Positions 1 through 37,700 of a stretch of DNA of 37,700 nt are shown here, in pieces. The position numbers and the translations under genes are program-made. The first letter of the stretch is position 1; every line of letters begins with the position of its first letter. Below the pieces are notes generated by a model. The model saw nothing but the letters and a program-made list of their open reading frames with translations, was not told where the DNA came from and did no database searches. This stretch comes from Clostridiaceae bacterium (GTDB taxonomy: Bacteria; Bacillota; Clostridia; SK-Y3): positions 1 to 37,700 of the forward strand of contig JAAYHJ010000020.1 in assembly GCA_012735465.1 (NCBI GenBank), read 5' to 3'.

Positions 1-1296
1 ACCTGTTACGCCGGAAATGCTGGTTGTCTTTGTTACCCAATTGTCCCAGCCACCTGTGAAACCAATGGGAAGAGTTCCTATAACTTCGCCGTCCGCGCTG
101 TCAAGACGCAGTTCAATTTCACCTCCGCCGGAACCACTTGCAACTTTTGCTGTAAATGCTGCGGCACCCTTATCTCCAAAATCCACCCTTGCTACTTTAA
201 TATAGTCTCCATCATTAATATCGCATACATTCATTCCACCTTCATTGCAAGGCTCGGTTTTAACGCCGGAGGACCAGCAAATCGTTTCAGCTTCGGTCCT
301 GGCATAAGGATTAAGATTGGCAATGGCAGGCGCACCCTCTCTTGTCATGCTAATTGTAGAAATTGAACCATCCTCTTTAAACTCCAGTTTTTCTACACAG
401 ACAGAACGGTGATAGCTATCCCCTCCCGGCAACCAGTCATTATGATAGAATAAATAATAATCCCCTTTATATTCAATTATCCCCGGATGATTTGTACTGC
501 TGTTGCCCTGCCTTGGCATAATTACACCTCTGTATGTCCATGGCCCGGTGGGACTGGTGCTTGTAGAATAAGCTATATGCTCAGGGAACTGGGCTGCATA
601 TACCAAATAGTATATTCCGTTCCGCTTGAATACCCAGGGTGCTTCTTCATAATCGGGGCCAAATTGGGCCTGATCCGTTATATCAAAATAACCTATTTCG
701 CCGTCCAGGGAGATCATGTCTTCATTGAGCTTTGCATAGTAGCAGGCATTATTGCCCCAGTACAAGTATGCCTGGCCATCATCATCAATAAATACTGCCG
801 GGTCAAGATCGTCCCATGAATGGCTTGCATACTTGGTCATATCATTGGTAACAAGCGGCCCGCCAATTGCATCTACAAAAGGGCCTGTGGGACTGTCCGA
901 TACAGCAACTCCTATGGCAATTCCCCCTTTACCGGGCAAGGTACAGGAAACTGATACGAAGTAATAAAATTTTCCGTTCCGGTAAATAACATGGGCAGCG
1001 TTGGCATCCTGATCATGCCTTGCCCAGTCAAAGGCACTGACATTCAGCACCGTACCATGATCGGTCCAGTTTACCATATCCTTTGAAGAATAACACTTCC
1101 AGTTTACCATCTTATATGATGTTGTTGCTATCTCCAGGTCATGCCCCGTGTAAAGGTAAACCGTATCGTCATACACTATAGGAGCAGGATCGGCAGTATA
1201 ATTAGTTTGGATTATTGGATTATCTGCCAAGGAGGCAGGTGTAAATAATGTGGAAATAATAAAGATAACCGTCATAATACTAATAACTTTTTTCAT
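1..1296 (-). CDS. Secreted GH43 arabinoxylan-active enzyme with C-terminal CBM6 (3' end outside window)
   Basis: Reading the minus strand from ATG at 1296, the frame stays open for 432 codons to the window edge, so the C-terminus is missing. A G-rich ribosome binding site (GGGGGG) lies about 8 nt upstream. Residues 1-24 are a signal peptide. A five-bladed GH43 propeller follows, with the expected acidic triad visible: base Asp36 in ADPAP, pKa-modulating Asp165 in DLDPAVF and acid Glu218 in EEAPW. From about residue 331 (YARTEAET) a CBM6-type beta-sandwich begins and runs off the window. GH43 plus CBM6 is typical of arabinoxylan arabinofuranohydrolases and beta-xylosidases; substrate preference cannot be decided from sequence. 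It lies downstream of the large GH43 gene, separated by a 78-bp gap with a terminator. Family assignment is confident; the gene is incomplete. Confidence 0.9.
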   Translation of the reverse strand, partial: MKKVISIMTVIFIISTLFTPASLADNPIIQTNYTADPAPIVYDDTVYLYTGHDLEIATTSYKMVNWKCYSSKDMVNWTDHGTVLNVSAFDWARHDQDANAAHVIYRNGKFYYFVSVSCTLPGKGGIAIGVAVSDSPTGPFVDAIGGPLVTNDMTKYASHSWDDLDPAVFIDDDGQAYLYWGNNACYYAKLNEDMISLDGEIGYFDITDQAQFGPDYEEAPWVFKRNGIYYLVYAAQFPEHIAYSTSTSPTGPWTYRGVIMPRQGNSSTNHPGIIEYKGDYYLFYHNDWLPGGDSYHRSVCVEKLEFKEDGSISTISMTREGAPAIANLNPYARTEAETICWSSGVKTEPCNEGGMNVCDINDGDYIKVARVDFGDKGAAAFTAKVASGSGGGEIELRLDSADGEVIGTLPIGFTGGWDNWVTKTTSISGVTG

Positions 1297-1338
1297 ATTA
1301 ATAAACCCCCCACAAGATTTATTAAGCACTTAGACTGT

Positions 1339-1366
1339 AAAAAGGGCCGGAGATTCGACCCTTTTT
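1339..1366 (-). terminator. Rho-independent terminator after the large GH43 gene
   Basis: AAAGGG/CCCTTT arms with an inner CG/CG pair around a short loop, and T-rich tails on both strands. It starts 9 bp beyond the stop codon of the large GH43 gene and separates it from the next GH43 gene. It can work in both directions. Confidence 0.75.
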
Positions 1367-1374
1367 ATTTTTGA

Positions 1375-4300
1375 TTATTCTTCGGCATACAGTGATACTA
1401 CATTTGATAAAGGATTCATAGGTGATGTTTTAATATCTTCTCCTTCCCATACAAACACCTTGGCACAATGTCCTGTAACATCATCAGGCAGCTTAAATCC
1501 TGCAATCAGTGTTTCTGATTCTCCCTGTGGAATGACCTTTGATATAAACGCTACATTAACCATTCTTCCCTCTCCATCAAAAAGGGCTACGATAGCAAGT
1601 ACAGGCACTTCCTTCGCATCTACATTTTCCACATTAGCATATGCAGTAAGCAATTTTTTGCCAACAAGTTTATCCAATGAGAAAGTCGTATCAACAATAT
1701 ATCCAACTTTTGGAGGCTCTTCCACTGTTACATTACATGTAGCAGTTACAGCAGTGCCCTTTACGGTACCCTTTACTGTAAATGTACCTTCGGAAGCATA
1801 GGAGGACGGATCAATTGCATCCCATGTCACTGCCACCGTACCAGTGGTACCGTCAATATAATTTACCGTTACAGTTTCCGGAAGCACCGGAGCCACACCT
1901 GCTTCGGTTGAGACTTCCACGCTGGGTATACTTGTTATGGTCAGTGTCTTTATCTCAGCAGGACTTAATGCATAATCAAATATGGAGAATTCATCAATCC
2001 TTCCGTCAAAGTATGGGTCCGGCCATTGGGACCTACCTATATAGTTATTGACTGTCACACCCATATTTGAAGGTCTAAAGGTTACATTATTATTTCTGCC
2101 TACTTCTTCTCCGTTGATGTACATGATCACGGTATTACCTGATCTTGTAACTGCTATATGATACCAGGTATTTGCAGACAGAGCCTTGCTGGAGTTAACT
2201 ATCTGCTCCGAAGAACCGTTCACCTTAATTGCAAACCTTGGAGTGTTGTTGTTGCTTCTGACAGTGAAGAACATATTAGTATCTGTATCATTACCAAAGT
2301 CAAAGACCCTTGCCCAGGTGGATATGCTTGAGGCATTTATCCAGGTAGAGATTGTAAAATCGCCAATATCGGACATAATACCATCGGGCAATTCTGCATA
2401 CTGCTCATTTGAACCTTGCAGTTGCAAAGCATTGCCAAAAAGTCCCGGTGCCCTGTTTCCTGTAGCTTTATAGATTGTGGCATCATTTCCTAAACCGGAT
2501 GAATCCAGGGCTATTGCGCCGCTTTCTTCGTCAAATCTGTACCATGCTATGTTTCCACCGCCGTTTGGAACTTCCAGCACAGTGACTTTTATATTTGCCG
2601 TTGTAGTTAATTCACCATCGGTTACGGTTAGCTTAAATTCATATTCTCCCAAAGCTGATACAGTTACCTTGGTATTGGCTGCTTTTGGATTTTCAAATTC
2701 TACATCCCCCGGACCGCTAACCAAGCTCCAGGTAATATCAAGGGTATTTGATGGCATTCCGTCATCTGTCACAGTACTGGTAAGGTTTATTTCCGGTAGT
2801 CTAGCATAACTACTTGAAGTAATATTTACAACCGGAGCTGTATTTTTCACCAGCACATTGCATGTGGCTGTAACCTCTTCATCGGACACAGAATAGGCAG
2901 TTATAACAGCTTCCCCTGGCATTACAGACTCAATTGTTGCAGTTGTAGTTCCTGTTTCAGGATTGTATTTTTCTTCTATTACCTTTACAACCTCTTCATT
3001 GCTTGATACAAATTTTACGTTCTTAATATCTGCATCAGAAGGAAGTACCGAAGCGGTAATAACTTCTGTCACCTTTCCTTCCAGAGTAACCTGGGTCTTA
3101 TCAAGGTTTATTTCAGTTACGCGTATACGAGGTACTACGCTTACCAAACATGTGTCCTTAAATCCACCGTCAACCGTGGTTGCCGTAATGGTTGCCTCGC
3201 CCTCTGAAACACCGGTTACCACGCCATTTTCATCCACCGTAGCAACATTAGTGTTGCTGCTTTCCCATTCAATCCGCTGGTCATAGGCGTATACAGGGAT
3301 GAAGGTCGGAATAATCTGTTTTGAAAAACCTTCTTTTACCGTAAGGGTATCCGGCAAATCGATACCTTCCACAGGAGCTTTCCCGTACTTGGACAACACT
3401 TTGAAATTTGCCTTTGCATTGGATACATCATAAACTATGTTGCCGCCCTTTACTTTTACATAATCCATGGCAGCAGTTACCGTTTTTATTACCTCCAGGT
3501 CTTCGGCTACTTCCAGTTTCACGGTAGCAAACAGGCTTCTTCCGCTTCCTGTAAAGTTTACACCACTGCCGGTTACATCAATGATAAGCTGGTTGCCTAT
3601 CTGATTCCAGGATTTCTTACCGGTAACGTTTTGGCTGAATACTACATCCTTCACCTTAAATTCACTTGGTATATCAATGGATACAGCAATTTCAGAGTAA
3701 TTTCCGGCTGGCAACGGATCCAGATTAATGGGCATATCCGCCTCGGTTCCGGTTGTACCCAGGATGTCAATTGCACCGGACATCTCAGCACCAAGCACTG
3801 TCTGAGGTGTTGCACCCTTTAATTCATCACTAATGCGGTAGTAGTCAAAGTCCACATAACCGCCTAATGTCTGCGTAGCAAAGTTGTACAGTGCAAAGCG
3901 GTAACCCATAAAGTGGTTATCAGTGCCATAGACCATCTGCTGTGTATTACCCAACTGGGTCCAGTTTAGTCCATCATAGCTATAATAGAATGTACCTTTG
4001 TCCGTCTGATTTCTGAAATCGGCATCAGCTTTCAAATAAATCTTATCCGATGTAAGCGGAACACTTGCCACGTCATTGTGGGATGTGGTGGATGAACTAT
4101 TTATCATAACCAAGGTCTTTTGATCGTTATCCATGCGCACCTCAATGGCTCCGTACCTGGCTGTAAATAAAGCAAGACCGGCTCTGTCACCATTCTTCAT
4201 ATTGCTTACGTCCATAGCAATCTCTGCTGAAGATACAGGTCCAAAAGTACGCTGGGTAAGAGTGTTCCTGGCATTTAAGAGGTTTGTAGCCAAATGTCCT

Positions 4301-5547
4301 GTTCTAAGGCGCAGCCAACCAGGGCGCTCTGTCAGTGACCAGTAACGGTTATCCGGGTTGTGGTTCCACTGCCATGCAAGATTCAAGTTAGAACCGTAGT
4401 ATCTGTATTCAGGCAAATCCTGTGGCAATTCGGCATCGTAATAGGTTGGTTTCTTTGCATTGTTGTAAAACTCGTCAGAGGACACAATGCTTTTTATTTC
4501 AAAGTCACCAGAAATTGGCTTTGGGCCGCCCCGGGTCATCTTCATACCGGTAGCATCATCACCAAACATCGGCCATCCATCAACCCAATGTATAGGCATT
4601 ATCCACGGTGCCCTACCTACGGAACCGCTGTCACGGAAAATATGACCAAACCAGTTACCCTTTCCGTCATCCACGATACCGCCCTGGGCAACACCGGCTC
4701 CGTTAACATTTTCCTGTGCAACTGTCTTTGCTTCATAGGGACCAAACAAGTTATCACTGCGGTGACAAACTTGAGTACGTGGTTTGCCGGGCGGCCATGT
4801 AATACAGAATATGTAGTACTTACCGTTTATCTTCTGAATATGAGCACCTTCTGCCAGGCCGCTGGTAGGCGTAACACCGGTAACAGGGTCCGGAGCATGA
4901 ATGTTTTGGATTAAAACCTGAGGTGTAGCACCTTCCTTGATACCCGTAACATCTTCATTTACTTCTATGATGTAAAGGGGATTGTTGCCATAGACCAGCC
5001 AGTTCCTTCCGTCATCGTCCAAAAGAAGGCTACAGTCATGGTAACGAGCATTAACCTCATATCTGCGCCAGGGCTGATTTTCCGGGTCTTCGGTCTGGAA
5101 GAAATAAGTCTTGTTTGTTGTCGGAGAAGGAACTACCAGATAGAAGGTCCCGTCCTTATATCTCAAAGTGCTGGCCCAGGTACCATTTGCATACATATTC
5201 CGGTTGTTCCTAAGCGTCGTAGCATCCCTGTCGTCCAGGACCAGGTAACAATAACTTATGGTTTCCCAGTTAACAAGGTCGTAGGATTTCATGATAGGTA
5301 CACCAGGGCACATATGCATGGTGGTACTGGACATATAGTAAGCATCACCGACCCTGATAATATCCTGGTCAGGCACATCCGCCCAAATCACAGGGTTGGT
5401 ATACGTACCATCACCTTTGTCGGAAGAACCAACTGGCGTGTCCGCAAAGACCGGTTGGAAAGTTCCGAAGGTTCCAAACACCATGAGTATGGTCAAAGCC
5501 ATGGCAATTATCTTAGAGCTTTTTAGTGATGCTGGTTTCTTAGACAT
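1375..5547 (-). CDS. Large secreted modular GH43 beta-xylosidase/arabinofuranosidase
   Basis: A 1390-residue exported enzyme. ATG at 5547 is chosen because GGGAGGAG sits 8 nt upstream; the in-frame ATG 18 bp earlier overlaps that ribosome binding site. Approximate domains: signal peptide 1-35; GH43 propeller 50-345 with base Asp60 (VPDQD), Asp171 (HDCSLLLDDDG) and acid Glu233 (LAEGAHIQK); GH43-type concanavalin-like sandwich 355-575; a cohesin-fold-like sandwich 580-718 (tentative); two Big_2 Ig-like domains 725-900; a PKD-like domain 902-992; a LamG/concanavalin domain 998-1200; a Big_4-like domain 1205-1275; and a C-terminal domain 1280-1390 shared with the GH10 and GH3 enzymes of this window. 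The GVPIMKS and DLVNWE motifs fit GH43 clades that release xylose or arabinose from xylan. No dockerin or LPXTG sorting signal is seen. An orphan response regulator gene lies just upstream. Confidence 0.92.
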   Translation of the reverse strand: MSKKPASLKSSKIIAMALTILMVFGTFGTFQPVFADTPVGSSDKGDGTYTNPVIWADVPDQDIIRVGDAYYMSSTTMHMCPGVPIMKSYDLVNWETISYCYLVLDDRDATTLRNNRNMYANGTWASTLRYKDGTFYLVVPSPTTNKTYFFQTEDPENQPWRRYEVNARYHDCSLLLDDDGRNWLVYGNNPLYIIEVNEDVTGIKEGATPQVLIQNIHAPDPVTGVTPTSGLAEGAHIQKINGKYYIFCITWPPGKPRTQVCHRSDNLFGPYEAKTVAQENVNGAGVAQGGIVDDGKGNWFGHIFRDSGSVGRAPWIMPIHWVDGWPMFGDDATGMKMTRGGPKPISGDFEIKSIVSSDEFYNNAKKPTYYDAELPQDLPEYRYYGSNLNLAWQWNHNPDNRYWSLTERPGWLRLRTGHLATNLLNARNTLTQRTFGPVSSAEIAMDVSNMKNGDRAGLALFTARYGAIEVRMDNDQKTLVMINSSSTTSHNDVASVPLTSDKIYLKADADFRNQTDKGTFYYSYDGLNWTQLGNTQQMVYGTDNHFMGYRFALYNFATQTLGGYVDFDYYRISDELKGATPQTVLGAEMSGAIDILGTTGTEADMPINLDPLPAGNYSEIAVSIDIPSEFKVKDVVFSQNVTGKKSWNQIGNQLIIDVTGSGVNFTGSGRSLFATVKLEVAEDLEVIKTVTAAMDYVKVKGGNIVYDVSNAKANFKVLSKYGKAPVEGIDLPDTLTVKEGFSKQIIPTFIPVYAYDQRIEWESSNTNVATVDENGVVTGVSEGEATITATTVDGGFKDTCLVSVVPRIRVTEINLDKTQVTLEGKVTEVITASVLPSDADIKNVKFVSSNEEVVKVIEEKYNPETGTTTATIESVMPGEAVITAYSVSDEEVTATCNVLVKNTAPVVNITSSSYARLPEINLTSTVTDDGMPSNTLDITWSLVSGPGDVEFENPKAANTKVTVSALGEYEFKLTVTDGELTTTANIKVTVLEVPNGGGNIAWYRFDEESGAIALDSSGLGNDATIYKATGNRAPGLFGNALQLQGSNEQYAELPDGIMSDIGDFTISTWINASSISTWARVFDFGNDTDTNMFFTVRSNNNTPRFAIKVNGSSEQIVNSSKALSANTWYHIAVTRSGNTVIMYINGEEVGRNNNVTFRPSNMGVTVNNYIGRSQWPDPYFDGRIDEFSIFDYALSPAEIKTLTITSIPSVEVSTEAGVAPVLPETVTVNYIDGTTGTVAVTWDAIDPSSYASEGTFTVKGTVKGTAVTATCNVTVEEPPKVGYIVDTTFSLDKLVGKKLLTAYANVENVDAKEVPVLAIVALFDGEGRMVNVAFISKVIPQGESETLIAGFKLPDDVTGHCAKVFVWEGEDIKTSPMNPLSNVVSLYAEE

Positions 5548-5709
5548 TTTTTTATCTCCTCCCATTGCATATTTGTTTTTCTATGACTTACTATTTATTT
5601 CTGCTTCCCAATATTTCATTCATCCCCCCTTTACTATCATCTAGCAAAAATATACAAACTGGATCACAGGATATAGTATTAGCTGCATAAAATAATACTA
5701 TTTGGATGC

Positions 5710-5757
5710 AAAAAATCCTATCTAACCTATATTAAAAAATCCTATCTAACCTATATT
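5710..5757. repeat. Perfect 24-bp tandem duplication
   Basis: Two identical 24-bp units, 5710-5733 and 5734-5757, each starting with six A residues and containing CCTATCTAACC. They lie about 165-210 bp upstream of the large GH43 start codon. Confidence 0.9.
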
Positions 5758-5840
5758 ATAGAACAAGCACAATAATTTTACCATTCTCACATTTTTACAT
5801 CGTTATCACTTATTTACCAGTTTATATAATAAAACAAAAA

Positions 5841-5868
5841 TACCCGTCACCTGCTTGAGGTGTGGGTA
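5841..5868 (-). terminator. Rho-independent terminator after the orphan response regulator
   Basis: TACCC/GGGTA and CACCT/AGGTG stems with a small internal bulge and a GCTTG loop. On the minus strand it is followed by a T-rich tail (TTTTTGTTTTA). It begins four bases beyond the regulator's stop codon. Confidence 0.8.
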
Positions 5869-5872
5869 CCTT

Positions 5873-7081
5873 TTACTGTGTTATTCCATCCCTGTATTTC
5901 TTGGGAGATACACCCATTATGCTTTTAAACTTCTTACTAAAATAATACTGGCTATTATATCCTACGGCCTGAGAAATGTCATATATTTTAACCGTATGAT
6001 CCCTCATCAACCTTAATGCTTCATTAATACGCACTCGAGTAAGGTATTGATTAAACGTCACACCGAGCTGTTTTCTAAAATGCTTGGCAAGATAGGAGCA
6101 AGATGCCTGAACTTCAGACGCAACTTTTTCAAGGGATAAAGACTTATCAAAATAGTTTTGGTCAATATAGGACTTTGCCAACAGCAGCATAGGTGAGCAC
6201 TCTCTTTCTTCAAATAACTCCCGCATGATTTCCCTGTATACATCAGGAAAGCTCAATATCCCCTCATCCATCCTCCTTTGTGCAATAATTACTTTGCACC
6301 TCAAATCCTGCTCAACATTTTTTTCAATTTTCTTAGCTATATAAAGCCAATTGGGCATTTTATTCAACGGCATAATTAGAATTACACAGCCATTGTCATC
6401 AACGAAACTAATACACTTATTATTTTTTGGCAATGCGTCCAGTGCAATTTTTTGAATGGCATAGGGAATCAGATTATTAGCCCAATCCCCCATGAACATA
6501 TTCCTGATACACATGCCTGTATTCTTTATAGCAAGCACACCAACATGCTCGGGGAATGCCATTTTCAGATAATACAAATTCTCTCTTATTTCCTGTTCCG
6601 CTAACCGGCCTTTAATCCAATCATCTATAAACTTTTTTCTTAGAATAGGAAGACTTTTTTCCAAATGAGTTTTAAGCAATGCATATTGTTTATTAAGAGA
6701 CTCATTTTTCTGTAGCTCTTCTTTTGCTTTATATAAAATCTCATGTAATTGTTCTTTGTTAACAGGCTTAACCAGGTAATCAAATGCTTTTAATTTTACA
6801 GCACGATAAGCATATGAGAACTCTTCATAGGTGCTAATCACTATCGCAAGCCAGTTGTCCAGTATGCCATTAAGCTTTTCTATTAGCTGGAAGCCATCCA
6901 TTATTGGCATGCATATATCTACCAGCACCACATTGGGTTGTAGTTCTTCTACTATCTCCAGAGCTTCTCTTCCATTCCCGGCCTCTCCTACCACTTCCAT
7001 GTCATATTGGTGCCAATTCATAAGTCTCCTTAGGCTCTTTCTAATAATGGGTTCATCATCAACAATAAGTACTTTCCACAT
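5873..7081 (-). CDS. Orphan YesN-type response regulator (REC + AraC HTH)
   Basis: 402 residues. The N-terminal receiver domain (about 1-120) has the acidic pair Asp8/Asp9, phospho-acceptor Asp55 in VLVDICMP and the conserved lysine in YLVKP. A coiled linker and a variable middle region follow. The last ~100 residues are an AraC-type double helix-turn-helix, ending in the usual GVSPKKYRD motif. ATG at 7081 has GGGGTG about 9 nt upstream. Family members activate sugar-uptake or polysaccharide-hydrolase genes when phosphorylated by a YesM/LytS-type kinase. No kinase gene is adjacent, so the partner is unknown; the LytS-like kinase at 26297-27838 is one candidate. Position beside GH43 and xylose-transporter genes suggests control of xylan utilisation. 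It is shorter than the other two YesN proteins here (538 and 573 residues). Confidence 0.9.
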   Translation of the reverse strand: MWKVLIVDDEPIIRKSLRRLMNWHQYDMEVVGEAGNGREALEIVEELQPNVVLVDICMPIMDGFQLIEKLNGILDNWLAIVISTYEEFSYAYRAVKLKAFDYLVKPVNKEQLHEILYKAKEELQKNESLNKQYALLKTHLEKSLPILRKKFIDDWIKGRLAEQEIRENLYYLKMAFPEHVGVLAIKNTGMCIRNMFMGDWANNLIPYAIQKIALDALPKNNKCISFVDDNGCVILIMPLNKMPNWLYIAKKIEKNVEQDLRCKVIIAQRRMDEGILSFPDVYREIMRELFEERECSPMLLLAKSYIDQNYFDKSLSLEKVASEVQASCSYLAKHFRKQLGVTFNQYLTRVRINEALRLMRDHTVKIYDISQAVGYNSQYYFSKKFKSIMGVSPKKYRDGITQ

Positions 7082-7292
7082 ATTAAAAACACCCCGAAAG
7101 CCATCTTTTTCACACCTTTAATAAATATCTAAGGCTTTTCTTTAACTCTTTTATTAATTATAGGATAAATACACCTCTATTACCATGCACATTTTTTACT
7201 TTACTTGTCATTTGTCTACGTATTCTATTTACACTTGCAGTATTTGATTAGGACATTTTTGCTAAGATATATAAAAATTACTATACACAAAA

Positions 7293-7316
7293 AAGAGCCG
7301 GAAAATTCCGACTCTT
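7293..7316 (-). terminator. Rho-independent terminator after the IS607-type recombinase
   Basis: AAGAG-CGGAA/TTCCG-CTCTT stem with one mismatch, A/T-rich loop and a TTTTTT tail on the minus strand. It lies about 45 bp beyond the recombinase stop codon; A-rich DNA on the other side makes it potentially bidirectional. Confidence 0.75.
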
Positions 7317-7360
7317 AAAAAACATACACAACAGAACAATGATACCTTTGTCCTATTATT

Positions 7361-8005
7361 TTACGATACCGCTCCATCATGCTTCATCTTTCTTTTTTGT
7401 AACTCTTTAGCAATTTCATTATCTTCTTTTATTTGTTTTTTATACTTTCTAAGACCGCAAATCCTGCAAGAAAAAACATAGATTATTGATATTAGATCAT
7501 TTATCAATTCTTCTTCTGGCGACAGGTCTTCATTATTTACAGCAATGATTTCAACTCCATTGGATTTCAAAAACTTCTCAAACCAATCAAAACCAAAACG
7601 AACAAATCTGTCCTTATGTGTAACAAGAATTGTTTTAACTACACCTGACAAGCAATCTTCTATAAGTTTATTCCAGTTTTTACGGTTATAATTTAACCCA
7701 CTGCCTATATCCTCAACTACCTCATCAACTACCATTCCTCTTGAGCTAGCATATTGCTTCAAGAATCCTATTTGATTAATCAGGTCTTCTTTTGAGCTTG
7801 AACTTGAAACCCTGGCGTAAATTATTGTTTTACCGCGTTTGGGATTACTATTATTCATGTAATCCACGTACTGCTTATGAGTATAATAACGCCTGTTAGT
7901 TGGAGTGCGAAATGCTTTTAATATACCTTTTCTGTCCCAACGTTGGAGTGTTTTTACCGATACACCAATCATTTCAGCAAATTCACATGGCTTATAATTA
8001 TTCAG
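7361..8005 (-). CDS. IS607-family serine recombinase TnpA, without TnpB
   Basis: A MerR-like helix-turn-helix (VSVKTLQRWDRKG) is followed by a small serine-recombinase domain with YARVSS (catalytic serine), DIGSGLNYNR, THKDRFVRFG and DLISIIYVFSCR, the signature blocks of IS607 TnpA. The first ATG (7972) would cut off the start of the DNA-binding domain. The frame stays open upstream through NNYKPCEFAE, matching the usual family N-terminus, to CTG at 8005-8003, which has AAGGGGG 8 nt before it; I therefore propose a CTG start (214 residues). IS607 elements normally carry an overlapping tnpB gene. None is present here; a terminator follows directly. IS607 ends lack inverted repeats, so element boundaries cannot be drawn. 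The domain looks intact; mobility is unknown. Confidence 0.85.
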   Translation of the reverse strand: MNNYKPCEFAEMIGVSVKTLQRWDRKGILKAFRTPTNRRYYTHKQYVDYMNNSNPKRGKTIIYARVSSSSSKEDLINQIGFLKQYASSRGMVVDEVVEDIGSGLNYNRKNWNKLIEDCLSGVVKTILVTHKDRFVRFGFDWFEKFLKSNGVEIIAVNNEDLSPEEELINDLISIIYVFSCRICGLRKYKKQIKEDNEIAKELQKRKMKHDGAVS

Positions 8006-8099
8006 ACACCCAACCCCCTTGAGTATATATTAAACATATATTTAAATACATTACAAAGAATTCAAAAAATAAAAAAGAAAATTAGAAAAAAATAGATTC

Positions 8100-8134
8100 G
8101 AGCTGGAGGATGGGAATAATTATCCTCCCTGCTC
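8100..8134 (-). terminator. Terminator after xylH
   Basis: GGAGGAT/ATCCTCC stem, extended by outer GAGC/GCTC pairs, about 38 bp beyond the xylH stop codon. On the minus strand it is followed by a T-rich tract containing seven T residues. Confidence 0.7.
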
Positions 8135-8171
8135 TTATCTATCCTGCTCATATGTATTTAATAGTTACCTA

Positions 8172-9389
8172 TCAAGTTGCAGTTTTCCTCGTTGCAATAT
8201 CTACCCAAACTGCAAGAAGCAATATGAGACCTTTTACTATGTACTGCCATGTAACACCCAGGTTCATCAGGCTCATTCCATTATCCAGGCTTGCCATAAC
8301 CAAGGCACCAATAATACATCCTACAATAGTACCTTCTCCACCCAGGGTACTTGTTCCACCAATAACGGCTGATGCAATTGCATCCAACTCCATGTTCGCA
8401 CCTGCTGATCCTGTGGCAGCATTTAATCTTGCAGTATATACAATACCGGCAACTGTTGCCAATACTGACATGAGTATGAATACCAACATATTTACTCTTC
8501 TGATATTAATACCTGACAACCTTGCTGCTTCTTTGTTTCCTCCAATAGCATAAACATATCTTCCAAATGTCGTTTTTTCAGCAATCACTGTAAATATTAT
8601 GATAATAGCCATTAATAAGAGTACTGCATAAGGTATACCCATATAGGTTATCATGATTGACATAACTAAGCCAATTACAATCAGCCCGCCAATTATCTTG
8701 GCAATCTGTAAATTCATAGGCAATACTTCAAATCCGTATTTAATTCTTGACTTCCTTTTATTTATTTCAAAGATAACGTAAGCTATCATAAAGATTAAAC
8801 CAATCAATGCAGTTGTATCATGGAAAGGAAGATTAGTCAGTTTTGGAAGATAGCCCTGACCAATTGCCTTAAAGCTATCGTTCATAGGTGAAACAGTTTT
8901 TCCTCCTGTTACACCCAAAACTCCTCCGCGGTACATTAAAAGACCGGCCAGTGTAACAATGAATGCAGGAACCTGCCTGTATGCAACCCAGAAGCCCTGC
9001 CATATACCTATTAATATACCCACTCCAAGGGCAATTAATATCGTAGGTATGGTACCAAAATGATGCTTTGTCATAAGCACCGCACAAATTGCCCCTGTAA
9101 AACCTACGACTGAACCAACTGATAAGTCTATATGTCCTGCCACAAGAACTAATACCATACCACATGCCAATATTGCAATACTAGCACTCTGAAGAAAGAG
9201 ATTCGAGAGGTTCCTGGGAGATATAAATATACCCTTGGTTAAAAACTGGAAAATTATCCATATTCCCAGTAATGCAATAACCATAGTATATTGTCTTATG
9301 TTATTCCTAATAGTATTTCTTAATATATCCTTTAAAGATGATGTACTAGCTATCTTAACATTGGTGTTCAAATTAACATTCTTTTCCAT
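8172..9389 (-). CDS. xylH: Xylose ABC transporter permease XylH
   Basis: 405 residues from ATG at 9389, chosen because GGAGG lies 8 nt upstream (an earlier ATG at 9410 lies inside xylG and lacks this spacing). It is a polytopic membrane protein with about ten hydrophobic helices after a ~40-residue cytoplasmic N-terminus. Motifs typical of the ribose/xylose permease family (BPD_transp_2) are visible: GHIDLSVGSVVGF and, near the C-terminus, GGTSTLGGEGTIVG. It forms the membrane channel driven by XylG. Its start codon is one base beyond the xylG stop, so translation is probably coupled. Permeases of this family also carry ribose, arabinose or galactose; xylose is inferred from the homologous XylF in the same cluster and from xylA/xylB nearby. 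Confidence 0.93.
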   Translation of the reverse strand: MEKNVNLNTNVKIASTSSLKDILRNTIRNNIRQYTMVIALLGIWIIFQFLTKGIFISPRNLSNLFLQSASIAILACGMVLVLVAGHIDLSVGSVVGFTGAICAVLMTKHHFGTIPTILIALGVGILIGIWQGFWVAYRQVPAFIVTLAGLLMYRGGVLGVTGGKTVSPMNDSFKAIGQGYLPKLTNLPFHDTTALIGLIFMIAYVIFEINKRKSRIKYGFEVLPMNLQIAKIIGGLIVIGLVMSIMITYMGIPYAVLLLMAIIIIFTVIAEKTTFGRYVYAIGGNKEAARLSGINIRRVNMLVFILMSVLATVAGIVYTARLNAATGSAGANMELDAIASAVIGGTSTLGGEGTIVGCIIGALVMASLDNGMSLMNLGVTWQYIVKGLILLLAVWVDIATRKTAT

Positions 9390-9390
9390 A

Positions 9391-10908
9391 TTATCTGCCT
9401 CCAGTTGCATATTGCATTATTTTTTCCTGTGTTGCTTCCCTAGAGGAAATTTCTCCGGTTATTCTTCCTCTATTCATTATAATAATCCTATCGCTCATAC
9501 CTAATATCTCCGGTAGCTCAGAAGATATCATGATAATACCTACCCCTTCTGCGGCTAGATCATTCATAATACAATAAATCTCATATTTTGCTCCTACATC
9601 TATACCCCTGGTAGGTTCATCAAGAATTAGGATCTTTGGTTTAGTCATTAACCATTTTGCCATAACAACCTTCTGTTGATTTCCACCACTTAAATTAACC
9701 ACTTTCTGCTCAACTGAAGGAGTTTTTATCCTAAGGCTGGAAACATAATGGTTGGTATGCCTGATTACTTCATTGTCGTTGACGAAACCTGATTTTGAAA
9801 CCCTGTCCAAGCTGGCCAGCGTTACATTGTTTTTAACGTCCTGTTTCAAAACCAATCCATACCGTTTTCTATCTTCCGATAAATAACTGATACCATATTT
9901 TATGGCATCCTTTGGTTCCTTAATGGTTATGGGTTTACCTTCCAAAACAATATCTCCGCTTACATTCACTCCATAACTGCCAAATATGCTCATGAACAAC
10001 TCTGTTCTTCCGGCACCCATTAGCCCTGCAACACCTAATATTTCACCTTTTCTGACATTAAAGCTAACACTGTCTATGAGCTTTTTATCCGGAATTTCCG
10101 GATTGTAGACCGTCCAGTTTTTCACCCGAAGAATTACATCACCCGGCTTATTAGTCTTTTTAGGGAACCTTTGCGTCAGCTCCCTACCTACCATTCGGGT
10201 AATTACTATGTCTTCATTTATGTCATTCTTGTCATCTGTGCTTATTGTCTTACCGTCCCGTAGGATAGTAATACTGTCGGCAATCTCAAATACTTCTTCC
10301 AGCTTATGAGATATGTAAATACATGTAACTCCCTTGGCTTTTAATTCTCTTAATATTTGGAATAAATTCTCCGTTTCCGCCTCAGTCAGAGACGATGACG
10401 GTTCATCCAATATCAACAATTCTGCCCTTTTTGAAATAGCTTTTGCTATTTCAACAAGCTGTTGCTGTCCAACTCCCAAGTTTACGATCTTCGTCGCAGG
10501 ATTGACATCAAGACGTACTTCTTTTAATATCTTCTCCGCCTCTGAATACGTCTTTTCCCAGTTGATAAAATTATTTTTTGCAAATTCATTTCCAAGAAAT
10601 ATGTTTTCGGCAACACTCATCTGCTTAACCAGTGCAAGTTCCTGGTAAATTATTGCTACTCCTGCTCTTTCGCTGTCCTTAATGCCATAAAAGGTTTGAA
10701 GCTTTCCATTAATATAAATCTCTCCACTATATGTACCTGCCGGGTATACACCACTTAAAACTTTCATTAATGTGGATTTTCCTGCCCCGTTTTCACCGCA
10801 TAAGGCATGAATTTCGCCTCTTTTAACCTTAAATGTTACATTATCCAATGCTTTGACGCCTGGAAATTCTTTTGTAATATTTTTCATTTCTAAAATGTAG
10901 TCACTCAC
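9391..10908 (-). CDS. xylG: Xylose ABC transporter ATP-binding protein XylG
   Basis: 505 residues with two fused ABC ATPase domains, the arrangement of monosaccharide importers (XylG, RbsA, MglA). The first half has Walker A GENGAGKST (about 38-46) and Walker B LLILDEPSSSL. The second has a degenerate Walker A (GLMGAGRTE), signature LSGGNQQKVVMAKW and Walker B ILILDEPTRGID, the usual asymmetry. The start is GTG at 10908: an in-frame TGA directly precedes it and GGGGTG lies about 6 nt upstream; an overlapping ATG at 10912 is in another frame and stops after three codons. It powers uptake through XylH. It is transcribed from the promoter module at 11105-11224 through a leader of about 280 nt. 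Confidence 0.93.
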   Translation of the reverse strand: MSDYILEMKNITKEFPGVKALDNVTFKVKRGEIHALCGENGAGKSTLMKVLSGVYPAGTYSGEIYINGKLQTFYGIKDSERAGVAIIYQELALVKQMSVAENIFLGNEFAKNNFINWEKTYSEAEKILKEVRLDVNPATKIVNLGVGQQQLVEIAKAISKRAELLILDEPSSSLTEAETENLFQILRELKAKGVTCIYISHKLEEVFEIADSITILRDGKTISTDDKNDINEDIVITRMVGRELTQRFPKKTNKPGDVILRVKNWTVYNPEIPDKKLIDSVSFNVRKGEILGVAGLMGAGRTELFMSIFGSYGVNVSGDIVLEGKPITIKEPKDAIKYGISYLSEDRKRYGLVLKQDVKNNVTLASLDRVSKSGFVNDNEVIRHTNHYVSSLRIKTPSVEQKVVNLSGGNQQKVVMAKWLMTKPKILILDEPTRGIDVGAKYEIYCIMNDLAAEGVGIIMISSELPEILGMSDRIIIMNRGRITGEISSREATQEKIMQYATGGR

Positions 10909-10927
10909 TCATAGCACCCCGCCCTTA

Positions 10928-10957
10928 AAAGCTTTAAAGTACGACCTCTAAAGCTTT
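10928..10957 (-). promoter_or_regulatory. Hairpin in the xylG leader
   Basis: Nine-base inverted repeat AAAGCTTTA/TAAAGCTTT, about 20-50 bases upstream of the xylG start and just before its ribosome binding site. It could mask or protect translation initiation. It lacks a T-tract and is therefore not a classical terminator. Confidence 0.5.
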
Positions 10958-10960
10958 CTT

Positions 10961-11056
10961 TTATTTTTTTAGCAAATATCTATCATTCGTCAACTGGTTC
11001 CCCAACCAGGATGTTATATGTATTGCACCCATTCTTAATTCATTTCTTACCTCCTT
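10961..11056 (-). other. xylG leader: orphan strong ribosome binding site, minimal ORF and 23-codon ORF
   Basis: A perfect AAGGAGG (11056-11050) stands 6 nt before ATG-AAT-TAA (11043-11035), a two-codon ORF. An overlapping 23-codon ORF (11032-10961) begins MGAIHITSW and contains a CTGGTT-GGGG-AACCAG hairpin (10994-11009). The AAGGAGG context, TCAAGGAGG, matches that of xylF. This may be a leader-peptide device or the remains of a deleted gene start. Neither ORF is claimed as a functional gene. Confidence 0.45.
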
Positions 11057-11104
11057 GACTTTTTTACTTCATAAATTTATAACCGTAAAATTAATAACAA
11101 TATT

Positions 11105-11224
11105 ATTTTACCATCAAGGAACATTAATTCTCACTAGAGTAGATTATGAATATTTGTCCATATTTAACACTTCCGTACTTCCTAACAAGCACGCTAGTAT
11201 AATTTTGATGTACAAAAAAGTCAA
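11105..11224 (-). promoter_or_regulatory. Conserved promoter/leader module, copy A (xylGH)
   Basis: The minus strand carries -35 TTGACT (11224-11219), a 17-bp spacer and -10 TATACT (11201-11196). A conserved core, GTGTTAAATATGGAC, lies 25 bp after the -10 box (11170-11156), then CTAGTGAGAA, then GATGGTAAAAT at the far end. The same layout recurs at 17461-17581 and 23268-23386. The core would lie in the transcribed leader, roughly +20 to +40, so it could be an operator or an RNA element. Confidence 0.8.
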
Positions 11225-11261
11225 TAATATAGTATTTTCGACTATTAAAATACACGTATGT

Positions 11262-11301
11262 CCATAAAAAAAGAGTCGATAAATCGACTCTTTTTTTATG
11301 G
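11262..11301 (-). terminator. Strong bidirectional terminator after the GH10 gene
   Basis: A perfect 19-bp inverted repeat, 11262-11280 and 11283-11301, with GAGTCGAT/ATCGACTC at the centre and runs of seven A and seven T in the arms. It lies about 50 bp beyond the GH10 stop and directly upstream of promoter module A, so it insulates xylGH from the xylanase gene. Confidence 0.9.
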
Positions 11302-11351
11302 GAATGTTTTAACCCATGTAAACAAAGATTCGAAACAGGTTTAACAGGATA

Positions 11352-14300
11352 TTATATATCGATATCAAATCCAGGATATAGTGATACAACATTGGACAAC
11401 GGATTCATAGCGGATGATTCTAAGTCCTCTCCATCCCATACATAAACCTTTAATACGTGTCCTGCTATATCTGCTGGCATCTTGAATCCTGCCTTGAGTG
11501 TTTCGGTTTCGCCTTTGGCAATTACCTTGGAGATGTAAGCTACATTGACCATTCTGTTATTTGCATCATAGAGGGCAACTATAGCAAGTACAGGTTCGTT
11601 GGCTGCATCGACATTCTGAACAGTAACATTAGCTGTAATTGACGCATAAGGAATCATCTTGTCAGGTGTAAAGGTCGTAGTTACAATATAGGTACCCGTC
11701 TTAACAACCTCGAAGGTTGTCGTTGCTATGGTGGAACCCTTACCTACAATAACTGTATAGGTACCTTCTTTTGCATTTTCTGGCAGCGCAAAGGTACTGC
11801 TATATTCAAGCCCTTTAACTACATCAAAATACAACAATGTATTGTCGGGAGCTATTACTTGTATGCTTACTTCTCCGATGGAGTTAATTCCTGATATTGT
11901 TACTTTTTCACCAGGTTTCTTTTCTTCAATTGGATCTATGCTAACAGGCGGTAATGCTTTAGGCAGCATTACTCCCAACTTGGCAGTGCTGTGGAAGTAA
12001 TCAAACATCACATCCATATCTTCACTGGTTCCGGAACCGTTGTTAGCATATATTCCTACCTTGACATTTTGGAAATTCAAAGTATAATCCGTTCCTACTT
12101 GTGTAAAGTTTTCTCCGTCAACCGAGTAGTATGCAGAATATACATTGCCGTTCTTAACTATTCTGAACCAAACGGTATTGTCTGGGCCTACAATGTCATT
12201 AGCAGTAATACTTGTTGCTGAAGGAGAACCATTTACTTCTCTCAACACTTGAATAATGGTTCTGGTACTACTTTGTGCTTCCCAATCCAGCTTCATATAA
12301 TTGTCCATATCCTGGAATACAATAATACCGCCCTGTTCATATGCTGCATCTGGTCTTGTTGTACATGTCAGCTTGGTTTCTATAGTCCAGTCTCCCGGTG
12401 CATCCTGAAGCAGTATATTCTTTGCATCGGTGGATGCTTGATAGAGGTCTCCCTGTCTTGAGCTTAATGTCATATAACCAGGATTTGCAGTAAGGCTCCA
12501 TAATGAAGGATCTTCATTAATCCAGGACCAAAGGGAGGTATCCAGTGTTGGCTTATCAAATTCATCATTTCCATTTGCATACTTCAGGAATTTTACAGTA
12601 TATACTGCTTTCCAATCATCTTTTCCAACTTCTACGGTTGCTTCTCCCGGTACTCCATCCGCCTGAGTAATGGTAACTGGTATATTGGGATCATTTAACA
12701 ATACGGATACCTGAGGTATCATTGTCATTCCTTCCGGAACAACTGCCCTATAGTTATAAGTATCCGGACTGAATCCTTCCAGCAGCAATCCATTGACTTT
12801 AAGTGCCTTCAGCTTCGTGTCCACCTTAAAGTTTATCGTATAGGTTGATACTTCGGTTCCTGCTGTAACCACAACCTTTGCCTGGCCTGGCACTTCCGTT
12901 GCCTGGGTTATTTCCACAGTAGCACCCGGGTCTTTAGCAACAGCCGTTACATTGGGCACTGAACCATAAGGAACCACAACATCATAGGTGAAAACATTCG
13001 GATCAAATCCGCTTATCAATCTACCATCAATATTCAAACTGTTTAACGTTGAAGCGATATCAAAGTATATAGTATATACAACCTGTTTGCTACCGTCACC
13101 TGATTTAACGGTAATAACGGCACTACCGGGAACTGCTGTAGCCTGTGTTATTGTAACCGTTGCATTGGGATCAGCAGCCGTTGCGCTAACCTGCGGCAAT
13201 GTACCTACCGAGACTGTTACATTATATTCATGGATTCCCGGGCTGAATCCTTCCAGTACCTGATCATTTATTTTAATTTCACTCAATGCCACTTCATTAT
13301 CCGTCAGGTCCTCAAGGGCATCCAGCAATTCTTCCTTTGCCTCAATTACATTGTTTACGCCATTCAAATCATAAATTCTTACCTCTAATATATCATTAGC
13401 TGCTTCCACAGCCTGGGCCAGCCTATCCCAGCTGTCGGATGTGTACTTATCCTTTTCGGACTCCTCAGGAACATTTTCCAAGGCCTTCTTCAGTTCAAAA
13501 CGAGCTGCACTTCCTATCATAGCATAGTAGGACATTTTTGCAGTATAGTTTGTATTTCCGGCACTGTCAGCTGCCATAAAGAAATGTGCACCTTTATTTG
13601 AATTAAATGTTTGAGAATCATTCAAACCATCATAGGCAAGGGTCTCAATTTTACCGCCATTTCCAACGCTGTTTTCCAACATGAAATCAAACTGATCTGC
13701 CATCCAGTCAGCCTGTGCTCTTTGGTATTCTTCCTTGTTTGCCCAGGATGCCTGCCATCCATCAGCTACCAAAGCCACATGGGCTTCAGGAGTACGTTGC
13801 CAGTTCTCCCATGTCCATTCCGGGTTCTTAGAACCGTTATCTAAGTAATATGGCAATGCCTTTGGATCGTAATTTTGATTGGGCACCAGGTCGCAGCGTA
13901 CATCCGATTCAGTCATCTGGATTAAGTCGCAGATTTCAGCAAACCTGTTGTATGTGTCCTTAAACACCTCAAGATCAAGGGATGTTGCATTTCTGTTTTG
14001 CATACCAATAGCAAAGGTTGTGCCGTCTTCCTTCATCTTTTCATAGATGGGCCTGAGCATTGTGATGGTAGCAGTAACCTTTGGTTCATAAGGCTTATCT
14101 GCATCATGGAAATCATTGTAAACAAGTATCCAATTAAGGTCATACTGTTTGTTATACTTTGAAGCTGACTCAAATGCCTGTCTGATATATACGCTTTCTG
14201 CCAGGAGCCTTTCATCCCCCGTCAAATCCGGTCTCTTAAAGATTCGGCCCCAATTGCTGAGCTGATAATCACTTTCATTGCGGATGTATCCGGTGAAGCA

Positions 14301-14936
14301 GTCAACCGCCTCATTAACCACATCCCATGCATAAATTACATCCTTATAAGGAGCAAATCTTTCAAATACTTGTTTAATATATGAATCTATTCTATCCAAC
14401 ATAACATCGGGGCTTGCCCAGCCATTGGATCTTGAGAATCCGTCACGGAAAAATTCTTCAGGGGTCATGTTATGCCAGAGCAAGGTATGGCACTTAACTT
14501 TAACCTGATCTTCAGGAGCCCTGGTTTCATTGAGTGCCCTTACAGTTCTTAAAAAGTTTTCCTGAGATGTTGTATCTGAAAGTACAACCGTCCTGTTGGC
14601 CTTGTCAATTGCTGCTTCTCTTTCTTCAGGTGAATCATAGGTGGCATTTACAGCAGCATTGTATGCCTGGGCCGAAGCGTTGGCATTAAACAGATACTGG
14701 GGTTTAAATTCGTTCGATGGAGCCCAGCTATTATAATGGTGTTTAGCTATCTGGTTCCCAACTCCGGTTCCGGTATAGGTATTCATGCTATGGAATATTC
14801 CAAACTTAAAGTAGTTTCTAAAAGTCTTATAAAGAGAAGGGAGCTCGGGTTGAAAGTCAGCAAATACCACCGGCTGTATAAAGAGCGCCGTCAACATTGT
14901 AACAACTAAGCAGATAGCTGCTAGTTTCTTTCTCAT
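11352..14936 (-). CDS. Large secreted modular GH10 endo-xylanase
   Basis: 1194 residues. ATG at 14936 is chosen for AAGGAGG about 7 nt upstream; the upstream in-frame start lacks one. Approximate domains: signal peptide 1-26; GH10 barrel 35-485 with HTLLWH, acid/base Glu209 in WDVVNEA and nucleophile Glu343 in MTESDV; a helical spacer 490-545; three tandem cadherin-like beta-sandwich repeats 545-785, each with a GF(S/D)P turn; a DUF1349-type concanavalin-like domain 790-985; an Ig-like domain 995-1078 also present in the GH3 enzyme; and the C-terminal domain 1082-1190 shared with the GH3 and large GH43 enzymes. It should cleave xylan backbones outside the cell. The barrel departs from typical GH10 (MTESDV for ITELDV). 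It follows the non-catalytic protein at 15102-16112 and ends at a strong terminator, so it may share the xylF transcript. Confidence 0.92.
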   Translation of the reverse strand: MRKKLAAICLVVTMLTALFIQPVVFADFQPELPSLYKTFRNYFKFGIFHSMNTYTGTGVGNQIAKHHYNSWAPSNEFKPQYLFNANASAQAYNAAVNATYDSPEEREAAIDKANRTVVLSDTTSQENFLRTVRALNETRAPEDQVKVKCHTLLWHNMTPEEFFRDGFSRSNGWASPDVMLDRIDSYIKQVFERFAPYKDVIYAWDVVNEAVDCFTGYIRNESDYQLSNWGRIFKRPDLTGDERLLAESVYIRQAFESASKYNKQYDLNWILVYNDFHDADKPYEPKVTATITMLRPIYEKMKEDGTTFAIGMQNRNATSLDLEVFKDTYNRFAEICDLIQMTESDVRCDLVPNQNYDPKALPYYLDNGSKNPEWTWENWQRTPEAHVALVADGWQASWANKEEYQRAQADWMADQFDFMLENSVGNGGKIETLAYDGLNDSQTFNSNKGAHFFMAADSAGNTNYTAKMSYYAMIGSAARFELKKALENVPEESEKDKYTSDSWDRLAQAVEAANDILEVRIYDLNGVNNVIEAKEELLDALEDLTDNEVALSEIKINDQVLEGFSPGIHEYNVTVSVGTLPQVSATAADPNATVTITQATAVPGSAVITVKSGDGSKQVVYTIYFDIASTLNSLNIDGRLISGFDPNVFTYDVVVPYGSVPNVTAVAKDPGATVEITQATEVPGQAKVVVTAGTEVSTYTINFKVDTKLKALKVNGLLLEGFSPDTYNYRAVVPEGMTMIPQVSVLLNDPNIPVTITQADGVPGEATVEVGKDDWKAVYTVKFLKYANGNDEFDKPTLDTSLWSWINEDPSLWSLTANPGYMTLSSRQGDLYQASTDAKNILLQDAPGDWTIETKLTCTTRPDAAYEQGGIIVFQDMDNYMKLDWEAQSSTRTIIQVLREVNGSPSATSITANDIVGPDNTVWFRIVKNGNVYSAYYSVDGENFTQVGTDYTLNFQNVKVGIYANNGSGTSEDMDVMFDYFHSTAKLGVMLPKALPPVSIDPIEEKKPGEKVTISGINSIGEVSIQVIAPDNTLLYFDVVKGLEYSSTFALPENAKEGTYTVIVGKGSTIATTTFEVVKTGTYIVTTTFTPDKMIPYASITANVTVQNVDAANEPVLAIVALYDANNRMVNVAYISKVIAKGETETLKAGFKMPADIAGHVLKVYVWDGEDLESSAMNPLSNVVSLYPGFDIDI

Positions 14937-15003
14937 TATTACTCCTCCTTTATACGGTAAAGTTATAAGCAAATTGTTCTCGGTCCTCAGGGAACAAGGA
15001 AGG

Positions 15004-15050
15004 AGATGAAAGGTAATGGTGGTTAAAGTATACCCATCATTACCTCATCT
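15004..15050. repeat. Inverted repeat between the non-catalytic protein and GH10 genes
   Basis: AGATGA/TCATCT and GGTAATG/CATTACC arms with a two-base bulge. The plus strand has a T-rich tail but the minus strand, where the genes lie, does not. It is more likely a transcript-processing or stabilising structure, or a weak plus-strand terminator, than a terminator for the upstream gene. Confidence 0.55.
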
Positions 15051-15101
15051 TTTTATTCACTTTTTTACTTTTGTTTAATTTAATTAGTTATATTATTTTA
15101 A

Positions 15102-16112
15102 TTATTTTATAGTTACTTTCTCTGCAAGCGGTACCGGTGCATATGTCAAATCACTAAATGAATCCAGTACAAATACATTTACTACATAGGAATCATCAGA
15201 AGGATCCACATTGAAGAATGCAGTAAATTTTTCTCCTTCTGTTATGTCCCACTCCGTTGCCATAATACCGATTGGCGTATCTCCCTTCATCAGCTGGAAT
15301 AATACAACTTCATTACCATCATGGGTGGGTACACCTTCTGTGGGAATAACTCTTGCAGAGGCCTTAATACCACCAACGGTTGCTTCCAGTGCATCAGCTT
15401 CAATTGTAAATGGATATGGTTCATCGGTAATTACTTGTATGTATTGACAATAGGTATCGATCATCGGTGACTCGTCCAGCGACGTGTTCTTGGTAGCCGT
15501 TACTCCGATATGCACGTTTTGCAAAGCAAGAGTAACAGTTCCTAATTGTCTAAATTGTTGTCCGTCCAGTGAGTAATAACCGGTATAGGTGTTTCCTTGG
15601 CGCACATACTTGTAATACACCGTCAGAGACGTCGCACCTGATGGTACCTCTACAACCTCTGAATACACATTTGTAACAGTACCGCCCGATTCATAAATCA
15701 TTTGGGCCTTAATGGGACCATTCCAGGTGGTGTATTCGACGTCAATCTTTATATAATTATCTGCGTCTTGCCATACGAGCAATGCTTGTTGCTGGTAGTT
15801 TGCAGATGGTATTACCGGATAGTAAACCTTTGATATTACTTCCCAGTCACCTTCTGCCTCTTGAATGAATATGTTTTCCCAACCGCTTCCTGATTCATAA
15901 ATATCATATACCTGAGTGGGTAAACGTAAACCTAATCCAGCTTCTACAGAATATGTTGCAGGATTTTCGTTTACTATTTTCCAAAATGGGTCTATAACGC
16001 CGGTCATAAAGTTTGAGCTTCTTGGCTTTGAAGCAGCCTGCACCGGCATAACAGCAAAAACACTCAAGCAAAGGCAAATAACTAATGTTATTGACAGGAT
16101 TTTCCTAAACAT
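15102..16112 (-). CDS. Secreted non-catalytic concanavalin-like (DUF1349-type) protein
   Basis: 336 residues. ATG at 16112 is preceded by AAAGGAGG at 7 nt; an earlier in-frame start lacks a ribosome binding site. A signal peptide (about 1-27, ending VQAA) precedes a domain at 35-230 resembling the DUF1349/beta-xylosidase C-terminal concanavalin-like fold. Diagnostic segments FWKIVNENP, LLVWQDADNYIKIDVEY and GYYSLDGQQF mirror IIVFQDMDNYMKLDWE and AYYSVDGENF in the GH10 protein. A ~100-residue Ig-like sandwich (235-336) ends the protein. No catalytic domain is present. It sits between xylF and the GH10 gene, probably co-transcribed. It may bind xylan or xylo-oligosaccharides at the surface; that role is inferred from the fold and context only. 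Confidence 0.8.
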   Translation of the reverse strand: MFRKILSITLVICLCLSVFAVMPVQAASKPRSSNFMTGVIDPFWKIVNENPATYSVEAGLGLRLPTQVYDIYESGSGWENIFIQEAEGDWEVISKVYYPVIPSANYQQQALLVWQDADNYIKIDVEYTTWNGPIKAQMIYESGGTVTNVYSEVVEVPSGATSLTVYYKYVRQGNTYTGYYSLDGQQFRQLGTVTLALQNVHIGVTATKNTSLDESPMIDTYCQYIQVITDEPYPFTIEADALEATVGGIKASARVIPTEGVPTHDGNEVVLFQLMKGDTPIGIMATEWDITEGEKFTAFFNVDPSDDSYVVNVFVLDSFSDLTYAPVPLAEKVTIK

Positions 16113-16200
16113 GTTTTTACCTCCTTTAACATTCTTTGTGGTAGATAACACAGTAGTAAAATTTTTTTAAAGGCTTGGGTATTATTTAAGTATATATGCC

Positions 16201-16263
16201 TTTACAGGCCCTAGAACAATTAATAGCAATATTGTGCTATTCTTATGCTTTAGGGTCTGTAAA
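16201..16263. repeat. Long cruciform between xylF and the next gene
   Basis: 13-base arms TTTACAGGCCCTA (16201-16213) and TAGGGTCTGTAAA (16251-16263), pairing with one G-U, enclose a second hairpin AATAGCA/TGCTATT (16222-16228, 16235-16241). No T-tract follows on the minus strand. Such structures behind binding-protein genes can stabilise the upstream mRNA; a short mobile or intergenic repeat is the alternative. Confidence 0.7.
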
Positions 16264-16269
16264 AACGTC

Positions 16270-16330
16270 CTTAGTTACCGTATACATTACTTATTTACTG
16301 TATAATACATAACTTAGTTACCGTATACAT
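16270..16330. repeat. Copy of the xylF 3' end just beyond its stop codon
   Basis: CTTAGTTACCGTATACAT occurs at 16313-16330, where it encodes the last residues and stop of XylF, and again at 16270-16287. A degenerate third unit (TTTACTGTATAATACAT) lies between. The downstream copy is out of frame with xylF. Confidence 0.85.
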
Positions 16331-17414
16331 CTTCTCTCTTCAAATATCCGCTTTCAATCAGCTCTTTATCCAAGTTATTCTTGTCAATAGCAACAGGAGT
16401 CAACAGTATGGAAGGAACATCAATCTTGTTGTTATTTACAGTGTTATTTGCTCCAGGATCTTCACCCTTTGCAATCTTAATTGCTGCTTCTATAGCTGCT
16501 TTACCAAGTTCTCTCGTATCTTTAAATACCGTCATTCCCTGAGTACCTTCTGCGATTCTCTTAGCTGCAGCAAGCTCAGCATCTTGTCCGGTAACCGGAA
16601 CTTTTCCTGCCAATCCCTGAGCTGCTAATGCCTGGATACATGCACCTGCTGTTCCGTCATTGGGTGCCAAAACGCCCTGTATGTTGTTGTTATTAGCTGT
16701 CAATGCATTTTCCATCAACTTCAATGCATTGTCAGGCTTCCAGTCTACAACGTCCTGTTCCATAACGACCTTGTAGTCACCGGAATCTATCTTGGGTTGC
16801 AAGTATTTTGCGTTACCTTGTTTGAACAGTTTAGCATTGTTGTCTGTCGGAGAACCGGCGAGCCATACGATGTTACCCTTGTCTAAGTTATCTGTCAGCC
16901 ACTTACCCTGGAGTTCTCCTACCTTTACATTGTCAAAGGATAAGTAAAGGTCTACATCTGAATTCATAATCATTCTGTCGTAAGCTAAAACCTTTATTCC
17001 TGCAGCATGTGCCTTTTCAACAATAGGTGCAGCTGCTTCTCCGTCCTGAGCAACAACGATTAATACGTCAACACCTTGAGAAATCAAGTTTTCACATTGA
17101 GAATTCTGTTTTGCAGCGTCAAGGTCTGCAACCTGTACTGCCAGTTCAGCTCCCTTTTCTTTACACAATGCTTCCATTACTTCTTTATCTCTTACCCATC
17201 TTTCTTCCTGTAACGTAGCCAGTGAAAGACCAATCTTTATTTTCTTTTCTTCTGCAGGTTTTGATGGTTCTGGTGTTTTTGTTTCTTCTCCTGCCGGAGT
17301 CTGAGGTGGTTGATTAGTTCCTGTGGGCTCCTGTTGTTTCGTACATCCGGCAAATAATGTTACCGTAAGTAAGAGTGTCAATAACATTGCAATAATTCTT
17401 GATTTTCTTTTCAT
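16314..17414 (-). CDS. xylF: Xylose-binding lipoprotein XylF
   Basis: 366 residues from ATG at 17414, which has AAGGAGG about 7 nt upstream; a longer frame start at 17462 has none and lies at the edge of the promoter module. A lipoprotein signal ends with the lipobox LFAGC (Cys24), followed by a Pro/Thr/Glu-rich tether to about residue 60. The periplasmic-binding fold (family 4, xylose/ribose type) contains KIKIGLSLATLQEERW, AYDRMIMNSDVDLYLSFDN and ending motifs typical of XylF. It should capture xylose at the outer membrane face and deliver it to XylGH. The transporter genes xylG and xylH are not adjacent but lie 5.4 kb away, beyond the GH10 gene; both blocks carry the same promoter module. 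A paralogue lies at 23481-24554. Confidence 0.93.
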   Translation of the reverse strand: MKRKSRIIAMLLTLLLTVTLFAGCTKQQEPTGTNQPPQTPAGEETKTPEPSKPAEEKKIKIGLSLATLQEERWVRDKEVMEALCKEKGAELAVQVADLDAAKQNSQCENLISQGVDVLIVVAQDGEAAAPIVEKAHAAGIKVLAYDRMIMNSDVDLYLSFDNVKVGELQGKWLTDNLDKGNIVWLAGSPTDNNAKLFKQGNAKYLQPKIDSGDYKVVMEQDVVDWKPDNALKLMENALTANNNNIQGVLAPNDGTAGACIQALAAQGLAGKVPVTGQDAELAAAKRIAEGTQGMTVFKDTRELGKAAIEAAIKIAKGEDPGANNTVNNNKIDVPSILLTPVAIDKNNLDKELIESGYLKREDVYGN

Positions 17415-17460
17415 CTTAATTCCTCCTTGATATTTTTTCTCGGTGTTAACCGATAGTAAC

Positions 17461-17581
17461 ATTTTATCATCAAGGCGTGCTACTTCTCACTAGCGAATAT
17501 TGTGATTCTCTGTACATATTTAACACATCCTTGTTTCAAATTAAATTTTTCTAGTGTATTATTGATATATAAAAAAGTCAA
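17461..17581 (-). promoter_or_regulatory. Conserved promoter/leader module, copy B (xylF)
   Basis: -35 TTGACT (17581-17576), 17-bp spacer, -10 TACACT (17558-17553), core GTGTTAAATATGTAC (17526-17512) 26 bp later, then CTAGTGAGAA and GATGATAAAAT. It ends 46 bp before the xylF start codon. It likely drives xylF and perhaps the two genes after it. Confidence 0.85.
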
Positions 17582-17650
17582 CACTTGTACTTCACTTAAC
17601 ATATACCAAAATGTATACTTGTATTTAAAAATGTGCACATAGGTATAAAC

Positions 17651-17679
17651 AAGTGGTCGTCAGAACTTGACGACCACTT
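17651..17679 (-). terminator. Terminator after the GH3 gene
   Basis: Perfect 12-bp stem AAGTGGTCGTCA/TGACGACCACTT with a five-base loop, 11 bp beyond the GH3 stop codon. On the minus strand it is followed by a short T-rich tail (TTGTTTATA). Confidence 0.8.
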
Positions 17680-17690
17680 ATACATACTGA

Positions 17691-20600
17691 TTATTCTGCT
17701 AATCCATAGGCACTTAAGGATGTAACATTTGACAGCGGCTGCATGGTTGTACTGGACAAGTCCTCTCCATCCCATACAAACGCACTCACAGTATGTCCTG
17801 TAATATCCACAGGCAACTTAAATCCCGCTGTCAGCGTTTCTTCTTTGCCCGGTATTATGACCTTTGAAATATAGGATAAATTAACCATCCTATTATTTCC
17901 ATCATAAAGGGTTACTATAACAAGTACCGAGTTTTCGAATGTACCAATATTCTTAACATTTACATTTGCTTTTATCAGCTCATTGCCTCTAAGGCTGTCC
18001 ATTGAGAACGTTGTATTTATGATATATTCACCAATATTAGGATTCTTGGTTACATTGAAGGTCGTTGTTGCTGAAACTTCGCCATTGCCTACTACTACCG
18101 TGTATACACCTTCTTTTGCATCATTAGCAAGCTTAAAGGTCTTACTGTAGTTTGCATCACTCACTGATTCTGAATATATTACTGTTCCGTCCGGGTCGGT
18201 TACTGTTATAGTTATTTCCGGAAGTAAGCTGCTACCTGATATCGTTACTTCTTCACCGGTTAGTTTATCTTCAATTGGATTTACCGTTACAGGATCGTAA
18301 ACATAAACAACAAAATCATCCGACTTGCTGACTCCATTATAAGTAACAGTAGCCGTAATGGTTGCTACACCGCCCTTATCATTGGTACGAATCACACCAT
18401 TTTCATCCACGGAAACAATTTCCGGACGGTTACTGCTGTATTGTATGGTCATTCCTTCGGGGAATGGTCTGAAGTCACCCTTCTTGACGTGGCCATAAAG
18501 GGTTTCATCATTCATAGCCACACAGACTTTCGGGATGACAACCTTATTCTTTCCAAATAATACCCGTTCAGGAATATCCTTTTCCTCATCGCCCTCCTGG
18601 GTTGCAATGGCTGTAACCACATTCAATTCATGCTTTAATGTACCTGTAACATTAATGAATTCCTGGAATTGAATGTCTTTATCCGCACTGGATCTGCTAA
18701 TCTGAACACCGTAACGGCCGTTGTCCACCACATATCTTCCTAATTCTTCATTAAAGAATGCCAAATCAGGAACCTTTACGGTCAAGGTCACTGTCTTTGT
18801 TTCACCGGGTTCAAGCTCAATATTCTTGAAAGCACGCAGCCTCTTAATTGGACGCATCAGTTCAGCAGGAGCGTCAGGAGTGGTTACATACAGCTGGACA
18901 ACCTCTTTACCCTTAACACTACCGGTGTTTTTAACGTCCACACTTACCTCGAACTCATCGTTGGCATCAAGTTCTTTTTTGTTAATTCTAAAGTTAGAAT
19001 ATTCAAAGGTTGTATAGCTCAAACCATAACCAAAGGGATAAAGAATATCACCCTTGAAGTACTGGTATGTGCGACCATATTTTGTCTCTGAAGGATAAAT
19101 GTCGTAATCAAGAACATTGGGAAGCTGTGATTCATCGGCATACCAGGTAAATGACAGACGTCCGTTTGCATTATGGTCCCCAAGCAGAACTTCTGCCATG
19201 GCCTGACCTTGGAACTGCCCGTTATAACAGGTAAACAATATTGCCTTGGCATCATTCACAAAGTCGCTAATGTTCATGGTACCGACTGCCTGTATAGCCA
19301 CTACCGTATTCGGATTAGCCTGAATTACTTGCTTGATTTCAGATACCTGATTTGCAGGGAAGTTCATGTTGGCTCTATCTCTATTCTCGCCGGCTACCTC
19401 AAGTTCACTGGTTTTTCCTGTACCGGCAAGATAAATAGCCAGGTCGGCATTTTTAATAGCTTCCATATCCCATTCCGGTCCTGTGGACTGGTCGGTCGTA
19501 AATACCAGGCAGATAGTACGGGTACCACCATCATGAATCAATTCGCCTGTAACTGTACCCTGGTTTGTTGTGTATACTTGCCAACCGCTGGTAGGCTGAC
19601 ATACTGCTTTAGCCAAAAGCTTACCGTCCGGACCGTCCAGACGTACTTCCACAACAGGCTTGAACGATATATTCGTACCATTGGTAGCTACATCGGCAGT
19701 AAAGCTTACAACTTCTGAGCCAACGTCAACATTTTCAAATATAGCATAAGCGCCGTCGTTAATATACCCTATATTATTGGTTTCTTTTCGGCAGCCGTTT
19801 AAAGTAGTTGCATCAATTGCATTGTATGACTTTCCGTTAATAGTGAATCCCCTGATGTTAAAGATATATCCTTCAACCTTACGGCCGGAAGTATTGATAA
19901 ACTTCAAGTTATTTTCCGTATCAAAGCCCTTGGCCTTGAGAGCATTAGTAAGCCCTTGCCTAAAGCTAACTCTCGTTGTCGGGGAACCGGCATAGTTGCT
20001 GTCACCCAACTCACATCTATCAAGGAACTTACCGAGTACAACTATTGATTTTACCTTTTCTAAATCAATCGGAAGCGTATTATCATCATTTTTCAGCAAA
20101 ACAATTGCATTTCGTGAACTTTCCAGGGATTTTGCAACGTTATAGGCTGATTCAACATGGGTGGCCACAGTGTACTTGCTGTATTCAAAAGTTTTTGGGT
20201 CAAACTCGCCCGTTTTCATGCGTGCTGTAAACAAGCGCACCAGGGCACGGTCAGCTATGTCCTCTGTCATAATTCCATTATCTGTAAGTATCTTTTGGTC
20301 AATTGCTGCGGCAAGGTTATTGCTGAAATCCCCACCGTAGCTACCACTCTGTGTCCAGTTACATGCAAGGTCGTTACCGGCCATTAATGCAAAGGCCGTA
20401 GCCTGTGGCATGGTTACTCTCTGAGTATATACACCCGGCGGGTTTGACGGAATCCAATTATGTCCATTACGCATCCAGCTAATACCTTCACAGTCTGAAA
20501 CAACATAACCGCCAAAATTCCAACTCTTTCTCAACAGGGTGTCCAGGAGATACGTATTAGCTGCGCAGGGTACGCCATTAACCCTGTTATATGCACTCAT

Positions 20601-21335
20601 GACGGATTCCGGGTTTGCATTTTCAGTAATATAACGGAACGCGTATGTGTAGTATTCACGAAGAGACCTGTCCGACACATCCGACGAACCGGTGTAGCGG
20701 TTTTGTTCGCTATTGTTTGCGGCATAGTGTTTCAGGGTAGCTATGGTCTTGAGATATTTTTCACCCGAAGGACTGGTAACGTTTTCTGTATCAAGGTTAC
20801 CCTGAATACCGTTAACATACTGTGCGCCAAGAACAGCTACAAGATACGGGTCTTCTCCATAACCTTCATCATTACGTCCCCATCTTGGGTCTCTTTGAAT
20901 ATTTATGGTCGGACAGAAATTGCTTAAAGGACGACCACTTGTAGTGTTATAAGCACGGCACTCATCGCCAATAATGGAAGCCGTTTCAAAAAGAAGTTGA
21001 GGATCCCACGTCAGAGACATACTGAGGCTTGAAGGGAACGAAACAGCCCGTGTCCAAGCCGCACCGTGCAGTGCTTCCTGCCACCAGTTATTTGCCTTTA
21101 TACCTAAGCGCGGTATTGCAGGTGCACTGGTGTTGAGCTGAGAGGCCTTTTCGGCCAATGTCATACGTGCTACAAGGTCTGCAGCTCTTTCTATAAAGGA
21201 ATATGAAGTGTCCATGTAAATGGGTATCTCTTCCCCATCTTCCTCAGCAGCCACCTGCACAGGTAAAACACCAAACAGGCTTATGCATAGGCTGAAGATA
21301 AGTACCATTGATAAAATACGTTTACCTTTTCTCAT
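17691..21335 (-). CDS. Large secreted modular GH3 beta-xylosidase/beta-glucosidase
   Basis: 1214 residues; ATG at 21335 has AAAGGAGG about 9 nt upstream. Approximate domains: signal peptide 1-30; GH3 N-terminal barrel 45-385 with nucleophile Asp281 in GGYVVSDCEG; GH3 C-terminal sandwich 405-770, interrupted by an inserted CBM6-like sandwich at 490-615; acid/base Glu probably within SELEVAGENRDR (644-650); fibronectin-III-like domain 785-880; Big_2 domain 930-1013; an Ig-like domain 1015-1096 that matches one in the GH10 protein; and the shared C-terminal domain 1100-1212. Context favours release of xylose from xylo-oligosaccharides outside the cell; beta-glucosidase activity is possible. It lies 85 bp after the rhodanese reading frame and may be transcribed with it from promoter module C. 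Confidence 0.92.
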   Translation of the reverse strand: MRKGKRILSMVLIFSLCISLFGVLPVQVAAEEDGEEIPIYMDTSYSFIERAADLVARMTLAEKASQLNTSAPAIPRLGIKANNWWQEALHGAAWTRAVSFPSSLSMSLTWDPQLLFETASIIGDECRAYNTTSGRPLSNFCPTINIQRDPRWGRNDEGYGEDPYLVAVLGAQYVNGIQGNLDTENVTSPSGEKYLKTIATLKHYAANNSEQNRYTGSSDVSDRSLREYYTYAFRYITENANPESVMSAYNRVNGVPCAANTYLLDTLLRKSWNFGGYVVSDCEGISWMRNGHNWIPSNPPGVYTQRVTMPQATAFALMAGNDLACNWTQSGSYGGDFSNNLAAAIDQKILTDNGIMTEDIADRALVRLFTARMKTGEFDPKTFEYSKYTVATHVESAYNVAKSLESSRNAIVLLKNDDNTLPIDLEKVKSIVVLGKFLDRCELGDSNYAGSPTTRVSFRQGLTNALKAKGFDTENNLKFINTSGRKVEGYIFNIRGFTINGKSYNAIDATTLNGCRKETNNIGYINDGAYAIFENVDVGSEVVSFTADVATNGTNISFKPVVEVRLDGPDGKLLAKAVCQPTSGWQVYTTNQGTVTGELIHDGGTRTICLVFTTDQSTGPEWDMEAIKNADLAIYLAGTGKTSELEVAGENRDRANMNFPANQVSEIKQVIQANPNTVVAIQAVGTMNISDFVNDAKAILFTCYNGQFQGQAMAEVLLGDHNANGRLSFTWYADESQLPNVLDYDIYPSETKYGRTYQYFKGDILYPFGYGLSYTTFEYSNFRINKKELDANDEFEVSVDVKNTGSVKGKEVVQLYVTTPDAPAELMRPIKRLRAFKNIELEPGETKTVTLTVKVPDLAFFNEELGRYVVDNGRYGVQISRSSADKDIQFQEFINVTGTLKHELNVVTAIATQEGDEEKDIPERVLFGKNKVVIPKVCVAMNDETLYGHVKKGDFRPFPEGMTIQYSSNRPEIVSVDENGVIRTNDKGGVATITATVTYNGVSKSDDFVVYVYDPVTVNPIEDKLTGEEVTISGSSLLPEITITVTDPDGTVIYSESVSDANYSKTFKLANDAKEGVYTVVVGNGEVSATTTFNVTKNPNIGEYIINTTFSMDSLRGNELIKANVNVKNIGTFENSVLVIVTLYDGNNRMVNLSYISKVIIPGKEETLTAGFKLPVDITGHTVSAFVWDGEDLSSTTMQPLSNVTSLSAYGLAE

Positions 21336-21420
21336 TGACCTATCCTCCTTTAAATTTATATTATATTAGTTATATGTAATTTATGTAATCCAGACCACCG
21401 ATAGTCCGGCAGGTCTTCAC

Positions 21421-21693
21421 TCATTCTTTACCGGATACCTTTTCATAGGGCCAGTCATTAATGCTTCTAAGGTTGTATACATTTTCAAATCCTAATTCCA
21501 GCGCTTCTTCCAGGGCTGTCTGGGATCTCACCCCTTTTGAACAATAAAATATTATTTTTGCACCATAGTTTTGAACCACCTCAACAAGCCTATCCTTTAT
21601 CTGGTCGACCGGTATGTTGATGCTGCCTTTTATGTGCAGTTCCTCGTATTCGCTTGGGGTTCGCACGTCTATAATAAAAGCACCCTTTTCCAA
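21421..21693 (-). CDS. Rhodanese-like domain, in frame behind a UGA of the upstream lipoprotein gene
   Basis: A single rhodanese domain with DVRTPSEYEELHIKGSINIP and the active-site loop CSKGVR (catalytic Cys). The listed start is TTG at 21693, the only usual start codon after the upstream stop, but AGGA sits only 2-3 nt before it and this start removes the family's normal first helix. That helix (ISPEQAKKDL) is encoded in the same frame at 21720-21691. The only thing separating it from the YCF48-like lipoprotein is one TGA at 21732-21730. So this may be the C-terminal part of one larger protein, either by UGA read-through or after a nonsense mutation. Rhodaneses carry sulfane sulphur or sense it; the substrate here is unknown. 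Confidence 0.7.
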   Translation of the reverse strand: MEKGAFIIDVRTPSEYEELHIKGSINIPVDQIKDRLVEVVQNYGAKIIFYCSKGVRSQTALEEALELGFENVYNLRSINDWPYEKVSGKE

Positions 21694-21729
21694 ATCCTTT
21701 TTTGCCTGTTCAGGTGAAATCTTGTACTG

Positions 21730-23145
21730 TCAGAGCGCACTGCTTTCCTGCACGTCAAACCAAAAGCCTTCGCCCACCAAGGCTATAAAGTCACCTGAAA
21801 AAGCCATGCCCTTTATGTCGTATTCTGTCAACTGTTCCAGCTTGTTGCATTTTATGCACTCAGTAATGGTGAGGAGCTTTCCATCATCACACGCGGCAAG
21901 AAGCTGGTCTCCATTCAATCCAATCATGTTTATTGTAATGGGAAGTACATAGTCCAACAGGTCCCCGTTAACCCTGTTCAAAACATGCGGCATCCATATC
22001 TCACCGGTATCGCTGGACATTATAACCGGAACACCCGGATGTTCCTTGTATTCACCGGATAAGAAAAACACATTGCCGCAGGCATCTATGCTGTGAAACC
22101 AGTAAGGATCGTCATAACCTTCATAATACTTATTGTAATCCAGTATCTTCCATGTCCCTCCATTGGTGGACATAAGAATCTGGGTTTCTCTCGTAACAGC
22201 CATGCACATCTTGTCAGTTGCAGAAATAGAAATAATATCGTTATTGGTCTCAGTTTGTTGCAAAATCCACTCTTCACCATCAGAAGAAGACAGGATTATT
22301 CCACCTTCTCCTGCTGCAAAAAATGTACCTTGAAACACGGTTATCCCATAAAGCCGTGCTTTTACACCACTGTTTTTAATATTAAAATTGTCTCCGTCCC
22401 TTGAAACCAATATAGTACCATTGTCACCCACAACTACTATAATGCCGTCTGAAGATGCAATCCCATAAAGATCAGCATTTGTGCCGGAATGCAAATTAAC
22501 AATGGATTTGTCCCTAAAAATTCGGCTTATCCTGCCGCCGGTCCCCACTGCCAAAAAGTCATAACCATAAGTACATACCGCATTGTAACCTCCGGATACC
22601 GTAAAAGAAGAATCTTTTTTAGAACCGGAAACCGGAATATTTTTCCCCTCAGCTTTGCTATCATTTTTTGTTGTCACCGTTGTTTGGGAAGCAGAAGACT
22701 TACTACTGGATACACTCTTCTTCGAATTATCGGATTCTTTTTGATTTTTATCGGACTCACTTAATACGATCGTTTCCGTTGACTTTTTTTGCGCTACTTC
22801 TTTTGTACTATCGGAAGACTTATTTCCCGAAGACTTATTTCCTGAGCTTTTATCTATTCCAGTATCTTTATCTGCAGTTAAAGTATCCTTGGCCGTTGTT
22901 TTATCTTGCTGATTTATCTCCCCTGTATTATCGGAAATCTTATCTTCTACAGTGTTTGTACCTGAAGAGTCATTATTTGTACCTGAAGTATCATTTATAG
23001 ATACATTTTCTAATCCTTCGTCAGCTGCAGAATCTGCTTTCTTGCTATTGGAACCACAAGCACAGAGTACCGAAACTAGCAATAAAGCTATTAAAATGTA
23101 GGGACTTATCTTATATATTTTTGAGTTTCTTTTAAACTGTAACAT
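21730..23145 (-). CDS. YCF48-like beta-propeller lipoprotein
   Basis: 471 residues from ATG at 23145, which has GGAGG about 8 nt upstream; an earlier in-frame ATG at 23211 has none. A lipoprotein signal ends in VLCAC. A long Ser/Thr/Lys/Asp-rich tether (about 35-180) contains short repeats such as NKSSGNKSS. The rest is a propeller-like domain with recurring blades of the form VGDNGTILVSRDG and AGEGGIILSSSDGEEW, typical of YCF48/HCF136 and BNR/Asp-box proteins. Its function is unknown; this fold often mediates protein assembly or glycan contact at the cell surface. It is the first gene after promoter module C and precedes the rhodanese frame and the GH3 gene. The stop is UGA followed by C, a leaky context. 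Confidence 0.8.
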   Translation of the reverse strand: MLQFKRNSKIYKISPYILIALLLVSVLCACGSNSKKADSAADEGLENVSINDTSGTNNDSSGTNTVEDKISDNTGEINQQDKTTAKDTLTADKDTGIDKSSGNKSSGNKSSDSTKEVAQKKSTETIVLSESDKNQKESDNSKKSVSSSKSSASQTTVTTKNDSKAEGKNIPVSGSKKDSSFTVSGGYNAVCTYGYDFLAVGTGGRISRIFRDKSIVNLHSGTNADLYGIASSDGIIVVVGDNGTILVSRDGDNFNIKNSGVKARLYGITVFQGTFFAAGEGGIILSSSDGEEWILQQTETNNDIISISATDKMCMAVTRETQILMSTNGGTWKILDYNKYYEGYDDPYWFHSIDACGNVFFLSGEYKEHPGVPVIMSSDTGEIWMPHVLNRVNGDLLDYVLPITINMIGLNGDQLLAACDDGKLLTITECIKCNKLEQLTEYDIKGMAFSGDFIALVGEGFWFDVQESSAL

Positions 23146-23267
23146 GAACTTTACCTCCGTATTTTCAAATTCCCACTTGCATTTTGTGGTGTCATCATAG
23201 GTACCCATCAACTATTCGTTCCGGCAAAGCCATAACGCAAAAGTTTCAAAGCTTCGCTATATTTAAT

Positions 23268-23386
23268 ATTTTATCACCCAGAAATGCTACTTTAATTAGT
23301 ATATCTTACGAATACCTGTACATATTTAACACATCCTTTATTTTACTAAAATATGCTAGTACATTATTGACATGTAAACTAGACAA
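23268..23386 (-). promoter_or_regulatory. Conserved promoter/leader module, copy C (YCF48-like lipoprotein)
   Basis: -35 TTGTCT (23386-23381), 17-bp spacer, -10 TGTACT (23363-23358), core GTGTTAAATATGTAC (23332-23318) 25 bp later, and terminal GGTGATAAAAT. The CTAGTGAGAA block is less well kept (CTAATTAAAG). This copy ties the lipoprotein, rhodanese and GH3 genes to the xylose-transport genes. Confidence 0.8.
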
Positions 23387-23413
23387 TACCCATATTATCA
23401 TCAAAATAAAAAA

Positions 23414-23440
23414 GCCCCCACTTTTTTAAGTGACGGGAGC
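23414..23440 (-). terminator. Terminator after the XylF-like gene
   Basis: GC-rich stem (GCTCCC/GGGGC and CACTT/AAGTG with a bulge) followed on the minus strand by TTTTTTATTTT. It lies about 40 bp beyond the stop codon of the XylF-like gene. Confidence 0.8.
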
Positions 23441-23480
23441 ATGTCTCATAATCATCCGACTGAAGAGGTTTTAATAATTT

Positions 23481-24554
23481 TTAATCATTGGAATAATTGG
23501 GCCATTGTTCCTTCGGAACATTTCGGTATACATCCTCAACCCTATGAAATCCCCCTTTTATGATCATCTCGTTTATATTATGCTTTGTTATGGGAATGGG
23601 TTGAACCATATAATAAGGCACCATGTTTTTACCATTATAAATCTGATTATTCACTTCTACTTTTTCTCCTTTAACCAAACTAACCGCAGCTTCCGCTGCT
23701 GCCTTTGCTGTCTGGTTTATTGGCTTATAAACTGTCATTAGCTGCGTACCCTCTACTACCCTTTGACAACCGATAATATCAGCATCATGCCCCACCACAC
23801 CTACCTTCCCCGCCAGTCGCCTCTCGGCAAGCGCTTCAATAGCCGCTGTTGCCAAATTATCATTGGCAGCTATAACAGCATCAATATGTTTGCCTTCCAG
23901 GAGATTTCGTTCCACGCAAAGGAAGGCATATTCATGCATCCAGTTATTTGCCCAAACCTCGTCAATTATTTTTATTTTCCCATTATCAATATAGTCTTGC
24001 AGAACATTATAATAACCTTCATTGAACATATAACTGTTATAATCTGTTTCCGATCCATTTACAATGATATAATTTCCCCTTGGAAAATCCCGCACCAAGT
24101 ATTCAGCCATCAATTCTCCAACCCGAACATTATCAAAGGATATGTAAAGGTCCAAATCCGCATTTAAAACAAGCCTATCGTAAGCTATTACTTTTTTTCC
24201 GGCCCTTTTTGCATACTGCACAGCAGCTTGAGCTTTGTTGGCATCATGAGGAACAATAACCAGGACATCTATCCCCTGATCAACAAGATATTTTACCTGA
24301 TTGAATTGTTCCTCGTTATCTTCATTAGCATTTTGAACAATCACGTCAGCACCTAACTCTTTTGCCCTTGCTACAAAAATGTCCCGATCCCTTTGCCATC
24401 TGTCTTCCTGAATTGTACCCATTGAAAAACCAATTTTTATCTTGCCTCTTACATTATAACTATCCACATTGCCCCTAGGTTTACAACTGTTCATACAATA
24501 AAGGATTGCAAATAAAAGCAAATATACGAAAACAATCCTATAATTTTTCCCCAT
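23481..24554 (-). CDS. Second XylF-like sugar-binding lipoprotein
   Basis: 357 residues from ATG at 24554, preceded by a G-rich site (GGGGGG, about 12 nt). The longer frame starting at 24623 begins inside a duplicated copy of the preceding gene's 3' end and is not favoured. A short lipoprotein-like signal ends near Cys24 (MNSC). The periplasmic-binding fold is clearly paralogous to XylF: IKIGFSMGTIQEDRW, AYDRLVLNADLDLYISFDN and VGELMAEYL match its equivalents. No permease or ATPase accompanies it. It is the last gene of a cassette with an anchored sugar-binding protein, kinase and regulator. It may be a xylose receptor like XylFII of Clostridium beijerinckii, or a second feeder of XylGH; both are inferences. 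The C-terminal tail (RVEDVYRNVPKEQWPNYSND) is longer than in XylF. Confidence 0.88.
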   Translation of the reverse strand: MGKNYRIVFVYLLLFAILYCMNSCKPRGNVDSYNVRGKIKIGFSMGTIQEDRWQRDRDIFVARAKELGADVIVQNANEDNEEQFNQVKYLVDQGIDVLVIVPHDANKAQAAVQYAKRAGKKVIAYDRLVLNADLDLYISFDNVRVGELMAEYLVRDFPRGNYIIVNGSETDYNSYMFNEGYYNVLQDYIDNGKIKIIDEVWANNWMHEYAFLCVERNLLEGKHIDAVIAANDNLATAAIEALAERRLAGKVGVVGHDADIIGCQRVVEGTQLMTVYKPINQTAKAAAEAAVSLVKGEKVEVNNQIYNGKNMVPYYMVQPIPITKHNINEMIIKGGFHRVEDVYRNVPKEQWPNYSND

Positions 24555-24591
24555 GACCTCTATCACCCCCCTTCTAACGTTTATTATCCTG

Positions 24592-24689
24592 CAACTCCTT
24601 ATACTCTGTAGGAGTAGTACCAAATCCGAAGGTTTAATTTAAAGACAGGAGATATGACAACTCCTTATACTCTGTAGGAGTAGTACCAA
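24592..24689. repeat. 32-bp direct repeat copying the 3' end of the response regulator gene
   Basis: Positions 24658-24689, inside the regulator, are identical to 24592-24623, beyond its stop codon. The downstream copy is in the same frame and would encode GTTPTEYKELQDNKR followed by TAG. The true tail of the gene after GTTPTEYKEL is SYLLSLN. Confidence 0.9.
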
Positions 24690-26250
24690 CCACTTTCTTA
24701 AATATCCTGCAAAAATAGCTTGGATCTCCGTATCCTACTTCATAGCATATTTCCTTAACGCTAAACAGACCTTCTTTAAGGTATTCCTTTGCTTTATTTA
24801 TTCTTACATTTGTAAGATAATCAATAAAGTTTTCACCCATTTCCTCTTTGAACAATCGGCTTAAATAGTGAGGACTGATGCAAATATCTTTAGAAACATC
24901 TTCCAACGTAATATCCAGGTGGAAATTCTTGTCAATATATTCCTTTGCCCTTAAAACCGCATTACTGATTCTTTTTTCTTTTAATCCGCTGATGGCCCGG
25001 GTCAGATAATGAATTCTTTCTTTGCACCATTTTTTCATAGTATTTATGTCCTGTATGGATAATAATTCATCGATATAATCCTGTTTCTTGGGATATCCGT
25101 CATCTTCAACACCACAATCCCATATATGCCTATGGAGAAGCACCATCAACTCCAATACATTTCCTCTGACTTCTGATAATGAACCTCCGTATTCCATGAC
25201 TATCCAATCAAATAAAGTATTAAACAGTCGAATACATGCTTCCGTATCGCCCAGGGAAGCTTTAGCAAGAAAAGATTTTTCAATAGATTTGGGATAGGGC
25301 TTGCCTACCTTGGATTCAACCATTACATCGGTAATATGAACTATACCCTTCCCCCCTGCAAATCTTATGGACTTTACCGATTCTTCATATGATTTCACAA
25401 GATTCTCAATGCCTTTGTAACATCTCCCAATTCCTATGCAAAAGTCACTGCCTATCTTCTTTTGAAGCTTTTCATATATATGCTCGGCAGTGGAAATTAT
25501 CTCAACCCGTTGCTCATACTCATCGCTTTTTATTATTGAAGGTACAAATATCACAATTCGATTTAATATCATAGGACCCATGATACACTTGCAACATGAT
25601 TTGATTATATTTCTGACATGCGGATATAAAGTTTCCCCTCTAACGCTGAAACCAATTTTATTCCCAATATTACCCGAATCATCCCTTTCCCCAAACTCAA
25701 TAGACATAACATATCCACCGGGTTCCGATATCTCCAGTATCTTCATATAATCCTGAAGTTCTTTCTTATTATCATCAAAGACTATGAGGGAATAAATAAA
25801 TCCGTTCTCAAGAATAGGTATAATGTTTTCAAGCTTTTCTTTAAGCTCCAGTTCCTTAAGTCTCTTTTGTCGCTCCTTCTCAAGTTGACTTATACTCTTT
25901 TCGATTACGTCAATGATTTGGTAACGATTCACAGGTTTTAGAAGATATTCTGAAACATCAAGTTTTACAGCTTCTTTTGCAAAGTCAAACTGTTCATAAG
26001 CAGAAATGATAATAAAGATAACGTTGCTGAGTCTCATTTTAATTTCTCTTATCGCATCAACTCCATTAATACCTGGCATCTTTATATCCATAAAAACAAT
26101 GTCGGGTTTATATTCTTCTGCTTTTTCTATTGCTTCCCTTCCTGAACGCGCCGTTTCTACCTGTATAATACCATTAAATTTCCTTTGGACAATGAACCGT
26201 ATGGAATCCAACACAATTTGCTCATCATCCGCAACTAAAAGCTTGTACAA
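24634..26250 (-). CDS. YesN-type response regulator of the xylose-sensing cassette
   Basis: 538 residues. The receiver domain (1-120) has Asp8/Asp9, phospho-acceptor Asp55 (VFMDIKMPG) and Lys in YLLKP. A helical linker and a poorly conserved central domain (about 140-420) follow, with a C-terminal AraC-type DNA-binding domain (about 435-530; DITLEDVSKDICISPHYLSRLFKEE and GTTPTEYKEL). The start is TTG at 26250; AGGGGG lies about 9 nt upstream and no better start is in frame. It follows the LytS-like kinase by 46 bp, making it the obvious phosphorylation partner. In Clostridium beijerinckii the equivalent YesN activates xylFGH. The last ten or so codons before the C-terminal tail are duplicated downstream of the stop, so the tail may have been altered by that event. 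Confidence 0.92.
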   Translation of the reverse strand: MYKLLVADDEQIVLDSIRFIVQRKFNGIIQVETARSGREAIEKAEEYKPDIVFMDIKMPGINGVDAIREIKMRLSNVIFIIISAYEQFDFAKEAVKLDVSEYLLKPVNRYQIIDVIEKSISQLEKERQKRLKELELKEKLENIIPILENGFIYSLIVFDDNKKELQDYMKILEISEPGGYVMSIEFGERDDSGNIGNKIGFSVRGETLYPHVRNIIKSCCKCIMGPMILNRIVIFVPSIIKSDEYEQRVEIISTAEHIYEKLQKKIGSDFCIGIGRCYKGIENLVKSYEESVKSIRFAGGKGIVHITDVMVESKVGKPYPKSIEKSFLAKASLGDTEACIRLFNTLFDWIVMEYGGSLSEVRGNVLELMVLLHRHIWDCGVEDDGYPKKQDYIDELLSIQDINTMKKWCKERIHYLTRAISGLKEKRISNAVLRAKEYIDKNFHLDITLEDVSKDICISPHYLSRLFKEEMGENFIDYLTNVRINKAKEYLKEGLFSVKEICYEVGYGDPSYFCRIFKKVVGTTPTEYKELSYLLSLN

Positions 26251-26296
26251 AATTCACGCCCCCTTGTTCTAATATACAAAAGTATTATTTCAGAAT

Positions 26297-27838
26297 TTAT
26301 TTCTCTAAATCTTCATTATTTTTATTTACGGGAATTCGTATTATTACTTTCGTCCCTTTCCCAGGACTGCTTACAATGTTAATTACGTCTTCCCGATTGA
26401 AAAATAATTTCAATCGGCTTATAACATTGTTTAATCCGATCCCCGTAGCATTTCCTTTTGATCTATGAACAAAAGAAGTAGTATCTTGTTTAGCTGACTG
26501 CATAATATTATTAATGGTCTTCTCATCCATCCCTTTTCCATTATCCTCAATGGTGATTTCAACAATATCGTCTTTTTTAGCTGTCTTTAGGCGAATAATT
26601 GCTTTTTCTTCCATATCTCCTACGCCATGGATTAACGAGTTTTCAACTATAGGCTGCAGTATTAATCTTGGCATTTGGACATCCATAACGCTTTCATCCA
26701 GTTCAAGGAGAAAGTGAATTTTATCCCCAAACCGGGCTTTAATAATATATATATAATGATTGATGTTCGTAACTTCTTCCAGAATAGTAACAGGTATCTC
26801 AATATTTCGCACATTATAGCGGAACAGGTTTGCAACATTTTCCATAAACTCACAGGTTTTGTCTGCTCCTTCAAACATGGCTATTTGAGCGCCGGCATTC
26901 AAGGTATTAAATATAAAATGAGGGTTAATTTGGGATTGCAATGCATGGAGTTCTGCTTCTTTTAATAAGTTCCTCATTTTAAGGTTCTGCATCTCCTGCT
27001 CTTTTAGCTTGCTCTCCAACTGGGCACTTTCCTTGAGCTGCTCAATATAGCTTTTAATACTTGCTACCATGCGATTAAACGCATTAGCCATGATTCCTAT
27101 CTCATCATTTGAATCTACAACCACTTCTTGTTCATCAAAATTACCTCTGGAAATTGCATCTGCATAATGAGAAAGCTTTATAATCGGATTTGTAATATAG
27201 TAAGCAAATTGGATACTTAGAAAAATATTAATAATAATCATAACTATGATTAAAGTAATATTCAGTAATTGTATCATGCTAATTCTTTTTGATATCATCT
27301 GGTATCGGTAGGTATTCTCCTGGAGTTGCTGCATATTTAGTTTATTAATATACAGTTCAATGTATTTGGCAATTTTGCTGGCCTCCAAAAAATGATTCGT
27401 ATAATCGTTAATATTTCTTGCTCTCTTTGCGTTTACTGCTAAATCCGCTTCAGTAATATACGTTTCAATCATATTTCTTATATCTTTAAGAAGCAGTTTA
27501 CTCTCACTGCCCATCATTTCATCCTTAATTTTTTGGCTGTTTTCCCTCAGTGCAACACAACTTTTGGAATAATCCCTCAGACTATCCGAATGTCTGGTTG
27601 ACAAATAACTCTCAAGATTAACTTGAACCGAATTCAAATCATTATAAAGCTCATTCAGAGCAATATCATTCATAAACATGGCGTCAAATTTAGATATGAG
27701 CATACGAGCACTATCAAAGGTGTATATGCTCGTTGCCCCCATAATAAATGTAATGAGCGTAAAATAAATAATGAGTTTTCCACGTACCTTATTTCTAAAT
27801 AATTTATCAGCCATATTCTCTATAAAGCTAATTTTCAT
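26297..27838 (-). CDS. LytS/YesM-type sensor histidine kinase
   Basis: 513 residues. One transmembrane helix at about 21-40, an extracytoplasmic, largely helical sensor region 41-185, a second transmembrane helix at about 190-212, a HAMP domain 213-265, a coiled coil 265-300, then a His_kinase (YesM) phosphorylation site His307 in QINPHFIFN and an ATPase domain with N-box PIVENSLIHG, DNGKGM and GIGLNN. The start ATG at 27838 overlaps the end of the upstream sugar-binding gene by 11 bp, implying coupled translation and a physical partnership. In the known XylFII-LytS pair the anchored binding protein presses on the kinase's sensor domain when sugar binds. The same design is inferred here. Confidence 0.92.
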   Translation of the reverse strand: MKISFIENMADKLFRNKVRGKLIIYFTLITFIMGATSIYTFDSARMLISKFDAMFMNDIALNELYNDLNSVQVNLESYLSTRHSDSLRDYSKSCVALRENSQKIKDEMMGSESKLLLKDIRNMIETYITEADLAVNAKRARNINDYTNHFLEASKIAKYIELYINKLNMQQLQENTYRYQMISKRISMIQLLNITLIIVMIIINIFLSIQFAYYITNPIIKLSHYADAISRGNFDEQEVVVDSNDEIGIMANAFNRMVASIKSYIEQLKESAQLESKLKEQEMQNLKMRNLLKEAELHALQSQINPHFIFNTLNAGAQIAMFEGADKTCEFMENVANLFRYNVRNIEIPVTILEEVTNINHYIYIIKARFGDKIHFLLELDESVMDVQMPRLILQPIVENSLIHGVGDMEEKAIIRLKTAKKDDIVEITIEDNGKGMDEKTINNIMQSAKQDTTSFVHRSKGNATGIGLNNVISRLKLFFNREDVINIVSSPGKGTKVIIRIPVNKNNEDLEK

Positions 27839-28868
27839 TATCCCTATAACCTCTTACCGTCCATTGATCTTGGTAGTTTGCTATATTTTCACGGGTTATA
27901 ACACATACACCCGTATCAACATATGAAGAAGTTCTTCCTGTCTTTTTTATTTCAACAAGAGATTTAATGCTTTCATATCCAATCTTTCTTATATCTCCAA
28001 CCAATGTTCCGTAAATGACACCGTTTTCAACATACCTCAGTATTTCAGGAAGCTCGCCGTATCCCACAATAACAATCTCTCCTACTTTGTTCATATCTAC
28101 AACAACCTGTGCAGCACCTAAAGTATATTTAGCCTGGGTACAATATATGGCATTTACCATAGGGTATCTATTTAAAATATCCTGAGTAACTTCTTCAGCA
28201 CCAAGTACACCTACTTCAGATGACTTGATTTCCACAATTTCTATATCAGGATAAGATTTAATCTCATCTTTGAAACCGGAAAAATTTAAATCCTGAGCCG
28301 CACTTCCTGAAATATCACCATAATCATTAAGTATAACAGCAACTTTGGCTTTACCATTGGTTGCTTTTGCGATTAACTTTCCACCTTCAGTTCCCAATTT
28401 ATAACTATTTGTGCCCACAAAGGCCTGCCTTTTACTCTTTTCCGCATCCGACACGATGGTAACAACCGGAATCCCAAGGTTCACAGCCTTATTAATTAAG
28501 GGTCTAAACTGATTTTCATTAAGCACATGAGTAGCTATCCCATCGACCTTGGATGCTATGGCAATATCAAGGTATTTTAATTCTTCATCAGCATTGGTAA
28601 ATTGGGGACCGTTAAGCTCCACCGCAACATTAAAATCCTGCGATGCCTGCCACACCCCCTCTCGTATTAGCTTCCAGTAAGGATCGTCCATATTATGACA
28701 TATAACCATGAAATGATACTCCGGATTTTTTACTTGTTTCTTAGACTCATTATCTATTATTAAAAGTATACTATTTTCTATATAATGAAGATAGGATATG
28801 CTATACACGAACCCAAAAATGATGAATAAAAAAAGCACGATCATTTTAATGATAAAAGGTTTTTTCAT
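27828..28868 (-). CDS. Membrane-anchored sugar-binding sensor protein (XylFII/RbsB-like)
   Basis: 346 residues from ATG at 28868 (GGAGG 11 nt upstream; an in-frame TTG at 28886 overlaps the ribosome binding site). The N-terminus has an uncleaved-looking hydrophobic segment (about 7-28) with no lipobox, so it is probably membrane anchored. The rest is a type I periplasmic-binding fold: YHFMVICHNMDDPYWKLIREG, GIPVVTIVSD and FVGTNSYKLG are ribose/xylose-binder motifs. It is translationally linked to the LytS-like kinase. Family precedent (XylFII with LytS in Clostridium beijerinckii) suggests that it senses sugar for the kinase rather than feeding a transporter. The ligand could be xylose, arabinose or another pentose; sequence does not decide. 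Confidence 0.88.
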   Translation of the reverse strand: MKKPFIIKMIVLFLFIIFGFVYSISYLHYIENSILLIIDNESKKQVKNPEYHFMVICHNMDDPYWKLIREGVWQASQDFNVAVELNGPQFTNADEELKYLDIAIASKVDGIATHVLNENQFRPLINKAVNLGIPVVTIVSDAEKSKRQAFVGTNSYKLGTEGGKLIAKATNGKAKVAVILNDYGDISGSAAQDLNFSGFKDEIKSYPDIEIVEIKSSEVGVLGAEEVTQDILNRYPMVNAIYCTQAKYTLGAAQVVVDMNKVGEIVIVGYGELPEILRYVENGVIYGTLVGDIRKIGYESIKSLVEIKKTGRTSSYVDTGVCVITRENIANYQDQWTVRGYRDNEN

Positions 28869-28962
28869 ATGTATTAATACCTCCAAAGATAAACTTTAGA
28901 GTGTTAATCACGAAATCAAGAACAACGACGCTGTATATTACTTTATTGCTGTTTATGTAATA

Positions 28963-29014
28963 ATATAATTAATAATAAAATTATTATATAAACCTTTTTT
29001 ATTATTAATTATAT
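28963..29014. repeat. 18-bp perfect AT-only inverted repeat
   Basis: Arms 28963-28980 and 28997-29014 (ATATAATTAATAATAAAA and its complement) with a 16-base loop. It lies about 95-145 bp upstream of the sensor cassette's first start codon. Confidence 0.85.
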
Positions 29015-29179
29015 ATCAAACAATAATATTTCTCTATTTTCACTTTTTTACTTTATTAACATTATTCTACCTATTTACTCTTTTACATTGCAAAATATTG
29101 AAAAATGTCACACTCTTCCAGTAAATATTATCTTAAATATTATCTTTTTATACAAATCCGTCTTATACATACTAAACAT

Positions 29180-29217
29180 AACCCCCAACTCTACTTCATT
29201 AAATAAAGTCGGGGGTT
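29180..29217 (-). terminator. Terminator-like hairpin after xylB
   Basis: AACCCCC/GGGGGTT stem plus ACT/AGT inside, separated by one mismatch, starting 7 bp beyond the xylB stop codon. The following minus-strand sequence (ATGTTTAG) has only a weak T content. Confidence 0.65.
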
Positions 29218-29223
29218 AAACTT

Positions 29224-30684
29224 TTACCTTCCAATTGTCTTAATTGCCGGATAAATTTTTAAGAAGGTTTCGTATTTTTGATTGTATTTTTCAACCAGTT
29301 CCGGTTCCGGAAGCACTGTCTTTTCTTTCTGCGTCAGTTTATCGGCCAGCGCTTCATATTCGTCGGCATCCATAACACCTTTTGCTGCAAGTAAAGCGGC
29401 ACCAAGAGCAGCACCCTCCTGCAACACCGGAACAGTAAGTTTTATATTTAAGACACTTGCAATTATTCTAAGCCATAGCGCATCCTTAGACCCGCCCCCG
29501 GAAACCCTTGACTCAGTTACTTCAACACCTAAAGAACGAATAATATCAAGATTTTGTCTTAGTGCAAAGGCAACCCCTTCCAGTACAGCAAGACTCATTT
29601 CATCTTTTGTCGTAGCAAGGCTCATTCCGATAAACGCCGCTCTTGCATACGGGTCGTTTAAAGGAGAACGTTCTCCCATCAGATAAGGTAACCAGAATAC
29701 TTCGTTTTCTCCCAGTTTATCGGAAACCTTTTCAACGGAACGATAATCCTTTGTGCCAAGTATTTTTTCTATCCACCAATTGCAGCAGGAAGCTGCCGAA
29801 AGCATACATGCCATATAATGATAGTTCCCGCTTGCAGAACAGAAAGAATGGATTGCATTAACTCTATCGTAGCTGAAATTGTCAGTGACAACAAAGATAG
29901 TCCCGCTGGTGCCAAGGGAAATATTACAATCACCGTCTTTTACCGTACCTGTTCCTACGGCTGCTGCCGCGTTATCACCGGCACCAATAATTACTTTAAC
30001 ATCTTCCGGAAGCCCGAGTTCATCAGCTATATCCTTCTTTATTGTCCCGGCACATTCCCAGCTTTCCAAGACCTTCGGAAGCATTTCTTCTTTTATTCCA
30101 AGAATATTTATCATGTATTGCGACCATTTACGATTTCCTACATCAAAATACAGTGTACCGGAAGCATCGGAAACGTCCGTACAAAGATTTCCTGTCAGCA
30201 TATAGGACAGGTAGTCTTTTGGAAGCATAATTTTGCAAATCTTAGCAAAATTCTCCGGCTCATTTTCCTTTACCCAAAGAATTTTTGGTGCGGTGAATCC
30301 TGCAAAAGCAATATTTCCGGTATTTTCAAGAAGCTTGTCCTTTCCGATAACGTTATTCAGATAGTTCGTTTCCTTATCGGTTCTGCCGTCATTCCAAAGA
30401 ATCGCCGGACGAATAACATTATCCTTTTCATCCAAAAGCACAAGCCCATGCATCTGACCCGAAAAGCTGATGGATTTCACCTGACTTTTATCAATATCTG
30501 TCAGAACTTCCTTTAAAGCCTCAATAGCCTGCTTATACCAGTCTTCCGGGTTTTGCTCCGACCAGCCGTCCTTTGGAAAGAACAATGGGTATTCACGGGA
30601 AGCCGTCTTCTCTATCCTGTTTTCAGAAAGAAGCAAAACCTTCACTGCGGAAGTACCGAGGTCAATTCCAATATAATATGCCAT
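29224..30684 (-). CDS. xylB: Xylulokinase XylB
   Basis: 486 residues from ATG at 30684, with AAGGAG 8 nt upstream; a GTG two codons earlier is too close to that site. It is an FGGY-family kinase phosphorylating D-xylulose to xylulose 5-phosphate in the cytoplasm. Visible motifs: IGIDLGTSAVK (phosphate loop), FSGQMHGLV, typical of xylulokinases rather than glycerol kinases, ILWNDGRTDKE, GAGDNAAAAVGTG with the catalytic Asp, and SGGGSKDALWLRI in the C-terminal domain. Length is normal for the family. It begins 12 bp after the xylA stop codon, so the two genes form one operon that feeds xylose into the pentose phosphate pathway. Confidence 0.96.
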   Translation of the reverse strand: MAYYIGIDLGTSAVKVLLLSENRIEKTASREYPLFFPKDGWSEQNPEDWYKQAIEALKEVLTDIDKSQVKSISFSGQMHGLVLLDEKDNVIRPAILWNDGRTDKETNYLNNVIGKDKLLENTGNIAFAGFTAPKILWVKENEPENFAKICKIMLPKDYLSYMLTGNLCTDVSDASGTLYFDVGNRKWSQYMINILGIKEEMLPKVLESWECAGTIKKDIADELGLPEDVKVIIGAGDNAAAAVGTGTVKDGDCNISLGTSGTIFVVTDNFSYDRVNAIHSFCSASGNYHYMACMLSAASCCNWWIEKILGTKDYRSVEKVSDKLGENEVFWLPYLMGERSPLNDPYARAAFIGMSLATTKDEMSLAVLEGVAFALRQNLDIIRSLGVEVTESRVSGGGSKDALWLRIIASVLNIKLTVPVLQEGAALGAALLAAKGVMDADEYEALADKLTQKEKTVLPEPELVEKYNQKYETFLKIYPAIKTIGR

Positions 30685-30696
30685 TGTCACCTCTCC

Positions 30697-32010
30697 TTAA
30701 CTAAACAAAATACGGTTGATAACCGATCTCAGGTATTCCAGTCTGCCAGAGCCGGGAAGTTCCGGTTTCTTTAATTCTGCAGCATAAGCGGCAAGCTCTT
30801 CAAGAGTTACTTCACGGTTACGTATTTTCTTTCCGATTCCAGTCTCATAACTTGAATAACGTTCTTTAATGAACGAATCAATTGTACCATCTTCAATAAT
30901 TGCAGCTGCTTTAATAAGTCCAAGGGCAAAGGCATCCATACCAAGAATGAATGCATGGAACATATCTTCAAACGTATAGCTTGAACGGCGTGTCTTAGCA
31001 TCGAAGTTAAAGCCGCCGGTTAAGCCGCCTGCTTTTAGCACTTCATACATGCACATAGTAGTTTCATAAACATTATACGGGAATTCATCCGTATCCCAAC
31101 CAAGGAACAAATCACCCTCATTGGCATCTATTGAACCAAGCATACCGTTAATGGCCGCAATTCTCAGGTCATGCTGGAAGGTATGCCCTGCAAGGGTTGC
31201 ATGGTTTGCTTCAATATTCAGCTTGAAATCCTTATCAAGTCCGTATTGACGCAGGAATGCAATTGCGGTTGCGGCATCGAAATCATATTGGTGCTTCATG
31301 GGTTCCTTCGGCTTTGGTTCAATATAGAAATCTCCTTTAAAGCCAATCTTTCTACCGTATTCGACTGCCATGTGCATTAGCGTAGCAATGTTTTCCAGCT
31401 CGAACTTCACGTCTGTGTTAAGAAGGGATTCATATCCTTCTCTTCCGCCCCAGAACACATATCCTTTACCGCCAAGTTTTACGGTTAAATCAAGGGCTTT
31501 CTTTATCTGGGCTGCAGCAAAGCAAAAAACATCAGCACTGTTAGAAGAGCCTGCACCGTTCATATAACGCGGGTTGCTGAACAAATTAGCGGTACCCCAG
31601 AGGCATTTTATATCTGTACCTTTCATTTTTTCGAGAATATAATCGGAAATTTCATCCAATCTGCGATTGGTTTCGTTGATATCATCTGCTTCCGGAACAA
31701 GGTCAACATCATGGAAGCAGAAATACTTAATACCCAGTTTCTGCATGAATTCAAAACCTGCATCAACCTTTGCTTTCGCATGTTCCATCGTACCTGGAAC
31801 AGCACCAAAGGACTTGTCCGTAGTGCCCGGACCAAACATATCCGTACCGGTTGCACAGAGATTATGCCACCACGCCATTGCAAAAGGCAGGTGCTCACTC
31901 ATTTTCTTTCCCAAAATCACCCGGTCGGGATCATAATAACGGAAGGCAAAAGGATTTTTAGTATCAGGGCCTTCATATTTTACCTTTTCAACAAAATCAA
32001 AATAACTCAT
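30697..32010 (-). CDS. xylA: Xylose isomerase XylA
   Basis: 437 residues, the usual length of class II xylose isomerases; the N-terminus ([20 protein letters not shown]) is also typical. ATG at 32010 has AAGGAGG about 7 nt upstream. It converts D-xylose to D-xylulose with two divalent metal ions. Catalytic and metal motifs are all present: FCFHDVDL with the catalytic His, [46 protein letters not shown] and GWDTDEFP. It heads the xylA-xylB operon and is divergent from an AraC-type regulator 128 bp away, which probably controls it. The enzyme acts in the cytoplasm on xylose imported by XylFGH. Confidence 0.97.
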
Positions 32011-32138
32011 ACTTTTTCCTCCTTTTTTTTAATTTTATTTCATTAAAATTTTATTATCGATATGGTTGCATATGTAAGAAAGAAGATTTAAAATATAATT
32101 AAAAACTCAAGGATAAATAGACAAGTTTAGGTGATTGC
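32011..32138. promoter_or_regulatory. Divergent xylA / AraC-regulator intergenic region
   Basis: 128 bp of AT-rich DNA between oppositely oriented genes, so it must carry both promoters. An imperfect inverted repeat AATTTTAT-TTC-ATTAAAATT lies close to xylA. No copy of the promoter module found at xylF/xylG and no clear catabolite-response element is visible. Confidence 0.5.
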
Positions 32139-32921
32139 ATGATTTTATTTGAAGAACATCGTTCGGACAAAAGCAATTATTTATATCATCAGCTGGACAC
32201 AAATTTAAATTTTCAAAAGCATATGCATAGAAGTTTCGAGTTTATCTGCGTATTTTCAGGTAATTTGCTATGTCAGGTAGAAGATAAAAATTTTTATCTT
32301 TCTGCCGGTCAGGCACTTCTGATTCTGCCCGGCCAGATTCACAGCTACCAGACAAAGGAATATTCGGAAAGTTATTTATGCGTATTTTCCAATGATTATG
32401 TCAGCAGCTTTTCAAAAGAACTAAACGGCCGGTATTTAAGCAATCCGAGCTTTACATTTACCGATTTTAATCTAATTAAGCAACTGCAGAATCCCAAAAC
32501 GGATAAATATACGGTGAAGTCAATCCTTTATGGTATTTGCGGCATGGCATATTCCAGGAGCACCATTATCCAAAATAACAACCGAAATTCCGAACTGGTA
32601 AACCGCATTGCATCTTATGTTCAGGACAACTTTATGTGCGATATTTCCCTGAAGCAAATAACTGAAGAATTTGGTTACAGCTATTACTACCTTTCATCCT
32701 TTTTTAATAAAAACTTTGGTATAAGCTTTTCCTCTTATGTAAATCGTTACCGTGCACAATATGCTTCCCATTTGCTAAGGGAAACGGATGCGACTATAAC
32801 TGAAATTGCCTCCATGTGTGGGTTTGCCAGCATCCGCAACTTTAACCGGGTATTTAAAGGCATCTATGGAGATTCACCAAGAGCCTACAGGCAAAAAACC
32901 CGAATGCAACACAGCCCATAA
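32139..32921 (+). CDS. AraC-family transcriptional regulator with cupin sensor domain
   Basis: 260 residues, the only plus-strand gene. The N-terminal half is a cupin-like sensing domain (HMHRSFEFICVFSG, LSAGQALLILPGQIHSY), followed by a two-helix-turn-helix AraC domain (about 165-258; DISLKQITEEFGYSYYYLSSFFNKN, TITEIASMCGFASIRNFNRVFK). ATG at 32139 is preceded by a modest AGGTG site. It has no receiver domain, so it should respond directly to a small ligand, plausibly a pentose. Its divergent placement suggests that it regulates xylAB and itself. A ROK-type XylR repressor, common in related bacteria, is not seen in this window. Confidence 0.88.
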   Translation: MILFEEHRSDKSNYLYHQLDTNLNFQKHMHRSFEFICVFSGNLLCQVEDKNFYLSAGQALLILPGQIHSYQTKEYSESYLCVFSNDYVSSFSKELNGRYLSNPSFTFTDFNLIKQLQNPKTDKYTVKSILYGICGMAYSRSTIIQNNNRNSELVNRIASYVQDNFMCDISLKQITEEFGYSYYYLSSFFNKNFGISFSSYVNRYRAQYASHLLRETDATITEIASMCGFASIRNFNRVFKGIYGDSPRAYRQKTRMQHSP

Positions 32922-32933
32922 CCTTCCTGGGCT
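32913..32933 (+). terminator. Weak terminator overlapping the AraC-regulator stop codon
   Basis: AGCCCA/TGGGCT six-bp stem with a nine-base loop that contains the TAA stop codon region, followed by TCCTTTTAC. Confidence 0.45.
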
Positions 32934-33088
32934 TCCTTTTACACCTGAATTAAACAGCCTCACATTTTATTTTATAAATGGCATATTACAAATTCAAGAA
33001 ATATGTTTTACAATAATGGACAAAAGTTTGTCTGTTCACATAATCTATTAATAATTTTGTCCCGGTAAAAGCAATAATTTGTTTTTTA

Positions 33089-33110
33089 TACATGAATTCT
33101 ACATGAATTC
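33089..33110. repeat. 11-bp tandem repeat
   Basis: TACATGAATTC occurs twice in tandem (33089-33099 and 33100-33110), in the 244-bp gap between two convergent regulator genes. The remainder of that gap holds no gene I can support. Confidence 0.85.
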
Positions 33111-33165
33111 TTGTCTCATTGACGTATCTGGAAGATATAGAAGACAAAAGTTTTTATTTTGTTTC

Positions 33166-34887
33166 TCAGCTTATATCCGATTCCGTACGTTCACCGGTTT
33201 TGAAGAGACTCTGATACACCTGCGGAGAAAAACCTGTTACTTTTTTAAAAAACCTTGTGAATGAAGCAGTTGTGTCATATCCAACCATCTTCGCAACCTT
33301 ATGAATTTTTATATCTTCCATTTGTAGCAACCTTTTAGCCTCCTTTACCCGGGCATTATCTATAAAATCAGAAAGATTGATTCCCGTAACCTGCTTATAC
33401 AGACGCGACAAATAGGACGGATTGAAGTGGACCTGTTCTGCAATCTTCACCAATGAAAGATTTTCACTCAGGTTTTCCATAACATATTTTTGTATATAAT
33501 TAATAACATCATCTGCCTTCTTTTTTTGTTCATCTTTTTGAAGTCTAAAAATTATATCGGATATCTGATAAATATAATCCGCCGCTTCATCCCAGGAGTT
33601 GAACATATCAATTCTCATAAGTCTGCCCTGGTCTATATAAAAGGCTATTTTCTCGGTAAATTTACAACGATTTATATATGATAAAATACACAATGCCACC
33701 TTATAATATGCTTCAATTGCTATGCTGCTGTTTCTGCTCTTAATGGTCTTTAAAGGCTCAATCAGCTCAGACAATGCTTCAAAATATCTGTCCCTTTGTC
33801 CTGTCTCAAGATATAATTCGATTGTATCTAAATTTTTTTGCTTCAATAGCATCTCCAAAGCTTCGGTATCGGCCTGCAACTCAGGAACCTCAGGTTCAAC
33901 ATTTAAAACATTGCTCTTAATCTCATTATCTATCAACAGCATTTCTATATCAGTACCAACTTTAAAATTGAGCAGTTGAGTCAAGGAATAATATTTTTTA
34001 TATACGCTTTCCCATCTGCAAGGCTCTCCGCTTAGCACAAAACTAACGTATACATTAAGCGATTCCCTGCAGGCAGCCTGGATAACCTCAAGCATCCCTT
34101 TTAAAAACATAACGGTCTTTCTATAACAATCTAATTTTTTATTTTGGCCTTTGTTTGCATTATCCAACTCTTTAGGTTGAATAAACAAAACAAACCTATA
34201 ACCTCTATCCACTACAAAAACACTGTTTATATTACTGCTTAAATACTGGTCAATGATGAGTTTTACCGAGTAAAGGTACTGTACCCTGTCCAAATAGGAC
34301 AGATCGCCTGAAATATTGTCAACATGTCCTAAAAGCAGTAATACAGGCATATCATGTTGCATTGGTATCGCAAGCTGTTCAAATTGCGACTTATTTATAT
34401 TCATTGAATTATTTTCATGCAGCAGATTTATAAAATAGTCCTTTTGAAACAGTTCCATAGCTATGCTCATCTGTTCTCTTGCCTTACCAACCAAGTCTTC
34501 AATTTTCATCCTGTTTTGAATATCTTTAATGGCATTTTCAACTGCATTTATTACCTTCTCTGGGTCCTCAGTTTTTAATATATATCCTGCAGCATTCTGC
34601 TGAATTGCCTTATACGCATATTCAAATTCATCATAACCGGTAAGAAATATTATTTTGCACTGGGGCCATTTTTTACGGATTTCGTCCATCAATTGCATCC
34701 CATCAATTTCAGGCATCCTGATATCTGTCAAAACAACATCCATTCGGGTTCTGTTCAACCATTCAATTGCTTCCTCGCCCGAATAGGCCTTATAGACATC
34801 CAAATCAAGATTTTCAATACTGCAAAATATTTCATATAATCCGTCAACTATTATTTCTTCGTCATCCACAATTAGCAAGCGGTACAT
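33166..34887 (-). CDS. YesN-type response regulator of a second two-component system
   Basis: 573 residues. Receiver domain 1-120 with Asp8/Asp9, phospho-acceptor Asp55 (VVLTDIRMP), Thr83 and Lys105 (YILKTEDP). A long central region (about 130-465) follows, and then a C-terminal AraC-type helix-turn-helix pair (NLSLVKIAEQVHFNPSYLS, KIHKVAKMVGYDTTASFTRFFKK). ATG at 34887 has AAGGAGG about 8 nt upstream and overlaps the end of the kinase gene by 26 bp. The pair follows an LplA-like solute-binding protein gene, the standard arrangement for YesM/YesN systems that control oligosaccharide ABC uptake. The regulated sugar cannot be named. Confidence 0.93.
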   Translation of the reverse strand: MYRLLIVDDEEIIVDGLYEIFCSIENLDLDVYKAYSGEEAIEWLNRTRMDVVLTDIRMPEIDGMQLMDEIRKKWPQCKIIFLTGYDEFEYAYKAIQQNAAGYILKTEDPEKVINAVENAIKDIQNRMKIEDLVGKAREQMSIAMELFQKDYFINLLHENNSMNINKSQFEQLAIPMQHDMPVLLLLGHVDNISGDLSYLDRVQYLYSVKLIIDQYLSSNINSVFVVDRGYRFVLFIQPKELDNANKGQNKKLDCYRKTVMFLKGMLEVIQAACRESLNVYVSFVLSGEPCRWESVYKKYYSLTQLLNFKVGTDIEMLLIDNEIKSNVLNVEPEVPELQADTEALEMLLKQKNLDTIELYLETGQRDRYFEALSELIEPLKTIKSRNSSIAIEAYYKVALCILSYINRCKFTEKIAFYIDQGRLMRIDMFNSWDEAADYIYQISDIIFRLQKDEQKKKADDVINYIQKYVMENLSENLSLVKIAEQVHFNPSYLSRLYKQVTGINLSDFIDNARVKEAKRLLQMEDIKIHKVAKMVGYDTTASFTRFFKKVTGFSPQVYQSLFKTGERTESDIS

Positions 34888-36628
34888 CGTTTTCCTCCTT
34901 TTTAGTTTTTATTCTTAAAACCACCTTGAGGCCGCCCAAATCGCTTCTGTCCACAAACAGCCCGCTTTTTTCCCCATATGTTAGCCTTATACGTCGGTGA
35001 ATATTTATCATTGCAGTAATCTCGCAATCCTGACCATCATATTCCAGTGCCCTTCTCAGTTCTGCCAAAGACTTATCCGTCATACCGTTTCCATTATCCT
35101 CTATTATAATGTCCAATCTTTCTCCCCAGTCCTTAAAGTTTACAGAAATAACAGCACCGTTTTTTTTCTTTTCAATGCCATGCTCAAAAGCATTTTCTAT
35201 AATGGGCTGTAATATTAACCGTGGTACTTTTAAACTGTGGTATTTTTCAGGACATTCTCCAAATAAGATTTGTAGCCTCCTTGAAAACCTGATCAATTGT
35301 ATTTCTGCATATACCTTAGCATGGTTGATTTCATCTATCAGTCGTATAAAATCTGAAGAATTTCTTGTTATGAACCGAAAATATTCTCCAAGATTTTTTG
35401 TAAACTGAAGTAAATTTTCATCTCCGGTTCTCACCATTGTATTCAATATAAAAAAGCTATTGTATAAAAAATGCGGGTTAATCTGTAATTGAAGTTGTTT
35501 TAATTCGGCCCGCTGCATCAATATCTTTTGATTGTATACCTGGTTTATAAGAGTGTTCAACTTTTTCACCATATTATTAAAACGCTTATAAAGATATCCA
35601 AATTCATACTTTGAATCATGACTTATTGACACGTTCAAATCCCCATTTTCCACTTTATGGAAAGATTCTACTAATTTTGACAGGGGTTTATGCATTAACT
35701 TATAAATAGATAAGGAATAAACTATTATGATGAAAATAGTCACAGCAAAGAAAACTTGCAGCCATATATAAAATTTCTCAAGGGGCTTTAAAATATATTC
35801 CTCAGGAATATATCTAATTATAACCATGCTCAAATAATCGGATTTGGAATATACAATGTAATAACCCTCATCCCCTATCTTGCTATACATTGTACCATAG
35901 CTTTTTTCTTTATTTAAACTCACTACGATGTCTTCAGTAAATATTCTGTTACCGGAATCTGATTGACTCATAATAATATCATTATTTGTCAGATTAATGA
36001 GAAATGAACTGCTATCTTTATAAGTATTGAACTGGTTCAATTCCTTTTCAAAAGCCTCCCTGTTCAATTCTATATCAATAATAAACAGGGGATTACTATT
36101 AATATAACTATTTTCCTGAAAAGTGCTAAGGAAAAGGGTTCCCTCATTGTCGATTATTTGAGCTCCTTTCATGTTAACGGGCACCCGCATATCTTTAAAT
36201 CCTTCATAACTGATAGGATCCACTCCCGTATTAGAAGAAATTGTCTTGTCCAGGGGAAATATATGAACGCTGACGTTTTTTATATATATACTACTGCTTT
36301 TTATAGAAAACAGTCTTTGTTGAAGCTGTCGCATGCTTTCATTAATGTCGTATTGATCCATTATCTCCCATCTTATTGCCAGCTTATTAAGATTTTCATC
36401 ATTCAAACAGTCATATTGAAGAATTTTTATTCTTTCCACTTCCTTTTCCAATCTTTCAATATAATAGGATGTTTGTGCAATGATGGAATTTAATATTTGG
36501 TCCTTGACAGTATTCGAACCCCATTTGTAAATATATATGGCTAAAATATACATGGGAACCATAATTATAAGAAACATGATTATTAACCGACTGAAAATAC
36601 TATTAACAAACTTAAACTTTCGCACCAT
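34862..36628 (-). CDS. YesM-type sensor histidine kinase of the second system
   Basis: 588 residues from ATG at 36628, which has AAGGGTGG about 8 nt upstream; an upstream GTG is less likely. Transmembrane helices at about 15-35 and 287-309 enclose a large extracytoplasmic, Cache-like sensor domain. A HAMP domain (310-360) and coiled coil lead to the YesM phosphorylation site His386 in QINPHFLYN, N-box PIIENAFEHG and DNGNGM. The next glycine-rich box, usually GIGL, reads ITAMINIHRRI, a divergence I note but cannot weigh. It lies 36 bp after the solute-binding protein gene and overlaps its response regulator, so the three genes are probably one transcript. The sensor ligand is unknown. Confidence 0.92.
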   Translation of the reverse strand: MVRKFKFVNSIFSRLIIMFLIIMVPMYILAIYIYKWGSNTVKDQILNSIIAQTSYYIERLEKEVERIKILQYDCLNDENLNKLAIRWEIMDQYDINESMRQLQQRLFSIKSSSIYIKNVSVHIFPLDKTISSNTGVDPISYEGFKDMRVPVNMKGAQIIDNEGTLFLSTFQENSYINSNPLFIIDIELNREAFEKELNQFNTYKDSSSFLINLTNNDIIMSQSDSGNRIFTEDIVVSLNKEKSYGTMYSKIGDEGYYIVYSKSDYLSMVIIRYIPEEYILKPLEKFYIWLQVFFAVTIFIIIVYSLSIYKLMHKPLSKLVESFHKVENGDLNVSISHDSKYEFGYLYKRFNNMVKKLNTLINQVYNQKILMQRAELKQLQLQINPHFLYNSFFILNTMVRTGDENLLQFTKNLGEYFRFITRNSSDFIRLIDEINHAKVYAEIQLIRFSRRLQILFGECPEKYHSLKVPRLILQPIIENAFEHGIEKKKNGAVISVNFKDWGERLDIIIEDNGNGMTDKSLAELRRALEYDGQDCEITAMINIHRRIRLTYGEKSGLFVDRSDLGGLKVVLRIKTKKEENDVPLANCG

Positions 36629-36664
36629 TAAAAGACCACCCTTCTTTATCACTACACTTCTTCA

Positions 36665-37700
36665 TCATTGATTTAATCCTTTCGATTGATTTTTAAGGGA
36701 TTTGTACCATTCATTGACTTCCCTAACAATTTCATTACCACCTAGCTTGTTCCAATTTTCTACGAATTTATCAAACTCATCCAGGTCCGCATCTCCCATG
36801 ATGATTCGGACGAATACTTCCTTTTCATATTTATCCAATGCTGCCTTCTTTTGAACCATGGTCTTTGTAGGTGCAGTGGTAAATTTGTCAAGCAAAAGGG
36901 AATCATTGGCTATATATTGCTTAAGCACATTATATACCCCGTTAACTCCATAAATCTTTTCCCAGCCCCAGAAGCATTTATCACCCCGGGCATAGGCTTC
37001 TATATTATTTTGTATGGCCCTTGCTTCCCCCTTTAATACCGACATATCATTATTTTTGCGGGCTTTCTCTATCTCCAGGAAAGCATTCAGGTTCTTATAG
37101 GGCGGAAATGGAGTAACCGGTGAAAATTTCCACACGCTCACACTGCCGTTTTCATGAGGCATGTAGTATTTATCAAATTCATTTTTGGCACCCCAGTTTT
37201 TTCCCAAATAAAGATTTATCATCTTTACAACCGCTTCAGGATGCTCATATCCCTTCCTCACTGCAAAATATAAATGGGTCCTGAATCTTAATGGAACCCT
37301 TACGGGTTTGTCATCGGCAGAAACAAGGGGATACCCTTGCCAGTCTGCATTATTGTCATTATTGAAACTGCTGCTTAACGGATATATTGGGTTCCACTGT
37401 TCACCAAAAGTAATACCAATCTTACCTTCAGCAATTGCATTAGCCACCTTTGAAACATCTTTTATACCAAATTCCTTATCAAGCTGTCCTGATTTATACA
37501 GTTGGGCCAATCTCCCAAGGGCAACCTTTGTTTCCGGCTGTACACTACCATATACCAGGTTTCCGTTATCATCTTCCAGCCAAATACCAGGATAGGAGTG
37601 ATACCCTGCAAAAAATCCTTCCAACCCTATACATCCATTAAACAAGTCTTTCATTATGGCAATACCATAAGTATCATCTTTACCGTTTCCATCCGGATCA
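36665..37700 (-). CDS. LplA-like extracellular solute-binding protein (5' part outside window)
   Basis: The frame is open to the window edge; the first internal ATG (37654) is not the real start, since the sequence before it, DPDGNGKDDTYGIAI, is the calcium-loop-like motif typical of these lipoproteins. About 345 C-terminal residues are visible. LWWxxx-type family-1 binding features include YPGIWLEDDNGNLVYG, GKIGITFGEQWNP and a helical C-terminal lobe (WYKSLKNQS). Members (LplA, YtcQ and relatives) bind oligosaccharides or uronic-acid sugars for YtcP/LplB-type permeases. It is followed by the YesM/YesN genes. The matching permeases would lie beyond the right edge. Substrate is unknown; hemicellulose oligosaccharides are plausible given the neighbourhood. 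Confidence 0.85.
   Translation of the reverse strand, partial: DPDGNGKDDTYGIAIMKDLFNGCIGLEGFFAGYHSYPGIWLEDDNGNLVYGSVQPETKVALGRLAQLYKSGQLDKEFGIKDVSKVANAIAEGKIGITFGEQWNPIYPLSSSFNNDNNADWQGYPLVSADDKPVRVPLRFRTHLYFAVRKGYEHPEAVVKMINLYLGKNWGAKNEFDKYYMPHENGSVSVWKFSPVTPFPPYKNLNAFLEIEKARKNNDMSVLKGEARAIQNNIEAYARGDKCFWGWEKIYGVNGVYNVLKQYIANDSLLLDKFTTAPTKTMVQKKAALDKYEKEVFVRIIMGDADLDEFDKFVENWNKLGGNEIVREVNEWYKSLKNQSKGLNQ

Follow-up and report, generated by a model that had tools for sequence, protein, structure and literature searches.

Secreted single-domain rhodaneses, such as those of the PspE type and the lipoprotein rhodanese L005, are exported proteins with an active-site Cys loop, their own signal peptide, and their own start. 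Ordinary nonsense (pseudogene-type) alleles in bacteria, on the other hand, have one premature in-frame stop, the rest of the gene being intact, as are the copies in relatives. The gene described here lies in a 37,700-nucleotide stretch of a draft Clostridiaceae genome (contig JAAYHJ010000020.1), which we call the window, and resembles both. Its rhodanese part has the Cys loop of the exported rhodaneses and, in common with L005, ends in NDWPYEK, but unlike them it follows a propeller domain. Like a nonsense allele, it is broken by one in-frame UGA, but here the stop falls between two domains, so that the first domain may still work. Its nearest counterpart, the orthologue L004, has the same domains in the same order, a gapless joint, and then the same GH3-type glycosidase gene, but it is 48% identical and is without a stop at the joint. 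We consider the UGA very probably an ordinary nonsense codon within a gene that was ancestrally a fusion, due to a recent mutation or to an assembly or sequencing error, and not a site of programmed read-through.

The interrupted reading frame

Minus-strand translation of 21421-23145 confirmed the in-frame UGA between a lipoprotein and a rhodanese domain that the earlier note had placed there (Table 1). The lipoprotein part, preceded by a GGAGG ribosome site at the normal distance from its ATG, has 471 residues. It begins with a signal peptide and a lipobox (...LLVSVLCAC), continues through a low-complexity Ser/Thr/Lys linker into a beta-propeller-like domain of about 290 residues that is weakly YCF48/BNR-like, and ends in ...FDVQESSAL. 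The description "YCF48-like lipoprotein" in the earlier note thus holds for the lipoprotein and is loose for YCF48: in a Pfam profile search, PSII_BNR (PF14870) had no match in the window protein and scored below the gathering threshold in an orthologue (E 0.0067, 16.1 bits against a cut-off of 27). Beta-propeller profile matches in the orthologues were weak, and no Pfam family covered the propeller-like region above its cut-off.

After the UGA, the same frame continues for 102 codons, reading QYKISPEQAKKDLEKGAFIIDVRTPSEY...FYCSKGVRSQ...NDWPYEKVSGKE up to the terminal UGA. This part belongs to Pfam family PF00581 (E 1e-19, 71.3 bits, cut-off 22.2) and retains the catalytic loop together with the DVR and NDWPYEK motifs. 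Codon statistics were coding-like both before and after the in-frame UGA.

Table 1. Features of the interrupted propeller-rhodanese gene (positions in the window)
Feature	Position	Strand	Basis
Lipoprotein frame	21733..23145	minus	ATG at 23145, translation, GGAGG site, orthologues
In-frame UGA at the domain joint	21730-21732	minus	Codon alignment; Tyr (n=1) or Arg (n=3) in orthologues
Rhodanese domain, same frame as lipoprotein	21424..21729	minus	Pfam PF00581, alignment; loop CSKGVR intact
UGA, natural end of the fused frame	21421-21423	minus	Translation

Orthologues and the ancestral fusion

One orthologue came from a scan of genome contigs (L004, a 530-residue protein on the metagenome-assembled contig DUMB01000082.1 of Clostridiaceae bacterium AS04akNAM_34) and three from the 391 genomes of the class that were searched, one in G159 and a first and a second copy in G213. 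These four genes, from three other genomes, are 37-48% identical to the window gene, and all are single open frames. Between the window protein (P0001) and that of L004 (P0002), 48% of 501 aligned residues are identical (E 9e-162) and no gap falls at the joint, which indicates that the rhodanese continuation past the UGA is not due to chance. In a codon alignment that is likewise gapless across the site, the orthologues have TAT, AGG, CGG, and AGG at the position of the stop. Since all four are uninterrupted with a sense codon there, as a nonsense allele of a fused gene would have it, the alignment shows the gene to have been ancestrally one fused protein, with the window copy carrying a derived stop in the linker. 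Separate genes with their own starts, which the earlier note had named as evidence against a fusion, did not occur among the four.

The genomic surroundings are partly shared. The L004 gene has a sugar ABC transporter permease gene on one side and a GH3-type glycosidase gene on the other, the latter being the downstream neighbor in the window as well. In G159, and likewise at the first G213 copy, a response-regulator gene comes immediately before; by eye, it is very like one located two genes upstream in the window. Among the genomes searched, closer relatives were absent from the genus (represented by one genome), the family, and the order of the window's genome, and the families of G159 and G213 gave no further orthologues. 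Because of this patchy distribution, with one genome in each family searched, the gene is probably dispensable, and the loss of its rhodanese part would be unsurprising.

As a group, L039, L040, L041, and L004 make up a family, rare and scattered over Clostridia, of lipid-anchored fusions between a propeller and a rhodanese, whose genes adjoin response-regulator or sugar-uptake genes. No named Pfam or NCBIfam family covers their propeller part above the cut-off. The fused family, found beside sugar-uptake, response-regulator, or glycosidase genes, corresponds to no named family of the libraries that were searched, and naming it may be worthwhile.

Mutation or assembly error

The rhodanese part shows no sign of long decay. 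Its identity to the orthologues is 48-62%, slightly above that of the propeller, and the window branch, on a fixed topology, has a rhodanese length of 0.52 and a propeller length of 0.48. Where the other four sequences are invariant, the window protein had changed at 8 of 43 columns after the stop versus 4 of 60 before it (leave-one-out; Fisher p 0.12), so that relaxed selection on the rhodanese gave no significant signal among the five sequences, only a hint of faster change. Synonymous sites were saturated across these five sequences, making dN/dS uninformative. Given that the catalytic loop is kept and that change is not significantly in excess, the stop appears to be either recent or absent from the real genome, in line with the argument against long decay in the earlier note.

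A recent single-base nonsense mutation is the most likely origin, a wrong base in the assembly being the less frequent case. The latter, in which the real genome would have an intact fused gene, is unlikely but carries appreciable weight: the assembly is a draft of 95 contigs, the rhodanese is fully intact, all four orthologues are intact, and the same assembly contains other single in-frame stops. There is, however, no direct evidence of an error, and such breaks are few in the 335 kb sampled. Well-covered assemblies seldom contain single substitutions.

To estimate how many genes are broken in this way, stretches of the window's genome totaling 335 kb were scanned for coding sequence, as judged by codon statistics, that directly continues past a stop and lacks a start codon in its first eight codons. 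The scan returned five sites. Inspected by eye, three were neighboring genes with their own starts, one was the lipoprotein-rhodanese gene itself, and one was a transposase. Together with the propeller-repeat gene described below, this makes two other genes in the 335-kb sample that are broken by one in-frame stop. Such isolated stops, whether mutations or errors, are thus present in this assembly at a low frequency and are not exceptional here.

Under the preferred reading of a nonsense codon in a fused gene, the ancestral protein was secreted and lipid-anchored, with a propeller-like domain and a C-terminal rhodanese, and the copy in this genome has one in-frame UGA in the linker between the two. 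If the UGA is real, the product would be a truncated lipoprotein with its whole propeller and, save for trace background read-through, no rhodanese. The consequences are mostly for annotation: in place of the single fused protein of the relatives, a gene caller would give either two genes or a truncated lipoprotein.

Re-initiation, read-through, and recoding

Two working genes, with the rhodanese made by coupled re-initiation at a downstream TTG, would be a very improbable arrangement. The earlier note was right that the rhodanese alone lacks a good start codon and ribosome binding site. No ATG is available to it, and the first TTG (21691-21693), though only 12 codons past the stop, is without a usable ribosome site, as AAGGA lies just 1 nt before it. 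A start at this TTG would also remove the first conserved rhodanese segment and any signal peptide, leaving a cytoplasmic product.

The earlier note had offered two readings, a nonsense mutation or error in a fused gene and a functional read-through. The intact orthologues favor the former. The latter, giving mostly a short lipoprotein and a minority of rhodanese-tagged product, is very improbable. An intact domain follows the stop directly and in frame, it has no good internal start, and its good state would also fit an occasionally useful read-through. However, programmed read-through implies a stop conserved in relatives with selection downstream, and here the stop is conserved in none of the relatives found, all four orthologues having a sense codon. 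The earlier note had suggested looking for a read-through or SECIS-like RNA structure: the RNA around the stop was no more stable than shuffled sequences (z +1.1), and Rfam gave nothing credible there. The genome has release factor 2 (prfB, G000:C10:19376-20410, L074; its one in-frame UGA is that expected of the usual programmed frameshift), and UGA is a common stop, terminating 30 of 140 open reading frames of at least 300 codons in a sample of this genome.

The proposal that UGA followed by C is a leaky context also proved weak. In the same-genome sample, 7 of the 44 UGA-terminated open reading frames of at least 200 codons end in UGA-C, and it is a following A that has been named as the context particularly prone to misreading of UGA by tRNA-Trp in E. 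coli (PMC5289835). Matches to a tRNA-Trp pattern did not rise above chance level. We see hardly any prospect of a leaky UGA that arose lately, is tolerated, and yields a surface lipoprotein in two forms, the propeller alone in most cases and the rhodanese as well now and then; rather, we infer the stop to be recent and not regulated. Frameshifting of the release factor 2 type at CUC UGA C was discarded, as the rhodanese is read in the zero frame and not in +1.

Selenocysteine insertion or another recoding of the UGA has next to no likelihood: some rhodanese-related proteins are selenoproteins, and NCBIfam seleno_TsoB and rhodanese_LYCAU gave weak matches below their cut-offs, but neither tRNA-Sec nor SelB exceeded its family cut-off in this genome (estimated 98.6% complete), and the UGA sits in a linker, where the orthologues have Tyr or Arg, and not at a Cys-equivalent position, the catalytic Cys being encoded as Cys. 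The top match to SelB, a frame of about 420 codons, is probably EF-Tu; it lies near another GTPase frame, which has 728 codons and looks like EF-G.

Other interrupted and mobile genes in the genome

The transposase recovered by the scan is of the Mutator family (IS256 type; L051, G000:C20, minus strand) and is split by an in-frame UAA at 294, both halves matching PF00872 in register. A second propeller-repeat protein (L007, G000:C1, minus strand) is split by one in-frame UAA at about 1801-1803 (...VAVGTAGAI*ISDDCKVWKS...). In the window, a minus-strand frame at 7361-7972 resembles, by eye, an IS607-type serine recombinase. It sits inside an apparent xylan/xylose utilization cluster of GH43-, GH10-, and GH3-like enzymes, a sugar ABC transporter, and frames like xylose isomerase and xylulokinase, all likewise recognized by eye.
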